Below are positions 1 to 64,000 of a stretch of 64,000 nt of DNA, one piece after another. The notes beneath the pieces were generated by a model, which saw only the letters and a program-made list of their open reading frames with translations, was not told the DNA's origin and made no database searches. This stretch comes from Humibacter albus DSM 18994 (GTDB lineage Bacteria; Actinomycetota; Actinomycetes; Actinomycetales; Microbacteriaceae), in NCBI RefSeq assembly GCF_000421825.1, contig NZ_ATXT01000011.1:124001-188000 (forward strand), written 5' to 3'. The translations under genes and the position numbers were made by a program. Positions within the stretch are counted from its first letter, which is position 1. Every line of letters starts with the position of its first letter.

Positions 1-57
1 TTCGACGACGGCGGTGTGTTCCGCCGCCTTCGCACTCGCGGCGTGATTCGAACTCAT
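1..57 (-). CDS. 5' end of an unidentified gene coupled to the ClpP pair
   Basis: The first 19 codons of a minus-strand gene are visible before the window ends. It begins with ATG and reads MSSNHAASAKAAEHTAVVE. The ATG overlaps the stop codon of the upstream clpP-like gene in an ATGA arrangement, which is the same coupling seen between the two clpP-like genes, so it is probably the third cistron of that operon. In Streptomyces the accessory clpP3-clpP4 pair is controlled by the regulator PopR, so a regulator is one possibility, but nothing in these residues shows it. Confidence 0.55.
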   Translation of the reverse strand, partial: MSSNHAASAKAAEHTAVVE

Positions 58-641
58 CTTTGTTCGATGACGTTGTCGATCAGCCCGTAGTCCTTCGCGC
101 CGCGCGCCGTGAAGATCCTGTCGTGGTCGGTGTCGGCACGCAGCGTCTCGACGGTCTGGCCCGTGTGCCGACTGAGGATGTCCTCGAGGTCGGAGCGGAT
201 GCGAACCACCTCATCCGCCTGGAGAATCAGATCGGGAATGGCACCTCTCCCCTGCGCCGCCGGCTGATGGAGAATGACGCGGGTGTGCGGCAACGCCGCA
301 CGTTTTCCGGGGGTGCCCGCGGCGAGCAGCACGGCGCCGACAGCAACGGCCTGTCCGACGCAGGTCGTCGCCACCGGTGGGCGGATGTAGCGCAGGGTGT
401 CGTACACCGCGAGCATCGCGCTCGGATCGCCGCCCTCGCAGTTGATGTAGAACTGGATGTCGCGCTCGGGATTGTCCGCTTCGAGATAGAGGAATTGGGC
501 GATCAGCGCGTTCGCGACGCCGGAGTCGATCGCCGTGCCGAGGTAGACGATACGTTCGGCGAGAAGGTGCGAATACACATCCATGATCCGTTCCCCGCGC
601 GAGTCCCGCGCGATGACGTTCGGGATCGTGTAGCCGCTCAT
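54..641 (-). CDS. ClpP-family protein lacking the catalytic serine (ClpR-like)
   Basis: The 195-residue product has the length and fold signature of a mature ClpP subunit of the Clp protease. Established ClpP carries a Ser-His-Asp triad. Here the His is present in ILHQP (about H125) and the Asp in the DHDR segment (about D174), but the GQAxSxG segment reads GQAVAVG, so alanine (A100, codon GCT) stands where serine is expected. The usual NSPGG oxyanion-region motif reads NCEGGD. The subunit is therefore probably inactive and likely co-assembles with the intact neighbour, as ClpR subunits do in cyanobacteria and plastids. That role is inference. The ATG overlaps the upstream stop (ATGA) and is preceded by a GGGGGAGAGG ribosome binding site. 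Confidence 0.88.
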   Translation of the reverse strand: MSGYTIPNVIARDSRGERIMDVYSHLLAERIVYLGTAIDSGVANALIAQFLYLEADNPERDIQFYINCEGGDPSAMLAVYDTLRYIRPPVATTCVGQAVAVGAVLLAAGTPGKRAALPHTRVILHQPAAQGRGAIPDLILQADEVVRIRSDLEDILSRHTGQTVETLRADTDHDRIFTARGAKDYGLIDNVIEQR

Positions 642-1267
642 CGTGCCTCTCCCCCGTTCTGCGCCCGGAACCCGGCGCGGTCGCGTGCGCGCGGAAGCAG
701 CTCGTTGTAGCTCTGGACGATCGAGTCGATGAAGCCGTAGGCTCTGGCCTCCTCGGCCGTGTACCAGCGGTCGTGGAGAGAGTCCTCGAAGACCCGCTCG
801 GCGCTCTGGCCCGTGTCCTCCGCGATGAGCCCGAGCACCGTGTCGCGTGTGTAACGCAGATCGTCGGCCTGCAGCTCGATGTCGACGGCCGTGCCGCCGA
901 TTCCCGCTGATCCCTGATGCATGAGGATGCGGGCGTGTGGCAGCGCGCGCCGTTTGCCCGGCGTTCCGGACGAGAGCAGGAACTGCCCGGCGCTGCATGC
1001 CAGGCCGAGGGCAAGCGTGGAGACGTCGCAGGGAACCAGCCGCATGACGTCGCGAATGGCGAGCATCGACGGAACGGAGCCGCCCGGAGAGTGGATCCAC
1101 AGAGCGATGTCGGTGCCCGGGTCGATCGCGGCAAGACTCAGGATGGATGTCGTCAGAAGTGCGCCATTGTCGTCGTCCAGTGGGCCGTCGAGTACGAGAA
1201 CGCGCTGTTCGTACAGTTCGCGTCTGGCGCGGCGGTCGAACGACGGTGGCGTCGGAGAATCGGTCAT
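638..1267 (-). CDS. ClpP-family serine protease subunit with intact triad
   Basis: The 209-residue product is a ClpP peptidase, the barrel-shaped proteolytic chamber that works with an AAA+ unfoldase. The nucleophile lies in LACSAGQ (S92), the histidine in LMHQG (H117) and the aspartate in LHDRW (D166). The oxyanion segment HSPGG is canonical. It is the first gene of a coupled run: its stop overlaps the start of the serine-less paralogue. An in-frame GTG nine bases upstream, ending at 1276, is an alternative start. No Clp ATPase gene is in the window, so the partner must be elsewhere. Actinobacteria usually have a separate housekeeping clpP1-clpP2 pair, and the divergence of these two suggests an accessory pair. 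Confidence 0.9.
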   Translation of the reverse strand: MTDSPTPPSFDRRARRELYEQRVLVLDGPLDDDNGALLTTSILSLAAIDPGTDIALWIHSPGGSVPSMLAIRDVMRLVPCDVSTLALGLACSAGQFLLSSGTPGKRRALPHARILMHQGSAGIGGTAVDIELQADDLRYTRDTVLGLIAEDTGQSAERVFEDSLHDRWYTAEEARAYGFIDSIVQSYNELLPRARDRAGFRAQNGGEAR

Positions 1268-1306
1268 GACTGACACGATCGTCCGCTCGTGCGTGCTGCG
1301 CGGCCG

Positions 1307-1340
1307 ATTCTGCTCACGGCAGCGCGGCCCTCAGCAGAAT
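1307..1340. repeat. Inverted repeat between the clpP pair and the HdeD-like gene
   Basis: The arms ATTCTGCT (1307-1314) and AGCAGAAT (1333-1340) are perfectly complementary across an 18-base spacer, and both are flanked by GGCC-type bases. The element lies in the 230-base divergent intergenic region and could be an operator or a hairpin in a leader. There is no T-run, so a terminator is unlikely. The rest of this intergenic stretch shows no clear promoter. Confidence 0.4.
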
Positions 1341-1499
1341 GGCCTCCTCTCCCCCGCATCGGATTGTTCGACGCCGGACGCGACGACCTCGCGACACGAT
1401 CGGGGTGATTCCGGCCCAATCAACCGGGAGAACGTGCGTCGCGGCGATAGTCTGCCGCCAGTACCGTTCACAGGCACCACTCAGGAAAGGCTGGCCTTC

Positions 1500-2054
1500 A
1501 TGTCCGCTGAAACATCCGCACGCTCCACCGCGGTCAATGGCATCCGCACGGCGCTCGGCGTCGGCGGCGTGATCGCGCTCATCGTCGGGATCATCATCCT
1601 CGTCTGGCCGGGGCACGCTGCCGTGGCGCTGACGGCCGTGATCGCCGCCTACGCGATCGTCGCCGGTCTCGTCTACGCCGGCCTCGGGATCTTCTCGAAG
1701 ACGATGGGCGGATGGTCGCGGGTGGGCCACATCATCCTCGGCATCGTGTTCGTGATCGCGGGCATCATCGCGTTCACGGAACTGGCGATCGCGGCCGCGT
1801 GGCTTGCACTCTTCATCGGGGTCCTGGTCGGCATCATGTGGATCGTCGAGGGTGTCGTGGCGCTGACGACGCTTGGGTCGGCGACCTCGAAGGGATGGTC
1901 GCTGTTCTTCGCGATCCTCAGCATCATCGCCGGCATCATCCTGCTGTTCTCGCCGCTGTGGGGTGCAATCGTGCTCTGGTGGCTGATGGGCATCTCGCTG
2001 GTCGTGCTCGGCATCATCCAGATCGTGCGCGCCTTCACCTTCAAGACCGCGTAA
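1500..2054 (+). CDS. HdeD/DUF308-family membrane protein
   Basis: The 184-residue product is almost entirely made of short hydrophobic helices, about six, rich in Ile, Val, Gly and Ala, arranged as repeated pairs. This is the pattern of the HdeD (DUF308) family of integral membrane proteins. In E. coli HdeD is linked to acid resistance, but the function in actinobacteria is not established. The ATG is chosen because an AGGAAAGG ribosome binding site precedes it. Upstream in-frame codons exist but have no such signal. The gene stands alone, divergent from the clpP pair, and is followed by a strong hairpin. Confidence 0.85.
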   Translation: MSAETSARSTAVNGIRTALGVGGVIALIVGIIILVWPGHAAVALTAVIAAYAIVAGLVYAGLGIFSKTMGGWSRVGHIILGIVFVIAGIIAFTELAIAAAWLALFIGVLVGIMWIVEGVVALTTLGSATSKGWSLFFAILSIIAGIILLFSPLWGAIVLWWLMGISLVVLGIIQIVRAFTFKTA

Positions 2055-2065
2055 TCACCACACCC

Positions 2066-2101
2066 GACAAAGGCGCCGTCCGCAGGGCCGGCGCCTTTGT
2101 C
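2066..2101. terminator. Hairpin terminator between convergent genes
   Basis: A 13-base-pair stem (GACAAAGGCGCCG pairing with CGGCGCCTTTGTC) closes a 10-base loop. It sits directly after the HdeD-like gene and before the stop of the convergent S9 peptidase gene. It has no uridine tail, which is common for actinobacterial hairpin terminators, and its symmetry would let it serve both strands. Confidence 0.7.
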
Positions 2102-2144
2102 GCGCTCATCGACGACAGCGCGTTGTCGAGGATGTCGTCACGCG

Positions 2145-4193
2145 CTACGCCGACGCGGCGTTGCGTTCGCTGGGCAGGTGCCGTGCCCACCAGTCGAGGA
2201 TGATCTCGAACCTCTGCACCCGGTGCCGAGGGCGGCCCGCTCTGCTCAGCTCGTGGTCTTCGCCCGGAAAGACGACCAGCTCCGTCTCGACGCCGGCGCG
2301 CTTCAGCGACGCATAGTACCGCTCAGCCTGTCCGAGAGGACAGCGAAGATCCTGCTCCGAGTGCATGACGAGCGTCGGCGTGCGCACGTCGTTCACGTGC
2401 GCCTGCGGACTCTGCGCGGCGATCAGCTGCGGATCGGTGCCGTTGTACTCCTCACCGAAGAACGAGCCGATGTCGCTCGTGCCGAAGAAGTACTCGGGGT
2501 CGAGGAAGCCTCGCTCCACGATGGCGCCTGCGAAGCGGTGGTCGTGCGCGATCGTCCACGCCGTCAGATAGCCGCCGTACGACCCGCCCAGGATTCCGAG
2601 GCGGTGCGCATCGAGCTGTGGATGCGCGGCGATCGCGGCATCCAAGAAGTCGAGCACGTCGTTCAGGTCGACGGTGCCCATGCGCCCTTTGATCGCGCGC
2701 CCGTGCTCCTGGCCGTAGCCGGCCGATCCGCGTGGGTTGCAGTAGACGACCGCGTATCCCGCGTTCGCGTAGACCTGGGACTCGTCGAACAGGTGCACCG
2801 AGTACTGGGCGAACGGGCCGCCGTGGATGTTGAGCAGCACCGGATGCGGGCCTTCACCCTCGGGCAGTACGACCCAGCCGTGCACCGGATAGCCGTCACG
2901 GCCGGCCGTTTCCAACTCGACAGGGACGCGGATGCTGCACTCCCCTATCTCGGCGGAGAAGTCGGTGAGCACGTGCACGGCCTCGGCGCCGGCCTCCGCC
3001 GGCGCATCAGAGCCCTCCGCCGTCGACGAGGCGTCGACCACGCCGATGTCACCGAAGGAGGTCGGCGACTGGAACGCGATCACCACGCGATCTCCGGCGG
3101 CCGCTGTTCCGGTGACCTCGCGATCGGCGACGAGCACGGTGGCCTCGCCGTCGTCGGTCACGGACAGCAGAGTCACGCGGCCGCGGGTCGTGTTCTGTAC
3201 GAGTGCACCCGAGGCGGTGAGCACCACGGTGCTGCCGGTGAGGTCGATGGACTCGGCGTCGGTCAGACGCCGCGGCTCCTCGCCGGGCGCGTCGATGCGG
3301 AACAGGCCGGAGTTGCGTGCGACGAAGTCGCGGCCGGACTCCCCCACCTCCTGCGCGATGAAGTAGATCGCGCCGTCGTGCCCGAACGCGACCGATCCGC
3401 TGCTGCTCAGCGACAGGTTGCGCTCCGGCGCGACCGCGATCGTCCGTTCACCGCCGTCGACCGGGACCAACGTGAGGATTTCGCGCAGGTCCTCGTCCGA
3501 GCCGAGATGTCCGTCGGAGACGACCGCGATCAACCTGCCGTCGGGCGAGAACTCGATGGCGCCGTGTTCCGCGTCGTCGCTCGTCAGCTGCCGCGCTTCG
3601 GGAGTCGCGGGCAACGGCTCTGCGGGGCCGCTGGAGCTCGCGGCCGGCTGGACCACCGGTTCTGCGCCGGGAGCGGGCACGTCGACGAGGTACACCTGGC
3701 TGCGGCGGTCACGCATCCAGCCGAGCCCATTCGCCGAGTAGCGGTACGTGGTGAAGCGACGTGGCGGCTCAGCGGAGGCGTCCACTCCCTCGACGGTTCC
3801 GTAGCGGCCCTGCTCGGGGTCGCGGGAGACGAACGCCACCTTCGATCCGTCGGGCGCCCAGGCGAACTCGGTGACGCCGAGGGTGCGGTCGGTGAGGCGC
3901 ACGGGTTCGCCGCCCGTGGCCGCCATGATGTGCAGCTGCGCGGGCTTGCCGGGCTCGGCGCGGAGGAAGGCGATCGCGGATCCGTCAGGCGAGAACTGCG
4001 GGGCGCTGTCGCGGAACCCTCGCGTGAGGCGCCGCGGCGTTCCGTCGCGCGTCACCTCCACCGACCAGAGCTGCCCGACGTAGGCGTCAGCACCCAGGTC
4101 GGGGCGCGAAGTCGCGAAGACGGCCGTGACGCCGTCGGGGCTCAGCGTGGGACGGGAGACGGAGACGAGCCGAGTGATGTCTGCGGGCTTCAT
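2145..4193 (-). CDS. S9 family prolyl oligopeptidase/acylaminoacyl peptidase
   Basis: The 682-residue enzyme has the two-part architecture of S9 serine peptidases. An N-terminal beta-propeller of TolB/WD40-like repeats (for example RPTLSPDG, PQFSPDGSA, FAWAPDGS and IEFSPDGR) gates a C-terminal alpha/beta-hydrolase domain. The nucleophile is in GGSYGGY (S538), the acid in HSEQDLRCP and the histidine in GEDHELSR. It probably hydrolyses short peptides in the cytoplasm, as no signal peptide is seen. The ATG at 4193 lies four bases after the stop of the upstream SDR gene, so the two are co-transcribed. Longer readings would run into that gene. Confidence 0.92.
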   Translation of the reverse strand: MKPADITRLVSVSRPTLSPDGVTAVFATSRPDLGADAYVGQLWSVEVTRDGTPRRLTRGFRDSAPQFSPDGSAIAFLRAEPGKPAQLHIMAATGGEPVRLTDRTLGVTEFAWAPDGSKVAFVSRDPEQGRYGTVEGVDASAEPPRRFTTYRYSANGLGWMRDRRSQVYLVDVPAPGAEPVVQPAASSSGPAEPLPATPEARQLTSDDAEHGAIEFSPDGRLIAVVSDGHLGSDEDLREILTLVPVDGGERTIAVAPERNLSLSSSGSVAFGHDGAIYFIAQEVGESGRDFVARNSGLFRIDAPGEEPRRLTDAESIDLTGSTVVLTASGALVQNTTRGRVTLLSVTDDGEATVLVADREVTGTAAAGDRVVIAFQSPTSFGDIGVVDASSTAEGSDAPAEAGAEAVHVLTDFSAEIGECSIRVPVELETAGRDGYPVHGWVVLPEGEGPHPVLLNIHGGPFAQYSVHLFDESQVYANAGYAVVYCNPRGSAGYGQEHGRAIKGRMGTVDLNDVLDFLDAAIAAHPQLDAHRLGILGGSYGGYLTAWTIAHDHRFAGAIVERGFLDPEYFFGTSDIGSFFGEEYNGTDPQLIAAQSPQAHVNDVRTPTLVMHSEQDLRCPLGQAERYYASLKRAGVETELVVFPGEDHELSRAGRPRHRVQRFEIILDWWARHLPSERNAASA

Positions 4194-4197
4194 GCGA

Positions 4198-4965
4198 TCA
4201 CTCCGCTGCGCCGAAGTCGCTGACGTCGCCGATGAGATGCGTGTGATCGGCCGGAATCGGCTCGACCGCGGCGCGCGCCACCTCTGCCGCGAATTCTCCG
4301 ACATTGTAGAGCCTGCCCGCCGATTCCCGGCGTTCGGCGATGGCGCCCGGGTTCGCACGCTCGAGCAGCGTGGCGGTGATGGTGCCCTCGATCATGTCGC
4401 CGGAGACGACGACGAAACCGATGCCACGGGCATCCAGTTCGGGGATGATCTCGCGAAGGGCGTCTTCGCCGGCGCGTTTGCTGAGTGCCACCGGCTCGTA
4501 CTCGGGCATGGTCGGTGTGGTGCGGATGAAGTGCGCCTGGTGGCTCGTGACGAAGACGACGCGGGCGCCGTCGGCCAGCACCGGCAGCGCGCTGCGGAGC
4601 ACGTTGACCTGTGCGTCGCGGTTGAGCTTCATGGCGTAGTCGGCCTCCATGCCCGACTCCATGCCGCCGGAGGCGTTCAGCACCAGGATGTCCAGACCGC
4701 CGAACTCGTTCCTCACGGTCTCGAACATGGCCGAGATCGACTCCGGGTCGGTCAGGTCCGCTCCGACGACGAGCGCTGTGCCCCCGGATGCCTCGATCGA
4801 GCTCGCGAGCTTGCGCGCCCTGGCCTCCTTGTTGCGGTAATTGATGACCACGCTTGCACCGGCCTCGGCGAAATAGCCGACGGTGTCGGCGCCGATGCCG
4901 CGGGACGAGCCGGTGACCAGGGCACGCTTGCCGGTCAGCGACGAGGGGGCGAGAGGGTTGCTCAC
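4198..4965 (-). CDS. SDR-family oxidoreductase with atypical active site
   Basis: The 255-residue product is a Rossmann-fold short-chain dehydrogenase. The cofactor motif TGSSRGIG is near the N-terminus and the NASGG motif is mid-protein. The catalytic YxxxK motif is not canonical: the lysine is in VALSKRAG, and the residue four before it is valine, with the nearest tyrosine (EYEPV) seven before it. The protein may therefore bind NAD(P) without classical SDR catalysis, or use a shifted tyrosine. The GTG start is chosen because AGGAG precedes it by seven bases. Longer in-frame readings have no such signal. It forms a two-gene unit with the S9 peptidase. Confidence 0.82.
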   Translation of the reverse strand: MSNPLAPSSLTGKRALVTGSSRGIGADTVGYFAEAGASVVINYRNKEARARKLASSIEASGGTALVVGADLTDPESISAMFETVRNEFGGLDILVLNASGGMESGMEADYAMKLNRDAQVNVLRSALPVLADGARVVFVTSHQAHFIRTTPTMPEYEPVALSKRAGEDALREIIPELDARGIGFVVVSGDMIEGTITATLLERANPGAIAERRESAGRLYNVGEFAAEVARAAVEPIPADHTHLIGDVSDFGAAE

Positions 4966-5129
4966 GATGGGGACTCCTAGCATTCGGTGGGCACATTCGA
5001 CAGCGCCCGGAAGGCACCAGGACAGTATCTCAGGCGCCACGTCGTCAGCGCGGCTCGCGTGGCAGGTGCCCTTCGCGGTGCAGACACGGCATGCTGGTAG
5101 CGTCGGAGCCGATCCGAGGGGAGCCAGCG

Positions 5130-5612
5130 ATGGACGTCGTGTCGTCATACGCGTGGATCGCGTGGCTGGTGCTGATCCTCGTGTTCGTGATCGTCGAGAT
5201 GCTCTCGCTCGACTTCGTTTTCCTGATGCTCGCCTTCGGGTCGCTCGGCGGTCTGATCAGCGGCCTGTTCGGCCTCCCGTGGTGGGGCCAGCTCGCCGTC
5301 GCGGCGGTGCTTTCGATCCTGCTGCTGTTCCTGTTGCGGCCACCGCTGCTGCGTGCGCTGCATCGCGGTGGTGATCCTGCACGGAGCAACGTGGCCGCGC
5401 TGATCGGCCAGGCGGGCCAGGTGGTGCAGACATTCGGCGCCGACGGCAAGGGACTGGTGAAGCTCGCCAACGGCGAAGTGTGGACGTCGCGGCTGGCGCC
5501 GGTCGACGTGACAGGGACATCCGTACCCATCGAACCGGGCGAGCGCGTGCTCGTCACCGCGATCGAGGGGGCGACGGCGATCGTCGTTCCCACAGGAAGG
5601 ACCGCGGCATGA
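5130..5612 (+). CDS. NfeD-like membrane protein
   Basis: The 160-residue protein has N-terminal hydrophobic helices followed by a small C-terminal beta-barrel (OB-like) domain, starting around GQAGQV and ending in TAIEGATAIVVP. This is the short NfeD form that accompanies SPFH proteins. NfeD and SPFH partners form membrane microdomain complexes linked to protein quality control. A GAGGGGAG ribosome binding site precedes the ATG. The stop overlaps the start of the SPFH gene in an ATGA arrangement, which supports a stoichiometric pair. Confidence 0.88.
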   Translation: MDVVSSYAWIAWLVLILVFVIVEMLSLDFVFLMLAFGSLGGLISGLFGLPWWGQLAVAAVLSILLLFLLRPPLLRALHRGGDPARSNVAALIGQAGQVVQTFGADGKGLVKLANGEVWTSRLAPVDVTGTSVPIEPGERVLVTAIEGATAIVVPTGRTAA

Positions 5613-6862
5613 ACTCCACAGAAGGGCTCGTCGTGCAGATCGTCGTCGGGATCATCGTTCTGATCGTTGTGATCTTCGTGCTCGTCACGCTGTTCCGCGC
5701 GATCCGCATCGTGCCACAGGCCACCGCGGGCGTCGTGGAACGCCTCGGCAGATATCACAAGACGCTCTCCCCCGGACTCAACCTCCTGGTGCCGTTCGTC
5801 GACCGGCTTCGCCCGCTTCTGGACATGCGCGAACAGGTCGTGAGCTTTCCGCCGCAGCCGGTGATCACCGAGGACAACCTCGTGGTCTCGATCGATACCG
5901 TCGTCTACTTCCAGGTGACGGATGCCCGCGCCGCCACCTATGAGATCGCCAACTATCTCGGCGCGGTCGAGCAGCTCACGACGACCACGCTGCGCAACGT
6001 GGTCGGCGGCATGAACCTCGAGGAAGCGCTGACAAGCCGCGACAACATCAACAACCAGCTGCGCAGCGTTCTCGACGAGGCGACGGGCAAGTGGGGCATC
6101 CGGGTCAGCCGTGTGGAGCTCAAGGCGATCGATCCGCCGGTGTCGATCCAGGACTCGATGGAGAAGCAGATGCGCGCCGAGCGTGACCGCCGCGCGCTGA
6201 TCCTCACCGCCGAGGGCACCAAGCAGTCCGCGATCCTCACGGCCGAGGGCACCAAGCAAGCCGCGATCCTGAACGCGGAGGGATCCGCCCGTGCCGCGGT
6301 GCTCGAAGCCGAGGGGCAGGCGAAGGCGATCGACACGGTCTTCACCGCGATCCACCGCGGGCAACCGGACAATCTGCTGCTGGCGTACCAGTATCTGCAG
6401 ACGCTGCCGAAGATCGCCGACGGCGCCTCGAACAAGCTGTGGTTCATTCCGAGCGAGTTCACCGAAGCTCTTCGCGGCATCGGCGAAGGGTTCGCGACAC
6501 GCGGGAGCGGAAATCCCTTCGCGGCGTTCTCCTCGCCGTCCGAAGCGGAGGACGCTGGTGGGTCGTCCCACGCGCCGGACCCCTCGATCGACGCCGTGCT
6601 CTCGGACGACTCCGCCGAGCAGGCTGTGCGCGAGGCGGAGAACGAGGCGCGCAAGGCCGAGGCGGGACGCGTCGGTGACCTGACTGCGGCGGCCGCGCCG
6701 GTCATCCCCGACCCGCCGAGTGCCGACCCGCCGAGTGCCGACCTGCCGAGTGCCGACCTGCCGAGTGCGACGGCACCGAACGACGGCGCCGAACCTTCCC
6801 ACGACGCGGAGTCCCCGGACGACACAAGGACGGACGACGCGACACCGCGGTCGGATGCCTGA
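5609..6862 (+). CDS. SPFH/Band 7 (stomatin-like) membrane protein
   Basis: The 417-residue product starts with a single hydrophobic anchor and continues with a stomatin/prohibitin (SPFH) domain containing AGVVERLGRYHKTL, the GLNLLVPF segment and the conserved WGIRVSRVELKAI. A charged, alanine-rich coiled-coil with TAEGTKQ-type repeats follows. The C-terminal 80 residues are acidic, low in complexity and include a four-fold PSAD-like repeat. Such proteins oligomerise on the inner face of the membrane and scaffold proteases. It is coupled to nfeD upstream and overlaps the phosphodiesterase gene downstream by eight bases. Confidence 0.9.
   Translation: MNSTEGLVVQIVVGIIVLIVVIFVLVTLFRAIRIVPQATAGVVERLGRYHKTLSPGLNLLVPFVDRLRPLLDMREQVVSFPPQPVITEDNLVVSIDTVVYFQVTDARAATYEIANYLGAVEQLTTTTLRNVVGGMNLEEALTSRDNINNQLRSVLDEATGKWGIRVSRVELKAIDPPVSIQDSMEKQMRAERDRRALILTAEGTKQSAILTAEGTKQAAILNAEGSARAAVLEAEGQAKAIDTVFTAIHRGQPDNLLLAYQYLQTLPKIADGASNKLWFIPSEFTEALRGIGEGFATRGSGNPFAAFSSPSEAEDAGGSSHAPDPSIDAVLSDDSAEQAVREAENEARKAEAGRVGDLTAAAAPVIPDPPSADPPSADLPSADLPSATAPNDGAEPSHDAESPDDTRTDDATPRSDA
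6710..6769 (+). repeat. Four tandem 15-bp repeats in the SPFH gene
   Basis: Four consecutive copies of GACC(C/T)GCCGAGTGC(C/G) encode a DPPSA/DLPSA repeat in the C-terminal tail. The first two copies are identical and the last two share a C-to-T change, so copy number may vary between strains through slippage. Confidence 0.85.
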
Positions 6863-7667
6863 GCCGGTCCGCTTCTTCGACGGCACTCCTCCGCGCGTCA
6901 TCGCGCACCGTGGCCTCGCCCGCGGTGCGGCCGAGAACACGATCGGTGCGTTCCGGGCGGCGCTCGACGCGGGCGCGGACATCCTGGAAACGGATGTGCA
7001 CGGCAGCGCCGATGGCGTGGCCGTGATCTGTCACGACGACGACCTGAGCCGCATTGCGGGTGTGGCCGACCCGGTCGAGGCGTTGCCGATGCGTGAGCTT
7101 CTCGCCCTGGAGCTGGTGCACGGTGGACGCCTCGCCACGCTCGCCGAGGCGCTGAGCGAATTCCCGGATGCGCGCTTCAACATCGACATCAAGACCGATG
7201 CGGCACTGTCGCCGACGATCGACGCGATCCGGGATGCCGGTGCCGAGCCGCGCGTGCTCGTCACCTCGTTCGGTCAGCGTCGTCGGCGCCGGGCCCTGCG
7301 GGCACTGACGGGTGCGGCCACCTCGGCGTCGACGCCCGGTGCGTTCCTTGCCGTGATCGGCACGAGACTGCGTCTGCCCGCGCTCGTACGACTGGGGCTG
7401 CGCGCGGTGGACGCCGTTCAGATTCCTCGCCGCCATCGCGGTGTGACGGTGCTCACCCCCTCGTTCGTCCGTGCCGTGCACGACGCAGGACGCGAAGTGC
7501 ACGTGTGGACTGTCAACGACCCCGACGAGATGCGCGAGGTGCTGTCGATGGGCGTCGACGGCATCGTCTCGGATCGGTGCGATCTGCTGGCTGCGGTGCT
7601 CGCCGAGAGTTCGCGGCGGGACGCCCCCGCGACCGACGGGCGAGAAAATCACCTGAAAGGAGACTGA
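6855..7667 (+). CDS. Glycerophosphodiester phosphodiesterase family protein
   Basis: The 270-residue product has the GDPD TIM-barrel motifs: HRGLARGAAENT at the start, the ETDVHGSADGVAVICHD metal and catalytic region, and NIDIKTD. The C-terminus carries VHVWTVND and GVDGIVSDR. These enzymes hydrolyse glycerophosphodiesters to glycerol-3-phosphate and an alcohol. No signal peptide is seen, so it acts in the cytoplasm. Its ATG overlaps the SPFH stop by eight bases, making it the third gene of the NfeD-SPFH unit and suggesting a link to phospholipid turnover at membrane microdomains. Confidence 0.92.
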   Translation: MPEPVRFFDGTPPRVIAHRGLARGAAENTIGAFRAALDAGADILETDVHGSADGVAVICHDDDLSRIAGVADPVEALPMRELLALELVHGGRLATLAEALSEFPDARFNIDIKTDAALSPTIDAIRDAGAEPRVLVTSFGQRRRRRALRALTGAATSASTPGAFLAVIGTRLRLPALVRLGLRAVDAVQIPRRHRGVTVLTPSFVRAVHDAGREVHVWTVNDPDEMREVLSMGVDGIVSDRCDLLAAVLAESSRRDAPATDGRENHLKGD

Positions 7668-7669
7668 AT

Positions 7670-7690
7670 CTCTGCGCGGGGCGGGCAGAG
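7670..7690. terminator. Possible hairpin after the phosphodiesterase gene
   Basis: CTCTGC and GCAGAG arms flank a nine-base GC-rich loop three bases after the stop codon. There is no T-run. It may end the nfeD operon, but the short stem makes this uncertain. Confidence 0.35.
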
Positions 7691-7746
7691 AATGCCCAGC
7701 TTGACGGTTTATAAGTGTGGATGCGACGCGAGAAGGAGACCACACA

Positions 7747-8112
7747 ATGGCAGACCGCAGCTTGCGCGGCATGAGGCTAGGCGCCCAGAGCTTACAGAGC
7801 GAAGAGGGCGTCACGTTTTCGGCCCGCACCACCTACACCTACAAGTGCCCGAACTGCGACCGCGAGACGGATGTCGTGTTCGCCGCTGACGCTGAGGCCC
7901 CCGAAGCCTGGGAGTGCAAATACTGCGGCCACGAGGCGACGCTCCTCGTGAACGACGCGCCGGTCGAGATCGACCGTTCCGACGTGAAGGCGCCCCGCAG
8001 CCACTGGGACATGCTGCTCGAACGCCGCACCCGCGACGAGCTCGAGGAGCTTCTCGAAGAGCGACTCGCCTACCTGAGGGCCCGCCGAGGCGAGCACAAG
8101 ATCGGCGCCTGA
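7747..8112 (+). CDS. rbpA: RNA polymerase-binding protein RbpA
   Basis: The 121-residue protein matches RbpA, the actinobacterial factor that binds RNA polymerase and the principal sigma factor and stabilises open promoter complexes. The N-terminal ADRSLRGMRLG segment, the central beta core and the C-terminal sigma-interacting segment (PRSHWDMLLERR followed by the ELEELLEERL helix) are all present. Four cysteines (C34, C37, C57, C60) form a CPNC...CKYC zinc ribbon. An AAGGAG ribosome binding site (7733-7738) sets the ATG. A TATAAG hexamer at 7710-7715 could be the -10 element, but no convincing -35 is seen. The gene stands alone and ends at a strong terminator. Confidence 0.96.
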   Translation: MADRSLRGMRLGAQSLQSEEGVTFSARTTYTYKCPNCDRETDVVFAADAEAPEAWECKYCGHEATLLVNDAPVEIDRSDVKAPRSHWDMLLERRTRDELEELLEERLAYLRARRGEHKIGA

Positions 8113-8127
8113 GCTCTCATCACCTGA

Positions 8128-8158
8128 CGCAGCCTGCCGCGAGGCGGGCTGCGTTTTT
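8128..8158 (+). terminator. Rho-independent terminator of rbpA
   Basis: A stem of CGCAGCCTGCC and GGCGGGCTGCG with one G-T pair and a GCGA tetraloop is followed by five thymidines. It lies 15 bases after the rbpA stop codon. Confidence 0.9.
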
Positions 8159-8165
8159 GTGTGAC

Positions 8166-9854
8166 TCAGCTGGTGGCACGGCGTGGGTCGCGACGAGCCG
8201 TGACGCCGGCGATCACGAGGCCGCCGAGTCCGAGACCGGCGACCAGCACTTCGAACGCCCGGCTGAGCAGGGTGGCGGGAGTCGTGGAGGTGCCGAGCGG
8301 GACATCCGCCACCATGGCGCCCGCCTTGTAGGCACGTAATCCGACGATCGTGCGACCGTCGGGATCGATGATCTGGCTGGTGCCGACCGTGGAGATGTTC
8401 ACCAGGCTGCGAGCGGTTTCGATGGCGCGCAGCCGCGCGATGGCGAGTTGCTGCACGTTCTCTTTCGTGGTGCCGAAGTCGGCGTTGTTCGTCTGCGCGA
8501 TGATGATCTGGGCACCGCCGGTCATCATGTCGGTCGTCAACTGGTCGTCGACGATGTCGAAGCAGATCGAGATGCCGGCTTTGACTCCGTTCACGTCGAA
8601 CACGTTCGGACGTGTTCCCGGCGTGTAGTCGCGCTGGATGAGGCCCAGCAGGTCGGGCGCGAACGGCGTCCAGAACGCACGGTCGGGCACGTACTCCCCG
8701 AACGGCACCGGATGCCTCTTGTCGTAGTAGGCGACGGCGCCCTTGCCCGCCTTCCACAGCAGCGACGTATTGAAGTACTTGCCGTGCCGGTGCGTGATGG
8801 TACCGACGATCATGGGCGAGCCGAGCCGCTCGCTGAGGTTATCCAGCACCTGCGCTGAGGTGCGGTCGCGCGTCGGATCGATGTCGGCGCTGCCCTCGGG
8901 CCAGACGACGACGTCGGGCTTCTCGTCGAGGATGGGCAGAGTCGCCTTGATCTGCGCGTTCATCACGTCACCGACCTGATGAGGCTCGAAGTAGCCTGCC
9001 GGTCCGTTCCCCTGCACGGCGCCCACTCGCCACGTGCCGGCGGTCGTGGCCGGCCACACCGGCACCGCGAGCACGAGGGCGATCGCGATCAGAGCGATGG
9101 CCGCGCGGATCTCGGGGCGGCGCGCAGCGGCATCCAGGCGGCCCGTCGACGGCCGGATCGTGCTGCCCGAGAACGACTCCTCCGAGAACGGCGTCGTCGT
9201 CGACGTCGACGTCTTCATGAAGAACGCGCCCACCGCTGTCTTCCACGTGCGCGACGGCGAATTCAGCACGGCGGAGCGTCGTCGGTATCGCACGCACTCG
9301 AGAGCGAGCGCGACCAGCCACACCATGAGAAAAGTGACGCCCGCGATTCCGAACCAGGCGACCAGATGCGCGAGCGGACTCTCGGACTGCGAGAGCGCAG
9401 CGCGTCCCCAGGCGAAACCGCCGTAGGGCCAGTTGCCGGTCAGCCACTCGCGGCCGGTCCACAGGCCGGCGACCACGACCGGGAGGACGCCAAGGCGGCC
9501 GAGTGCGGTGGGGAACGACCGCGGGAGCCATCGGTAGGCGAGCGCGATCGCCACCGCGCACAGCGCGAAGAACAACGACTCGAAGACCGACAGCGCGAGC
9601 CAGGGAATCGGGCCGAGGTAGAGCGCCGTCCACGACACCTGCGTGAGATAGAACGCGAGGCCCGAGCAGAACCCGACGAGTACGGCACCGCCGACAGAGC
9701 GTCCGATCACGGCGATGAGCATCAGGGCGAGGCCGAGGAACGCGAGCGGCCAGAGGCCGAGTGCGGGGAACGCGCCGTCGTAGACCACTCCCCCTCCGGC
9801 ACCCAGGATCACCGCCAGCCACGACGGGATCGGCGGTCGGGCGGGCGGGGTCAC
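8166..9854 (-). CDS. lnt: Apolipoprotein N-acyltransferase
   Basis: The 562-residue membrane enzyme adds the third acyl chain to lipoproteins. The N-terminal half has multiple hydrophobic helices, and the C-terminal periplasmic-type domain is a nitrilase (CN hydrolase) fold. The expected triad is visible: Glu in WPEGSADID, Lys in YDKRHPVPFGEYVP and Cys in GISICFD. A Ser/Thr-rich stretch of about 55 residues (near 197-250) sits between helices and looks like a poorly conserved insert. The GTG at 9854 is the only reasonable start at this end. It is the last gene of the minus-strand block, 48 bases after helY. Confidence 0.9.
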   Translation of the reverse strand: MTPPARPPIPSWLAVILGAGGGVVYDGAFPALGLWPLAFLGLALMLIAVIGRSVGGAVLVGFCSGLAFYLTQVSWTALYLGPIPWLALSVFESLFFALCAVAIALAYRWLPRSFPTALGRLGVLPVVVAGLWTGREWLTGNWPYGGFAWGRAALSQSESPLAHLVAWFGIAGVTFLMVWLVALALECVRYRRRSAVLNSPSRTWKTAVGAFFMKTSTSTTTPFSEESFSGSTIRPSTGRLDAAARRPEIRAAIALIAIALVLAVPVWPATTAGTWRVGAVQGNGPAGYFEPHQVGDVMNAQIKATLPILDEKPDVVVWPEGSADIDPTRDRTSAQVLDNLSERLGSPMIVGTITHRHGKYFNTSLLWKAGKGAVAYYDKRHPVPFGEYVPDRAFWTPFAPDLLGLIQRDYTPGTRPNVFDVNGVKAGISICFDIVDDQLTTDMMTGGAQIIIAQTNNADFGTTKENVQQLAIARLRAIETARSLVNISTVGTSQIIDPDGRTIVGLRAYKAGAMVADVPLGTSTTPATLLSRAFEVLVAGLGLGGLVIAGVTARRDPRRATS

Positions 9855-9902
9855 GATGCGAGCATAGGGGACGTCACCCTGGTGCTCGCCGAAGAACCGT
9901 AC

Positions 9903-12329
9903 TCAGCCGACGGCCGAGTACGCGACGATGCCGCGCCGCACCCCGTTCAGGGCGTCCCGTGCCGTCGCGGACAGCGCACGGTCGCCGACGCCGACCAGCT
10001 GGTCGAGCAGATCGATCACCTGCTTCGCCCAGCGTACGAAGTCTCCGGCCGGCAGGTCGGCTTCGGTGAGGACCGCTGCCAGCGATCGCCCGGATGCCCA
10101 CTGATGCATCGCGATGCACAGCGCCGTGGACAACGGCTCGCTTCCGGCGAGCCGATGCTCACGCTCCAGGTCGTCGAGCCGCGCCCACATCGTCTCGGTC
10201 TTGCGCAGCGCGTCGACGAACTCGCCACGTGGGAGGAAGCGCTCGGCGGGGTTCTGCTCGTCGCGGCGAGGCTCGAAGACGATGGCGCAGGCCATCGCCG
10301 CGAGTCCGGGCGCATCGAGCTTCGACCACACGTTGCGGCGTACGCACTCCGACACGAGCAGGTCGCGCTCACCGTAGATGCGGGCGAGGATCCTGCCGTG
10401 CACGGTCGGCGCCAGCGTGCCGTCGCGTTCGCCGAGGTAGCCGAGTTCGACCAGCACGTCGCTCACGCGATCGAACACGACGGCGACGGCGCCGGTGCGC
10501 GAGCGGATCTGGCGAGTGAGGGCATCCGTCTCCCGCTTCAGGCGCCACCATCGCTCCGCCCAGCGGGCGTGCTTCTCGCGCTCCGCGCAGCCGTGACACG
10601 GATGCTGCTTCATGCGCCGGCGCAGATCGGCCAGCTCGCGGGCGCGTGCCTCGCGGGCGGCGGCGCTCTGCGGGCCGGACTTCGCGCCCTTGCGCTCGAG
10701 GTCGCTGAGCTCACGTCGCAGCGCCGAGTACTCGGCGAAGTCGCCGAGGTGGCACTGCATCGCGCGGGCGTATCCGGCGAGGGACTCCTCCTGCTTGCGC
10801 ACGGTGCGCGCGAGATCGACCACGGCACGGTCCGCCTGGAACTGCGCGAACGACGACTCGAGGATCTCGCGGGTGCGTTCACGTCCGAACTGCGTGACAA
10901 GGTTGACAGCCATGTTGTACGTGGGTCGGAAGCTCGAGTTGAGCGGGTAACTGCGCCGGGACGCGAGGGCTGCGACCGCCTGCGGGTCGAGCCCGTCGCG
11001 CCACTGAATGACGCAGTGCCCCTCCACGTCGATGCCGCGACGGCCAGCACGGCCGGTGAGCTGCGTGTACTCCCCCGGGGTGATCGGCACGCGCGCTTCG
11101 CCGTTGAACTTCTCCAGGCGTTCCAGCACCACGGTGCGGGCCGGCATGTTGATGCCGAGCGCGAGCGTTTCGGTGGCGAAGACGACCTTGACGAGCTTGC
11201 GCCGGAACAGCTCTTCGACGACCTCCTTGAAGGCGGGAAGAAGGCCGGCGTGGTGGGCGGCGACGCCGCGCTGCAGTCCTTCGAGCCAGTCCCAGTAGCC
11301 GAGCACGGCGAGGTCGTCATCGGCGATCGTGCGGCAGCGCTCTTCCGCGACGCGCCTGATCTCCTCGCGCTCGTGCGCCTCTGTGAGCCGGATTCCCGAC
11401 CGCAGCACCTGCGAAACGGCCTGGTCGCAACCCGCGCGGCTGAACACGAAGAAGATGGCGGGCAACAGCCCCCGATTGCCGAGCAGTCGCACCACGTCGG
11501 GGCGGTCGACGCGTTCCGTGTCGCCTCTCCCGTACGAGCGACGGCGGCCTCGGTCGGACCTACCGCGAGAGCCGGAGGGGCGTCCGCCGACGCGCGCCAG
11601 CTGCACGAGTTCCGGATTGACCCGGTTCGCCGCGCCGCGCGCCCCGGATTCGAACAGGTCGACCATGCGCTGCCGCACGAGAACGTGCTGTTCCAGCGGT
11701 ACCGGCCGGTTCTCGGAGACGATGACGTCGGTGTCGCCGCGAACGGTCTGCAGCCAGTCGCCGAATTCCTCGGCGTTGGATACCGTCGCCGACAACGACA
11801 CGAGCCGCACGTGCGCCGGAAGGTGGATGATGACCTCTTCCCAGACGGCACCGCGGAATCGGTCGGCGAGGTAATGCACCTCGTCCATGACGACGTACGC
11901 GAGGTCGGTCAGCAGATCCGATTCGGCGTACAGCATGTTGCGCAGCACCTCGGTGGTCATGACGACGACACGCGCGCCGGCGTTCACGTTGGTGTCCCCG
12001 GTGAGCAGGCCGACGGCATCCGAGCCGTACTCTTCGACGAACTCCTGATACTTCTGGTTCGACAGCGCCTTCATCGGGGTGGTGTAGAACACCTTCGCGG
12101 AGCGCTCGCGCATGGCCAGAGCAACGGCGAATGCGGCGACGATCGTCTTGCCCGCACCGGTGGGCGCGGCGACGAGCACGCTGCGCCCGTCTTCCAGTGA
12201 GGCGCACGCCTCGCGCTGGAACGGGTCGGGGTCGAAGCGCTGCCGCAGCTGGAACTCCTGGAGCCGGGGATGCCCGGCCCTGCCCCGCGACGCCGCGTAA
12301 CGCTCCGAGGGCGACAGCTGGTCGGTCAT
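9903..12329 (-). CDS. HelY-like Ski2-family DEVH-box helicase
   Basis: The 808-residue protein is a superfamily 2 helicase of the Ski2/Mtr4 type. It has Walker A APTGAGKT, motif II DEVHY, motif III SATVSN, and motif VI in LTGRAGRRGID. A DSHCT-like helical domain forms the C-terminus. A central Arg/Gly-rich segment (SGSRGRSDRGRRRSYGRGD) may contact RNA. Actinobacterial HelY proteins of this kind typically follow tatC, as here. The role is presumed to be RNA processing or decay. It begins with ATG 35 bases after tatC. Confidence 0.9.
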   Translation of the reverse strand: MTDQLSPSERYAASRGRAGHPRLQEFQLRQRFDPDPFQREACASLEDGRSVLVAAPTGAGKTIVAAFAVALAMRERSAKVFYTTPMKALSNQKYQEFVEEYGSDAVGLLTGDTNVNAGARVVVMTTEVLRNMLYAESDLLTDLAYVVMDEVHYLADRFRGAVWEEVIIHLPAHVRLVSLSATVSNAEEFGDWLQTVRGDTDVIVSENRPVPLEQHVLVRQRMVDLFESGARGAANRVNPELVQLARVGGRPSGSRGRSDRGRRRSYGRGDTERVDRPDVVRLLGNRGLLPAIFFVFSRAGCDQAVSQVLRSGIRLTEAHEREEIRRVAEERCRTIADDDLAVLGYWDWLEGLQRGVAAHHAGLLPAFKEVVEELFRRKLVKVVFATETLALGINMPARTVVLERLEKFNGEARVPITPGEYTQLTGRAGRRGIDVEGHCVIQWRDGLDPQAVAALASRRSYPLNSSFRPTYNMAVNLVTQFGRERTREILESSFAQFQADRAVVDLARTVRKQEESLAGYARAMQCHLGDFAEYSALRRELSDLERKGAKSGPQSAAAREARARELADLRRRMKQHPCHGCAEREKHARWAERWWRLKRETDALTRQIRSRTGAVAVVFDRVSDVLVELGYLGERDGTLAPTVHGRILARIYGERDLLVSECVRRNVWSKLDAPGLAAMACAIVFEPRRDEQNPAERFLPRGEFVDALRKTETMWARLDDLEREHRLAGSEPLSTALCIAMHQWASGRSLAAVLTEADLPAGDFVRWAKQVIDLLDQLVGVGDRALSATARDALNGVRRGIVAYSAVG

Positions 12330-12364
12330 CCGATCAGCCTACGCACCGTGTGCACGCGCCGGAT

Positions 12365-13159
12365 TCAGGACGCGAGTTCGGCCTCGATGTCGAGCTCGCG
12401 CTTCGCCAGCCGGCGATCGTGCAGCGTGGCGATCAGCCATGACAGCAGGTAGAGGACCACGAGCGGCAGGGCGAGAAGGAACATCGAGATGACGTCGGCC
12501 GACGGCGTGGCGATCGCGGTGAACACCATGATCGTCAGGATCGCCCAGCGCCACGCCTTGATGATCGCCTTCGCGCTGATCACCCGCATGAAGTTGAGCA
12601 GCACGACGAACACCGGCAGGACGAACGCGATGCCGATGACGATGATGAGCTTCAACACGAAGTTGAAGTAGTCGGATGCCACCAGCAGCGTCGTTTCGCC
12701 GCTCGGCACGAAGCTCGTCAAGACGCCCACGATGTGCGGAACGACCCACCAGCCGGCCGCGCAACCGGCGAGGAAAAGCGGAACTGCCGTGAAGAAGAAC
12801 CCGAACGTGTAGCCCTTCTCTTTGCGGGTGAGCCCGGGCGTGAGAAACGCGAAGATCTCGTACAGCCACAGCGGTGACGAGGCGATGATGCCGATGTACA
12901 CGCTCAGCTGCAGCTTCAGGTCGAACGCGGCGGTGACGTTCGGCCAGTTGATGCTCGCGTTCTGAGACTTCGCTATCTCATGCACGGGCAGGCTGATCGC
13001 GTCCCAGACGAACGGCTCGAGGAACCATCCCGCGATGGCGCCGGCGGCGATGCCGGCGGCCACCCAGAAGAAGCGGTTCTTGAGTTCCCTGAGGTGGGAC
13101 CCCAGGGACATCCGGCCTTCGGGATTCCTGCCGCGCTTGGTTCGAGCGGCGGTGCTCAC
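12365..13159 (-). CDS. tatC: Sec-independent protein translocase TatC
   Basis: The 264-residue protein has the six transmembrane helices of TatC, the twin-arginine signal receptor. The N-terminal SLGSHLRELKNRFFW segment is the conserved cytoplasmic signal-binding region, and the FLTPGLTRKEKGYTF loop follows helix 2. It begins with GTG six bases after the tatA stop, so the two are co-transcribed. The charged C-terminal tail is typical for actinobacteria. Confidence 0.95.
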   Translation of the reverse strand: MSTAARTKRGRNPEGRMSLGSHLRELKNRFFWVAAGIAAGAIAGWFLEPFVWDAISLPVHEIAKSQNASINWPNVTAAFDLKLQLSVYIGIIASSPLWLYEIFAFLTPGLTRKEKGYTFGFFFTAVPLFLAGCAAGWWVVPHIVGVLTSFVPSGETTLLVASDYFNFVLKLIIVIGIAFVLPVFVVLLNFMRVISAKAIIKAWRWAILTIMVFTAIATPSADVISMFLLALPLVVLYLLSWLIATLHDRRLAKRELDIEAELAS

Positions 13160-13165
13160 GACAGG

Positions 13166-13411
13166 CTAGATCTTGTCGGCGGGCTTGTCGGCCGCGGCAG
13201 ACTCGGACTTGATCTCGGCTTCGGTCTTCGCCGACTTGGCCGCCTCGGCGGCCTCGTCCTCTTCTTGGCTCTCACGGATCTCCTTCTTGAAGATACGCGT
13301 GGACTGGCCGATGCTGCGAGCGAGCGCGGGAAGACGCGTCGCGCCGAACAGGAGCACGATGATGAGCAGGATGATCCAGATGTGCCATCCGCTGAAGAGA
13401 TCGCCAAGCAT
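13166..13411 (-). CDS. tatA: Twin-arginine translocase subunit TatA
   Basis: The 81-residue product has a single N-terminal helix (WIILLIIVLLFG), the FG hinge followed by ATRLPALARSIGQ as the amphipathic helix, and a charged tail rich in Glu, Ala and Lys. This is the pore-forming component for folded-protein export. It sits directly before tatC and two bases after the small membrane-protein gene. Confidence 0.95.
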   Translation of the reverse strand: MLGDLFSGWHIWIILLIIVLLFGATRLPALARSIGQSTRIFKKEIRESQEEDEAAEAAKSAKTEAEIKSESAAADKPADKI

Positions 13412-13413
13412 TT

Positions 13414-13767
13414 TCAGTGTCGCTTTCGGAGTAGGTGGGAGAACCGACTCGGGTCGGCTCTCACTAGGAGTTTACCGCGTCGGATCCGGGCTTCCCGCCG
13501 AGTATGCCTGATCGTTGCATTGCGCGCACGCCGTTCCTCCCGAACCGCAGCGTATTCACGGGCTGGACCGAGTGCGGCGGGGTGGAAGGGCGGTTCGGGC
13601 TCGGCGTCGGTGAGATCGGAGAGCCTCTCGGTCTTCTCCATAAGCTCGCCGAGAGCGTGCATCGTCGCCATGCCCTTGCGGAAGAGTCGATAGCCGAGCG
13701 CGACGAGCATCGCGAGCAGGCCGAGCACGAGCACGGCCCAGATCACCATCCACGACCACCACGGCAT
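13414..13767 (-). CDS. Small single-pass membrane protein in the paf-tat operon
   Basis: I do not recognise the family of this 117-residue product. It begins MPWWSWMVIWAVLVLG, one transmembrane helix near the N-terminus, and continues as a charged cytoplasmic segment ending in a very Arg-rich tail (RRARNATIRHTRREARIRRG). The ATG has a GAGGGG ribosome binding site. It starts four bases after pafC and stops two bases before tatA, so it is embedded in the operon. A role beside the Tat translocase or in nucleic-acid binding at the membrane would be speculation. Confidence 0.75.
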   Translation of the reverse strand: MPWWSWMVIWAVLVLGLLAMLVALGYRLFRKGMATMHALGELMEKTERLSDLTDAEPEPPFHPAALGPAREYAAVREERRARNATIRHTRREARIRRGKLLVRADPSRFSHLLRKRH

Positions 13768-13771
13768 CGCG

Positions 13772-14761
13772 TTACCCCTCTGTCTCGTATCGAGCTGCGC
13801 CGGCACTCGCCCATTCGGCGACGGCGTCGCGCGCCTCCTGCGGTGCGGTGACGGTCACCTGGCCGGCGAAACGCGCCACCATGCGCTTGAGGCCGTGATA
13901 GTGAGCGACTCGCACCTTCGTGTGCACGACGTCGCCCTCGGCGATTCGCTCGGCGTCGTCGGGGATGAAATCGGCGATGAGCGGCAGCGTGCCCGCCTGA
14001 ACATCGACCGACACCGTCAGGTCGTCGTCGGCGCCCTGGAACAAGCGTTCGGGCAATACCACGCTCGCGGCGTGCTCACTGATCGGCTCCCCCGTCGAGG
14101 CCAGGTGGTCGATGCGGTCGAGCCGAAAGGTGCGCACGGCCTCGCGAAGATGGCACCATCCGCGCACGTACCAGTCGTCGTTGACCGACTCGATGCGCAG
14201 CGGATCGACAGTGCGCCGTTCGGTCTCTCCGCGGGCGTTCACGTAGTCGAAGTCGAGCTGTGTACGGCGAGTGACGGCATCCTGGATCAACGCGACGGTG
14301 TTCCGCAGCGCGGCTGGTGCAACGGCGACCTGCGCGGCCCCGGAGGCGGTGCCCCGTTCGAGCTTCGCCATGAGCGACGCCATCGCGTCACGATCGGCGT
14401 GCTCGGGAAGCGAGCTCAGGTACTGCAGGCCTGCGATGAGTGCCGCGGCCTCGCGGGCGGACAGGCGCGGGGTGTCGTCGATCGCCACGGTGTGGGTGAG
14501 CGAGATGCGGTCCTGCGTCTCGAGCTCGTCCCAGTCGATGTCGAACAGATCGCCCGGCAGGTAGGCGTGCGACTCGCCGGGCAGCCCGGAGACGGCGATG
14601 AGCATCACGGCGTCGCGGATCTGCTTCGAGCCGACCTCGAACGCGGCAGCGACCTCCGCGACCGGCACGCTGGAGTGATCGAGCAGGTACGGAATGAGAG
14701 AGAGCAGCAGGGCGAGCTTGTCGCGGGCGTCTCGGGGCGTGGCGGACTCAGGCACGGGCAT
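13772..14761 (-). CDS. pafC: WYL-domain regulator PafC
   Basis: The 329-residue protein has an N-terminal helix-turn-helix region (EVAAAFEVGSKQIRDAV) and a central WYL domain (about residues 160-220, with DWYVRGWCHLREAVRTFRLDRI). A WCX-type C-terminal domain follows. PafC works with PafB as a heterodimer that activates the LexA/RecA-independent DNA-damage response in mycobacteria. It overlaps pafB by 14 bases. The neighbouring order pafBC-tatAC-helY is conserved in actinobacteria. Confidence 0.92.
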   Translation of the reverse strand: MPVPESATPRDARDKLALLLSLIPYLLDHSSVPVAEVAAAFEVGSKQIRDAVMLIAVSGLPGESHAYLPGDLFDIDWDELETQDRISLTHTVAIDDTPRLSAREAAALIAGLQYLSSLPEHADRDAMASLMAKLERGTASGAAQVAVAPAALRNTVALIQDAVTRRTQLDFDYVNARGETERRTVDPLRIESVNDDWYVRGWCHLREAVRTFRLDRIDHLASTGEPISEHAASVVLPERLFQGADDDLTVSVDVQAGTLPLIADFIPDDAERIAEGDVVHTKVRVAHYHGLKRMVARFAGQVTVTAPQEARDAVAEWASAGAARYETEG

Positions 14762-15770
14762 CCGTCCCTTCGTGTTCGGAACGAGGGCCCGTGTGCGTAC
14801 TCAACGTGAGTCCCAGACGGTCGCGCACGGCCTGCACCAGTCGCGGCGGTGACACGACGCGCACCTCTGGGCCGTACGCGGCGAGCTCGTCGGCGAGGAG
14901 AGCGGTGTCGGAGTAGTGGATCAGCAGGTTGCCGTCGGACGTGCGCGAGGTGTCTTCGCGCTTGCCGAGCCGCACCCAGGCATCCGTCGCCGGCAGGACG
15001 TCGAGCTCGGCGCGGTTGCGTTCCCAGATCTTCTGCAGCTCGTCGAGCGCGTGCGAGGCGAAGTCGGAACCGCGTGGCACGAACGTGGTCGCCGTCACGC
15101 GAGGCGTGCCGATGACGCGGGAGAGCAGGAAGGTGCGCGGGGCATCCGCACCCCTGTCGTGCGCGTGCAGCAGCCACCTGCCGTGGAACTGCACGAGCGC
15201 GAGCGGCTCCGCCACGCGCTTCGTCGGAGCGGACTCCCCCGGCTTGAGGTACTCGAAGTTCACGACCGCGTTGCGCTCCAGCGCCACCTCGAACGGTTCG
15301 AACGCGGACTCGCGGGTGCGCACTCGCGGCGCCAGGCCGACCACGGGATCGTCCGCCTCGAGGCCGAGCGCCCGGAGCTTCATGATCGCCCGGCGGGACT
15401 CCGCCGACAGCGACCCCTCGCGCCAGACGGTCGCCGCGAGCAGCAGGAGCGCCATCTCTTCCGGGGAGAACGTGATGTCGGCCGGCAGGTCGTAGGCGGC
15501 CTTCGGGATGCGATAGCGCATGCTCTGGTTGTTGCCCGGGTCTCCCGGGTCGTCCACTGTCTCCAGCGGGATGCCGAGCTCGCGGATGTCGTCTTTGTCG
15601 CGCTCGAACTGACGTTCCAGTGCACTGTTGTCGCCCCGCTCACGGTAGCGCGAGCTGTAGCCCTGCACGCTGGAGAGTATCTCCGCCTTGGTCAGGCCGG
15701 CCTCGGTCGCGACGAGCGTGAGCACGAGCGAGAAGAGTCGCTCCTCGACCGGAACCTTCTGTGGAGACAC
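14748..15770 (-). CDS. pafB: WYL-domain regulator PafB
   Basis: The 340-residue protein has an N-terminal winged-helix region and a WYL domain containing GRWLLHAHDRGADAPRTFLL (about residues 195-215). PafB pairs with PafC, and the WYL domains are thought to sense single-stranded DNA and switch on repair genes. The GTG start at 15770 follows the FKBP lipoprotein gene by 94 bases. That this window also holds an SOS-controlled mutasome shows that both branches of the damage response are present. Confidence 0.92.
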   Translation of the reverse strand: MSPQKVPVEERLFSLVLTLVATEAGLTKAEILSSVQGYSSRYRERGDNSALERQFERDKDDIRELGIPLETVDDPGDPGNNQSMRYRIPKAAYDLPADITFSPEEMALLLLAATVWREGSLSAESRRAIMKLRALGLEADDPVVGLAPRVRTRESAFEPFEVALERNAVVNFEYLKPGESAPTKRVAEPLALVQFHGRWLLHAHDRGADAPRTFLLSRVIGTPRVTATTFVPRGSDFASHALDELQKIWERNRAELDVLPATDAWVRLGKREDTSRTSDGNLLIHYSDTALLADELAAYGPEVRVVSPPRLVQAVRDRLGLTLSTHTGPRSEHEGTDARA

Positions 15771-15864
15771 GCAGGCAATCCTAGGGTGTGACTGACGAAT
15801 CGGCGGCCGAGAAGGATGCCCGTGGCGCGGCGAGCGGAGAACCGCGCGACCCGACGCCCGACGG

Positions 15865-16797
15865 TTACTTCCAGATGCCGAGGATGTCGATCACGTACGC
15901 CGTCGCGTTGCTGCCGGGCGTGACGACGATGATCTGGCTGCCGACCTTGTGTCCGATGAGCTGCTTGACCACGTCGGCGGGGACGGAGGAGCCGCTGGTG
16001 CTCGACCACACGACGGGCGAACCGTCGCTCCAGCTGGACGCCGCGACCGTGTCGGGGTCGTTCCAGGCCACCGAGGTGAAGTTGACAAGCACGCCGTGCG
16101 AGCCCGTCACCTTCGTGATCGTGGCGCCCGAGCCCTGCTTGAGCACGGCGGTGCGCAGCTTCGTCGGGGCGTCGTTCGAGGGGATCTTGATGCCCGGCCG
16201 GCCGTTCGGCGCCAGCACGACGGTCGGCATGCCCGGCTGAGACGGACGGGGCTCGCCGGTGGCCCGCGACGGATAGACCTTCTTCAGGTCGAGCACGAAG
16301 ACGGCCGTCGTCGAGTTCTTCAGGCCGGTGTTGGACCCGGCTCCGAACAGCTCTTTCACGGTTCCCGTGACTGCCACCCGCGACCCCGCCGTGCTGCAGG
16401 CGAGCGCTTTGCCGAGCCCGGTCGCCGACGATCCGCCGATGACGAGGTTGAACGTGCCGGAGGCGCCGAGGGCCCTACCAGTCTTGCCGTTCGAGTACGC
16501 GAGTTTGCCGACGACGACGTCGCCGTCCGAAATCGTCGCGCCGCTGCCCTTCTTGAGCGTGCTCTTCTGCACCGTCGCCGACTCGAGCGGAGTCGGAAAC
16601 GACACCGACGGGGACCCGAAGTCGCCGGATGCCCGTACCAGGTGCGACGCATCACCGGGCTGGACGCACGAGGCGCCGCTACCGGACGCCGAGCATCCGG
16701 TCAGGCCGAGCGTGACCAGTGCTGCTGCGGCGAGCAGTGCGGGTGCCGTGCGCGCGACGGTGCGTCGCGCGTGCGTGGATGCGAGGGCTCTGCGCAC
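15865..16797 (-). CDS. FKBP-type peptidyl-prolyl isomerase lipoprotein
   Basis: The 310-residue product begins with a basic segment, a hydrophobic stretch and the lipobox LTGC, giving a lipidated cysteine at about residue 35. Two FKBP-like modules follow. The second has the recognisable VLVNFTSVAW and the C-terminal KQLIGHKVGSQIIVVTP and AYVIDILGI. It would catalyse proline cis-trans isomerisation on the outer face of the membrane. The GTG at 16797 is preceded by AGAGGA at slightly short spacing. It lies directly upstream of pafB, as in related genomes. Confidence 0.88.
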   Translation of the reverse strand: MRRALASTHARRTVARTAPALLAAAALVTLGLTGCSASGSGASCVQPGDASHLVRASGDFGSPSVSFPTPLESATVQKSTLKKGSGATISDGDVVVGKLAYSNGKTGRALGASGTFNLVIGGSSATGLGKALACSTAGSRVAVTGTVKELFGAGSNTGLKNSTTAVFVLDLKKVYPSRATGEPRPSQPGMPTVVLAPNGRPGIKIPSNDAPTKLRTAVLKQGSGATITKVTGSHGVLVNFTSVAWNDPDTVAASSWSDGSPVVWSSTSGSSVPADVVKQLIGHKVGSQIIVVTPGSNATAYVIDILGIWK

Positions 16798-16859
16798 GAT
16801 TCCTCTTTCGGTGGCGAGATGTCGGTGTTCGCCGATGGTCGGCGCTCCGGCATCCCATG

Positions 16860-17945
16860 CTAGTGGACGCTCTGATGGCCCTCCGCCTCGCCCCCACCGC
16901 TCTGATCGCCATCCGTCTGCGCACCGCCGCTCTGATCGGCGGCCGTCTCGCCGTGCAGGGCGTCGCGCTCGCGGGCGAGGTGCGCGGATTCGGACGCCTC
17001 GCGCACCCGCTTGCGCAGGCTCTTCGGACTGACCACGCGTTCGCCGAGGGCGCCGGGTGTCCACGCCTCGACGTCGTCGTCGCTGTATTCGCTCTTGGAA
17101 GCGCGGCGCTTGAGCTCGGGCAGGACGGTGCCGGGAGCGAGCCGGCGGGCGGTGATGAGGAAGCCGGTGTGCGCGATCATGCGGTGGTCGGGGCGCACCG
17201 CCAGGCCCTCCACGTGCCAGCCGCGCACCATCGTCTCGCTCGAGAGCGGGTGCGTGAACGCTGCGCTGTCGCGGATGGCTTCGGCCACACGGGACAGCTG
17301 TGTGACGGTGGCGACGTAGCACAGCAGCACGCCACCGGGCTTGAGGGCGGTGGCAGCGGCATCCACGCACTCCCACGGTGCCAGCATGTCGAGCACGATG
17401 CGGTCGACCGTTCCGGCGGCGAACGTCTTCGGGAGTTCCTCGGCGAGGTCGCCCACCGTCAGCGACCACGTCTCGGGCAGCACGCCGTAGAACGTCTCGA
17501 CGTTGCCGCGGGCGACGTCGGCGAACTCGTCGCGGCGTTCGAACGAGGCCAGGCGGCCCGACTGGCCGATCGCACGCAGCAGCCACAGGGAGAGTGCCCC
17601 TGAACCGACGCCCGCTTCCACCACGGTGGCTCCGGGGAACACGTCGGCCTGCGCGAGGATCTGCGCGGAGTCCTTGGGGTAGACGATGGCGGCGCCTCGG
17701 GGCATGGACATCACGAAGTCGGTGAGCAGGGGTCGCAGCGCGAGGTGCTCGACGCCCGCCTCGTTCACGACGACGGAGCCGTCGGGCCGACCGATGATCG
17801 CGTCGTGCGCCAGCGGGCCCTTGTGCGAGTGGAAGACCTTGCCGGGCACCAGGGTGATGGTGTGCAGATGGCCGCGCGGTCCGGTCAGCTGCACGCGGTC
17901 GCCCGCACGGAACGGGCCGGAGGCGGCGGGGAGTTCGTGCGTCAT
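16860..17945 (-). CDS. trmI: tRNA (adenine-58-N1)-methyltransferase TrmI
   Basis: The 361-residue protein has an N-terminal beta domain and a class I SAM methyltransferase core with VVEAGVGSGALSLWLLRAIG as motif I and DMLAPWE as the target-binding motif. TrmI makes m1A58 in the T-loop of tRNAs. A C-terminal extension of about 80 residues, hydrophilic and ending in Gln/Gly/Ser repeats, is beyond the catalytic core. The ATG overlaps the stop of the upstream HAD gene (ATGA). Confidence 0.9.
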   Translation of the reverse strand: MTHELPAASGPFRAGDRVQLTGPRGHLHTITLVPGKVFHSHKGPLAHDAIIGRPDGSVVVNEAGVEHLALRPLLTDFVMSMPRGAAIVYPKDSAQILAQADVFPGATVVEAGVGSGALSLWLLRAIGQSGRLASFERRDEFADVARGNVETFYGVLPETWSLTVGDLAEELPKTFAAGTVDRIVLDMLAPWECVDAAATALKPGGVLLCYVATVTQLSRVAEAIRDSAAFTHPLSSETMVRGWHVEGLAVRPDHRMIAHTGFLITARRLAPGTVLPELKRRASKSEYSDDDVEAWTPGALGERVVSPKSLRKRVREASESAHLARERDALHGETAADQSGGAQTDGDQSGGGEAEGHQSVH

Positions 17946-18613
17946 GCGGTGCGCTCCTGGAACACCGACACGAGGTCGGCGAAATGGATGCCGTCGAGCG
18001 TCGGCCACAGGGTGTGCTCGTCGCTGGTGGGCAGCGGGATCATGTGCGGAACGCCGATGGCGACGGTACCGGCGGCGACGGCAGAGGCGAGACCGTTCAT
18101 CGAGTCCTCGATGGCGATGCAGCGCGTTGCGGGCACCTCGAGACGTTGCGCCGCCTCGAGGTAGGGCTCCGGGTACGGCTTCGGTCGCGCGACCTCGTCT
18201 CCCGTGACCAGCGTGTCGAACGCCTGGAACGGGATGTGCGAGACGACCTGCTCGGCCATGCCGCGAACCGACATGGTCACCAGCGCCGTCTTCAGGCCGT
18301 GCTCACGGATGTCGAGCAGCAGCTCCTTCGCGCCCGGTCGCCACGGCACGCCGTCGGTCTCCAGCTGCTCTCTCACCCGTGTGGTGAGGGTGTCGACGAT
18401 CGTGTCGGCGTCGAGGTCGACGCCGTGCTGCTGGAACACCTTGGCAGACTCCCAGAGACCGGAGCCGACGAGCACGAGAGCGTCGTCATGCGTCCACGTG
18501 CCCCCGAACCGCCGCACCAGCTCGCCCTCGGCCTTCATCCAGTACGGCTCGGTGTCGACGAGGGTGCCGTCCATGTCGAACAGGACGGCGGAGGGGATGG
18601 CGGTCACGGGCAT
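17942..18613 (-). CDS. HAD-family hydrolase (beta-phosphoglucomutase-like)
   Basis: The 223-residue protein carries the HAD motifs: FDMDGTLVDTEP with nucleophile and acid aspartates, the VTMS motif II, a lysine in ARPKPYPEPYL and the acidic IEDSMNG motif IV. The helical cap lies between motifs I and II. Such enzymes dephosphorylate small sugar phosphates, but the substrate is not evident. The ATG at 18613 could also be a GTG two codons further in. It leads the block that contains trmI and is divergent from the PAC2 gene. Confidence 0.88.
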   Translation of the reverse strand: MPVTAIPSAVLFDMDGTLVDTEPYWMKAEGELVRRFGGTWTHDDALVLVGSGLWESAKVFQQHGVDLDADTIVDTLTTRVREQLETDGVPWRPGAKELLLDIREHGLKTALVTMSVRGMAEQVVSHIPFQAFDTLVTGDEVARPKPYPEPYLEAAQRLEVPATRCIAIEDSMNGLASAVAAGTVAIGVPHMIPLPTSDEHTLWPTLDGIHFADLVSVFQERTA

Positions 18614-18663
18614 CCAGTCTATGGGCCGCAGCCGGAGCGGCGCCGCGCCGAGAAGCCGTGCAG

Positions 18664-18692
18664 GTTCGGGCGGCGACGCCGCGCCCTATCCT
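18664..18692 (+). promoter_or_regulatory. Possible promoter of the PAC2 gene
   Basis: A TATCCT hexamer (18687-18692) resembles an actinobacterial -10 element, with a weak GTTCGG at the -35 position and 17 bases between them. It lies 51 bases before the GTG start. This is a visual match only. Confidence 0.3.
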
Positions 18693-18743
18693 GGAAGGAC
18701 GTGCCGGAACCGGCACGCACCCGAACGAAAGCGGCTGCACAGC

Positions 18744-19697
18744 GTGACGAACGAAAGCGGGATCTTCGACGGGCACATCCTCGTCGTGGCGTTCGAGGGC
18801 TGGAACGATGCCGGCGAGGCCGCCAGCGGCGCCGTACGCACCCTCAAAGACGCCCTCGACGTCGTTCCCGTGGCGGGCGTCGACCCCGAGCTGTACTACG
18901 ACTTCCAGTTCAACCGGCCGACCATCGCCTCCGACGACGAGGGGCAGCGGCGTCTGGAGTGGCCGGGAGCGGTCCTGTATGCACCGGTCTCCCCCGGAAT
19001 CCAGGTCGACCCGCTCGAAGAGGATGCCGAATTCCACGCGAGCGGCGCCGGCGTCGGCAATCTCCACCTGCTCCTGGGCACGGAGCCGTCGCGCAGCTGG
19101 AAGGCGTTCACGACCGAGCTCATCGACGCCGCGCTGTCGGCGGGCATCGACGGCGTCGTGCTTCTCGGCTCGATGCTGGCCGACGTGCCGCACACCCGAC
19201 CGATCTCCGTGTTCACCTCGAGCGAGAACCCGCAGGTGAGGACGGACCTCGGAGTCGAGAGGCCGACGTACGAGGGTCCCGTGGGCATCCTCAGCGTGTT
19301 CGCGGACGCGGCCGAGACCGTAGGGATTCCGACGCTGACACTGTGGGCGTCGGTGCCGCACTACGTGCACAACTCCCCCAGCCCGAAGGCGATGCTCGCC
19401 CTCATCGAGAAGCTCGAGCAGATGCTCGACGTGACCATCCCCCGCGGTGACCTCGTGGCCGACTCCGCAGCCTGGGAGAGCGGGATCGATGCGCTCGCCG
19501 CCGACGACGAAGACATGGCGGCGTACATCGAACAGCTCGAGCAGGCCCGCGACACGGTGGACTCGCCGGAAGCGAGCGGCGAGGCTATCGCGCAGGAGTT
19601 CGAGCGCTACCTGCGTCGTCGCGGCGACGGCCGAGGAGACAAGGGCGACGGCCGTGGCGACTCTCGGGGGCCCGACGAGCCCTGGCGACGCGACTGA
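18744..19697 (+). CDS. PAC2-family protein
   Basis: The 317-residue product belongs to the PAC2 family, named for proteasome-assembly chaperones but widespread in actinobacteria including those without a proteasome. Recognisable segments are VVAFEGWNDAGEAAS at the N-terminus, the GVVLLGSMLADVPHTRP region and the LWASVPHYV region. The C-terminus is a hydrophilic, Gly/Arg/Asp-rich tail with DGRGDKGDGRGDSRG. The GTG start fits the beginning of the conserved domain. No biochemical role is known to me. Confidence 0.88.
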   Translation: MTNESGIFDGHILVVAFEGWNDAGEAASGAVRTLKDALDVVPVAGVDPELYYDFQFNRPTIASDDEGQRRLEWPGAVLYAPVSPGIQVDPLEEDAEFHASGAGVGNLHLLLGTEPSRSWKAFTTELIDAALSAGIDGVVLLGSMLADVPHTRPISVFTSSENPQVRTDLGVERPTYEGPVGILSVFADAAETVGIPTLTLWASVPHYVHNSPSPKAMLALIEKLEQMLDVTIPRGDLVADSAAWESGIDALAADDEDMAAYIEQLEQARDTVDSPEASGEAIAQEFERYLRRRGDGRGDKGDGRGDSRGPDEPWRRD

Positions 19698-19748
19698 CTC
19701 ACCGGTTGTGCCGTCGCCTGTCTGGTGGGCGGCGGCGAGAACCGTGCG

Positions 19749-20612
19749 CTACTCGACGAGGTTGTCGCTGATCGCATCGAGCGCGAGCGCTTTGGCGCGC
19801 TCGGCGCGCTCCCCCAGGGCGCTCGTGAGTGCCGCGACGATGCCCTGCACGAGGATGGCCTGTGGCAGCCGGGAGGTCAACGTGATCTCCTCGCGGAACG
19901 TGAGGTCGGGCATCGTGACGACGAGCGCGATGTCGGCGCTCTGAGTGAGCGGGCTGCGCGCGAACGACGTGACCAGGATCACGCTCGCACCAGCGGTGGA
20001 GGCCGCCATGGCGACTCGCTGCGTGCTCGCGTTCGCGCCGCTTCCGCTGAACAGCAGTACAGCGTCACCCGGACCGAGGAGCCGTGCGCTGATCTGCTGG
20101 CCGATCACGTCGGTGGGCGCCTCGGCAGGGCGGCCGATGCTGGTGAAGCGCGCCGCGGCATCCACTGCCGTCGGCGCCGACAGGCCGTTGCCGACTACGA
20201 GCACCCTGTTCGCCGAGGCGAGGGTGTCGACCGCGCGAGCGACCTCGTCGTCGTCGAGGAGGGCGAGCATGCCCGGGACGCTCGCGGCGACGTGCCGGAA
20301 TGTCTCGGTGACGATGCCGACGGCGTCGTCCGGCGCGGATGCCGGGGGTGCGGGTTCGGGGTCCTGGTACCCGGCGTCGCGCGCGAGCAGGACGCGCAGC
20401 TGCTGGTAGCCGCTGAAGCCCAGGCTCTGGCAGGTGCGCACGACGGTGGCCCGCGAGGCGCCGGCGAGATCGGCGATCTGCTGCGAGCTGAGCTCGACGA
20501 TGTCGTTCGATCTGCTGAGCAGCACCTGGGCGACGGTCTGTTCCGTGGGCAGCAGCGAGGGCAGCAGCGATCGGATCGTCGCCAGGACCTCTCCCGGCTT
20601 CGACGGCGTCAT
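19749..20612 (-). CDS. RpiR-family transcriptional regulator
   Basis: The 287-residue protein has the RpiR architecture: an N-terminal HTH_6 domain (SSQQIADLAGASRATVVRTCQSLGFSGYQQLR) and a C-terminal SIS sugar-phosphate-binding domain (about residues 130-260, with VLVVGNGLSA and LLFSGSGANAST). These regulators usually respond to phosphorylated sugars. It is the last gene of the phnDCE-type operon and overlaps the phosphoesterase stop/start (ATGA), so it probably controls this operon. The palindromes at the operon head are candidate operators. Confidence 0.9.
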   Translation of the reverse strand: MTPSKPGEVLATIRSLLPSLLPTEQTVAQVLLSRSNDIVELSSQQIADLAGASRATVVRTCQSLGFSGYQQLRVLLARDAGYQDPEPAPPASAPDDAVGIVTETFRHVAASVPGMLALLDDDEVARAVDTLASANRVLVVGNGLSAPTAVDAAARFTSIGRPAEAPTDVIGQQISARLLGPGDAVLLFSGSGANASTQRVAMAASTAGASVILVTSFARSPLTQSADIALVVTMPDLTFREEITLTSRLPQAILVQGIVAALTSALGERAERAKALALDAISDNLVE

Positions 20613-21469
20613 CGTGCAGGCCCCGCGATCTCGGCGATGCGGTCGACCTCGTCGGGCGAGAGGTCGAAGAGCTCGGCTCCGTCCGCGGGGGCGCCGTCGC
20701 CTCCCGCCGATGGAGCGGTGACAAAGGCAACCCGGGGCATCCCGTGCTCCGGCACGTCGACGACGGCGAACCCGGAGCCGGTCACGGCGCGCTCACGGCC
20801 GGCGGGGACGAGCGGATCGGTCGTGTTGGCGATGCCGGGAGCCACGATCACCGGGATGCCTTGCTCGATGGCGACGAACGCGTGGTGGTAGTGGCCGGCG
20901 AGGATCGCGCGCACATCCCCGGCGGCGCAGACCTCGAGCAGGCGCTCGGGGTGCTGCAGCTCGAGCGCGCGCAGCAGTGCGCTCGATGCCGGCGTCGGCG
21001 GGTGGTGCAGCACGACGACGGTGCCGCGCGGAGCGCGCTGCGCGAGGATGCCGCGGAGCCGCTCGAGCTGGACATCGCCGAGCTCTCCGTGCCCATGCCC
21101 CGGCACCGAGGAGTCGAGCACCACGATGCGCGTGCCGTTCGCCTCCAGCACGCGCCACGGGTCGCCGAGCACCGCACGGTAGCCGTGCGCTCCGTCGTGA
21201 TTTCCCATCGCATAGACGACCCGGGCGCCTCGCGCGGCGGCCCAGGGCTCCAGAAGCTCACGCAGGGTGCGGTACGACGCCTCGCTCCCGTCGTCGGAGA
21301 GATCGCCGGAGGCGACCACCAGGTCGACCGCCTGCAGCTCCCCCGCCACCCGCAGCACGCGGCGCAGCGCGGCGGTCGTGTCGACGACGCCGTAGTGCAC
21401 GGTGCGATCGCCGAACAGGTGGGTGTCGGAGAGGTGAAGGATGCGCAGCCCGCCGCTCGCGTCAGTCAT
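20609..21469 (-). CDS. Calcineurin-like metallophosphoesterase
   Basis: The 286-residue protein has all the metal-binding blocks of the family in order: SDTHLFGD, GDLSDDG, GNHDG, HHPPTP and GHYHH. It most resembles the cyclic nucleotide/glycerophosphodiester phosphodiesterase (GpdQ/CpdA) class. It is cytoplasmic. It overlaps the PhnE-like permease gene by eight bases and the rpiR gene by four, so it is an integral part of the uptake operon and probably acts on the imported phosphorus compound. Confidence 0.9.
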   Translation of the reverse strand: MTDASGGLRILHLSDTHLFGDRTVHYGVVDTTAALRRVLRVAGELQAVDLVVASGDLSDDGSEASYRTLRELLEPWAAARGARVVYAMGNHDGAHGYRAVLGDPWRVLEANGTRIVVLDSSVPGHGHGELGDVQLERLRGILAQRAPRGTVVVLHHPPTPASSALLRALELQHPERLLEVCAAGDVRAILAGHYHHAFVAIEQGIPVIVAPGIANTTDPLVPAGRERAVTGSGFAVVDVPEHGMPRVAFVTAPSAGGDGAPADGAELFDLSPDEVDRIAEIAGPAR

Positions 21470-22397
21470 GCGACGCCGCCTTGAGCTCGATCGACTCCTC
21501 GCGCGCCCTGCGTGCGGAACGTCGGCGCAGCGCGGTCACGACCGGAAGCTCCCAGCGTCCCTCGATGATGCGATGCCGAACCATGCCCGAGAGCTGATCG
21601 ATGATCATCGTCACGACGACGACCACGATCATCAGCATGCCCACGACATCCCACACCCGGAACTGAATGTTGTCGACCAGCATCTTGCCGATGCCACCCG
21701 CGCCGATGAGGCCGAGGATCGCGGAGGCACGCACGCTGATCTCGAACCGGTAGAGCCAGAACGCGAGCACATCGGGCTTGGCGTTGGTCCACACGCCCCA
21801 GCGCATGACCTGCGTGCGTGAGGCGCCGGCCGCGGTCGTCGCCTCGATGGCGCCGCGCTCGACCGCTTCGAAGCTCTCGTAGCCCCACTTGCCGAGCGTG
21901 CCGATCGATCCGATCGCGATCGCGAGCGCACCCGTGAACGCCGTCAGGCCGGTGACCGAGAGCATCAGCACGGCGATGACGACCTCGGGCACGGCGCGAA
22001 GAACGGCGAAGAGACCGCGGAGCGGCCAGCGCACCACGGCGGGCATGAGGCCACGGGTGGCGAGCAGGCTGAGGGGGAACGAGATCACGATGCCGATCAG
22101 CGTGCCGAACCAGGCCATCGCGACCGACAGCATGGTCGCGCCCAGGGCGTCCGGGAGCTTCGACCACGCTGGTGGCAGGAACATCAGCCCGAGGTAGTGC
22201 ACGAGCTTCTGCGGGAGGGTGAGCAGGGCATCCCAGGAGATGTCGACGCTCCAGAACGCGGCGACGACGACCAGCGTGACGAGAAGCCAGATCAGCTTGC
22301 TGCTGAGACGGGACGGCTTGACCGGACGCTCGGAGGGACCGGGGTGTCGTGTCGGCGACGGCGTGCGCGTGGTGGTGGACGGGCTGACGGCGGTCAC
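21462..22397 (-). CDS. phnE: Phosphonate-type ABC transporter permease (second PhnE)
   Basis: The 311-residue permease has a hydrophilic, Pro/Ser/Thr-rich N-terminus, about six transmembrane helices, and the conserved EAA-type loop (EAVERGAIEATTAAGASRTQVMRWG) that docks on the ATPase, followed by GLIGAGGIGKML. The GTG start overlaps the stop of the first permease gene (GTGA). Two different PhnE proteins would form a heterodimeric pore. Confidence 0.9.
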   Translation of the reverse strand: MTAVSPSTTTRTPSPTRHPGPSERPVKPSRLSSKLIWLLVTLVVVAAFWSVDISWDALLTLPQKLVHYLGLMFLPPAWSKLPDALGATMLSVAMAWFGTLIGIVISFPLSLLATRGLMPAVVRWPLRGLFAVLRAVPEVVIAVLMLSVTGLTAFTGALAIAIGSIGTLGKWGYESFEAVERGAIEATTAAGASRTQVMRWGVWTNAKPDVLAFWLYRFEISVRASAILGLIGAGGIGKMLVDNIQFRVWDVVGMLMIVVVVVTMIIDQLSGMVRHRIIEGRWELPVVTALRRRSARRAREESIELKAASHD

Positions 22398-23254
22398 TTG
22401 ATCAGCCTCTTCCTGGCGAACGAGCTCAGCAGTTCCAGCAGCACGATGATCACCAGGATCTCGAAGATGATCAGGCTCAGGTAGTGGTACTGGTAGAACG
22501 TGCGCACCTTGTCGATGAGCATACCGAGGCCGCCGGCGCCGACGAGACCGATGACCGTCGACGCACGGATGTTCAGCTCGAGCACGTAGATCGTCTGCGA
22601 GATGTAGGTCGGGGCCACCTCCGGCAGCATCGCCTGCCGGTTCGCCTTGAACCAGGTTGCTCCTGTGGCGAGTGACGCCTCCTGCCCTCCCCGGTCGAGA
22701 CCGTCGAGAGCCTCGGAGATCAGCTTGACCATGATGCCGAGGTTGAAGAGCACGAGCGCGAAGACGCCGGAGAGTGCACCGGTGCCGATGACCGTGACGA
22801 AGAGGGATGCGTAGAGCAGGTCGGGCACGCTGCGCACCACGTTCATCACGAAGCGCACGATGCCGAGTGCCACGCTGTTCGGGTTCGTGGCGCGGGATGC
22901 CCAGAACGAGATGGGCAGCGCGATGATCACGCTGACGGCCGTGCCGATGATCGCCATCTGGACCGTCTCCACCAGCGCGGGGACGGTCTGCGGGAAGAAC
23001 GAGTAGTCCGGCTGCACGAGCTGGATGAGCGTGTTCGACGCGTTGTTCGCGTTCTCGATCAGCGCCCCGAAGTCGACCCCGACGGCGATGGCCGACCAGA
23101 CGGTGATGCCGGCCACGACGAGAAGGGCGACGAGCGACTTCCACCCCGTGCGCGGCTTCGTCGGTCGCGCCGATCCGCCCGCGGTCCCGGGTCCGCCGGC
23201 GCTCGGGCGGCGAAGGGTCCCGGCCCGGCTCGCGCCGAGTCCGGCCACGCTCAC
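22394..23254 (-). CDS. phnE: Phosphonate-type ABC transporter permease (first PhnE)
   Basis: The 286-residue permease has a basic N-terminus, about six hydrophobic helices and the docking loop EALDGLDRGGQEASLATGATWFK, with LVGAGGLGMLID after it, which is typical of PhnE. It is a paralogue of the adjacent permease. The GTG start overlaps the phnC stop (GTGA), so translation of the whole transporter is coupled. Confidence 0.9.
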   Translation of the reverse strand: MSVAGLGASRAGTLRRPSAGGPGTAGGSARPTKPRTGWKSLVALLVVAGITVWSAIAVGVDFGALIENANNASNTLIQLVQPDYSFFPQTVPALVETVQMAIIGTAVSVIIALPISFWASRATNPNSVALGIVRFVMNVVRSVPDLLYASLFVTVIGTGALSGVFALVLFNLGIMVKLISEALDGLDRGGQEASLATGATWFKANRQAMLPEVAPTYISQTIYVLELNIRASTVIGLVGAGGLGMLIDKVRTFYQYHYLSLIIFEILVIIVLLELLSSFARKRLIK

Positions 23255-24072
23255 GACAGCTCCGCTGTCGTCTCGGGCAGCACATCCTCGGCCGTCAGCG
23301 ACCGGCCGTAGATGGACTCGAAGACGCTCTCGTCGGCATCCGCTCCCTGCCCGTCGTAGACGATCTCGCCGGAGCGCAGTCCGACGAGACGCTGACCGTA
23401 GCGTCGCGCCAGGTCGAGGAAGTGCAGGTTGACGACCACGGTGATGCCGAGTTCCGTGTTGATGCGCTGCAGGTCCCGCATCACCACGTGCGAGGTGGGC
23501 GGGTCGAGGGATGCCGTCGGCTCGTCCGCGAGGATCACCTTCGGCTTCTGCGCCAGCGCCCGGGCGATCGCCACACGCTGCTGCTGGCCGCCGGAGAGCT
23601 CGGAGGCGTTGGCGTACGCCTTCTGTACGATCTCGACGCGTTCGAGTGCCTGCATGGCGAGCTCGACGTCATCCTTCTTCCACGCCGCGAGCAACGTGCG
23701 CCACGCCGACGTGTGGTGCAGCCTGCCCATCAGCACGTTGTTCAGCACCGTGGTGCGCTTGGCGAGGTTGAAGCTCTGGAACACCATGCCGACCTCGCTG
23801 CGCAGCTGTCGCAGCCTCGCGCCGCGCAGACCGTGCAGGCCGAACTCGCCGACGGTGATCTGTCCCGACGTGATCGGGACGAGCCCGTTGATCGTGCGCA
23901 CGAGCGTGGACTTGCCTGCGCCGGAGAGCCCGACGACGGCGACCATCTCGCCCGGCGCGATCTGAAGGTTCACATTCTTCAGACCGCGGTAGCCGTTCGG
24001 GTAGGTGACGTCGACGTGCTCGAACCGGATGCCGGCGCCGCTCGTTTCCGGTGTGGAGTGCGGGTCGTTCAT
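23251..24072 (-). CDS. phnC: Phosphonate-type ABC transporter ATP-binding protein
   Basis: The 273-residue ATPase carries Walker A GLSGAGKS, the signature ELSGGQQQRVAIARAL and Walker B VILADEPTASLDP, followed by the switch histidine in VNLHFLDLA. This length and the VNLHxxDLA sequence are typical of PhnC. The ATG is chosen as the first start before the conserved domain, 29 bases after phnD. Confidence 0.92.
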   Translation of the reverse strand: MNDPHSTPETSGAGIRFEHVDVTYPNGYRGLKNVNLQIAPGEMVAVVGLSGAGKSTLVRTINGLVPITSGQITVGEFGLHGLRGARLRQLRSEVGMVFQSFNLAKRTTVLNNVLMGRLHHTSAWRTLLAAWKKDDVELAMQALERVEIVQKAYANASELSGGQQQRVAIARALAQKPKVILADEPTASLDPPTSHVVMRDLQRINTELGITVVVNLHFLDLARRYGQRLVGLRSGEIVYDGQGADADESVFESIYGRSLTAEDVLPETTAELS

Positions 24073-24101
24073 GGTGTTCCGTCCGTTGTGGTCGTGCCCG
24101 A

Positions 24102-25124
24102 TCAGCCGAGGCCGATCGAGGCCGCGGCCTTCTGGGTCTTCTGCAGGCTGGCGGGGTCGGCATCCACCAGTCCGGAGATCTGGTAGATGGCCTCGAGCGT
24201 CTTCACGCCGTCCTTGGTCTTCGAGTACGACTTCATCGCGTCGGCGATCTTGGACTGCCACTTCTTGCTCAGGCCGGCGCTGATCGAGACGCCGTCATTC
24301 GGGATCTCGTCGGTGAGGGCGAACACGACGACCTTATTGCCCACGTCGGGGGTGTCGGGCTGCACGACGGTGCGCGCGTCCCAGTAGCTGGTGCCGACCT
24401 CGGCGTCGCCGTTGTAGACCGCGAGCACGCTGGCGTCGTTCGCGGTGACCTGCGTCACCTTGATGTCGTCGATCGAGATGCCCTGCTTCTTCATCGCCGC
24501 GACCGGGAAGATGTAGCCGGCCGGCGACGCCGCCTGCAGGAGGGAGACCGTGGCACCCTTGATCTTCTTGATCGACGAGAGTCCGGCGGGGCCCGTGCCC
24601 GACTGCGTGCCGTTGCAGTACAGCATGCCGTCGTCGCCCTTCACCGGCTTGTCGGCGCAGTACTTGTCGGGATCGTTCGTGAAGAACTGGGCGGCGTAGG
24701 TGCTCTTGCCGTTGCGCTGCGTCTGCAGCGCGGGGACCGCGCCGTACTTGTCGCAGGCCTGGCTCATCTGAAGGCTCGGCAGCATGCCGATCTGGGCCTG
24801 GTTGCTGCCGATCGCCTCGACGGCGGCCTGGTAGTCCTGCGTGATGACGCCCTTGACCGGGATGCCCAGACGCTTGGTCAGCGCGTCTTCGAGCGGCTTC
24901 ACCGTCTCGACGAGCTTGCTCGCGTCGCCGGACGGCACCAGCGCGAGAGTCAGCTTCGTCGGAGCCTTCGCCGAGCTGTCGGCCTTGCCGGTGCACGGGC
25001 CGGACGCGGCAGCGGTCGAGTCGCCCGTCGTGTCCTGCTGCTGGACGCCGCAGCCGCTGAGGGCGAGCGTGACCGCGACGGCCAGGGCAGCCGTGGTGGC
25101 GATGCTCATCTTTGCGATCTTCAT
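24102..25124 (-). CDS. phnD: Phosphonate/phosphite-type substrate-binding lipoprotein
   Basis: The 340-residue product has a lipoprotein signal peptide ending in LSGC (C25) and a periplasmic-binding fold of the PhnD family: LTLALVPSGDASKL at the start, PLEDALTKRLGIPV, and a ligand-cleft segment around GTSYWDARTV. Families in this group bind phosphonates, phosphite or phosphate esters, and the sequence alone does not say which. A TAAGGAA ribosome binding site precedes the ATG. About 110 bases separate it from the upstream HAD gene and contain no obvious terminator. Confidence 0.92.
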   Translation of the reverse strand: MKIAKMSIATTAALAVAVTLALSGCGVQQQDTTGDSTAAASGPCTGKADSSAKAPTKLTLALVPSGDASKLVETVKPLEDALTKRLGIPVKGVITQDYQAAVEAIGSNQAQIGMLPSLQMSQACDKYGAVPALQTQRNGKSTYAAQFFTNDPDKYCADKPVKGDDGMLYCNGTQSGTGPAGLSSIKKIKGATVSLLQAASPAGYIFPVAAMKKQGISIDDIKVTQVTANDASVLAVYNGDAEVGTSYWDARTVVQPDTPDVGNKVVVFALTDEIPNDGVSISAGLSKKWQSKIADAMKSYSKTKDGVKTLEAIYQISGLVDADPASLQKTQKAAASIGLG

Positions 25125-25233
25125 CGTGTTCCTTACATGTAGGAGGTGCGTGGACTTGCGGTATCGAGGAGTTGCGGTATTCGGACTTGCCGTCGTGGAG
25201 AGTCGCTGTTCAGGAAGGGACGTTCATCGGGGT

Positions 25234-25956
25234 TCAGTCGGCGGCCGCGATCGGGGCGGGAGCGTGTTCGCGGCGGAACGCCGCGGGGTCCGCGGCCCAG
25301 GTTCGGATCCCGTCGTAGAGCGACTCGAACTTGTCTCCGACGAGGTCGGCAGGTGCGCTCTCCCGGCCGAACCGGTCGATGAGCGCGGTGGCGCAGCCGG
25401 CGGCCGCGGGCGCTGCGAGATCGTTGCTCCAGATGTCGCCGACCGCCATGAGGTTCTCGGCGGGGCGGCCGCCGAGCAGGGAAGGCAGGATGCCCGCCCA
25501 TCCGTCGGGCTTGCCCGCGCCGGTGATGACCTGGTCGAGCTCGCCGGTGAGCCCGAGCGCCTCGAGGGTCTGCACGACGCCCTCCCCCGGCGCGTTCGTC
25601 ACGAGGACCCGTCGCGTGGTGGCCCCGAGCTCGTGCAGGAACGACGCGAGGTCCTCGGGGGCGGTGACATCGAGCATCCCCTGCGCCAGGGCTCGGCGAC
25701 TGGCCGCGTACGCGGCGTCGCGGTGCTCACCGCTCACCGCCTCGGCGGAGAGGGCGGCCACGGCGGCGTAGCCGTCGATGTAGGACGGCGAGGCGGGATC
25801 TCCCTCGAGGAACGCTTTCAGCCCGCCGCGGATCTGCTCGCCGCTGTCGCCGTCGATCATGGCGAGCACGGCATCCGCGTAGGCCCAGACGGGGGCGTCG
25901 CCGATGGAGACGGTTCCGTCGAAGTCGAGGACGAGCACGGTGTCGTTCGATGTCAC
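25234..25956 (-). CDS. HAD-superfamily hydrolase at the head of the phn-type operon
   Basis: The 240-residue protein has the HAD motifs LDFDGTVSIGD (nucleophile and acid), VTNAPG, and the acidic GDIWSNDLAAPAAAG motif IV. It is a soluble cytoplasmic phosphatase, or in principle a phosphonatase-like enzyme. However, I do not see a canonical phosphonatase lysine motif. It begins with GTG and is the first gene behind a promoter region with two palindromes. Its placement before the importer suggests it acts on the imported phosphorus compound or its product. Confidence 0.85.
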   Translation of the reverse strand: MTSNDTVLVLDFDGTVSIGDAPVWAYADAVLAMIDGDSGEQIRGGLKAFLEGDPASPSYIDGYAAVAALSAEAVSGEHRDAAYAASRRALAQGMLDVTAPEDLASFLHELGATTRRVLVTNAPGEGVVQTLEALGLTGELDQVITGAGKPDGWAGILPSLLGGRPAENLMAVGDIWSNDLAAPAAAGCATALIDRFGRESAPADLVGDKFESLYDGIRTWAADPAAFRREHAPAPIAAAD

Positions 25957-25976
25957 GCCTGCGAGCCTACGACGGA

Positions 25977-25993
25977 ATGAACGAACCGTTCAT
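25977..25993. promoter_or_regulatory. 17-bp inverted repeat, candidate operator of the phn-type operon
   Basis: ATGAACG and CGTTCAT flank a three-base centre. The element lies 21 bases upstream of the HAD start and overlaps a minus-strand TATGAA hexamer that could be the -10 element. This is where a repressor would block initiation. The RpiR protein encoded at the end of the operon is the natural candidate. Confidence 0.55.
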
Positions 25994-25998
25994 AAAAA

Positions 25999-26010
25999 TC
26001 GTGATCACGA
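25999..26010. promoter_or_regulatory. Perfect 12-bp palindrome TCGTGATCACGA
   Basis: This palindrome lies six bases beyond the first inverted repeat, between the putative -10 and -35 positions of the minus-strand promoter. Two symmetric sites this close together suggest a regulator-binding region. The rest of the intergenic stretch to 26175 contains only a short tandem repeat of CTCGACGGCGAA near 26135-26165. Confidence 0.5.
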
Positions 26011-26017
26011 AACGAGT

Positions 26018-26039
26018 GTTCACGGATCGTTAACTCAGC
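26018..26039 (+). promoter_or_regulatory. PHO-box-like 11-bp direct repeat
   Basis: GTTCACGGATC is followed immediately by GTTAACTCAGC. Actinobacterial PhoP boxes are 11-base direct repeats beginning GTTCACC or similar, so the spacing fits and the first unit matches six of seven conserved bases. The orientation is opposite to the operon, which weakens the case. Confidence 0.3.
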
Positions 26040-26175
26040 GTGCGCGCCGTACATTGGCGGCCCACGGCGCCACGCGGGCCGCGGTGCTGCGACCGCCGTT
26101 CCGGCGTCGAGACTTGGCGGCCGACCGTAGTCTCGACGGCGAATCCGTAGCCTCGACGGCGAACCGCGCCGGACG

Positions 26176-27420
26176 TCAGCGCAGGTCGATGCCCAGCAGG
26201 GCATCGGCCAGCGAACGTACGAGGTCAGGATCGTCGACGCCCGAGGCCGCGGCTCGATCGATCTCGGAGAGCGCGCCGGGGGTGTCGAGGTCGTCGGCGA
26301 GACGTTCGCGCACGGCGGTGAGCACGTCGAGGGCACGCAGACCGGCGGGGTTCTCGCGGATGCCGCGCCAGGCATCCAGCCGCGCCAGCGCGTCGTCGAG
26401 TCCTTGCTCGGTCCACTCCCACTCGTCGCGGTACCGGTGGGCGAGGAGCGCGAGACGGATGCCCGCGGCCGGCACGCCCTGCTCCCGCAGCTGCGACACG
26501 AGCACGAGGTTGCCGAGCGACTTGCTCATCTTCTCGCCCTGGTAGGCGATGAGCCCGGCGTGGCTGTACAGCCCGGCGAGTGGCCGGCCGCTGAGCGCGG
26601 CAGCATGGCCGGCGCTGAGATCGTGGTGCGGGAAGGCGAGGTCCGCTCCCCCGCCCTGCACGGTGAAGTCGGCGCCGAGGCGGTCGAGGGCGATCACGGA
26701 GCACTCGATGTGCCAGCCGGGACGGCCGCGGCCGACGACAGAGTCCCAGGCGGGTTCGCCTGCGCGTTCCGCGCGCCAGAGCAGTGGGTCGAGCGGGTCG
26801 TGCTTGCCGGCACGATCCGGGTCGCCGCCGTGCTCCGCTGAGAGCGTGAGCAGCTGTCCGTGGTCGAATTGCGTCGTGCTGCCGACGAGCCACGTCGTCG
26901 CCCGCTCGGCGGCAGCGATGTCGAAGTAGAGGTCGTCGCCCGCGGAGTCGGCGGTGGGGACTGCATAGGCGAGCCCGCGGTCTTTCAGCGTTCCGACGGC
27001 TTCTGCGATCTCGTCGACCACCTCGGTCACTGCCACATAGTCGTGGGGCGGAAGCAGCCGGAGTGCCGCCATGTCCGCGCGGAAGAGCGCGACCTGGCTG
27101 TCGGCCAGCGCCCGCCAGTCGACGCCTGTCGCGTTCGCACGCTCGAGGAGAGGATCGTCGACGTCGGTGATGTTCTGTGCGTAGCGCACGTCGAGCCCGG
27201 CATCGAGCCAGACCCGCTGCAGGGTGTCGAACGCGAGATAGGTGTTCGCGTGCCCGATGTGCGTCGCATCGTAAGGCGTGATCCCGCAGACGTAGAGGCG
27301 CGCGAGGTCGCCTTCGGGAGCGGCGGGACGCAGCCGCCCGGTCGTGGTGTCGAACAGGGACGGGACGGAGCCCGAGCCCGGCAGGGACGGGACGGACGGA
27401 CGCGGCCAGGAATCAGGCAT
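26176..27420 (-). CDS. mshC: L-cysteine:1D-myo-inosityl 2-amino-2-deoxy-glucopyranoside ligase (MshC)
   Basis: The 414-residue enzyme ligates cysteine to GlcN-inositol in mycothiol synthesis. It is a cysteinyl-tRNA-synthetase paralogue: the zinc cysteine in YVCGITPYD, the HIGH-like THIGHANTY and the KMSKS loop in [10 protein letters not shown] are present. The protein is shorter than CysRS and lacks the anticodon-binding extension. The GHHxxD-like metal site appears as [11 protein letters not shown]. The ATG overlaps the uppP stop by eight bases. A longer in-frame reading exists but would run further into uppP. Confidence 0.93.
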
Positions 27421-28282
27421 CCAGCACCCCGGTTCCGAGCAGGATGAAGAGCACAACGCCGATGGCGATGCGGTAGATCACGAACGGGGTGAAGCTGCGG
27501 CGCGAGATGTACCGCATGAAGAAAGCGATGACGAGCAGGCCGACGGCGAACGCCACGATCGTGGCGCCGAGCGTGTCGAAACCGTTGAAGACCTCGGGCG
27601 TGCAGGCGTGCGCCAGGGCGTCCCTCGAGCCGGCGACGCACGGGTGCTTGATCGACTTGTAGAGCTCGTACAGTCCGCTGCCGAACACCGCGGGCATGGC
27701 GAGCAGGAACGAGTACCGGGCGGCAGCACTGCGCTGGTAACCCATGAGCAGACCGGCCGAGATGGTGCCCCCGGAGCGGGAGACGCCGGGGACCAGGGCG
27801 AGCGACTGCGCTAGCCCGTAGTAGACGGCGTGGCGCCAGGTGAGTTCGGAGACGCGGCGGGTCTTCGTTCCGACGCGGTCGGCGATCCAGAGGATGACGC
27901 CGAACAGGATGAGCATGGTCGCCACGATCCACAGCGAGCGGAACGTCGTCTCGATGGCGTCCTGGAAGAGGAGGCCGAGCACGACGATCGGAATGCTGCC
28001 GACGATGATCATCCAGCCGAGGCGGGCATCCGGGTTGTTGCGCGGGATCCTGCCGAACAGGGCGAGGAACCAGCGCCCGATGATCGTGGTCACGTCGCGC
28101 CAGAAATAGACGAGCACGGCGAGCTCGGTGCCGAGCTGGATGATCGCGGTGAACGCCGCACCCGGGTCGGCGCCGGTGCCGATCAGCTCGCCGACGATGC
28201 GCACGTGCGCGCTCGAGGAGACGGGCAGGAACTCGGTCAGACCCTGGACGAGGCCGAGGATCAGGGCGTTGACGAAGTCCAT
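27413..28282 (-). CDS. uppP: Undecaprenyl-diphosphatase UppP (BacA)
   Basis: The 289-residue integral membrane enzyme recycles the lipid carrier of cell-wall synthesis by dephosphorylating undecaprenyl pyrophosphate. The two conserved active-site segments are present: [10 protein letters not shown] with the catalytic glutamate region near the N-terminus, and PGVSRSGGT mid-protein. About eight hydrophobic helices are visible. An ATG (28282) and a GTG (28285) are adjacent candidate starts. A GAAAGAG element precedes them. It is coupled to mshC. Confidence 0.95.
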
Positions 28283-28312
28283 CACGCTCTTTCGTTCAGG
28301 GGGTGGACGGGG

Positions 28313-29671
28313 TCAGTACGTGGAAAGAAGGTGGCGCAGCACGGTGCGCCCGAACACGAGCGAGTCGAGCGGCACGCGCTCGTCCACGCCGTGGAACATG
28401 GCAGGGAAATCCATGTCGGCCGGCAGCTTGAGCGGAGCGAATCCGTAGCCGGTGATGCCGAGGCGGCTGAGTGCCTTGTTGTCGGTGCCGCCCGAGAGCA
28501 GATACGGGAGCACCGTCGCGTCGGCGTCATGTTGCAGGAGCGCGCCGGTCATGGCGTCCACCAGCGGGCCGGCGAACGGCGCCTCGAGGCCGATGTCTCG
28601 GTGCACGATCTCGATGTCGACGTCGTCGCCGACGATCTCGCGCACCTGCGCCAACACGTCGTCCTCTTCGCCGGCCAGCGTGCGGATGTCGACCAGCGCC
28701 TCGGCGCGCTCGGGCACCACGTTGTGCTTGTAGCCGGCTTTCAGCAGTGTGGGGTTGCTCGTGGTGCGCAGCGTGGCGCGGATGAATCCGGATGCCGTCC
28801 CGCTGCGCAGCACGACCTCGTCCGGTCCCAGCGCGACCGGATCGACGTCGAGCAGCCGGGCCAGCTCGCCGACGAGCTGCGTCGTGGTGTCGGTGAGGCG
28901 GAGCGGCCACTCGTGCCTGCCGATCGCGACGACGGCCTCGGCGAGCTTCGTCACGGCGTTGTCGGCCACCATGCGCGAGCCGTGAGCGGCGCGGCCCCGG
29001 GCGACCAGCCGGATCCAGACGAGCGACTTCTCCCCCGTCTGCAACAGGTAGGCGCGCCGGCCGGCGATGTCGACCGAGTAGCCGCCGACCTCGCTGATGG
29101 CCTCCGTGGCGCCCTCGAAGACATCCGGGTGCTCGTCCACCATGAAGTGCGACCCGAACAGCCCGCCGTCTTCCTCATCGGCGAAGAACGCGATGACGAG
29201 GTCGCGCTCCGGTGACTCCCCCGCACGCAGGATGTCTCCCACCGCGGTGAGGATCATGGCATCCATGTTCTTCATGTCCACGGCGCCGCGACCCCAGAGC
29301 AGGCCGTCGTGGATCTCGCCGGCGAACGGGTCGAAAGTCCAATCGGCAGGGTCGGCGGGGACGACGTCGAGGTGGCCGTGCACTACCAGCGCCGGCTTGC
29401 TCCTGTCGCGGCCCGGGATGCGCGCGACGACGCTGGTGCGGCCGGGCTGCGACTCGTAGATGCTCGGCTTCAGCCCGATGGACTCCAAGTGCGCGTTGAC
29501 GTATTCGGCGGCCTCGGTCTCTCCCTCGGCGCGACCCTCGCCCCAGTTGGTGGTGTCCATGCGGATCAGATCCCGAGCGATGCGCGCCGTCTCGTCGAGG
29601 TTCTGCGTCTCAGGCGATGCAGGGTGTGACGCGGGGCCCGAGGCGGCGCTCTTCTCGTTCGGGATGGTCAT
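28313..29671 (-). CDS. M20/M25 family zinc metallopeptidase
   Basis: The 452-residue enzyme has the di-zinc motifs of the ArgE/DapE/CPG2 family: HGHLDVVP, GRGAVDMKN with the bridging aspartate, the catalytic ADEEDGG, and a dimerisation domain in the middle. The C-terminal metal histidine is in FHGVDERVP. It would hydrolyse dipeptides or acylated amino acids in the cytoplasm. The gene precedes uppP by 30 bases and starts with ATG. Confidence 0.92.
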   Translation of the reverse strand: MTIPNEKSAASGPASHPASPETQNLDETARIARDLIRMDTTNWGEGRAEGETEAAEYVNAHLESIGLKPSIYESQPGRTSVVARIPGRDRSKPALVVHGHLDVVPADPADWTFDPFAGEIHDGLLWGRGAVDMKNMDAMILTAVGDILRAGESPERDLVIAFFADEEDGGLFGSHFMVDEHPDVFEGATEAISEVGGYSVDIAGRRAYLLQTGEKSLVWIRLVARGRAAHGSRMVADNAVTKLAEAVVAIGRHEWPLRLTDTTTQLVGELARLLDVDPVALGPDEVVLRSGTASGFIRATLRTTSNPTLLKAGYKHNVVPERAEALVDIRTLAGEEDDVLAQVREIVGDDVDIEIVHRDIGLEAPFAGPLVDAMTGALLQHDADATVLPYLLSGGTDNKALSRLGITGYGFAPLKLPADMDFPAMFHGVDERVPLDSLVFGRTVLRHLLSTY

Positions 29672-29804
29672 GCGCTAACGCTACCCGGCCGATGCGACGG
29701 GCGACCAATCGCCGGCCGGCGGCCGCTGAGCAGGACGACGATGGGCAGGACTGGCGGCGTCGGCGGGCGGCTCGATCCGGGCCGAACCGGGGCCGCGCAG
29801 GGCG

Positions 29805-29834
29805 TCGGACGAGGGCCCGGATCCGTGCTAATGT
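29805..29834 (+). promoter_or_regulatory. Possible tRNA-Leu promoter
   Basis: TAATGT at 29829-29834 looks like a -10 element, with TCGGAC 18 bases upstream as a poor -35. It lies 40 bases before the tRNA, a plausible leader length. No other feature is visible in the 200 bases between the M20 start and the tRNA. Confidence 0.35.
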
Positions 29835-29874
29835 CTTACGTCGGCAGCTGATTCGTCAGGCTGTCGAGAAGTGC

Positions 29875-29960
29875 GCGCGGGTGGCGGAATAGGCAGACGC
29901 GCTAGCTTGAGGTGCTAGTGCCCGATTAAGGGCGTGGGGGTTCAAGTCCCCCCTCGCGCA
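29875..29960 (+). tRNA. tRNA-Leu (anticodon GAG)
   Basis: The 86-base gene folds into a class II tRNA. The acceptor stem pairs GCGCGGG with CTCGCGC (one G-T pair). The anticodon stem CTAGC/GCTAG closes a seven-base loop TTGAGGT whose central triplet GAG reads CUC and CUU leucine codons. A long variable arm follows (TGCCCGATTAAGGGCG), and the T-loop is GGTTCAAGTCC. The 3' CCA is not encoded; the genome continues CAAAA. The 3' end is repeated 160 bases downstream. Confidence 0.96.
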
Positions 29961-30133
29961 CAAAACGAAGAGGACCGGCCCGAAAGGGCCGGCCTTCTTC
30001 GTTTTGCCCGTGAGGTGGTCCCCTGGAACCGCCCCGGGGTGGGCCCCCATCGGTGGGGGTCCCCGTGCGCCGCGGAGCGGCGGATGGGGGAAACGATAGG
30101 GACAAGTCCCCCCTCGCGCACAAAACGAAGAGG
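29943..30133 (+). repeat. Duplicated tRNA-Leu 3' end flanking a 129-bp segment
   Basis: The 31 bases at 29943-29973 (the T-arm, the acceptor 3' strand and the first bases of the terminator) recur without mismatch at 30103-30133. A second shared block, CCCGTGAGGTGGTCCCC, follows each copy (30007-30023 and 30153-30169). The segment between them is GC-rich with an inverted repeat of GGGCCCCCATCGG type, and carries no gene. The arrangement resembles a tandem duplication, or attachment-site remnants left by an integrative element that used the tRNA 3' end. Confidence 0.85.
29962..30005 (+). terminator. Terminator of tRNA-Leu
   Basis: A long near-perfect hairpin begins one base after the tRNA. AAAACGAAG pairs with CTTCGTTTT outside, and CCGGCCC pairs with GGGCCGG around a GAAA tetraloop. 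The descending arm ends in TTTT. Confidence 0.85.
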
Positions 30134-30152
30134 GCCGGTCCTCTTCCTTTTT
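30127..30152 (+). terminator. Second terminator after the duplicated tRNA end
   Basis: GAAGAGG pairs with CCTCTTC across a six-base loop and is followed by five thymidines. It is a diverged copy of the tRNA terminator within the duplication. The stretch from 30153 to 30252 has only another imperfect inverted repeat (TTTCGAAGTC and GACTTCGAGA) before the stop of the next gene. Confidence 0.75.
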
Positions 30153-30252
30153 CCCGTGAGGTGGTCCCCGTGAATCGCCCCTTGGTTTCGAAGTCGAATA
30201 ATGCACAAGACCGTTGGCCTGTTCGCATCTTTTGACTTCGAGACGACGTTCC

Positions 30253-30996
30253 TCACTCCCGCGGCGTCCACCCCGACGGAAGCGGCCCATCGAAGACGGC
30301 GCGCTCACGATCGGCGGCGGCCGACCATCCCTGCGCCTCGTCCACGGCGTCGAAGCCGCCGCGTGCGACGCGGAAGCCGACATCTTCGTGGTGCATGCGC
30401 GGGCCGCCGCCGCGGCGAGTCGACGCGCGAACGCTCCACGCGTCATCCGCAAAACCACCGCCTCGGAACACGCGATACTCGCCGTAGCGGGCGGGGTCGA
30501 GCAGGTCCCAGCACCACTCCCACACGTTGCCGAGCGTGTCGAACAGGCCGTACGCGTTCGGATGCTTGCCGCCCACGTTCTGCGGGGAGCTCACGCCGTC
30601 CGCACTGGTCCACGCGATCTCGGTCAGCGGGCCGTACTGCGGGCCCACGGAGCCGGCACGGCAGGCGAACTCCCACTCCGCCTCCGTGGGCAGACGATAG
30701 CCGTCGGCGTCGACGTGCCACGTGACATCCTCGCCGTCGACGCCGTAAGCCGGATCGAGCCCTTCCCACTCCGACGCGGCGTTGCAGAAGCGCACGGCGC
30801 GCAGCCAGCTGACGTCGGAAGCTGGGCGGCGCGGATGCGGTGCCGGCTCCCCGATCAGCTCCGCCAGCTCACGCTGCGTGACCGCGAAGACGCCGAGTTC
30901 GAACGGCTCGAGCTCGATGCTCCAGCGATCCTTGCGGCGCGCGTCGTGGAGTGTGACGGTGCCGCCAGGAATGCCGGTCAGCTCGATGTCGGCCAT
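30253..30996 (-). CDS. SUMF1/FGE-like domain protein without activator cysteines
   Basis: The 247-residue product has the formylglycine-generating-enzyme fold: an N-terminal MADIELTGIPGGTVTLHDA strand region, FELGVFAVTQRELAELIG, RLPTEAEWEFACRAG, YGLFDTLGNVWEWCWD and the C-terminal FRGGGFADDAW and VGFRVARGG. True sulfatase-modifying FGEs have a copper-binding cysteine pair near the C-terminal RGGSW region. That stretch here contains no cysteine, so sulfatase activation is unlikely. Other members of the fold include EgtB-type enzymes and ligand-binding modules. The ATG at 30996 is placed at the start of the conserved domain. Confidence 0.82.
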   Translation of the reverse strand: MADIELTGIPGGTVTLHDARRKDRWSIELEPFELGVFAVTQRELAELIGEPAPHPRRPASDVSWLRAVRFCNAASEWEGLDPAYGVDGEDVTWHVDADGYRLPTEAEWEFACRAGSVGPQYGPLTEIAWTSADGVSSPQNVGGKHPNAYGLFDTLGNVWEWCWDLLDPARYGEYRVFRGGGFADDAWSVRASTRRGGGPRMHHEDVGFRVARGGFDAVDEAQGWSAAADRERAVFDGPLPSGWTPRE

Positions 30997-31075
30997 CGCG
31001 GCAGTATGCCACGTCTCATCCTGGTCTCCGGCAGCCTCGCTCGTCGCCGGCTCCGCTTTCGCGGGCCCGGCTCCG

Positions 31076-31786
31076 TCACCAGCCGAGCTCGCCGGCATCC
31101 TCCTGGAACGTGCCCGTCGGGCCGTCGGGACCGATCGCCGCCCACGCCGCCACCAGGCGCGCGCTCTCGGCGGCGGGACGTCCCGGATGGCTTCCCGGGT
31201 CGCCGCCACCGAGCTCGGTGGCCGTGATCCCCGGCTCGACCGCGTTGAACTTCACCTCGGGCACGGCCATCGCGTATTGGACCGTGATCATCGAGACGGC
31301 GGCCTTGCTCGATCCGTACACGATCGACGAAAAGTGCGAGGCCGGACGCGACGGCTCATGCGTCGCCCAGAACGAGCCGAGTGCGCTCGAGACGTTCACG
31401 ACGACGGGGTTGTCAGACTGGCGGAGCAACGGGAGTGCGGCCTCGGTCACGCGGATGATCCCTGCCGCATTGGTGTCGAACACCTCGAGGACGCTCGGTC
31501 CGTCGAGCGACTCGTGGCGGGCATCCGTGGAGCGCTTGGCGATGCCGGCGTTGTTGACGAGAACGTCCAGACCGCCCGCCTCGGCGATCCGCGCGAGTGC
31601 GGCGGCGACGGATGCGTCGTCGGTGACGTCGAGTTGCACGAAGTGAGCGCCGAGCTCCTCGGCCGCGGCGCGGCCGCGCTCCGCGTCTCGCGCGCCGAGG
31701 TACACGGTGTGTCCAAGTGCGAGGAGTCTGCGGGCGGTCTCTTTGCCGAGGCCCTTGTTGGCCCCGGTGATCAGTGTGGTTGTCAT
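31076..31786 (-). CDS. SDR-family oxidoreductase
   Basis: The 236-residue protein is a classical short-chain dehydrogenase with TGANKGLG for NADP binding, NNAGIAKRS, a catalytic Ser in VNVSSALG, and the YGSSKAA motif that supplies Tyr and Lys. The C-terminus VEPGITATEL is typical. It resembles carbonyl-reductase-like NADPH enzymes. The ATG lies 101 bases from the divergent XRE regulator, so it is a likely target of it. A longer in-frame reading has no support. Confidence 0.9.
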   Translation of the reverse strand: MTTTLITGANKGLGKETARRLLALGHTVYLGARDAERGRAAAEELGAHFVQLDVTDDASVAAALARIAEAGGLDVLVNNAGIAKRSTDARHESLDGPSVLEVFDTNAAGIIRVTEAALPLLRQSDNPVVVNVSSALGSFWATHEPSRPASHFSSIVYGSSKAAVSMITVQYAMAVPEVKFNAVEPGITATELGGGDPGSHPGRPAAESARLVAAWAAIGPDGPTGTFQEDAGELGW

Positions 31787-31887
31787 GCCAGAAGGTTCGC
31801 TCCCCGGTCGTTCGGCAGGCAGTCGTCTGTCTGTCGTGGGACTGGCAGGGCCAGGCACAGTGCGTCGCATCGGGAGAGACTGAAGGC

Positions 31888-32736
31888 ATGGGCGATCAGG
31901 GTTTCGGACGGGCCGTGCGCGGATGGCGTGATCGCCTCGACCCGCGCTCCGTCGGGCTTCCCGCCGGTGGGCGTCGTCGCGCGGCAGGACTGCGCCGGGA
32001 GGAGCTCGCCTCGCTCGCCGGAGTCTCGGTCGACTACCTGACGCGTCTCGAACAGGGCCGCGCGACCTCGCCTTCAGTGCAGGTGATCGAGGCGTTGGCG
32101 CGGGCGCTTCGCCTGGCCGATGCCGAGCGCGAACTGCTGTTCGCCCTCGGCGGCCAAGCGGTGCCGGGACGGGAACTGGTGTCATCGCGCATTCCGCCGA
32201 GCGTGCAGCGCCTCGTTGACAGGCTCGCGGGCAATCCGATCGCCGTCTACGACGCGATGTGGAACCTCATCCTCACCAACGCCGCGTACGAGGCGTTGAC
32301 GGGCGCGGCAGCATGGGAAGGCATCCAGCGCAACGGCGTCTGGCGCAACATCATGGGCCCCGGTCCGGTCGCAGCGCTCTCACCGGAGGAGCTCGCGGAG
32401 CAGCAGGCGGGAATCGTGGCGGACCTGAGGCTGACCGCAACGAAGTATCCGGGCGACCCGAGGGTGCAGAGGCTGATCGCGCAGCTGCACAGCGGCAGCG
32501 GTCTGTTCCGCTCTCTCTGGGCATCGAACGACCTGCGACAGAACGAGAGCCGTTCACGGCACAAGTTCGTCGAGCATCCTCAGGTGGGACGCATCGGGCT
32601 CGACTGCGACACCTTCATCGACGCCGGTGACGATCTGCGGATCATGGTCTATTCCGCCGAACCCGGTACTGAGGACGCCGAGAAGCTGGCTCTGGCCGTC
32701 GTGCTCGGACGGCAGGACGTCGCACGCGCAGGGTGA
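31888..32736 (+). CDS. XRE-family regulator with MmyB-like ligand domain
   Basis: The 282-residue protein has an N-terminal helix-turn-helix with RRAAGLRREELASLAGVSVDYLTRLEQGRATSPS and a C-terminal MmyB-type ligand-binding domain (about residues 110-270, AVYDAMWNLILTNAAYEALTG). This combination is common in actinobacteria next to a divergently transcribed oxidoreductase, as here. The intergenic region holds a small inverted repeat CTGG-CAGGG-CCAG near 31844-31856 that could be the operator. Confidence 0.9.
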   Translation: MGDQGFGRAVRGWRDRLDPRSVGLPAGGRRRAAGLRREELASLAGVSVDYLTRLEQGRATSPSVQVIEALARALRLADAERELLFALGGQAVPGRELVSSRIPPSVQRLVDRLAGNPIAVYDAMWNLILTNAAYEALTGAAAWEGIQRNGVWRNIMGPGPVAALSPEELAEQQAGIVADLRLTATKYPGDPRVQRLIAQLHSGSGLFRSLWASNDLRQNESRSRHKFVEHPQVGRIGLDCDTFIDAGDDLRIMVYSAEPGTEDAEKLALAVVLGRQDVARAG

Positions 32737-32886
32737 GGCGACGGGCGTGGGCCGCGTGGCACGGGCATGCGCCGCGCTGCGCTGCGCCGCCGTGGTCGAT
32801 CGACGCCGGTGCCCCTGGCGGGAATGTGAGGAGCGAGAAGAGCGAGAAGAGATGCCGGCCTGCTGGCTGCGGAGCGACGGCTCGCG

Positions 32887-33597
32887 TCACTCGTCGAGCG
32901 GCCGGATGAGCGTCGGATCGTCCGGATCGACGGCGCGCGAGTTGTTCACGCGGGGATCCACCTCGTAGCTCGTGATCGTGCCCGAGACCTTCTCGGATTC
33001 CGCGGTGAGAAGCTGCACCATGTCTTGCTTGGCCGCCTCGTCGAGTCTTTCGGGACTGAGGAACTCGTCCCAGACGTCGCGCTGCAGGAACACGGGCATG
33101 CGGTCGTGAAGCTCGCCAGAGGCATCCCGGGACTCACGGGTGATGACGGCGGTGGAGACCTGCCACTCCTCGCCGATCCTGCGCGCGGTGTAGATACCGG
33201 CAGCCGCGAGCAGTGAGCCGTCGGCGGAGTGCAGGAAGTGCGCCCGCTTGTGGCCGGGTTCGCCGGTCCACTCGTAGTAGCCGCGCATCGGCACGATGGC
33301 CCGAGCTGAGGCGAACGCACCCTTCCAGAGCCCGTTCGAGGCGACGGTCTCGATGCGGGCGTTGAAGTTCGGGCGCTTGGCCTCGCGCATGAAGGCGGGA
33401 TGGAAGTTCCACACGGCGGCGTCGACCGTGCGGCGCACCTCCCCCGTCGACCCGTCGACACGTTCGCGCACGATCGGCACCGGGTCTGTCGGAGCGATCG
33501 AGTAGCTCGGTCGCCAGTCCCGGTAGTCGCCGCCGGCGGCCACGAACTCCTGGATGAGGTCGTCGACGTGGTCGTCGAGAGCGAAACGTCCGCACAT
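32887..33597 (-). CDS. SRAP-family DNA-protein crosslink peptidase (YedK/HMCES-like)
   Basis: The 236-residue protein begins MCGRFAL, so Cys2 is exposed after removal of Met and can form a thiazolidine crosslink to abasic sites in single-stranded DNA. The other active-site residues are visible: Asn in FNARIET, Glu in YYEWTG and His in ELHDRMPVF. Length is typical. It stands alone on the minus strand. No LexA box was recognised in front of it. Confidence 0.92.
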   Translation of the reverse strand: MCGRFALDDHVDDLIQEFVAAGGDYRDWRPSYSIAPTDPVPIVRERVDGSTGEVRRTVDAAVWNFHPAFMREAKRPNFNARIETVASNGLWKGAFASARAIVPMRGYYEWTGEPGHKRAHFLHSADGSLLAAAGIYTARRIGEEWQVSTAVITRESRDASGELHDRMPVFLQRDVWDEFLSPERLDEAAKQDMVQLLTAESEKVSGTITSYEVDPRVNNSRAVDPDDPTLIRPLDE

Positions 33598-33684
33598 GCC
33601 GCCAGTGTCGCATCGAGGTCCGACACTCGTCCATCGAGCACGGACTGCGGTTCACGAGCGGGAGTTCGAACACGACTGTACTTA

Positions 33685-33690
33685 TAGGAT
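33685..33690 (+). promoter_or_regulatory. -10 element of the GntR-ABC operon
   Basis: TAGGAT lies 11 bases before the GTG of the GntR gene, in a short AT-rich patch (TACTTATAGGATATGCT) that stands out from the GC-rich surroundings. Transcription starting about 7-12 bases downstream would give a leaderless or nearly leaderless mRNA, which fits the absence of a ribosome binding site. Confidence 0.55.
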
Positions 33691-33701
33691 ATGCTCAGTA
33701 G

Positions 33702-34106
33702 GTGCAGATCGTGGTGTCGCAGACGTCTCCGGTGCCGTTGTACGAGCAGATCAAGGATCAGATTCGTGCGGCGATCTTCACGGGTGCGTTGGCGGCGGGT
33801 GAGAACCTGCCGTCCCTCAGAGAACTGGCACGCGACCTGCAAGTGAGCCTCATCACCGTCACGCGCGCGTACAACGATCTCGCTGTCGAAGGGATGGTCG
33901 GCACCCACCAAGGCAAGGGAACGGTCGTCATGGCGGTCGAACCCGCGCTGCTCCGTGCACACGTCGACAACCGCATCCGGCGCGGCCTGGCCGAGGCGGT
34001 CGAGGCGGCGCGCCTGGGCGGTGTGGGGCTGGACGCTCTGCAGTGCGAACTGGACCGCGTCTGGGATGCCGCGACGCAGAAGAACGACGAGGAGGATCGG
34101 AAGTGA
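33702..34106 (+). CDS. GntR-family (YtrA subfamily) transcriptional regulator
   Basis: The 134-residue protein has a winged helix-turn-helix (PLYEQIKDQIRAAIFTGAL, LPSLRELARDLQVSLITVTRAYNDLAVEGMV) and only a short C-terminal dimerisation helix pair, as in the YtrA subgroup. These are autorepressors of ABC exporter operons. The GTG start lies directly behind the -10 box. The stop overlaps the ATPase start (GTGA), so regulator and transporter are one unit. Confidence 0.9.
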   Translation: MQIVVSQTSPVPLYEQIKDQIRAAIFTGALAAGENLPSLRELARDLQVSLITVTRAYNDLAVEGMVGTHQGKGTVVMAVEPALLRAHVDNRIRRGLAEAVEAARLGGVGLDALQCELDRVWDAATQKNDEEDRK

Positions 34107-34963
34107 GCACAGAACTCGCGATCGAAGGCCGCGGAGTGGTGCGGGACCGAGGCCGATTTCGGCTCGGCCCTGTGGACCTCACTCTGCCGCGTGGCCAGGT
34201 GATGGGCCTGGTCGGGCCGAATGGTTCGGGGAAGACGACGCTGATCAAGGCCATCCTCGGCATGACGGCTCTCGATGCAGGCACCCTGTCGGTGCTGGGT
34301 ACCGCTCCTGAGCGTGCGAAGGGATCCGTCTGCGCTGTGCTCGACGCGAAGTTCTTCGTTCCGGGATGGAGCGTGGCCCAGGCGGTCCGCGCGATTCGTC
34401 CGTTCTATCCGAACTGGGACCAGAACTACGCGGAGTCCCTGCTCGCGCGATTCACGCTCGATCCGGATGCCAAGGTGAAGGAGCTCTCCCACGGCGAAGG
34501 CAACAAGCTCGCCCTGGTGCTCGCGCTGGCTCCGCTCCCCGAGCTCGCGGTGCTGGACGAGCCGACAAGCGGCCTCGATCCCCTCACGCGTGAAGAAGTC
34601 ATGCAGGTGATCCGCGACTACATGGCCCGGCGAGACAGCAGCGTTCTGTTCTCGACGCACATCCCCGCGGATCTCGGCGGAATCGCCGATCAACTGGTCG
34701 CCGTACGTGCCGGCCGGGTGGTCTATTCGGGGCACATGGACGCTCTCACGGAGGTGTTCTTCGCCGTGCGCGGCACGAATGACGATCTTCTTCCGCTCCG
34801 CGATCGCCTCATCGGGGCGCGGTCCACCACCACGAACTTCGAAGCGATAGTGCGAGCCGTCGACTCCGGTGGCTTGCCGTCTTCGGTGCTCGTCGAAGAA
34901 GCCAGCATCGACGACGTGGTCAAAGCACTCGCCGTTCCCGTCACGGAAGGAATCGCCCGATGA
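34103..34963 (+). CDS. ABC transporter ATP-binding protein
   Basis: The 286-residue ATPase has Walker A GPNGSGKT, a signature that reads ELSHGEGNK instead of LSGGQ, and Walker B LAVLDEPTSGLDP, with the switch His in STHIPAD. The C-terminal 80 residues are an extension with no ATPase motif, a form typical of YtrB/EcsA-like exporters. A GAGGAGG ribosome binding site lies upstream of the GTG. It overlaps the GntR gene before it and the permease gene after it. Confidence 0.92.
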   Translation: MSTELAIEGRGVVRDRGRFRLGPVDLTLPRGQVMGLVGPNGSGKTTLIKAILGMTALDAGTLSVLGTAPERAKGSVCAVLDAKFFVPGWSVAQAVRAIRPFYPNWDQNYAESLLARFTLDPDAKVKELSHGEGNKLALVLALAPLPELAVLDEPTSGLDPLTREEVMQVIRDYMARRDSSVLFSTHIPADLGGIADQLVAVRAGRVVYSGHMDALTEVFFAVRGTNDDLLPLRDRLIGARSTTTNFEAIVRAVDSGGLPSSVLVEEASIDDVVKALAVPVTEGIAR

Positions 34964-35643
34964 GCAGCCACCTCGCCCTGCGCCGGACGCACACACCCGC
35001 ACCCCTGGCCGGCTGGTCCCGATTCGTGATGCTCGATCTGCATTCGCTCCTCCCCTTCGTGAAGACGATCGTGATCACGTTCGCGGTCATGATCCTCCTC
35101 GGGGTGACCACGGCTCCGAACCTCCAGATCGCACAGACGATCGTGGCTCTCGGCGTCATCATGGCCGTTCCGCTGAACCTCTTCGCCGCAGACGAGCAGG
35201 CCGGACTCGAGTTGCTGTACCAGATCCTGCCGATCCGCAAGCGCACGCGCGTCGTCGGGCGCTACGCCACGGTCTTGCTGACCACCCTGGCCGCCGTTGT
35301 CGTGGGAACCGGATCCACGCTCATTGAGGCAGCGGTCACGAACGTCCCGTCCGGCGGCCTGCTCGTCGGCGTCGGCACGCTGATCGCGGCGGCCCTGATC
35401 GTGCAAGCGGTCCAGCTTCCGCTCTACTTCGCGCTCGGCTACCAGAGGGCGCGCCTGCTCAATTTCGCTCTGCTCGCCGTGGCTGCTCTGCTCATCATCC
35501 TGGCGATCAAGCAGATATCACCGGCGGGGGTCGCTGAGATTCCGCAGGCAGTCGTGCTCGGTGGAAGCGTGCTGGTCGCGGTGATCTGCTATGCGCTGTC
35601 GGCGTGGCTCTCGTACAGCTGGTACCGCCGCCGTGAGTTCTGA
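34960..35643 (+). CDS. ABC-2 type permease
   Basis: The 227-residue protein has six hydrophobic segments arranged like ABC-2 exporter permeases, beginning with a basic cytoplasmic N-terminus and the FVMLDLHSLLPFVKTI helix. The cytoplasmic loop ADEQAGLELLYQILPIRKRTRVVGRY is the probable coupling helix. It completes the GntR-ATPase-permease cassette, an arrangement used for export of, or defence against, peptide or envelope-active compounds. The substrate is not shown by sequence. Confidence 0.85.
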   Translation: MSSHLALRRTHTPAPLAGWSRFVMLDLHSLLPFVKTIVITFAVMILLGVTTAPNLQIAQTIVALGVIMAVPLNLFAADEQAGLELLYQILPIRKRTRVVGRYATVLLTTLAAVVVGTGSTLIEAAVTNVPSGGLLVGVGTLIAAALIVQAVQLPLYFALGYQRARLLNFALLAVAALLIILAIKQISPAGVAEIPQAVVLGGSVLVAVICYALSAWLSYSWYRRREF

Positions 35644-35806
35644 GGAACCGCGCTGTGCGATGAGCGCGTGCAGCCGGTGGGGCGCGCCGGATGAACCGCG
35701 GCGGGCGCGCATTCCGACGCGCGCTCAGCGCGGCTGCTTCGATTCTTGGTGAATTCTGAGCGTCGGATTCCTAGCGTCGGAGCCTTGCTGTTGAGAAAGG
35801 CCGACC

Positions 35807-36523
35807 ATGCCCATCCTGCAGAAGAGTGGCCGGAGTGTTCTCTTCATCCACGTGCCGAAGGCGGGAGGTTCCGCCGTCGAGGCCGCGTTCAAAGCATCCG
35901 GGTACACAGTGCCGTCGAGCACCCTCGACGGGCGGAACGAACCCGGAAGCCTCAACACATTGCGGCGGTGCAGCCCCCAGCACATGCATGCCCCGATGCT
36001 GCGGATGAACTTCCGGCTGCACCGATTCGACGCGATCTTCATGGTGGTGCGCGACCCGATCGAGCGATTCCGGTCGGAGTACCTGTGGAGGCATCGGGGA
36101 ACGAGCCCGGCCATCGAGGCCGACGAGGTGGAGTCGTGGGGCCTGAGCCGATTGCGTGCGTACCGTCGCGACAACTTCGTCGATGACAACCACGTTCGGC
36201 CCCAGTGGCAGTTCGTTGTGCCGAAGGCCGTCGTCTATCGGCTCGAGGACGGGCTCGAGAGCGCTTTCGCCGACCTGAACCACCGTTTCGGGCTGCAGAT
36301 CGTTCCGGAAGCACGCCAGGTGCGCACGGCGCAGAGCGCGACAGGAAGACCGAGCGCAGACGTCGAGATCTCGTCCCGACTGCAGACGGCATTGCGGCGC
36401 TTCTACCGCCGCGACTACGAGCAGTTCGGCTACGGACGCGTGTGCTTCCCCCGAGTGCGCCGCTGGGGAGCAGGCCTTTCGGCCGCCAGCCGCCGCGCGG
36501 CGACGGAACTGCGCTCCCGATGA
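35807..36523 (+). CDS. Sulfotransferase-family protein
   Basis: The 238-residue protein has the PAPS-binding motifs of sulfotransferases: the 5'-phosphosulfate loop HVPKAGGSAVE at residues 15-25 and the 3'-phosphate motif FMVVRDPIERFRSEY around residue 80. It matches the Sulfotransfer_2 family that modifies carbohydrates. No transmembrane segment is seen, so it acts in the cytoplasm. A GAGAAAGG ribosome binding site sets the ATG. It is followed by the glycerophosphotransferase fusion, suggesting modification of a cell-surface glycan. No PAPS synthesis genes are in the window. Confidence 0.85.
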   Translation: MPILQKSGRSVLFIHVPKAGGSAVEAAFKASGYTVPSSTLDGRNEPGSLNTLRRCSPQHMHAPMLRMNFRLHRFDAIFMVVRDPIERFRSEYLWRHRGTSPAIEADEVESWGLSRLRAYRRDNFVDDNHVRPQWQFVVPKAVVYRLEDGLESAFADLNHRFGLQIVPEARQVRTAQSATGRPSADVEISSRLQTALRRFYRRDYEQFGYGRVCFPRVRRWGAGLSAASRRAATELRSR

Positions 36524-36531
36524 AGGGCGGT

Positions 36532-36546
36532 GTCCGGCTTCCGGAC
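36532..36546. terminator. Short hairpin after the sulfotransferase gene
   Basis: GTCCGG and CCGGAC close a three-base CTT loop nine bases after the stop. There is no T-run. It may be an attenuator or terminator before the fusion gene. Confidence 0.35.
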
Positions 36547-36654
36547 CCGGGATGCGGTCAGTCGCGGAGCCTGCGTCGTCGCGTGATTCCTTAGCGAAGT
36601 CTTTGATCGACGCGTGAAGACTCGACGGTCCACCCACCGCTCGGGAGTCCGCAC

Positions 36655-39354
36655 GTGAAGTCACCCCTCGCACGTCTCCGTCGCTTCGCGACACAAGTCC
36701 GCCGCGGCGCGCGATTCGACCACCACGCCTACTGGCGTCGTCGGCCACTCCGCGCTGACACCGTGATGTACGAGTCGTTCTCGGGCAATGGCGCGCTGTG
36801 CAATCCGGAGGCCATTTTCCGCGGGCTGAAGGCGAACCCGGAATTCGCCGGCCTCAAACACGTCTGGGTGCTCGCCCAGCGGGACTCCGCTCCGGAGCTC
36901 GTGCGGGAGTTCTCCGGCGATCGCCGCGTGAGCTTCGTGCGCTACCGCAGCACCGCCTACTTCAAGGCGCTGGCGACGAGCCGATTCCTGATCAACAACG
37001 CCACCTTTCCCGCCGAGTTCGGCAAGCGCGACGGGCAGATCTATCTCAACACGTGGCACGGGACCCCGCTCAAGCGCATGGGGTTCGACATGCCGGACGG
37101 CGCGCTCGAATCGGCGAACACCGTACGCAACCTGCTCTGTGCCGACTACATCCTGGCCGCCAACGACTTCATGGCGGAGCGCATGTACGAGGACGCCTAT
37201 CGCTTGCGCAATGTGTACACGGGCAGGATCATCACCGAGGGTTATCCCCGGATCGACCGGCAGAGGCTCGATCCCCGCGCAAAGGCCGCTGTGCGGGACC
37301 TGCTCGAGCACGACGGCCTGGAGATCGGCGATCGCGACATCGTCCTCTACGCACCTACCTGGCACGGCGACAGCTTCCGCAACCCCGAGGACGACATCGA
37401 CGAGCTCGTGGACGCCGTCGACCGGATGCAGCGGACGCTCGGCACCGAGCACGTCGTGCTGCTCAAGACGCACCAGGTCGTACACCGGTTCGCCGAGTCG
37501 AGGCCGCGGCTGCGTCGCATCCTGGTGCCGAACTCGGTGCCGACGAACGTGGTTCTCGGAATCACCTCGGGTGTCGTCACCGATTTCTCGTCGATCTTCT
37601 TCGACTACCTGGCCACGGGCGGACCTGTCGTGTTCTACAGCCCCGACCCGCTCGACTATTCGACGAGCCGCGGAACCTACTTCTCTGCCGAGGAGCTGCC
37701 CGGACCCGTGGTGACGGAGCCCGAGTCCGCTGGCCGGCGCATGCGTGAGCTGCTCGGCGGGAGCGACCGCGGCCCGGCCTATGCGACATGGCGGCAGCGA
37801 TTCACACCTCGAGATGACGGCCAAGCGACCGAGCGGATCATCGACATCGTCTTCCGCGGCCGAACGGCGGGGTATGACGTGCGTCCGGCGGCGTCCGATG
37901 GCCGCGAGAGGCTGCTCTTGTTCCTCGGCGGGATGCGGTCGAACGGCATCACCACGGCGGCGATGAACCTGCTCGACGAGATCGACCACGCCCGTTACGA
38001 CGTGACAGTGCTCATGGCGTACTCGCGCCGACGATGGCACCGGGCGAACCAGAACCGCATCCCCGACACGGTGCGTCGGCTCTATCGGGTCGGTGGCATG
38101 AACGGCAGCAAGTGGGAGCACGGGCGGCGCAAGCTGGACGAACGCCGTGGGAGGGTTGCGTGGCATGCAGACCCCGCGCGTCACGCGCACCTCTGGGACG
38201 ACGAATGGAGGCGGGTGTTCGGCGACGCGAGGTTCGACTGGGTCGCCGACTTCAGCGGATACAGCCCGTTCTGGGCCACCCTGCTCCTGCACTCCCCCGC
38301 CGCTCCGCGGGCCATCTGGCTGCACAACGAAATGGTCGCGGATCGACAGCGCGAGGTACGCGGCAGAAAGCGCATGCTGCGCAGCCTCGGCCACGTGTTC
38401 GACCTGTATGGGTCGTACGATCGCCTCGTCTCGGTATCGCCTCGGCTCACCGAGCTGAACCGGAACGAGTTGGCGCGGTACGCCCCCGCGGACCGCTTCG
38501 TCACCGTGCGCAACCTGCCCAACGTTCGACAGGTCCGCTCGGGAGCGCGACAGGCGCTGGAAGAGCTCGATGGGCATCCGGTCGATCCCGACTCCGGACA
38601 GGTGCTGGTTCCCGAGTGGGTCGAGCGGCTCCGGGAGCACCGCGGCCGGTGGTTCGTCACGGTTGGTCGCCTCTCGCCGGAGAAGAACCACGCGCGGCTG
38701 ATCCGGGCGTTCTCGGCGGTACGGGCACGGAACCCGGATGTGCGCCTGCTCGTCGTCGGGACCGGCCCGCTCCGGGAGAAACTGCAGTCTCAGATCGACA
38801 CCCTCGGTCTGAGTGACGTCGTGACGATGACGGGTGCGTACCAGAATCCGTTCGCGATCATGGCGGCGGCGGACTGCTTCGTGATGTCCAGCCACTATGA
38901 AGGTCAGCCGATGGTGCTCTTGGAAGCGGCCGTCTGCCGCTTGCCGATCGTCTCCACGGCGTTCGCCTCTGTTCTCGACGCGCTGCCGGACGACAGCATC
39001 CACATCGTCGAGCAGAGCGACAAAGCGTTGCGGGACGGCATGCTCGCCTTCCTGGACGGCCGTGTGCCGCCGAGCCGGCTCGACGTCCCCGCGTATCGGG
39101 CCGAGGCTCTGCGCGAGTTCACCGACATCGTCTCGTCTGCCCGGAGCGTGTCCGCTCGGAGCGCGATCGGAGAGGAACCCGCGATCGGAGAGGAACCTGG
39201 GACGCATGCGGGCGCTTCTGCGCGGTTGAGCGCGAATCCACCGGAGAATCGAGGTGGTTCGACAACGCACGACCGAGCACGAGAGGACGCACCGAATGAT
39301 GGCAGTGGACGACATCGAGGCATCCCGATCGTATCTGCTCCTGATCGAGGATGA
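36655..39354 (+). CDS. Fusion of CDP-glycerol glycerophosphotransferase and GT4 glycosyltransferase
   Basis: The 899-residue protein joins two envelope-polymer enzymes. Residues of about 40-385 form a TagF/TarF-type CDP-glycerol:glycerophosphate transferase: NTWHGTPLKRMGFD with the catalytic-type His (H135), YAPTWHG (about 232), and VVTDFSSIFFDYL near the C-terminal edge. Residues of about 420-820 form a GT-B glycosyltransferase of family 4: GRLSPEKNHARLIRAF and the EGQPMVLLEA (EX7E) motif. No membrane helices are visible. The GTG start has GGGAG eight bases upstream. The last 70 residues are low in complexity, with IGEEP repeated, and the gene overlaps the response-regulator start by 59 bases, so the true end of the folded protein is probably near residue 830. 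Confidence 0.9.
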   Translation: MKSPLARLRRFATQVRRGARFDHHAYWRRRPLRADTVMYESFSGNGALCNPEAIFRGLKANPEFAGLKHVWVLAQRDSAPELVREFSGDRRVSFVRYRSTAYFKALATSRFLINNATFPAEFGKRDGQIYLNTWHGTPLKRMGFDMPDGALESANTVRNLLCADYILAANDFMAERMYEDAYRLRNVYTGRIITEGYPRIDRQRLDPRAKAAVRDLLEHDGLEIGDRDIVLYAPTWHGDSFRNPEDDIDELVDAVDRMQRTLGTEHVVLLKTHQVVHRFAESRPRLRRILVPNSVPTNVVLGITSGVVTDFSSIFFDYLATGGPVVFYSPDPLDYSTSRGTYFSAEELPGPVVTEPESAGRRMRELLGGSDRGPAYATWRQRFTPRDDGQATERIIDIVFRGRTAGYDVRPAASDGRERLLLFLGGMRSNGITTAAMNLLDEIDHARYDVTVLMAYSRRRWHRANQNRIPDTVRRLYRVGGMNGSKWEHGRRKLDERRGRVAWHADPARHAHLWDDEWRRVFGDARFDWVADFSGYSPFWATLLLHSPAAPRAIWLHNEMVADRQREVRGRKRMLRSLGHVFDLYGSYDRLVSVSPRLTELNRNELARYAPADRFVTVRNLPNVRQVRSGARQALEELDGHPVDPDSGQVLVPEWVERLREHRGRWFVTVGRLSPEKNHARLIRAFSAVRARNPDVRLLVVGTGPLREKLQSQIDTLGLSDVVTMTGAYQNPFAIMAAADCFVMSSHYEGQPMVLLEAAVCRLPIVSTAFASVLDALPDDSIHIVEQSDKALRDGMLAFLDGRVPPSRLDVPAYRAEALREFTDIVSSARSVSARSAIGEEPAIGEEPGTHAGASARLSANPPENRGGSTTHDRAREDAPNDGSGRHRGIPIVSAPDRG

Positions 39355-39979
39355 TGCGAAGCTCGGCCCGCTCATGGCGAAGGCGCTCGCTGCGTCGTTC
39401 GAGGTGGAACTCGTGCCCGACGGGCGAGACGGATACGACCGCGCCGTCACCGGCGACCACGACGTCATGGTCATCGACCGCCGACTGCCACGGCTCGACG
39501 GGCTGAGCATCGTGCAGATGCTGCGCCGTGCCCGCGTAACGACACCGATCCTGCTGCTGACGGCCCTGGGCACGACGGGAGACAAGGTGGACGGGCTCGA
39601 CGCGGGGGCGAACGACTACCTGGTCAAGCCGTTCGAGTACGACGAGCTGTTCGCGAGGCTCCGTGCGCTGACCCGGCGTTTCGATCCGCAGGGCGCGGCG
39701 CTCCCGATCGGCGAATGGACCTTCTACCCCGACGACGGATGCATCTACTCGCCGCACATCGGACGCATCCTTCTGACACCGCGCGAGACCGATCTGCTGC
39801 GACTGTTCGCGGAGAACCCCGACCGCACATACTCGCGCGAGCAGATCCTGCGCGCCGTGTTCAGCACGGAGGACCAGCCGGGGACCGTGGACACGTACGT
39901 TCACTACTTGCGACGCAAAACCGATCGCGACGTGGTCCTCACCGTGCGCCGCCGCGGGTACCGGCTGGGGCAGCTGTGA
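39296..39979 (+). CDS. OmpR/PhoB-family response regulator
   Basis: The 227-residue protein has a receiver domain with the acidic pair in LLIEDDAKLG, the phosphoacceptor D61 in VMVIDRRLPRLDG, and the conserved Lys in YLVKPFEYDE. The C-terminal winged helix carries LTPRETDLLRLFAENP and VDTYVHYLRRK. A GAGAGGA ribosome binding site precedes adjacent ATG codons (39296 or 39299). It overlaps the end of the fusion gene by 59 bases and the histidine kinase by four (GTGA). The close linkage suggests it regulates wall-polymer or envelope genes. Confidence 0.93.
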   Translation: MMAVDDIEASRSYLLLIEDDAKLGPLMAKALAASFEVELVPDGRDGYDRAVTGDHDVMVIDRRLPRLDGLSIVQMLRRARVTTPILLLTALGTTGDKVDGLDAGANDYLVKPFEYDELFARLRALTRRFDPQGAALPIGEWTFYPDDGCIYSPHIGRILLTPRETDLLRLFAENPDRTYSREQILRAVFSTEDQPGTVDTYVHYLRRKTDRDVVLTVRRRGYRLGQL

Positions 39980-40968
39980 GCCGGCGGCTTCCTCGCGGCG
40001 CGGACGCCACAGCGATCGCCCGTGCCTCGCGACGCGTCACCGTGCAGATCACGGTCGCCGCCGCTGCGATCGTCGTGCTGGTGGTCGTGGCGTCGGTGGC
40101 GTTCATCATCGACCAGTCACAGCCGAGCGAGCTGCTCGAGAAGCCGGCACCCGGACAGACGAAGATCTACGTCGATGCGAACGACACGCTGATCGCCCTC
40201 GTCGTTGTGGGCGTGATCGCCATCGTGCTCGCAGGGCTCCTCAGCTGGGTTATCGCGAGACGTGCGGTCCGACCGCTCGGCGAGGCGCTGCGCATGCAGC
40301 GCACCTTCGTGGCGGATGCCAGCCACGAGCTGCGTACGCCCGTCGCGGTCGTCGCGGCGCGGGCCGAGCTGCTGCGGCAGGAGAACGAGCAGGGCGTGAC
40401 GAGCGCGCGCACTGTGGCGGAGCTGCAGGACGACGTGCGCGTGCTCGGAGACGTCATCACCGATCTGCTGCTGGCGGTGTCCCCGCCGTCGGAGGCGGAG
40501 CCCGTGCGCCGGATCGACGTCGGAGAGCTCGTCGGACACACAGTGAACGACCTGCGGATCCTGGCGGACGAGAGGGGCGTCACGCTCGCCTTCGACGTGC
40601 ACGAGCAGTTGTCGACGACCGTGCCTCAGAGCACTCTGCGTCGCTGCGTCGTCGCTCTCGTGGACAACGCGGTCGGCCACTCGCCTTCAGGCGGCATCGT
40701 GGATGTGGCGGTCGGGGCGGGGCGGGACCGCTCGCGGTTCGAGTTGTCCGTGACCGACCACGGCACGGGCATCCTCGGCATCGAGCTCGACCGGGTGTTC
40801 GACCGGTTCGCACGCGGGCACGGCACGACGGAGGGGGCGGGGCGCGTCGGGTTCGGCATCGGGCTCGCCCTGGTGCGCGACATCGCCGACCGTTACGGCG
40901 GAAGCGTCGCAGTCAGCGACACGTCGACGCAAGGCACAACGCTCACACTCTCACTGCCGCGCGCGTGA
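39976..40968 (+). CDS. Sensor histidine kinase
   Basis: The 330-residue protein has two transmembrane helices (about residues 20-45 and 75-95) bounding a short extracellular loop of about 30 residues, then a HisKA domain with the phosphorylated H117 in DASHELRTPVAV, and a HATPase_c domain with the N box VALVDNAVGHS, DHGTGI and GFGIGLALV. The short sensor loop suggests intramembrane or lipid-linked sensing. It is coupled to the response regulator and is a cognate pair by position. Confidence 0.92.
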   Translation: MSRRLPRGADATAIARASRRVTVQITVAAAAIVVLVVVASVAFIIDQSQPSELLEKPAPGQTKIYVDANDTLIALVVVGVIAIVLAGLLSWVIARRAVRPLGEALRMQRTFVADASHELRTPVAVVAARAELLRQENEQGVTSARTVAELQDDVRVLGDVITDLLLAVSPPSEAEPVRRIDVGELVGHTVNDLRILADERGVTLAFDVHEQLSTTVPQSTLRRCVVALVDNAVGHSPSGGIVDVAVGAGRDRSRFELSVTDHGTGILGIELDRVFDRFARGHGTTEGAGRVGFGIGLALVRDIADRYGGSVAVSDTSTQGTTLTLSLPRA

Positions 40969-41003
40969 GCCGACGTGCGGTGGTCGTCCTGGAGGAGAAA
41001 CCT

Positions 41004-41025
41004 CTCAGGGGTGCCCATCCCTGAG
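41004..41025. terminator. Hairpin after the histidine kinase
   Basis: CTCAGGG and CCCTGAG close an eight-base loop 36 bases after the kinase stop. It lacks a T-run, so it is only a candidate terminator. Confidence 0.35.
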
Positions 41026-41060
41026 TCGGTTCTGGGAATACGGCGCCTTGACTGCCGAAT

Positions 41061-42593
41061 GTGCTGCAGTTCGCCGTTCCTCTCGCGGCGCCGAGCGTAC
41101 CCCGTGCCGACCGGCGCTCGTTGCCCGTCGTTGCACTCGTCTCCGGGGTCGTCGCCGCGCTGATCGCCCTCCTGGGGTCGTGGGTCCCGTCACTGTGGGG
41201 CGACGAGGCGGCCAGCCTTCTGTCCGCGAAGCGGCCGCTGAGCAGCCTCTTCATGATGCTCGGGCACGTGGATGCCGTGCACGGCACCTACTACGTGCTC
41301 CTGCACCTCTGGATCGGGCTGGTCGGCACGAGCCCGTTCGCGATCAGACTGCCCAGCGCGATCGCCATCGGCATCGGGGCCGCCGCGGTCGTCTGGATGT
41401 GCGGCCGCCTCGGGACGATGCGCCTCGCGATCGTTGCCGGGGCCGTCGCGGCCGTGCTTCCGCGTCTCACCTATGCGGGTGAGGAGACCCGAGCGTACGC
41501 ATTCGACGCCGCGATAGCCGCGGTACTCTGCGCCGTCGTGGCCGAGATCGCGCTTCGGCGCAGGCGCACCCGCCGGCTGTGGGTCGTCTACGCCGTGGTT
41601 CTCGCAGTCGGCACCTACATGTTCCTCTACGTCGCGCTGATGGCCGTCGCGATCGGGGTCTTCCTGCTGCTCATCCCCGATCTGAGAGCGCAGTTGCGGG
41701 CCTGGGCGGTCGGCACGGCGGCCGCCGCAGTCGCAGCGTCGCCGGTCATCGTCTTCGCGCTGGCGGAGCGGGGCCAGGTCGCCTATCTCGCGCATCGCAC
41801 CGAGGTGACCACGCAGTCCGTGCTCGTGCAGATGTGGTTCTGGTCGTGGCCCTTCGCCGTGACCGCCTGGGCACTCATCGTCGTCGCGATCATCGCTGCG
41901 GTGCTGGGACTGCGCCGCCGACGTGGGCGGACCGAGCCGGTCGAAGCCCGGGTTCTGCTCGTCGCGCTCTCCGCGTGTTGGCTGGTGATCCCGATCGGTC
42001 TGCTCGTGGCATCCAGCCCGATCATCGCCGGGTTCACCGCACGGTACGGCACGTTCGCAGCCCTCGCCGCTGCCGTGCTGATGGCCTGTGGAACCGACGC
42101 GCTGGGCCGCCGGGCCTGGTGGAACGTCGTCGCCACGGCCGTCGTCGTGGCACTCGCCGTGCCGGTGTGGATGGGCCAGCGCACTGCGTATGCGATGAAC
42201 CAGTCCGACTGGGACGCGATCGCCGTCACTGTGGAAACGCACGCGCGGGCCCGCGACGGCATCGTGTTCGACGAGTCGAGCCGGCCGTCGCGGCGCACCC
42301 GCCTGGCGATGGACACCGATCCGGATGCCTTCACTTCGGTCGCCGATCTCACGCTGCGGTCGTCCTACCCGCACAATCCGACCTGGCACGACACCGCGTA
42401 CACGGTCACGCGAGCCGCGGACCTGGGACGATTCGCAGGCGTGGACCGTGTGTGGATCGTCGAATACTCCATCGTGCACGGCTCGTCACGACACACTGAT
42501 ACCTGGGGAATCGGCTCACTCGAACGCCTCGGGTACCACGAGACCGCCCGCTATCCGAACCATCGCAGCGTGGTCTACCTCTTCACCCGATGA
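41061..42593 (+). CDS. GT39/ArnT-like membrane glycosyltransferase
   Basis: The 510-residue protein has about 11 transmembrane helices and the GT-C signature region. After the first helix comes SLWGDEAASLL, where the acidic DE pair is the probable catalytic site, and then HVDAVHGTYYVLLHLW. The C-terminal 130 residues form a soluble extracellular domain. Such enzymes transfer a sugar from a lipid carrier to a glycan or protein on the outside. The start is taken at GTG 41061. The gene follows the two-component system by 92 bases and may be part of its surface-polymer regulon. Confidence 0.82.
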   Translation: MLQFAVPLAAPSVPRADRRSLPVVALVSGVVAALIALLGSWVPSLWGDEAASLLSAKRPLSSLFMMLGHVDAVHGTYYVLLHLWIGLVGTSPFAIRLPSAIAIGIGAAAVVWMCGRLGTMRLAIVAGAVAAVLPRLTYAGEETRAYAFDAAIAAVLCAVVAEIALRRRRTRRLWVVYAVVLAVGTYMFLYVALMAVAIGVFLLLIPDLRAQLRAWAVGTAAAAVAASPVIVFALAERGQVAYLAHRTEVTTQSVLVQMWFWSWPFAVTAWALIVVAIIAAVLGLRRRRGRTEPVEARVLLVALSACWLVIPIGLLVASSPIIAGFTARYGTFAALAAAVLMACGTDALGRRAWWNVVATAVVVALAVPVWMGQRTAYAMNQSDWDAIAVTVETHARARDGIVFDESSRPSRRTRLAMDTDPDAFTSVADLTLRSSYPHNPTWHDTAYTVTRAADLGRFAGVDRVWIVEYSIVHGSSRHTDTWGIGSLERLGYHETARYPNHRSVVYLFTR

Positions 42594-42647
42594 CCCCATC
42601 CGATCGCGGCGCCGCACGCCGCGCCACCCGAAGGAACACATACTCCC

Positions 42648-43436
42648 ATGACGGTCATGCCCGGTCGCACTCGGATGCTCACGACTCGAGCGCGCCGGGT
42701 ACCCGACCCGTCGGTGTTGTTCTGGATCACCAAGGGTGTCTCCACCGCCATGGGCGAGGCAGTGTCGGACTTCTCCATCCGCGTGCTCCCGCCGGTGGCC
42801 GCCGTGCTCGCGGGCTTCGTACTTTTCGCCCTCGTGCTGTGCCTGCAGTTCTCGCGCCGGCGGTACACACCCTGGGTGTACTGGTCCACCGTGGGCATGG
42901 TCGGCGTCTTCGGCACGATGGCCGCCGATGTGATGCACGTCGTGCTCGGTGTTCCTTATCTCTACTCCACGCTGTTCTACGCCGCCGTGCTCGCCGCGGT
43001 GTTCCTGCTCTGGCACCGGGTCGAGCGCACCCTGTCGGTGCACGACATCGTCTCCTCCCGCCGCGAGGCGTTCTACTGGGCCGCGGTCGTCGCCACGTTC
43101 GCCATGGGGACCGCTCTCGGCGACCTCGCCGCGGTCGGGTTCGGGCTGGGCTATCTCGCCTCCATCGGCGTGTTCGCGCTCGTGATCCTCATTCCAGTCG
43201 TCGGCTTCCGGTTCGGCCGGTGGAACGCGGTCTTCTCATTCTGGTTCGCCTACGTGATCACGCGGCCGCTCGGGGCATCCATCGCTGACTGGCTCGGCAA
43301 GCCGCGTTCGAATGGCGGCGTCGGGTTCGGTGACGGATGGGTGTCGCTCGGGCTCGTCATCGTGATGGCCGCACTCGTGGCGGTCATGGCGGTGCGCACA
43401 TGGCGGCGAGGACTCGTGTCGGCACTCGAGACGTAG
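42648..43436 (+). CDS. COG4705-like multi-pass membrane protein
   Basis: The 262-residue protein has about seven hydrophobic helices with paired repeats, for example WITKGVSTAMGEAVSDF and FYWAAVVATFAMGTALGDL, which look like an internal duplication. This is the pattern of the conserved membrane-anchored family COG4705. No biochemical role is established. It starts with ATG 54 bases after the glycosyltransferase, and may be co-transcribed with it. Confidence 0.82.
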   Translation: MTVMPGRTRMLTTRARRVPDPSVLFWITKGVSTAMGEAVSDFSIRVLPPVAAVLAGFVLFALVLCLQFSRRRYTPWVYWSTVGMVGVFGTMAADVMHVVLGVPYLYSTLFYAAVLAAVFLLWHRVERTLSVHDIVSSRREAFYWAAVVATFAMGTALGDLAAVGFGLGYLASIGVFALVILIPVVGFRFGRWNAVFSFWFAYVITRPLGASIADWLGKPRSNGGVGFGDGWVSLGLVIVMAALVAVMAVRTWRRGLVSALET

Positions 43437-43539
43437 TCGACGATACGGGATGCCGCGAGTGCGCAACCGGAGAGTCGGATCCGCGGCTGCACGGGCGCCC
43501 GCGGATCCGGCATCCGTGTTCTGGGCATTCGTGGGGCGG

Positions 43540-43584
43540 GCATCCGTAGGCGCAGCATCCGTAGGCGCAGCATCCGTAGGCTCG
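43540..43584 (+). repeat. Three tandem 15-bp repeats before the FetB-like gene
   Basis: GCATCCGTAGGCGCA occurs twice in a row and is followed by GCATCCGTAGGCTCG, ending four bases before the ATG. The final GGCTCGGGGC lies where the ribosome binding site would be. No coding frame explains it. The upstream 43437-43539 stretch is otherwise featureless. Confidence 0.85.
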
Positions 43585-43588
43585 GGGC

Positions 43589-44332
43589 ATGACGTCTGTG
43601 CTGCTGGACAGCCTCGTCGGGGTCGCGATCCTGATCGCGCTGGCCACCGGGGTACTCTGGTTCTACGGCGTGCCCCACCGATGGGCGCCAGCGCTCGCCG
43701 TGGCGCGCGGCGTCGTGCAACTGGCGGCGGTGAGCGTGATCCTCACCGGCGTGATCACGAACGGTGCCTGGGTAGCGCTTGCGCTGGTGGTGATGTTCGT
43801 CGTCGCCTCCACCACGTCGACGCGGCGCATCGGCTGGAGCAGGCAGCACGCCGCCATGATCTTCACCGCGATGGGCACGGGCATCGCGGTGACGCTCACG
43901 ATCGTCTTCGTCACCGGCACCATCGAGTTCTCGCCGCGATACGTGCTCGCGATCGGCGGCATCGTGATCGGCAACTCGATGAGCATCGCCACGCTCGCGG
44001 GGCGCCGCTTCACCGAGATGGCGCGTGACCGGTGGGACGAGGTCGAGGCGTGGATGTCGCTGGGCGCGACACCGAGGCAGTCCACGCACGCACTCGCTCG
44101 CGACGCCGTCTACGCGGCGCTGATCCCTTCGACGGACCAGACCAAGACCACGGGGCTCGTCACACTGCCCGGAGCGTTCGTCGGCGCCATCTTCGGAGGG
44201 GTGTCGCCGCTGGAGGCGGGGCGGTTCCAGATCGTCGTGCTCGCCGCGATCATGGCCGCCGGGGCCATCACCGCGGTCATCGTCGCGGCGTGGATGGCCC
44301 CGGTGCGCGTCAAGCCCGTCGCGTTGAAGTGA
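43589..44332 (+). CDS. FetB/UPF0014-family ABC permease (orphan)
   Basis: The 247-residue protein has about six to seven helices and the signature of the iron-export permease family FetB (YbbM): the loop RRFTEMARDRWDEVEAWMSLGATPRQSTHALARDAVYAALIPSTDQTKTTGLVTLPGAFVGAIFGG in two parts is diagnostic of the family. In E. coli it works with the ATPase FetA. No ATPase gene lies beside it here, so it either uses a distant partner or another subunit. It is preceded by the 15-bp repeats and converges with a small membrane-protein gene. Confidence 0.85.
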   Translation: MTSVLLDSLVGVAILIALATGVLWFYGVPHRWAPALAVARGVVQLAAVSVILTGVITNGAWVALALVVMFVVASTTSTRRIGWSRQHAAMIFTAMGTGIAVTLTIVFVTGTIEFSPRYVLAIGGIVIGNSMSIATLAGRRFTEMARDRWDEVEAWMSLGATPRQSTHALARDAVYAALIPSTDQTKTTGLVTLPGAFVGAIFGGVSPLEAGRFQIVVLAAIMAAGAITAVIVAAWMAPVRVKPVALK

Positions 44333-44549
44333 GACGCGGCGTGCGGGGCCGCCGCGTGGTTCCGTTGCGCTGTCGCGGCGGAGTGCGGTAATGACGCGTC
44401 GGCACGGTCGTCTCCCCGCTCTCTTCGTCTTCCATGAGATCGTCGACGGAGACGAGTTCGGCCGCCGAACCCAGCAGCGCCAGCAGATAGAGCCCGCCGA
44501 GGCCGCACGCCGCCACGACAGCGCCCGCCGTCGTCCATGCCCAGACCAT
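44310..44549 (-). CDS. Small single-pass membrane protein
   Basis: The 79-residue product starts MVWAWTTAGAVVAACGLGGLYLLALLG, a single transmembrane helix, and continues as a charged tail ending in Arg/Thr/Pro-rich sequence. An ideal GAGAGGAG ribosome binding site precedes the ATG by six bases, which is the main reason to accept the gene. Its 3' end overlaps the convergent FetB-like gene by 23 bases. I do not recognise the family. Confidence 0.6.
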   Translation of the reverse strand: MVWAWTTAGAVVAACGLGGLYLLALLGSAAELVSVDDLMEDEESGETTVPTRHYRTPPRQRNGTTRRPRTPRLTSTRRA

Positions 44550-44748
44550 GTCGGCTCCTCTCGTTCGGTCCCAGACTCGTCGACGCTCTCTCAGAAGTCG
44601 CACAGAAGGCGTTTCGCTTCCGATGAGTGCGCCGAGCTGTCTGAGAGGAAAGGAGGCCTGCGCCGCTGAGCATGCCCGTCGCCCTCTTTTGCTACACCGA
44701 AGGTGCGGGAATCGTCGAAGAAGCACCCGGGAGAGAAACGAGAGAGGG

Positions 44749-44778
44749 TTTGACAGTATCGAATACGCGTTCGACACT
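44749..44778 (+). promoter_or_regulatory. Promoter of the imuA-imuB-dnaE2 operon
   Basis: TTGACA at 44749-44754 is a consensus -35 element. GACACT at 44773-44778 is an acceptable -10 at 18 bases, and position 44785, the G of the imuA GTG, lies where transcription would begin. The mRNA may therefore be leaderless. The SOS box lies between and over the two elements. Confidence 0.6.
44759..44774 (+). promoter_or_regulatory. LexA-binding SOS box
   Basis: TCGAATACGCGTTCGA matches the actinobacterial SOS box (TCGAAC-N4-GTTCGA), differing at one position of the left arm. It lies between the -35 and -10 elements, ten bases before the imuA start, where LexA binding would block transcription. The downstream genes are classic SOS members. 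Confidence 0.85.
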
Positions 44779-44784
44779 GGAAGG

Positions 44785-45702
44785 GTGACTCTTCTCGCCG
44801 AGCAATTCGCTCCCGATGGCCGACCCGTGCCCCCGGCACCGGCCTCCATGGGGCGCGAATTGCGCGGCCGGGCTTCTGCCGGCGCGACGGACGAGACGCC
44901 CGTCGAGCGCGCCAAAGCCGATCTGGAACGGTTGCTGAGCCTGCGCTCGCGCGTGGGCGAGATGGAGCGTACGCGACTGGACGAACAGGTGCTGCGAACG
45001 GATCCGGCGTTCGCCTCGCTGCTGCCCGGCGGTGGTCTGCAACCCGGTGGCGTCTATTCCGTGCAGGGAGCGACGTCGCTGATCATGTCGCTGCTCGCGG
45101 GTCCCAGCGCTGACGGCGCCTGGTGCGCCGTGGTCGGGATGCCCGCCTTCGGCGCCGAGGCCGCCGCCCGGTTCGGCGTGGATCTCGACAGGCTCGTGCT
45201 GGTCCCCCATCCGGGAGAGCGCTGGTTCAGTGTGACCGCCGCCCTGGCCGATGCGGTGAGCGTGGTCGTCACCGTGCCCCGCGGCCGTGTCGGCGATGCA
45301 GAAGCGAGCAGGCTGGCTGCACGCATGCGGCAGCACGGTGCGGTGCTGCTCGTCGCCGGCGAGTGGCCACGGACGGACGCGAGGGTGGGCGTGGCATCCA
45401 GCGACTGGAGCGGTCTCGGCGACGGGCACGGCTATCTGCGCGATCGGCGCATCACGGTGGCGGTACAGGCACGCTCGTGGGGCACCCCGCGCCGGGCACA
45501 CCTCGAATTGCCGCCGGAGGGAGGTCTGCGCGGTCTGCCGCCCGTGCGGTTGCGCGCCGGACAGCGGCGTCTCGACGAGCCGGCCCGGCACAGCACGGAA
45601 GCTCCTCGGCACCGCATCGACGTGCCGTGGCAGGGCGATGCGAAGCACAGCATCGCCGGCGACGATCTCGCCGACCTCCGCCGGCGACGGGCTGCGGGAT
45701 GA
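44785..45702 (+). CDS. ImuA-like mutasome protein
   Basis: The 305-residue protein is the actinobacterial ImuA', a divergent RecA-fold protein that helps the DnaE2/ImuB translesion complex. The fold is recognised by LLPGGGLQPGGVYSVQG, in the position of the Walker region of RecA but without a proper P-loop GKT/S, and by the LDRLVLVPHPGERW segment. The GTG start is supported by the promoter position. A weak AAGG lies directly in front. The stop overlaps the imuB ATG (ATGA). Confidence 0.88.
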   Translation: MTLLAEQFAPDGRPVPPAPASMGRELRGRASAGATDETPVERAKADLERLLSLRSRVGEMERTRLDEQVLRTDPAFASLLPGGGLQPGGVYSVQGATSLIMSLLAGPSADGAWCAVVGMPAFGAEAAARFGVDLDRLVLVPHPGERWFSVTAALADAVSVVVTVPRGRVGDAEASRLAARMRQHGAVLLVAGEWPRTDARVGVASSDWSGLGDGHGYLRDRRITVAVQARSWGTPRRAHLELPPEGGLRGLPPVRLRAGQRRLDEPARHSTEAPRHRIDVPWQGDAKHSIAGDDLADLRRRRAAG

Positions 45703-47294
45703 CCATGGTCACCCCGTCCGCGAGCGTGCCCACTCGCACCATCGTGCCCACCCGCACCATCGTGCTCTGGTGCCCCGACTGGCCCGTGCGTGCTGCGGAG
45801 GCGGCGGGGCTGGCCGAGGCGGGGCATCCGCTCGCCCTGATCGAGAAGGGAACGGTGTTCGCCTCCTCGGCTTCCGCCCGACGGGAGGGCGTGCGTCGGG
45901 GGCTGCGCGTGCGGGAGGCGCAGTCGCGCTGCTCGGTGTTGGCGGTGTTGACCCACGACCCTTCCGTGGACCAGCGCGAGTTCGAGCCACTGCTGGCGGC
46001 CGTCGAACAGGTGATGCCCGGTGTGCAATCGATCAGGGCCGGACTGTGCGCGCTGCGCGCACGAGGTCCTGCCCGGTTCTACGGCGGAGAGGATGCCGCC
46101 GCCCGGGAACTGCTGCGCGTCGCCGCCGAACACGGTGTGCCCGATGCATGCGTCGGCATCGCCGATGGGCCGTTCGCCGCAGAACAGGCTGCCCGTGCCG
46201 CCATTGGCCACGACCGTCTGCGGATCGTGGAAGCAGGAAGATCGGCAGACTTCCTCGCCCCGCTGCCGGTGGACGTGTTCGATTCCGAAGAGGGCTTTCG
46301 TACGCTGTTGCATCGGCTGAGCCTCGACACGCTCGGCGCGGTGGCCGCCCTCGACCCGCTCGAGCTGGAAGACCGGTTCGGCGAGCTCGGTGTTCGCGTG
46401 CACGCGCTCGCGAGCGGAACCGAGCGCGCCACCGTGATCCCGCGGGTGCCGCAGGCCGTGCTGGAGCGCTCGATCGTCTTCGAACCGGGGCTCGAGCGGG
46501 TGGACGAGATCGCGTTCGGGTTCCGGCAGACGGCCGACGACTTCGTGGTCGGTGTGTCGGAGGCGAAGCTGGTCGCCACAGCCATCACGATCACGGTGCT
46601 CGGCGAGTCGGGGGCGACGGGTGAACGCACGTGGCTGCACCCGCGGTGGTTCACGGCATCCGATGTCGTCGACCGGGTGCGCTGGCAGCTGCAGGGGGCC
46701 GGCGCCGGGCACGGACTGGACTCGCCCGTCGTGCGGGTGACGGTGGCGCCGGAATCGGTCGATGCGGCGAGCCATCACGAAGCCGGCCTGTTCGGCGACG
46801 GTCCGGACGAACGCGTGTACCACGCGCTCTCCCGCGTGCAGAGCATGCTGGGCCACGACGCCGTCGGCACCGCCGCGGTGGGCGGTGGACGGATGCTTGC
46901 GGATCGCACCGTTCTGGTCTCCTGGGGCGACCGCGCCCCGGATGCCGTCGCTCGCGATGCTGCGAAGCCCTGGCCGGGCTCTCTCCCGCCACCGCTGCCC
47001 GCCACGGTGTACTCGCCGCCGACGAGGTGCGACGTGGTGACGGCATCCGGAGACCCGGTCGTGCTGACCGACACCGGGGAGCTGAGCGATGACCCCGCAG
47101 CGTTCTCACCCATACCCGGCAGACAGCCCAGACGGCTCACCTCGTGGGCAGGGCCGTGGCCGGTCGAAGAGCGGTGGTGGGATGCCGCAGCCTCGCGCCG
47201 TGTCGATCGGCTGCAACTGGTGGACGAGACGGGTGATGCCTGGCTCGTGCTGTGCCATGACGGGGCCTGGAAGCTGGAGGCGCGCTATGACTGA
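45699..47294 (+). CDS. imuB: ImuB, inactive Y-family polymerase
   Basis: The 531-residue protein resembles Y-family DNA polymerases (IVLWCPDWPVRAAEAAGLAEAGHPLALI, and the SARREGVRRGLRVREAQSRC fingers region) but lacks the catalytic acidic residues that would coordinate metal. This is typical of ImuB, which acts as an adaptor linking DnaE2 and the beta clamp. The N-terminus has a short duplicated PTRTIV. The C-terminal part (after residue 330) matches the ImuB-specific domain. It overlaps imuA by four bases and precedes dnaE2 by 34. Confidence 0.92.
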   Translation: MTMVTPSASVPTRTIVPTRTIVLWCPDWPVRAAEAAGLAEAGHPLALIEKGTVFASSASARREGVRRGLRVREAQSRCSVLAVLTHDPSVDQREFEPLLAAVEQVMPGVQSIRAGLCALRARGPARFYGGEDAAARELLRVAAEHGVPDACVGIADGPFAAEQAARAAIGHDRLRIVEAGRSADFLAPLPVDVFDSEEGFRTLLHRLSLDTLGAVAALDPLELEDRFGELGVRVHALASGTERATVIPRVPQAVLERSIVFEPGLERVDEIAFGFRQTADDFVVGVSEAKLVATAITITVLGESGATGERTWLHPRWFTASDVVDRVRWQLQGAGAGHGLDSPVVRVTVAPESVDAASHHEAGLFGDGPDERVYHALSRVQSMLGHDAVGTAAVGGGRMLADRTVLVSWGDRAPDAVARDAAKPWPGSLPPPLPATVYSPPTRCDVVTASGDPVVLTDTGELSDDPAAFSPIPGRQPRRLTSWAGPWPVEERWWDAAASRRVDRLQLVDETGDAWLVLCHDGAWKLEARYD

Positions 47295-47328
47295 GCGGCC
47301 CGCCACCTCGAGACGGACGGCCTGAACG

Positions 47329-50300
47329 ATGGGGTGGAAGAATCCGCCGATCTCCTGGGCCGAGCTGGAACGCAAGCTCTCCGGGCGCCGCCCTCCAGAG
47401 GGCGACCTCGCCGCGCTCGACTCTCCCGCCCGCAGCGTGAAGCGTCGCGCCTATCGTGGCGAGCCGATCGTGCCGGAGAGCGGTCCGTACGTGCCGTACG
47501 CCGAGTTGCACGCGCACTCCGACTTCAGCTTTCTCGACGGCGCCAGTTCGCCCGAGCGGCTCGTCGAAGAGGCGGCACGCCGCCGTCTGACGGGCCTCGC
47601 CCTCACCGACCATGACGGGCTGTACGGCGTCGTGCGCCTCGCCGAGGCGGCCGAGGCGCACGAGAGCGTGAAGACCGTGTTCGGTGCCGAGCTGTCGCTG
47701 GAGCTGAGCGCTCCGCAGAACGGGGCAGCCGACCCAGAAGGCACTCATCTGCTCGTGCTCGCCCGCGGAGAGGAGGGCTACCACCGGCTGGCCGGTGCGA
47801 TCACCGACGCGCAGCTGCATCCGCTCGCCGAGAAGGGGCGTCCGGTCTACGACCTGCACCGACTCGGCGAGCAGGCCGGCGGGTACTGGACCATACTCAC
47901 CGGATGCCGCAAAGGCGCCGTGCGGCAGGCGCTCGCACACGGTGTGGACGAGGGGGTGGAACCCGACGTGGCCGCGGCATCCCGGGCTCTGGACGACCTG
48001 GTCGACCTGTTCGGTGCCGAGCACGTCGTGGTGGAGCTGTTCGATACCGGGGAGCCGCTGGATGCCGTGCACAACGACGCGCTCTTCGCGCTCGCGCAGC
48101 GCAAACGGCTGGCCTGTGTCGCCACCGGACTGGTGCACTACGCCACGGAGTCCGAACGGCCGCTGGCCACCGCGATGGCGGCCGTACGCGCCAGGCGGAG
48201 CCTGGACGAGCTGGATGGCTGGCTGCCCGCCGCGGCGACCTGTCGGCTGCGTTCCGGTGCCGAGATGGCTCGTCGGTTCGCCCGCTATCCGGATGTGATC
48301 GAGCGCACCGTCGAGATCGCCGAGACGCACGCATTCGCACTGGGCTCGGCGAAGCCGCGACTTCCGAAGCAGAAGGTGCCCGCCGGCCGTACACCCATGC
48401 AGCACCTGCGCGACCTCGTGGCGCAGGGCGTGGCGAAGTGGTACCCGCCCGATTACCCGCACGCGAGCGCCGAGACCGTACGGGCGCGCATGGAGCAGGA
48501 GCTGACGGTGATCGAGCAGAAGGACTTCCCCGGCTACTTCCTCATCGTGCACGACATCGTGCGGTTCGCCCGCGACCGCGGCATTCTCTGTCAGGGCCGG
48601 GGATCCGCTGCGAATTCGGCGGTCTGCTACGCGCTCGAGATCACCGCGGTGGACTCGATCCGTTACCACCTCCCGTTCGAGCGATTCCTCTCCAGCATGC
48701 GGCCCGAGGAGCCCGACATCGACGTGGACTTCGACGCGCGGCGCCGCGAGGAGGTCATCCAGTACGTGTTCGACAAGTACGGCAGGCGCAACGCGGCGCA
48801 GGTGGCCAACGTGATCAGCTACCGGCCGAAGAACGCGGTGCGCGACATGGCGAAGGCGCTAGGACACTCGCCTGGGCAGCAGGATGCCTGGTCCAAGCAG
48901 GTGGAACGCTACGGTCCCGAGGTGTTCAGCGGCGACCACGACATTCCCGCCGACGTGGTCGCGCTGGCCGAGCAGCTGCTCACCGCGCCCCGGCACCTCG
49001 GCATCCACTCCGGCGGCATGGTGCTCACCGACCGACCGATCGGCGAAGTGTGCGCCATCGAGCACGCCCGCATGGAGAACCGCACCGTGCTGCAGTGGGA
49101 CAAGAACGACTGCGAATGGATGGGCCTGGTCAAGTTCGACCTGCTCGGCCTCGGCATGCTCGCCGCGCTGCAGTACATGTTCGACATGGTCGAGAAGCAC
49201 CTCGGCGAGACGTGGACGCTCGCCACGATCCCCGGCGAGGAGCCCGCGGTCTACGACATGCTCTGTCGGGCTGACGCTATCGGCGTGTTCCAGGTGGAGA
49301 GCCGCGCGCAGCTGGGCACCCTCCCCCGTCTGCTCCCCCGAGCGTTCTACGACCTGGTGATCGAGGTGGCGCTGATCCGGCCCGGGCCGATCCAGGGCGG
49401 GGCGGTGCATCCGTACATCCGCCGGCGCGCGGGCAAGGAGGACGTGACATATGCGCATCCCGATCTGAAGCCGGTGTTGGAACGCACCCTGGGCATCCCG
49501 CTCTTCCAGGAGCAGGTCATGCAGATGGCGATGGCGGTCGGCGACTGCACCGGCGAAGACGCCGACCTGCTGCGTCGGGCGATGGGCTCCAAGCGCGGCA
49601 TCGAGAAAATCGGCACGCTGCGCGACACGGTGTTCGCCGGCATGGCACGCCGAGGACTGAGCGACGACGCCGCCCGCGCCATCTGGGAGAAGATCGAGGC
49701 GTTCGCCGACTTCGGGTTCGCCGAGAGCCACGCTCTCAGCTTTGCGCTGCTCGTCTACGCCAGCGCCTGGCTCAAGCTGCACTACCCCGCCGCCTTCCTC
49801 GCCGCGCTCATCAAGGCCCAGCCGATGGGGTTCTACTCTCCGCAGACCCTCACGCAGGATGCCGTGCGTCACGGCGTCGTTGTACGCCACGTCGACATCC
49901 AGCGCTCGCTCGTGCACCCCGACCTCGAGCCGCTCGACGAACGTGCGACGGGTCTCGGCTCCGGAGGCACCAGTCCCGAAAATTCCCGTCCCGCAGATTC
50001 CAGTCCCGGAAGCCCCGGCCTCGGAGGCTGGGACGCCGGCGACCCGGTGAGCGGCCCGCCGGGTTCGACGACCGTGCCGACCGGGTCGCACTCCTGCCTC
50101 GAGCAGAAGCAGCCGCCGGTGCCCGCCGGCTTCGACCGCACCGCACCGGATTCCTCCGCCGACCATCGCCGAGACGGTGCGCTGGCCGTACGCCTCGGTC
50201 TCACCGACGTGAACACGATCGGCGAGAAGCACGCGCAACGCATCGTGGACGAACGTGAGGCGGACGGGCCGTTCACGGACATCCAGGATCTGGCGCGCCG

Positions 50301-50886
50301 GGTGGGCCTGACCTCGCCGCAGCTGGAAGCGCTCGCGGCGGCCGGTGCCTTCGAATCACTCGGGCTCACTCGCAGGCAGGCGTTGTGGGCAGCAGGCCCC
50401 GCCTCGCGTGAGCGGCGGGAATATCTGCCCTCCACCGCCGTGTTCGTGCAGCCTCCACTGCTGCCGGTGCTCACCGAGTCGGAGCAGGTCGTGTACGACC
50501 TGTGGGCCACCGGCGTGTCGCCGGGCGACCATCCGATGAGGCACCTGCGTCAGGAGATGGCGGGGCGGGGCATCCGTTCGATCGACGAACTGCTGAACGT
50601 GGAGGCCGGAACGCGGGTGCAGGTGGCCGGAGTGGTCACCCACCGCCAACGCCCGGCGACCGCGAGCGGCATCACGTTCATGAACATCGAAGACGAGACA
50701 GGACTCCTGAACATCGTCTGCAGCGTCGGCGTGTGGGGACGCTACCGCAGGATTGCGCGGGAGGCGCCCGCCCTGGTGGTGCGGGGCATCTTGGAGCGCA
50801 GCGAAGAAGGCATAGTCAACGTCGTCGCCGACAGGTTCGAGGCGCTGCCGTTGAAAGCACGCACCACCTCACGGAACTTCCAATGA
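47329..50886 (+). CDS. dnaE2: Error-prone DNA polymerase III alpha subunit DnaE2
   Basis: The 1185-residue enzyme carries out damage-induced mutagenic DNA synthesis. The N-terminal PHP domain starts with YAELHAHSDFSFLDGAS. The catalytic palm has the PDIDVDFD motif with D463 and D465. The HhH region is around TDVNTIGEKHAQRIVDER, and a C-terminal OB domain follows. Near residues 870-950 lies a low-complexity insert (Gly, Ser, Pro, Asp rich) between palm/fingers and HhH that is not part of the family core. It is the last gene of the SOS cassette and converges with a DUF7882-like gene eight bases away. Confidence 0.95.
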   Translation: MGWKNPPISWAELERKLSGRRPPEGDLAALDSPARSVKRRAYRGEPIVPESGPYVPYAELHAHSDFSFLDGASSPERLVEEAARRRLTGLALTDHDGLYGVVRLAEAAEAHESVKTVFGAELSLELSAPQNGAADPEGTHLLVLARGEEGYHRLAGAITDAQLHPLAEKGRPVYDLHRLGEQAGGYWTILTGCRKGAVRQALAHGVDEGVEPDVAAASRALDDLVDLFGAEHVVVELFDTGEPLDAVHNDALFALAQRKRLACVATGLVHYATESERPLATAMAAVRARRSLDELDGWLPAAATCRLRSGAEMARRFARYPDVIERTVEIAETHAFALGSAKPRLPKQKVPAGRTPMQHLRDLVAQGVAKWYPPDYPHASAETVRARMEQELTVIEQKDFPGYFLIVHDIVRFARDRGILCQGRGSAANSAVCYALEITAVDSIRYHLPFERFLSSMRPEEPDIDVDFDARRREEVIQYVFDKYGRRNAAQVANVISYRPKNAVRDMAKALGHSPGQQDAWSKQVERYGPEVFSGDHDIPADVVALAEQLLTAPRHLGIHSGGMVLTDRPIGEVCAIEHARMENRTVLQWDKNDCEWMGLVKFDLLGLGMLAALQYMFDMVEKHLGETWTLATIPGEEPAVYDMLCRADAIGVFQVESRAQLGTLPRLLPRAFYDLVIEVALIRPGPIQGGAVHPYIRRRAGKEDVTYAHPDLKPVLERTLGIPLFQEQVMQMAMAVGDCTGEDADLLRRAMGSKRGIEKIGTLRDTVFAGMARRGLSDDAARAIWEKIEAFADFGFAESHALSFALLVYASAWLKLHYPAAFLAALIKAQPMGFYSPQTLTQDAVRHGVVVRHVDIQRSLVHPDLEPLDERATGLGSGGTSPENSRPADSSPGSPGLGGWDAGDPVSGPPGSTTVPTGSHSCLEQKQPPVPAGFDRTAPDSSADHRRDGALAVRLGLTDVNTIGEKHAQRIVDEREADGPFTDIQDLARRVGLTSPQLEALAAAGAFESLGLTRRQALWAAGPASRERREYLPSTAVFVQPPLLPVLTESEQVVYDLWATGVSPGDHPMRHLRQEMAGRGIRSIDELLNVEAGTRVQVAGVVTHRQRPATASGITFMNIEDETGLLNIVCSVGVWGRYRRIAREAPALVVRGILERSEEGIVNVVADRFEALPLKARTTSRNFQ

Positions 50887-50894
50887 TCGAATGA

Positions 50895-51251
50895 TCAGGC
50901 CGGCTTGACGCTGTTGTCCTGCGACTTGCCCGAGGCTCCCGCGCTGTTCGGACCGAGCGGTTCGTCCATCAGCCGCAGCCCCTGGGCGCCGTTGGCCGAC
51001 AGCGCCAGCCGTTCGATCCACTCGGGGTTGATCGCCGGCGGCTTGCTCCCCGAGTAGCGGAAATACAAGGGGATGCCCGGAGCCAGCCACACGGAACTCC
51101 GACCGTCGCCGACCGACACGTCATCGCGCCACGTGAAGAAGAAGCTCTCCCCACGACGCAGCTTCGCCCCGATCACGACCTGGAGATGCGCGAGAACCCG
51201 ATCGTCGAACTTCACTTCGATCTCGGGCCCGCCATAGAGCAAAGCGCCCAT
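50895..51251 (-). CDS. DUF7882-like small protein of Microbacteriaceae
   Basis: The 118-residue product starts MGALLYGGPEIEVKFDDRVL and contains AHLQVVIGAKLRRGESFFF, then WRDDVSVGDGRSSVWL and PAINPEWIERLALSANGAQGL. I recognise this as a family common in Microbacteriaceae that is often mislabelled ATP-dependent DNA ligase. No ligase motif (KxDG) is present. It has the compact look of a beta-strand-rich cytoplasmic protein. The ATG has a GGGGGTGGAG sequence in front. Function is unknown. Confidence 0.8.
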   Translation of the reverse strand: MGALLYGGPEIEVKFDDRVLAHLQVVIGAKLRRGESFFFTWRDDVSVGDGRSSVWLAPGIPLYFRYSGSKPPAINPEWIERLALSANGAQGLRLMDEPLGPNSAGASGKSQDNSVKPA

Positions 51252-51405
51252 CTCCACCCCCTGCAACGCGTCGCCTGCAAGCCTATGCCGTTCACGCTTG
51301 CCGGAACCACCAAGATGCCCGTCGTGTAAGTCAAGGCCTTGCTGCCCCGCGAGCCGGCTCCTAGCGTGCAAGCTCATCGAATTCGCACCTGTCGAAGGAG
51401 GAATC

Positions 51406-51585
51406 ATGGGCGACGAAGAGAAGATGGACAACAAGAAGGACGAGCTCTGGGGAAAGGGCAAGGAGGCCGTCGGCAAGGCGACGGGCGACGACGAACTGGA
51501 GAACCAGGGCAAGTTCGACCAGACGAAAGCGAACCTCAAGCAGGCAGGCGAGAAGGTGAAGGACGCCTTCGACGGCAACGACTGA
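51406..51585 (+). CDS. CsbD-family stress protein
   Basis: The 59-residue product is very hydrophilic and rich in Lys, Asp, Glu and Gly, with the CsbD pattern (DELWGKGKEAVGKATGDDELENQGKFDQ) that forms a helical hairpin with little core. CsbD proteins are induced by stress in many bacteria. A GAAGGAGGA ribosome binding site sits five bases before the ATG. It is a single gene. The 262 bases after it to the next gene show no recognisable feature apart from a repeated ACTCGAGAACG. Confidence 0.9.
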   Translation: MGDEEKMDNKKDELWGKGKEAVGKATGDDELENQGKFDQTKANLKQAGEKVKDAFDGND

Positions 51586-51847
51586 CGCGCCAGCACCAGG
51601 GCGGCACCTCCTGCCAGCCGTCGGCCGTCGCGTTCTCGAAGACGAGGCTCGTCTCCGTGTTCGCGACGGCCGGACTGCCGGGCGAACACTCGAGAACGCC
51701 GGCGGGGAGGTACTCGAGAACGAGGCCGCCCGGCTCCGCTGAGTACCGCGGCGAGGCGCAGCAGGTGGTCGCCGACGCAGGCGATGTCCAGCGTGCGCAC
51801 CTCGCGCCGGTCCGAGAGGCGCACTCGGCGCAGCCGGTGTGGCGCGC

Positions 51848-53710
51848 TCAGCGGTGTCCGAGGCGCTTGCGCAAGAGGTCGATGCGCGCCTGCAGCTGTG
51901 TCACGCTGGCCTGTGCGACGGCCGGACCGCCGCACACGCGGCGCAACTCGGCATGCACGAGCCCGTGCGGCTCCCCCGACTGTTTGGCGTAGAGCCCGAC
52001 CAGGCTGTTCAGCAGGCTGCGCTGCTCCTTGAGCGTGCGGTAGACCGGGGCCGGAGCCTTCGCGGTCTCGCCCGGCGCGGACGCCGGGCGGTTCGCCGCA
52101 CGCTTCGCCTGCCGTGCCTGACGGGTGCGCAGCAGTTCGTGCACCTGCTCGGGCTCCAGCAGCCCCGGAATGCCGATGAAGTCCCACTCCTCGTCGCTCC
52201 CCGGCTCGGCGTAGCCGCCGAATTCCGCTCCGTCGTACAGCACGCGGTCGAAGGCGGCGTGCGAGTCGAGCGCCTCGAACGCGAACTCCTGCTGGAGCGA
52301 ATCGGATGCCTTGTCCTCGCGTTCGGCGGCCGCCATCATGGCATCCTCCGGATTCCAGAGGTCGCCCTCGCCGTCCACCGACACGCGGTCGAGGGCGTGG
52401 TCGCGCTCCAACTCCAGGGCGCGGGCGAGCGCCATCAGGATCGGCACGTCGGGCAGGAACACGGTGGCCGTCTCGCCCCGGCGGCGCGCGCGCACGAACC
52501 GGCCGATCGCCTGCGCGAAGAACAGCGGCGTCGCCGCGCTGGTGGCGTAGACCCCCACCGCGAGGCGCGGCACGTCCACGCCCTCGGAGACCATGCGCAC
52601 CGCGACCATCCAGCGCGAGGTCCCCTGCGCGAACTCCTCGATGCGGTCGCTGGACTCCTTCTCGTCCGAGAGCACGACGGTGACCTTCTCGCCGCAGATG
52701 CTCTCGAGGATCGCGGCGTACGCCCGAGCGGCGACCTGGTCGGTCGCGATCACGAGACCTCCGGCATCCGGAACCTGCGCACGCACCTCGCTGAGGCGGC
52801 GGTCCGCGGCGTGCAGCACCTGCGGTATCCATTCGCCCTTCGGGTCGAGCGCGGTGCGCCACGCCTGCGCAGTGATGTCTTTCGTGTTGCCTTCGCCGAG
52901 TCGGGCTTCCATCTGGTCGCCGGTCTTGGTGCGCCACCGCATGTGGCCGGCATAGACCATGAAGAGCACGGGACGCACGACGCCGTCGCTCAGTGCCCGC
53001 CCGTAGCCGTAGTTGTAGTCGGTGCGAGAGGTGCGGATGCCCTCCCGGTTCTGCAGGTACGTCACGAACGGGATGGGTGACGTGTCGCTGCGGAACGGGG
53101 TGCCGGTGAGGGAGAGCCGCCGCGCGGCGTGCTCGAACGATTCCCGGATGGCGTCGCCCCAGCTGAGCGCATCGCCGCCGTGGTGCACCTCGTCGAGGAT
53201 GACGAGCGTGCGCCTGTCGAGTGTGATGTCGCGGTGCAGGGCGGCCTTGACCGCGACCTGCGCGTACGTCACGGCGACACCGCGATAGTGCGAGCCGTAG
53301 CGGCCGTGCGCATTCTTGAAGTTCGGATCGATCGGGATGCCGACCCGCGCGGCCGCCTCTGCCCACTGCCTCTTGAGATGCTCGGTCGGTGCCACGATCG
53401 TGATGCGCTCCACGGTGCGCCGCTTCAGCAACTCCACCGCCAGGCGCAACGCGAACGTGGTCTTTCCCGCGCCGGGCGTCGCGGCGGCGAGGAAGTCGCG
53501 CGGCTCGTAGCGGAAGTACGCTTCGAGGGCCTCGGCCTGCCACGCCCGCAGCTTGCCCGCGGTTCCCCACGGTGCGCGGTCCGGGAACGACGGCGAGAGA
53601 TGCTCGATGGCCCACGTTCCGACGGTGCGAGCGTTGTCGCCGTTCTGTTCGGGATCCGCCGGAGGTGCGGCATCCTCGGCCGACGCGGGGACGGGGGTCG
53701 ATGTGCTCAC
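51848..53710 (-). CDS. DEAD/DEAH-box superfamily 2 helicase
   Basis: The 620-residue protein has Walker A ATPGAGKT, motif II LDEVHH, motif III SLTGTP, and motif VI in AQAIGRFVRARR. It resembles the UvrB/ResIII-type helicases of restriction or repair systems. The N-terminus is a Pro/Ala-rich segment, and the C-terminal 150 residues carry no identifiable nuclease motif. The GTG start is at 53710. No restriction or methylation gene is adjacent, so a general DNA or RNA remodelling role is more likely than restriction. Confidence 0.9.
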   Translation of the reverse strand: MSTSTPVPASAEDAAPPADPEQNGDNARTVGTWAIEHLSPSFPDRAPWGTAGKLRAWQAEALEAYFRYEPRDFLAAATPGAGKTTFALRLAVELLKRRTVERITIVAPTEHLKRQWAEAAARVGIPIDPNFKNAHGRYGSHYRGVAVTYAQVAVKAALHRDITLDRRTLVILDEVHHGGDALSWGDAIRESFEHAARRLSLTGTPFRSDTSPIPFVTYLQNREGIRTSRTDYNYGYGRALSDGVVRPVLFMVYAGHMRWRTKTGDQMEARLGEGNTKDITAQAWRTALDPKGEWIPQVLHAADRRLSEVRAQVPDAGGLVIATDQVAARAYAAILESICGEKVTVVLSDEKESSDRIEEFAQGTSRWMVAVRMVSEGVDVPRLAVGVYATSAATPLFFAQAIGRFVRARRRGETATVFLPDVPILMALARALELERDHALDRVSVDGEGDLWNPEDAMMAAAEREDKASDSLQQEFAFEALDSHAAFDRVLYDGAEFGGYAEPGSDEEWDFIGIPGLLEPEQVHELLRTRQARQAKRAANRPASAPGETAKAPAPVYRTLKEQRSLLNSLVGLYAKQSGEPHGLVHAELRRVCGGPAVAQASVTQLQARIDLLRKRLGHR

Positions 53711-53879
53711 TTCACTCCACCGTACCGAACCCGGTCGCCGGCTCGCGCCGAGTGCACCCGAATGTCGTCGCGACCCCCGGGTGGACAGAGTCGTTTCGGT
53801 GCAGCGGGTAGGGCGTCTGTGCAGTGGGCGGGCAGCGACGCAGCAGAGTCACGGGCCGTTGCAGAGCAGAATGGAGCGC

Positions 53880-54683
53880 ATGACGGAACCGCTCCATCCT
53901 TTCCATCGGTACGTCGCCCTGGGCGACTCGTTCACCGAAGGGGTCGGCGATCCCGACGAGAACGCGCCGGGCGACATCCGCGGCTGGGCGGACCGGGTGG
54001 CGGAAGTGCTTGCGCGCGGCACCGACGACTTCGCCTACGCGAACCTCGCGGTGCGCGGCAAGCTGATCCGCCAGATCGCCGACGACCAAGTGGACGCTGC
54101 CGTTGCTCTCGCGCCCGACCTCATCACGATCTCCGCCGGCGGGAACGACGTGATCCGTCCGGGCTCCGACCCCGACGAGGTGGGCGCGCTGTTCGACGAG
54201 GTCGTGACGCGGCTTTCCGTCACCGGTGCCACGATCGTGGTCTTCACCGGCGTCGACGTCGGCTTCTCCCCCGTCTTCAAGGCCATCCGGGGCAAGATCG
54301 CCATCTACAACGAGAACGTGCGCGTGGTCGCAGAGAAGCACGGATGCCTCGTCGCCGACCAGTGGGCACTCGACTCGGTGCAGGATGCGCGCATGTGGTC
54401 CGCCGACCGGTTGCACATGAACCCTTTGGGGCATCACACGGTGGCGCGCATGGTGCTCGACACGCTCGGAGTCGTCCACGACCTGGAGCCGATGGAGCCG
54501 GAGCCGCTCCCCGCGCGCTCCTGGCGGCAGGCGCGCGCGGAGGACCTGTCGTGGGCGAAGGAGTATTTCGTGCCGTGGATCGTGCGGCGCCTCAAGGGCG
54601 TCTCCAGCGGCGACAATCGGCTCCCGAAGCGACCGCAGCCCGCACCGGTGGTCGCACCGGGCGACCAGGAGGCCGCGCTGTAG
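53880..54683 (+). CDS. SGNH/GDSL-family hydrolase
   Basis: The 267-residue enzyme has the block I GDSFTEG motif with the catalytic serine, the oxyanion Asn in SAGGNDVIR, and the C-terminal acid and base in DRLHMNPLGHH. It is an esterase-like hydrolase, and its short N-terminus shows no signal peptide. The ATG at 53880 is preceded by GGAG. An in-frame ATG lies nine bases upstream. The divergent helicase gene is 169 bases away. Confidence 0.9.
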   Translation: MTEPLHPFHRYVALGDSFTEGVGDPDENAPGDIRGWADRVAEVLARGTDDFAYANLAVRGKLIRQIADDQVDAAVALAPDLITISAGGNDVIRPGSDPDEVGALFDEVVTRLSVTGATIVVFTGVDVGFSPVFKAIRGKIAIYNENVRVVAEKHGCLVADQWALDSVQDARMWSADRLHMNPLGHHTVARMVLDTLGVVHDLEPMEPEPLPARSWRQARAEDLSWAKEYFVPWIVRRLKGVSSGDNRLPKRPQPAPVVAPGDQEAAL

Positions 54684-54748
54684 GGCGGTGCCTACGCACG
54701 CGCGTGCCGCTGCGCGGCGCGCTGCTCAGCCAGCGGTAGATGTTGCTC

Positions 54749-54830
54749 GGCGGGTCCCGGGCGGGCGGTGCCGGGCGGGCGGTGAGGGACCGGCGGTCGG
54801 GGCGGGCGGCGGGTGCTAACCGGGGCGGGC
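54749..54830 (+). other. G-tract-rich convergent intergenic stretch
   Basis: Between the SGNH stop and the carboxypeptidase stop the plus strand has at least eight GGG or GGGG tracts, many spaced by one to six bases. This pattern could fold into a G-quadruplex. No gene is present, and no conventional hairpin is obvious in this 154-base gap. Confidence 0.55.
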
Positions 54831-54837
54831 GACGCGG

Positions 54838-56166
54838 TTACAGGAACATCAGCTGCGGATGGGCCATGCGCCAGCCCAGGCCCGGATCGGCCACCTGCTT
54901 CGAAACGGTGAGCGTGCGTGTCACGCTCTGGCCGGCCCCGGTGTACGTGACCGTGCCGACGGCATCCCCCGGCGCGGCGGTCGACGCGGTCGACGTGCGC
55001 ACCGTCACCTTGACCGGCGTGTTCGAGAAGACGAAGAGCCCACCGGTCTTGGTCGCCTTCAGCGCCGCCTTCTGACCCCAGAGGCTGCTGTAGGTGCCGT
55101 AGCCGGCCGACCCTCCGATCTTCACCTCGTGAAAGCCGTTCTCGACGCTGGCCAGCAGCGTGGGCACCTGGCTCCAGAGACTGTCGTAGTCGGGTGCCCC
55201 GGTCACGACGCCCACGAGCTTCAGCGCGTGGCCGTGCACCGTGACGGAGGCCGCGAACATCAGGCAGTGCCCGGCCTGATCGGTCCAACCGGTCTTGATG
55301 CCGACGATGCCGTCTTTGCCCAGGAGCTCGTTGGAGTTCTGCACGGTGCCGACGTCGGGCAGAGTCGTCGACGGAGTGTCGACGATCTCGGAGAGCACGG
55401 GACTCGCCAGCACGAGCTTGCCGATCGAGACGAGGTCTTTCGTGGTGCTGACGCTTCCCGGGTCGAGCCCGGACGGGTCGGTGATCGTCGTGCCGGTGAG
55501 GCCGTGCTCGTTCAGCCAGGAGCTCGCGTAGGTGAGGAAGGCGTCCACCGATCCGAAGCCCCAGTTCGCAAGTGAGATCGCGTAGTTGTTCGCGCTCGGC
55601 AGGAGCATGGCCGTGAGCGCCTGCTTTTCGGTGAGTCGCTCGCCCGCGACGACGTTCGCCCACGAACCGTCTTCGGCCCACACCTGCTGCAGGATGTCGA
55701 CGTCGGCATCCGTGAAGGTGATCGTGGGGCCGGTCTCTCCTTTGGCGATCGGATGCTTGTCCAGCAGCACCAGCGCGGTGATCGTCTTCGTCATGCTCGC
55801 GATCGGAGCGCTCGCGGTGCTGCCGTTCTGCACGAGCAGGTCGTCCTGTCCCACGAGCCCGACGGCGGCACTGCCCCAGGCCGGGAAAGCGGGATCGACG
55901 GCCGCGGCACGGACCGTGGACGATCCGGACGCGGCCTCCGCGGCCGCCGGCAGTGGCGCCACTGCCGAGAGTGCGGTGTAGGCGGCGGTCGCCAGAACGA
56001 CGCCGAGCACGGTGAAGACGGCTGCCCGGCGACGACGGAATCGGCGGCGCTGGCGGCGATTGGCAGTCGAGTCGCTCCGCGTCCCGACACCGCCGGGGAT
56101 GCTCTCCGGGGTGCCATCGGCGGCGTGGTCGCCGGGGTGCGCGGGAGGATGTGACACGCCTGCCAT
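54838..56166 (-). CDS. D-alanyl-D-alanine carboxypeptidase (PBP5/DacA type)
   Basis: The 442-residue protein has a basic N-terminus (RRQRRRFRRRRAA), one membrane helix (about residues 47-66), and a penicillin-binding transpeptidase fold with SxxK SMTK (S124), SxN SANN, and KTG in IKTGWTDQAG. A C-terminal beta domain follows. It trims the D-Ala of peptidoglycan stem peptides on the outer face of the membrane. The ATG at 56166 is the most N-terminal start consistent with the membrane helix. Confidence 0.92.
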   Translation of the reverse strand: MAGVSHPPAHPGDHAADGTPESIPGGVGTRSDSTANRRQRRRFRRRRAAVFTVLGVVLATAAYTALSAVAPLPAAAEAASGSSTVRAAAVDPAFPAWGSAAVGLVGQDDLLVQNGSTASAPIASMTKTITALVLLDKHPIAKGETGPTITFTDADVDILQQVWAEDGSWANVVAGERLTEKQALTAMLLPSANNYAISLANWGFGSVDAFLTYASSWLNEHGLTGTTITDPSGLDPGSVSTTKDLVSIGKLVLASPVLSEIVDTPSTTLPDVGTVQNSNELLGKDGIVGIKTGWTDQAGHCLMFAASVTVHGHALKLVGVVTGAPDYDSLWSQVPTLLASVENGFHEVKIGGSAGYGTYSSLWGQKAALKATKTGGLFVFSNTPVKVTVRTSTASTAAPGDAVGTVTYTGAGQSVTRTLTVSKQVADPGLGWRMAHPQLMFL

Positions 56167-56254
56167 CGTAGGCGGCGTCACCTCTGCGTTGCCCTGACAG
56201 ACGCCGTGGTATGCGCGGACGCCGGCGGATCTGCCGACTCCTCTGCCGAGGGCG

Positions 56255-57082
56255 TCACCCGCTCCACGTCGCGGTCCCAGGAACCCGCAACGCGTAGAGG
56301 GCGACCGCGGCCGCGGAGGCCACGTTGAGCGAGTCGACGCCATGCGCCATCGGAATGGTCACCACGGTGTCTGCCGCGGCCAGCGCCGTGCGGCTCAGCC
56401 CGTCACCCTCGGTGCCCATCACCACGGCGAGGCGCTCGGGCGGATTCGCCGCGAGCTCGTCGAGCGCGACGGCGTCGTCCGAGAGGGCGAGCGCGGCGAT
56501 ACGGAAGCCGGCTTCGTGCAGGCGCGGCGCGGCATCCCGCCACTCGCCGATGCGGGTCCACGGCACCTGCAGCACCGTGCCCATGCTCACCCGCACGCTG
56601 CGCCGGTAGAGCGGATCCGCGCAGCGCGGACTGACGAGCACCGCATCCGCGCCGAGCCCGGCGACGGCACGGAAGGCAGCCCCGACGTTCGTGTGATCCA
56701 CGATGTCCTCGAGCACGACGACGCGCCGGGCGCCGGCCAGCACGTCTTCGAGTGGCGGCAGCGGCGGACGGTGCATGGCCGCGAGTGCGCCGCGGTGCAG
56801 ATGGAACCCTGTCAGGGTCTGCAGCTGTTCCTCGGAGCCGACGTAAACCGGAACGTCCGGATGCCCGCCCAGCAGGGGCTCGACGTCGGGCAGCCAGCGT
56901 TCGTGCAGCAGCACGGAGCGCGGAGTGTGCCCGGCCTGTAGGGCCCGGGTGATCACCTTGGTCGATTCGGCCAGGTACAGGCCGCCGGCGGGCTCCAGCG
57001 CTCGCCGGAGCGCGACATCCGTGAGCCGGGTGTAGTCGGCGAGCTCGGGTGCGTCGACCGAGTCGATGGGGATGATGCGCAT
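56255..57082 (-). CDS. SpoU/TrmH-family RNA 2'-O-methyltransferase
   Basis: The 275-residue protein has the SPOUT trefoil-knot motifs: motif 1 VVVLEDIVDHTNVGAAFRAVAGLGAD, motif 2 RLAVVMGTEGDGLS and motif 3 IPMAHGVDSLNVASAAAVALY. An N-terminal substrate-binding domain (about 100 residues) precedes the knot. These enzymes methylate ribose in rRNA or tRNA. The exact target is not evident. The ATG at 57082 is divergent from the sirtuin gene. Confidence 0.92.
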   Translation of the reverse strand: MRIIPIDSVDAPELADYTRLTDVALRRALEPAGGLYLAESTKVITRALQAGHTPRSVLLHERWLPDVEPLLGGHPDVPVYVGSEEQLQTLTGFHLHRGALAAMHRPPLPPLEDVLAGARRVVVLEDIVDHTNVGAAFRAVAGLGADAVLVSPRCADPLYRRSVRVSMGTVLQVPWTRIGEWRDAAPRLHEAGFRIAALALSDDAVALDELAANPPERLAVVMGTEGDGLSRTALAAADTVVTIPMAHGVDSLNVASAAAVALYALRVPGTATWSG

Positions 57083-57169
57083 CAGCGGACTTCCGTGTGA
57101 AGAGAGTGCGGACGGGGACCTGGGCCGCGACGGTCAGGGCGCGGAAACAATTCGGAAAACTGCGCTGTT

Positions 57170-57175
57170 TACACT
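57170..57175 (+). promoter_or_regulatory. Possible -10 element of the sirtuin gene
   Basis: TACACT at 57170-57175 lies 23 bases before the GTG. A GAGGAGA ribosome binding site (57186-57192) lies between. No strong -35 is visible. Confidence 0.4.
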
Positions 57176-57198
57176 GACGGCGGACGAGGAGACTTCGG

Positions 57199-58032
57199 GT
57201 GAGCACAACGGCGACGGCGGGATCGACGATCGAGGCCGCCATCGACATCCTCGCAGACCGTTCCGTCGCGGTGCTCACCGGTGCCGGCATCTCCACCGAC
57301 TCCGGCATCCCCGACTATCGCGGGGAGGGCGCCCCGAAGCGGACCCCCATGTCGTACGCGCAGTTCCTCGGCGACGCGCGCTCGCGCAAGCGGTATTGGG
57401 CGGGAAGCCACCTCGGCTACGCGCGCTTCCGCGCTGCCGAGCCGAACGCGGGTCACCTCGCGCTGGCCCGAATGGAGCTGGCCGGCGTGGCCGCGGGCGT
57501 GATCACGCAGAACGTCGACGGTCTGCACACCCGGGCAGGCTCCCGCCGGGTGGTGCCGCTGCACGGAAGCATGGATCGGGTGCTCTGCCTGGAGTGCGGG
57601 CAGATGTTCGCGCGCGAGGACATCGCCGCTCAGATCGATGCGTTGAACCCGTGGCTCTCACGGCCGGAGTCGGTCGTGATCGCGCCCGACGGGGATGCCG
57701 AGGTGAGCGACGTCGATGCGTTCGAGATTCCGGCCTGCAGCGTCTGCGGGGGCCCGCTCAAGCCCGACGTCGTGTTCTTCGGCGAGTTCGTGCCGCCGCT
57801 GCGCTTCCAGGCCGCCCGTGAGATCGTCGACGGCGCGGGGGCTTTGCTCGTTGCCGGGTCGTCGCTCGCCGTGAACTCCGGCATGCGGCTTCTCGAGCAG
57901 GCACGCCGCCGTAAACTGCCCATCGTGGTGATCAATCGCGGGGGGACGAAGGGCGACGCCCGAGCGACCCTCAAACTGGATGCCGGCACCTCCGAAACCC
58001 TCGTCGCTCTGGCCGACGCGCTGATCGCGTGA
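57199..58032 (+). CDS. Sir2-family NAD-dependent deacetylase
   Basis: The 277-residue sirtuin has the NAD motifs AVLTGAGISTDSGIPDYRG and ITQNVDGLHTRAG, the catalytic histidine in PLHGSMD, and the zinc pairs CLEC and CSVC. It removes acyl groups from lysines with NAD as co-substrate. The C-terminal GSSLAVNSG and VINRGGTKGD complete the Rossmann fold. The GTG start has a GAGGAGA ribosome binding site. It is coupled to the phosphatase gene that follows (GTGA). Confidence 0.95.
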   Translation: MSTTATAGSTIEAAIDILADRSVAVLTGAGISTDSGIPDYRGEGAPKRTPMSYAQFLGDARSRKRYWAGSHLGYARFRAAEPNAGHLALARMELAGVAAGVITQNVDGLHTRAGSRRVVPLHGSMDRVLCLECGQMFAREDIAAQIDALNPWLSRPESVVIAPDGDAEVSDVDAFEIPACSVCGGPLKPDVVFFGEFVPPLRFQAAREIVDGAGALLVAGSSLAVNSGMRLLEQARRRKLPIVVINRGGTKGDARATLKLDAGTSETLVALADALIA

Positions 58033-58745
58033 GCGGCGAGCCGGAGACCACGCCCTCGGGTGGCCGAGAGGGGAAACGTGCCACTGCACCGGTGACGCGC
58101 ATCACGCTCGTGCGGCATGGCGAGACGGACTGGAACCGTCAGCGGCGCATCCAGGGCTCCACGGACATCCCGCTGAACGACGCAGGTGTGGCACAGGCCG
58201 CCGTGGCTGCGCACGCGCTCGCCGACGCCGGCTACACCGCCGTGTACGCGAGCGCACTCTCGCGGGCGCTGCAGACCGCGGCCATCATCGCGGACGCCGC
58301 GGGACTGGGCGCGCCGGTCGGTGAGCCGGAGCTGAACGAGCGGGCCTTCGGCGAGGCGGAGGGGCTGACGAACCAGGAGATCCTCGGCCGGTTCCCCGAC
58401 GACGTGGTGCCCGGGCGCGAGACACGGGAGCACGTGGTGCGCCGAGCACTCCCCGTGCTCGAGAGCCTGGCGGTGCAGCACGCGGGTGAGAGCGTGCTCG
58501 TCGTCACACACGGGGCGGTGATCGGTTCGCTGATCCGGCACCTGACGAACGGCGAACGGCCCCGACAGGGCGAGCTCATCAGCAATCTGTCGCTCAGCCA
58601 CCTCTGGCACGACGGCGGCCGCCTTCGTCTCGAGGAGTTCAACCTTCCCGCTACCGCGGCTCAGGCGGAGGCCTTCGCGGTGCCCGCGGACTCCACCTCG
58701 GTCAGCGCCCCGAGCAGCGCCGATGCCGAGCCTGCCCAGGTGTAG
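58029..58745 (+). CDS. Histidine phosphatase superfamily protein
   Basis: The 238-residue protein has the RHG motif VRHGETDWN with the phosphorylated histidine, the SRALQTA segment, and the second catalytic histidine in VTHGAVIGSL. It is a phosphoglycerate-mutase-like phosphatase. The GTG start overlaps the sirtuin stop. Its 3' end overlaps the convergent GT4 gene by 85 bases, which is unusually long. Confidence 0.9.
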   Translation: MSGEPETTPSGGREGKRATAPVTRITLVRHGETDWNRQRRIQGSTDIPLNDAGVAQAAVAAHALADAGYTAVYASALSRALQTAAIIADAAGLGAPVGEPELNERAFGEAEGLTNQEILGRFPDDVVPGRETREHVVRRALPVLESLAVQHAGESVLVVTHGAVIGSLIRHLTNGERPRQGELISNLSLSHLWHDGGRLRLEEFNLPATAAQAEAFAVPADSTSVSAPSSADAEPAQV

Positions 58746-59752
58746 GCGGATGCCCGTTCCACGCTGAGCGCGGACCTCGCCGCCCACTCCCCCGGCGCTT
58801 CCAGCGCGCGCACGGCGCGGGCGAACGACGACGCATCGTGCGGGTCGGCGTACACCGCGGCATCCGCTCCGATCTCGCGGAAGATCGGGATGTCGCTGAT
58901 CACCGCGGGCGTGCCCACCCGCATGGCTTCGACGACCGGGATGCCGAATCCCTCATCGAGCGACGCCGTCACGAGTGCCGTCGCGTCGCGCAGAGCGGCG
59001 AAGTACTCGGCGTCGCTCGCCCCGTCGTGGAACACCAGCGTTGCCCGAGGTGCCGCGGCCGTGAGCCGCTCCCGCTGAACGTCGCTGACCTTGCTCATCA
59101 GGTGCAGCTCGTACCCCGGCAGCAGCTGTGTCGCACGCACGAGCGTCTCCACGTTCTTGTACGGCATGAACGAGCCCATGTAGACGAGCGACTTCGTCGC
59201 CGGCGCCTGACGAGGCGTGCTGGGCACATCAGGGGGCACCTGGGGCGCGTTCGGCACGACGTACACCGGTCGGCGGGTGAGGCGGTGCCGCGCGATGAGG
59301 TCGCGCGTGGTGTGCGAGACGGCGACGACGGCATCCGCCCGGTTCAGCAGCGCGCGCTGCGGCCACCAGGCGAGGTGGTAGAGCCGCCACAGCCCGCGCA
59401 CGAACGCGGGCAGGTCCCGCGGAGGCGTGCGATTGCGGTAGTAGATGAGGTCGTGCACCGTGAGCACGAGGCGGTACCTGCGGCCGAACGAGCCCATGGT
59501 CTGCATCGGGCTGAACACGATGTCGGGCTTCAGCGCGTTGACCTGCAGCGCCACGAGCGGCTCGCGCACGCTGGTCGGCGCGGAGGCCATCGCCCATGGC
59601 AGCGCGGGAAGCATGTCGAGCTGCGCACGATCGCTGATCAGCATCGTCACGTCGTGCAGCTTCGCGAGCTCGGCCACCAGGGATGCCGTGTATCGGCTGA
59701 TCCCGTCGTGCCGGCCGATGCGGGTGTACCGGCAGTCGAAGACGACCTTCAT
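58661..59752 (-). CDS. GT4-family glycosyltransferase
   Basis: The 363-residue enzyme has the GT-B fold. The N-terminal domain includes DGISRYTASLVAEL, a HDLIYY motif and VSHTTRDL. The C-terminal donor-binding domain has YMGSFMPYKNVETLVRA and DEGFGIPVVEAMRVGTPAVIS, the EX7E motif. It adds a sugar from a nucleotide donor to an acceptor such as a mannosylated lipid or glycan. The ATG overlaps the stop of the upstream alpha/beta hydrolase (ATGA). Its 3' end overlaps the convergent phosphatase gene. Confidence 0.9.
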   Translation of the reverse strand: MKVVFDCRYTRIGRHDGISRYTASLVAELAKLHDVTMLISDRAQLDMLPALPWAMASAPTSVREPLVALQVNALKPDIVFSPMQTMGSFGRRYRLVLTVHDLIYYRNRTPPRDLPAFVRGLWRLYHLAWWPQRALLNRADAVVAVSHTTRDLIARHRLTRRPVYVVPNAPQVPPDVPSTPRQAPATKSLVYMGSFMPYKNVETLVRATQLLPGYELHLMSKVSDVQRERLTAAAPRATLVFHDGASDAEYFAALRDATALVTASLDEGFGIPVVEAMRVGTPAVISDIPIFREIGADAAVYADPHDASSFARAVRALEAPGEWAARSALSVERASAYTWAGSASALLGALTEVESAGTAKASA

Positions 59753-60765
59753 GCTTTCCCGCCCGTTCCCGCCTGCGACGAGCCGGCGTCATGCGGCGAG
59801 CCGGCGTCCTGCGACGAGCCGGCGCGGGCTGTCGTCGACGGCCCGCCTGCCGTCTCGTCGAGGAACGCCAGGATGACCTCGGTCGCCTCCTGCGGAGCCT
59901 CGTAATGCACGAGGTGGCCGACGTTCTCGATCACGTGCAGGCGGGCATCCGGGAACAGCGTGCGAAGTCGCCGTTGTGCCGCCAGGGGCGTGATGTCGTC
60001 GCGGTCGGCGACGATCAACTGCACCGGCTCGTCGATCCGGGCGGCGTATTCCGACACGTCGTGGCTGACGGATGCCCGGAACGCCTCGAGCACGACGTCG
60101 CGATTCGCGAATGCGCTGAAGTAGCGATCGTGCTGATCGTGGATCCACGCCCGCAGTCGACGGTCGCGGGTCTTCGCCATCGCTACGCTCATCACCCGCA
60201 CGATGGCCGGGTTGCGCAGCAGGCCGAAGCCGAGCGATTCGGGAAGTGCGGAGGCGAGCCAGTAGTAGAAGATCGCGAGGCGGGTGAACACTGCCCGTGG
60301 GCCCTTCAGTGCCGGTGCGCCGATCGGGTTCACGAGCACGACGATGTCGGGCCGCCGGTCACCGGCGCTCATCTCGCTGCGTTGCTGCGCCAGGGATGCC
60401 GCCACGACGATGGAGCCGAACGAGTGCCCGAGCAGCACGAAGCGGCCTGTCAGGGGCACGGCCTCGACGAACGCGCGCAGCCAGGTCGCGTAGGCCTCGA
60501 TGTCGTGCTCGCGGCCCGCCAGAGGCTCCGACTCGCCGAAACCGGGCAGGTCGGGAACGATCATCCGCCGCGGCGCGAGTCGTGCTGCGATCGGCTCCAG
60601 TCCGTGGTGATCGCCGCGAAATCCGTGCACGAGCACGAACGTGGTGTCGGCATCCGCAGCTCCGTACTCCGCATACGCCGTCGTGCTGCCGAGAACCTCC
60701 ACCCGGTGCTCTCGCACGGGAACTCGCGGCGGGTGTGCGGGCGGGGTGCGGCGGACGGGAGACAC
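59749..60765 (-). CDS. Alpha/beta-hydrolase fold protein
   Basis: The 338-residue protein has the oxyanion motif VLVHGFRGDHHG, the nucleophile in GHSFGS, an aspartate in IVADRDDITPL and the histidine in ENVGHLVHYEAP. The C-terminal tail is a short repeat of AGSSQDAGSPHD type. It would be an esterase or lipase acting in the cytoplasm. The GTG start and the ATGA overlap with the GT4 gene indicate co-transcription, so it may act on the same lipid-linked precursor. Confidence 0.9.
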   Translation of the reverse strand: MSPVRRTPPAHPPRVPVREHRVEVLGSTTAYAEYGAADADTTFVLVHGFRGDHHGLEPIAARLAPRRMIVPDLPGFGESEPLAGREHDIEAYATWLRAFVEAVPLTGRFVLLGHSFGSIVVAASLAQQRSEMSAGDRRPDIVVLVNPIGAPALKGPRAVFTRLAIFYYWLASALPESLGFGLLRNPAIVRVMSVAMAKTRDRRLRAWIHDQHDRYFSAFANRDVVLEAFRASVSHDVSEYAARIDEPVQLIVADRDDITPLAAQRRLRTLFPDARLHVIENVGHLVHYEAPQEATEVILAFLDETAGGPSTTARAGSSQDAGSPHDAGSSQAGTGGKA

Positions 60766-60899
60766 GCATGAAGTCTATGAGGGGGAATCGGCCCAACCTG
60801 GGCGGTGCCGCGGAGGGGGTCGTTCTACACTGATCCAGACCGATCCGTCGGCGACGGCGCCTCGAGGGACACGTACCGAAATGCCGCAGGAGGACGTCA

Positions 60900-62606
<1,707 letters not shown>

Positions 62607-62675
62607 GCGCGGCGCCGCGACGACTCCGGCGAGCCGCGAAGGACGACGTCGGTGGTCGGCCCTAGCGTGTCAGCC

Positions 62676-63362
62676 ATGAAGCAGTGGCACGACGAACTCG
62701 GCGTATTCGACCTCGAGACGACGGGAGTGGATGTTCGCAACTCCCGCATCGTCTCCGCCCACGTCGGCGTGTTGGATGCTCGTGGTGCCGTCATCGAGCG
62801 CCTGGACTGGCTCGTCGATCCCGGCGTGCCCATCCCGCCGGGCGCCACCGCCGTGCACGGCATCACCGACGAGCGCGTGCGTGCGGAGGGCAGGGCCGCG
62901 CCCGAGGCGGTGCGGGAGATCGTCGCCGCCCTGCACACGCTGCTGAGCCGTGGCATCCCCATCGTGGCGTACAACGCGCCCTACGACCTCTCGCTGCTCG
63001 AGCACGAGGCCCGTCGCCACGGCGTGCCCTCGCTCGACGACCCGGCACCGATCATCGACCCGCTCGTCATCGACAAGGCGGTGGACAAGTACCGCCGAGG
63101 CAAGCGCACTCTCGAGTTCACGGCCGGGCATTACGGCGTGCAGCTGCTAGACGCACACGACGCCGGAGCGGACGCGATCGCCGCCGGCCGCGTGGCGCAG
63201 GCCATCGCCCGGGCATACCCCACCGAGCTCGGCATCGATGCGGCCGAGCTGCACCGACTGCAGGTGCGCTGGTGCCGCGAGCAGGCGGAAGACTTCCAGG
63301 CCTATATGCGGCGCGTCAAAGACCCCGCCTTCGTCGCCGAGGGCACCTGGCCCTGCCGCTGA
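62676..63362 (+). CDS. DnaQ-like 3'-5' exonuclease
   Basis: The 228-residue protein has the DEDD exonuclease residues: FDLETTG (Exo I), AYNAPYDLSLL (Exo II) and the ADAIAAGRVAQAI Exo III region with a histidine in LLDAHDAGAD, consistent with the DEDDh type. It is shorter than the polymerase III epsilon subunit and lacks a polymerase-binding tail. A repair or RNA-trimming role is likely. The ATG is at the start of the conserved domain. Confidence 0.88.
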   Translation: MKQWHDELGVFDLETTGVDVRNSRIVSAHVGVLDARGAVIERLDWLVDPGVPIPPGATAVHGITDERVRAEGRAAPEAVREIVAALHTLLSRGIPIVAYNAPYDLSLLEHEARRHGVPSLDDPAPIIDPLVIDKAVDKYRRGKRTLEFTAGHYGVQLLDAHDAGADAIAAGRVAQAIARAYPTELGIDAAELHRLQVRWCREQAEDFQAYMRRVKDPAFVAEGTWPCR

Positions 63363-63387
63363 ACGCCACCCAGCCTGACGAGACGAC

Positions 63388-63417
63388 GAACGGCCCCGCC
63401 AGGAGGCGGGGCCGTTC
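63388..63417. terminator. Bidirectional terminator before rpmE2
   Basis: GAACGGCCCCGC pairs with GCGGGGCCGTTC (12 base pairs) around a six-base loop, between the exonuclease stop and the convergent rpmE2 stop. There is no T-run on either side. Confidence 0.75.
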
Positions 63418-63434
63418 GCGCGGGCGAACTCGGC

Positions 63435-63692
63435 TTACGCCGACTTGCCGAAGTTCTTGAAGCGCTGGTTGAACTTCTCGACGCGGCCGGCGCTGTCGAG
63501 AATGCGCTGCTTGCCCGTGTAGAACGGGTGCGACTCGCTGGAGATCTCGACGTCGATCACGGGGTACGTGTTGCCGTCCTCCCACTCGATCGTCTTGTCG
63601 CTCGAGACGGTCGAACGGGTCAGGAACGTGGCGCCGGACGCGAGGTCGCGGAAGACCACCGGGGCGTAATCGGGGTGAATGTCAGACTTCAT
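63435..63692 (-). CDS. rpmE2: 50S ribosomal protein L31 type B
   Basis: The 85-residue protein begins [28 protein letters not shown] and includes [24 protein letters not shown], as expected for L31. It contains no cysteine, so it is the zinc-independent form that replaces the zinc-binding L31 under zinc limitation, or serves as the only L31. No clear Zur box was seen upstream. GAGGAA precedes the ATG. Confidence 0.95.
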
Positions 63693-63849
63693 CAGGATTC
63701 CTCGAAGGGATGGGGATCGAAACTCGACGCGCCTTATCGAAGCGGCGCGAAAGCTTGACGAGCCGCGGACAGGCATCCACGGCCAACGATCGAGTTTAGC
63801 AGACGCCGGCCGTGCGCACGGCGGCCCAGCGAGAGTGCAGTGACACGAT

Positions 63850-64000
63850 CTACTCCTGCGGGCGTGCCCTGGCCGTGTATCGGCCGCCCTCGGACGAGAC
63901 GTCGATGGGCAGACCGAAGGTCTCGCTGAGGTTCTCCGAGGTCAGGGTGGCCGCGAGCTCTCCGGCGGCGACGATGGCGCCGTCGCGAAGCAGCATCGCG
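63850..64000 (-). CDS. C-terminal end of an ABC transporter ATP-binding protein
   Basis: Only the last 49 codons and the stop are present. The sequence [20 protein letters not shown], followed by [14 protein letters not shown] and a short tail, matches the C-terminus of ATPases of the iron/siderophore (FecE-like) and related import families. The gene starts outside the window. The region between it and rpmE2 (63693-63849) shows nothing recognisable. Confidence 0.75.

Follow-up and report, generated by a model that had tools for sequence, protein, structure and literature searches.

A conserved actinobacterial operon joining a Phn-type importer to a HAD hydrolase and an RpiR-type regulator: a probable phosphorus-scavenging cassette in Humibacter albus

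The window analysed here, a 64,000-nucleotide stretch of the Humibacter albus DSM 18994 genome (contig NZ_ATXT01000011.1, positions 124,001 to 188,000), carries on its minus strand a seven-gene operon (19749-25956) that reads HAD hydrolase, PhnD, PhnC, PhnE, PhnE, metallophosphoesterase (MPE) and RpiR-type regulator (Table 1). A first-pass annotation had described this cluster and its tight junctions, and both descriptions hold: all seven genes were located, with the importer genes over curated NCBIfam cut-offs, four junctions are overlaps of 4 or 8 bases, PhnD and PhnC are 29 bp apart given a PhnC start at ATG 24072, and the HAD-PhnD junction alone is longer, at 109 bp as read from the sequence.

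Table 1 Genes and upstream elements of the operon, in window positions
Feature	Position	Strand	Remarks
PHO-box-like direct repeat, GTTCACGGATCGTTAACT	26018..26035	(+)	11/14
Possible second operator O1, TGAACACTCGTTTCG	26008..26022	(-)	30 bp upstream of O2
Operator O2 (putative), TGAACGGTTCGTTCA	25978..25992	(-)	Perfect inverted repeat in the six outermost bases of both sides
-10-like TAGGCT	25964..25969	(-)	7 nt ahead of the HAD GTG
HAD-superfamily hydrolase	25234..25956	(-)	GTG start, predicted leaderless; probable cytoplasmic phosphatase
PhnD-type substrate-binding lipoprotein	24102..25124	(-)	Lipobox LSGC, Cys25, judged by eye
PhnC ATPase	23251..24072	(-)	TIGR02315 324 bits (cut-off 266); start picked by eye
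PhnE permease 1	22394..23254	(-)	TIGR01097 238 bits (cut-off 217)
PhnE permease 2	21462..22397	(-)	TIGR01097 248 bits (cut-off 217)
Metallophosphoesterase (MPE), Rv0805/CpdA type	20609..21469	(-)	PF00149 over cut-off; accessory, clade-restricted
RpiR-type regulator, HTH + SIS	19749..20612	(-)	PF01418 and PF01380 over cut-off; SGSG loop

The importer belongs to the PhnT family, in that PhnC and PhnE equivalogs accompany a binding protein which scores 150.5 bits with PF12974 and 144 bits with TIGR01098 (cut-off 112) and which is the only PF12974 match in the whole genome. Both equivalogs and the PhnD fold are common to E. coli PhnCDE, encoded in a C-P lyase operon, but the window's PhnD reaches 78 bits on the PhnD equivalog TIGR03431, against a cut-off of 261.1, and its genome is without PhnJ. 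The structure model of PhnD has the PhnT fold, and its matches to ArrX, XAC2383, PtxB, PhnD1, GpxB and ligand-bound E. coli PhnD all fall in the range Z 22.7-25.7. The fold therefore gives no preference among the ligands of these differing proteins and was discarded as a guide to the substrate. In the alignment, the phosphate-head pocket reads Ser-Pro-Ala/Asn in place of Ser-Thr-Ser/His, with Thr128, Ser129 and His157 of E. coli PhnD replaced by Pro, Ala and Asn, while the E. coli amine-binding pair Glu177/Asp205 aligns with Asp249/Asp277. Arg251 is nearly invariant, arginine being present in 82 of the 83 aligned PhnD relatives (L078, which matches in broken pieces, is the gap row of this alignment; L018 was excluded from alignment for a stop). 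Judged by this alignment, PhnD lacks side chains with which its relatives grip the phosphate head, and this counts against an organic phosphate as its ligand.

The same pocket sets the protein apart from two characterised relatives. The capping Tyr208 of the phosphite importer PtxB, whose residue roles are taken from the excerpted text of PMC5700983, is replaced by Asp277, and the PtxB head is Ser-Thr-Ser/His. GpxB, a precedent for PhnT-family import of phosphate esters (glycerol phosphates) according to the accessible part of PMC12718374, shares the fold (9lf9, Z 23.8, rmsd 3.9, 271 aligned), but is described there with a Ser-Asn-Ser/His head and with the tail residues Arg223/Thr247 where the window's PhnD has Asp249/Asp277, the tail residues being placed via that paper's correspondence with E. 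coli PhnD rather than by direct residue alignment. Neither RpiR nor phosphatase appears as a word anywhere in the main text of PMC12718374.

Of 299 genomes sampled from the Microbacteriaceae, the family of the window, 39 carry this type of PhnD, which is also present in other soil Actinobacteria. Among 79 actinobacterial-type PhnD loci, PhnDCEE has a HAD neighbour in 70 and an RpiR neighbour in 67, the two flanking the importer in gene maps of relatives; 43 loci came from a search with peptide motifs of the window's PhnD and are biased to close relatives. Because the same gene order is seen in relatives with as little as 28% PhnD identity, the cluster is not a chance arrangement. Among the 39 carriers, gene order was read from wider regions for 25 (26 regions) and from the window or genome contigs for five more, and the neighbouring gene calls are rough and served only to spot repeated neighbours. 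One locus, L056, is a counter-example that keeps PhnDCEE without HAD or RpiR, and has downstream genes whose best matches, all below cut-off, are an amino-acid/ethanolamine-type permease, a kinase, a class III aminotransferase and an SDR; other annotated flanking families are prenyl synthases, an FAH-type hydrolase, an M20 peptidase and a second HAD. Flanking genes were set aside as a substrate clue, the L056 pattern being that of a single locus. Within the literature covered, mainly titles and the first lines of abstracts with subscription papers mostly outside, no description of the HAD-PhnDCEE-RpiR set was found, a result that leaves its absence unproven.

The two enzymes differ in how closely they are tied to the importer. 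The HAD hydrolase scores 21.2 bits with PF00702, under the cut-off of 26.4, so its activity is predicted from its catalytic motifs (DxDGT, TN, K149 and GDxxxND), which are conserved across 35 aligned sequences from 34 loci; its model has a mean pLDDT of 92.7 and N-acylneuraminate-9-phosphatase as the nearest solved structure. The MPE is optional, occurring in 23 loci, and was rejected as a core partner, its carriers all falling within one PhnD clade of 25 with three parsimony changes on the 83-row tree; since the carriers share this clade, the confinement of the MPE to a single pocket class adds no independent evidence. In profile searches the best match is to Rv0805 structures (E 2.4e-64), far closer than the phosphohydrolase group at 5.8e-23 that we take to be GpdQ, and a GpdQ-type assignment was rejected. 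DxH, GD, GNHD, HH and GHxH, presumably the metal-ligand motifs of Rv0805/CpdA class III phosphodiesterases, are invariant in 20 aligned sequences and place the MPE in that class, although its 106 bits do not reach the CpdA equivalog cut-off of 225. The slot before RpiR holds differing metallophosphoesterase types, CpdA-like here and UshA-like in L103 and L104, the latter call resting on matches below cut-off in L103 and on translation only in L104.

The regulator combines HTH_6 and SIS domains (PF01418, 65.4 bits; PF01380, 52.4 bits), with the SGSG loop found in 61 of 65. Upstream of HAD, the palindrome TGRACN5GTYCA is present with at most one mismatch in 64 of 66 loci (L065, with less than 200 bases upstream, was excluded), a count to be read with a consensus refined on the same loci, which are related and not independent. 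The two loci missing the palindrome are the two without RpiR; two held-out loci, L145 and L147, that were not used to find the operator score 10/10. On the other side, the RpiR-less locus L151 has an operator-like sequence (9/10) upstream of PhnD. The exact TGAACGNNNCGTTCA at O2 is its sole occurrence in 3.69 Mb, and a peak of the operator score at offsets -31/-30 in 64 loci is the basis for O1. In 38 of 67 loci the operator is followed after 8 to 10 nt by TANNNT and after a further 4 to 8 nt by the start codon.

A PHO-box-like repeat of at least 11/14 also precedes HAD in 49 of 66 loci, against backgrounds of 2.1 of 66 for Markov-shuffled sequence and 14 of 330 for windows drawn at random, and lies mostly at a fixed spacing of 43 or 54-55 bp upstream of the operator; the held-out L145 and L147, however, have only 11 and 10 of 14. 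As a positive control, the same PHO-type repeat was found at 12 or more upstream of 28 of 30 pstS-type genes, 14 of which pass the TIGR00975 cut-off, and it reaches 13/14 upstream of the pstS-type gene of H. albus itself (204.0 bits against 205). Against the reading of these sites as PHO boxes, the window's own repeat reaches only 11/14 and is inverted relative to the gene, and GTTCACN5GTTCAC with at most one mismatch has 20 sites in the genome, two of them exact, one of which lies between genes reading as rplI and dnaB. Because a conserved operator and a PHO-box-like repeat both precede HAD, these elements suggest a promoter under joint control of phosphate starvation and a ligand-sensing repressor. 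The conserved promoter is new here, and the apparent two-signal switch looks new. An RpiR gene is listed beside ethanolamine genes of Phaeobacter in the accessible part of PMC10132767, which we take as a lead only.

We consider it probable that the operon is a phosphorus-scavenging cassette, through which an organic phosphate ester is taken up and Pi is freed inside by HAD. In the mechanism that we infer, direction of control, ligand class and enzyme activities included, scarcity of phosphate would let a PhoP-type activator act through the PHO-box-like repeat to turn on a leaderless HAD-phnDCEE-mpe-rpiR transcript. RpiR, by occupying operators at the -35 region and upstream of it, would keep this transcript silent until its SIS domain has bound a phosphorylated compound. 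The PhnD lipoprotein would then capture an organic phosphate ester, most likely a small one whose tail carries a hydroxyl or an amine, PhnCEE would bring it in intact, the MPE, where present, may cut diester forms, and HAD would free Pi in the cytoplasm. Organic-phosphate uptake with intracellular hydrolysis had been proposed at first pass, and the near-constant HAD and RpiR together with the PHO-like repeat and operator speak for it, as do the differing metallophosphoesterases ahead of RpiR, but the second phosphoesterase of that proposal is dispensable, being missing even in the same-genus Humibacter sp. RRB41 (L036). The sugar or polyol phosphate then suggested as ligand is plausible, but an amino-alcohol phosphate fits the pocket residues and L056 equally. 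More tentatively, the locus could represent a distinct actinobacterial pathway, in which a rebuilt PhnT pocket (Ser-Pro-Ala/Asn plus Arg251) imports an intact phosphodiester or amino-alcohol phosphate (e.g., glycerophosphoethanolamine, phosphoethanolamine or a cyclic nucleotide), with transcription requiring both phosphate starvation and a phosphorylated inducer sensed by RpiR, as in an AND gate.

Pi and phosphonates are less likely ligands. The C-P lyase core protein PhnJ (PF06007) was not found in the 99% complete H. albus genome and none of its HAD proteins scores above the phosphonatase cut-off, in agreement with the first-pass annotation, which had however overstated how unusual a Phn-type importer without C-P lyase is in Actinobacteria: the excerpted text of PMC7866108 reports that M. 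smegmatis PhnDCE imports Pi, is induced under phosphate limitation and does not carry phosphonate. A second high-affinity Pi importer of this kind, with HAD and RpiR serving an unrelated phosphosugar balance, would suit the upstream PHO-type repeat as well as ester uptake does, yet we regard it as unlikely, given the Pro, Ala and Asn in the head pocket and a near-constant phosphatase-type HAD and SIS regulator that have no obvious role for free Pi. Compared by description only, both systems are actinobacterial Phn-type importers, but the M. smegmatis regulator PhnF is of the GntR type in the same excerpt.

Import of a phosphonate such as 2-aminoethylphosphonate, with HAD acting as an unrecognised C-P hydrolase, appears quite improbable. 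Some phosphonatases are HAD enzymes, and the alignment of Asp249/Asp277 with the amine-binding pair of E. coli PhnD would fit such a ligand. Against this stand the altered head pocket, a DxDGT motif that presumably differs from the phosphonatase motif, and the enzyme search, which covered PhnJ and phosphonatase: PhnJ is absent from 36 of the 39 carrier genomes and lies elsewhere in the genome in the other three, and none of the 39 has a HAD over the TIGR01422 cut-off (weaker HAD matches occur in 38), so the window's HAD was rejected as a phosphonatase. Most improbable is import of a phosphorus-free compound, be it a sulfonate, an anion resembling phosphate or another substance, in which case HAD would act on a phosphorylated catabolite: although same-fold proteins bind arsenate, sulfate or sterols and three PhnDCEE loci of a sister branch, read by eye, adjoin SsuABC-like importers, the RpiR-linked branch has the PHO-type repeat upstream of HAD at mostly fixed spacing.

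The importer is a machine of known type within a compact and conserved gene set, and what emerges is a short, testable list of ligands and a promoter with two readable signals. The phn gene names are routinely taken to mean phosphonate uptake, whereas the window's type of PhnD more likely serves organic-phosphate scavenging. This may offer a lead for importers that are induced by phosphate starvation and have an unknown substrate, such as pctABCD of C. glutamicum as described in the accessible portions of PMC3353115 and PMC4448153, which is likened to the present, putatively phosphate-controlled system, by description only, as another actinobacterial ABC importer.

All seven genes of the operon lie head-to-tail on the minus strand of the window (G000:C11:124001-188000), part of a 3.69 Mb genome, between an MshC gene on one side and a PAC2-family gene on the other, and the coordinates and junctions of the first-pass annotation proved correct. 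PhnD, which is lipoprotein-like (LSGC), is the sole PF12974 match in that genome. The window also contains, some 12 kb away from these genes, a member of the glycerophosphodiester phosphodiesterase (GDPD) family (PF03009, 134 bits).

Searches for PhnD relatives gave matches in 39 of 299 family genomes (E <= 1e-20; the carriers), in 12 of 394 genomes of the class (E <= 1e-15; three of the 12 belonging to the same family), at 43 loci in genome contigs and in 110 plasmid records (E <= 1e-5), of which four loci were examined. Counting the window, 79 actinobacterial-type loci were compared (L036-L104 and L145-L153, with L050 and L051 bearing other taxon labels), and in these PhnDCEE is accompanied by HAD in 70 and by RpiR in 67; the loci are mutually related, and these counts therefore represent non-independent events. 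HAD and RpiR still lie alongside the importer in L103 and L104, where PhnD identity is 28%. The operons of L051 (labelled Sporosarcina) and L050 (labelled Acidobacteria) resemble those of Arthrobacter loci, with which L051 has several common flanking gene families and L050 one, which may point to mislabelling or contamination of the assemblies, or to transfer. L094, L095 and L100 belong to a sister PhnDCEE branch that lacks RpiR and, as read from translations, is followed by an SsuABC-like importer. In L101, whose genome is small (1.1 Mb at 84% completeness), pta- and ackA-like reading frames were seen by eye after PhnDCEE.

The window-type metallophosphoesterase occurs in 23 of 79 loci, all within a single PhnD clade (25 members, support 0.993), whose members without it are L036 (Humibacter sp. 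RRB41, of the same genus as the window) and L056 (Propionibacterium cyclohexanicum). L103 carries a UshA-like metallophosphoesterase between PhnE2 and RpiR (matches below cut-off; by eye, no obvious signal peptide at the translation start), L104 has a similar reading frame (translation only), and three of the four plasmid loci have an annotated 5'-nucleotidase close to PhnDCEE.

Coordinates of the features discussed
Feature	Position	Strand	Note
Candidate operator	25992-25978	minus	TGAACGGTTCGTTCA, upstream of HAD
PhnD residues 142-171	24612-24701		
GDPD-family gene	6906-7583		
L056 genes downstream of PhnDCEE	L056:11672-16426		
L101 reading frames after PhnDCEE	L101:4706-7905		
Exact GTTCACN5GTTCAC site	L161:1501-1517 (G000:C20:109535-109551)		between genes reading as rplI and dnaB

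Upstream of HAD lies a candidate RpiR operator. Its generalised form, TGRACN5GTYCA, has a perfect match in 44 of the 66 upstream regions, and 64 match when one mismatch is allowed; the corresponding figures are 0.0 and 1.55 of 66 for Markov shuffles and 3 and 14 of 330 for windows drawn at random from these loci. It is missing from L094 and L100, the two loci without RpiR among the 66. The consensus was refined on these same regions, which makes later-found loci the fairer test: L145 and L147, both with RpiR, score 10/10 each, and L153, with HAD and no RpiR, scores 8/10. Loci without RpiR mostly score 6-8 in the region preceding PhnD, with 9 in L056 and L151. The sequence TGAACGNNNCGTTCA has a single exact occurrence in its own genome. 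Tandem sites are suggested by a second rise in the score 30-31 bp further upstream, where the means are 5.94 and 6.56, the median across offsets being 2.92. Since 38 of 67 loci share the layout operator, 8-10 nt, TANNNT, 4-8 nt, start codon (the other 29 do not fit), TANNNT is probably a -10 element, with HAD leaderless and the operator near the -35 region.

Further upstream lies a PHO-type repeat. Matches to GTTCACCN4GTTCACC, the direct-repeat consensus from Streptomyces PhoP work, reach at least 12/14 upstream of HAD in 34 of 66 regions and at least 11/14 in 49, the backgrounds being 0.3 and 2.1 of 66 in shuffles and 2 and 14 of 330 random windows. The pstS-type genes of carrier genomes served as positive control: of 30 upstream regions, 28 score at least 12 (the window genome's own scores 13), 14 of the 30 genes being above the TIGR00975 cut-off; PMC7866108 describes two 11-nt direct repeat units at pstS. 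The spacing between repeat and best operator match (n = 49) is 43 bp in 20 regions, with the repeat inverted, and 54-55 bp in 15; another 11 have 13, 23 or 24 bp, as would arise if the best match were the upstream operator, and three have other spacings. The RpiR-less loci L056, L100, L101 and L149 have repeats scoring 12 or 13 ahead of PhnD. The window's own repeat scores 11/14; of the two held-out loci, L145 reaches 11 and L147 10. Counting against specificity, GTTCACN5GTTCAC at no more than one mismatch has 20 sites in the window's genome against four for a reversed control pattern, and one of the two exact sites (L161 in the table) falls between genes that read as rplI and dnaB; the argument therefore rests on conservation across genomes and not on a single site.

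A search for PhnJ, the C-P lyase core, found none in the window's genome; three of 39 carriers have PhnJ, away from the PhnD locus. No HAD in the 39 carriers exceeds the cut-off of the phosphonatase model, with sub-threshold HADs in 38. In the operon HAD, D11-x-D13 is conserved in each of the 34 rows that extend to it; T120-N121, K149, G173-D174 and D179 are invariant across the 35 rows, and N178 occurs in 33 of them. Among solved structures, N-acylneuraminate-9-phosphatases come closest to this HAD (profile E 5e-4; Foldseek 1.3e-9, TM ~0.54). RpiR matches structures of MurR and other RpiR proteins and keeps, in 61 of 65, the SGSG loop typical of phosphosugar-binding SIS domains.

The PhnD model has the PhnT fold (pLDDT 86.9, residues 1-40 poor). 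Pocket positions were taken from sequence and profile alignment, not from coordinates, and residue roles from PMC5700983 and PMC12718374. On this basis, the window protein has the conserved head positions Tyr98, Tyr143 and Ser200, whereas Thr128, Ser129 and His157 of E. coli PhnD are replaced by Pro201, Ala202 and Asn229, and the tail pair Glu177/Asp205 by Asp249 and Asp277. Among 83 rows, including the four plasmid loci, residues 200-202/229 read SPA/N in 53, SPA with a gap in one (L078), SSA/H in 13, SAS/H in 10, SAS/I in three, STA/H in two and STS/H in one. Both HAD and RpiR are found alongside in 52 of 53 SPA/N rows (L056 is the exception), in L078, in 12 of 13 SSA/H and in two of three SAS/I rows; RpiR is missing from all 10 SAS/H loci. 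Of the 53 SPA/N rows, 14 have Gly in place of Asp277. Arg251 occurs in 82 of 83 rows, with a gap in the remaining one. Residues 142-171, a stretch without counterpart in PtxB alignments, contain two conserved cysteines, Cys156 and Cys170, which perhaps form a disulfide.

A ligand carrying a hydroxyl or an amine would be a suitable partner for the tail acids. PhnD of L056 is 69% identical to the window's, lacks HAD and RpiR beside it and has a 13/14 repeat upstream; downstream of PhnDCEE follow permease, kinase, class III aminotransferase and SDR genes (matches below cut-offs), a neighbourhood that gives a hint, nothing more, of amino-alcohol phosphates. That the PhnT family is able to carry phosphate esters follows from GpxB, which binds glycerol phosphates with a Kd of ~1-2.5 uM (PMC12718374). 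The direction of control by RpiR, the activities of both enzymes and the nature of the ligand are putative. Taken together, the starvation-type promoter element, the phospho-ligand-type regulator, the phosphatase-type HAD and the fact that neither tested phosphonate route (PhnJ, phosphonatase) is evident fit a putative role of the operon in uptake of an organic phosphate ester, with Pi released inside the cell.
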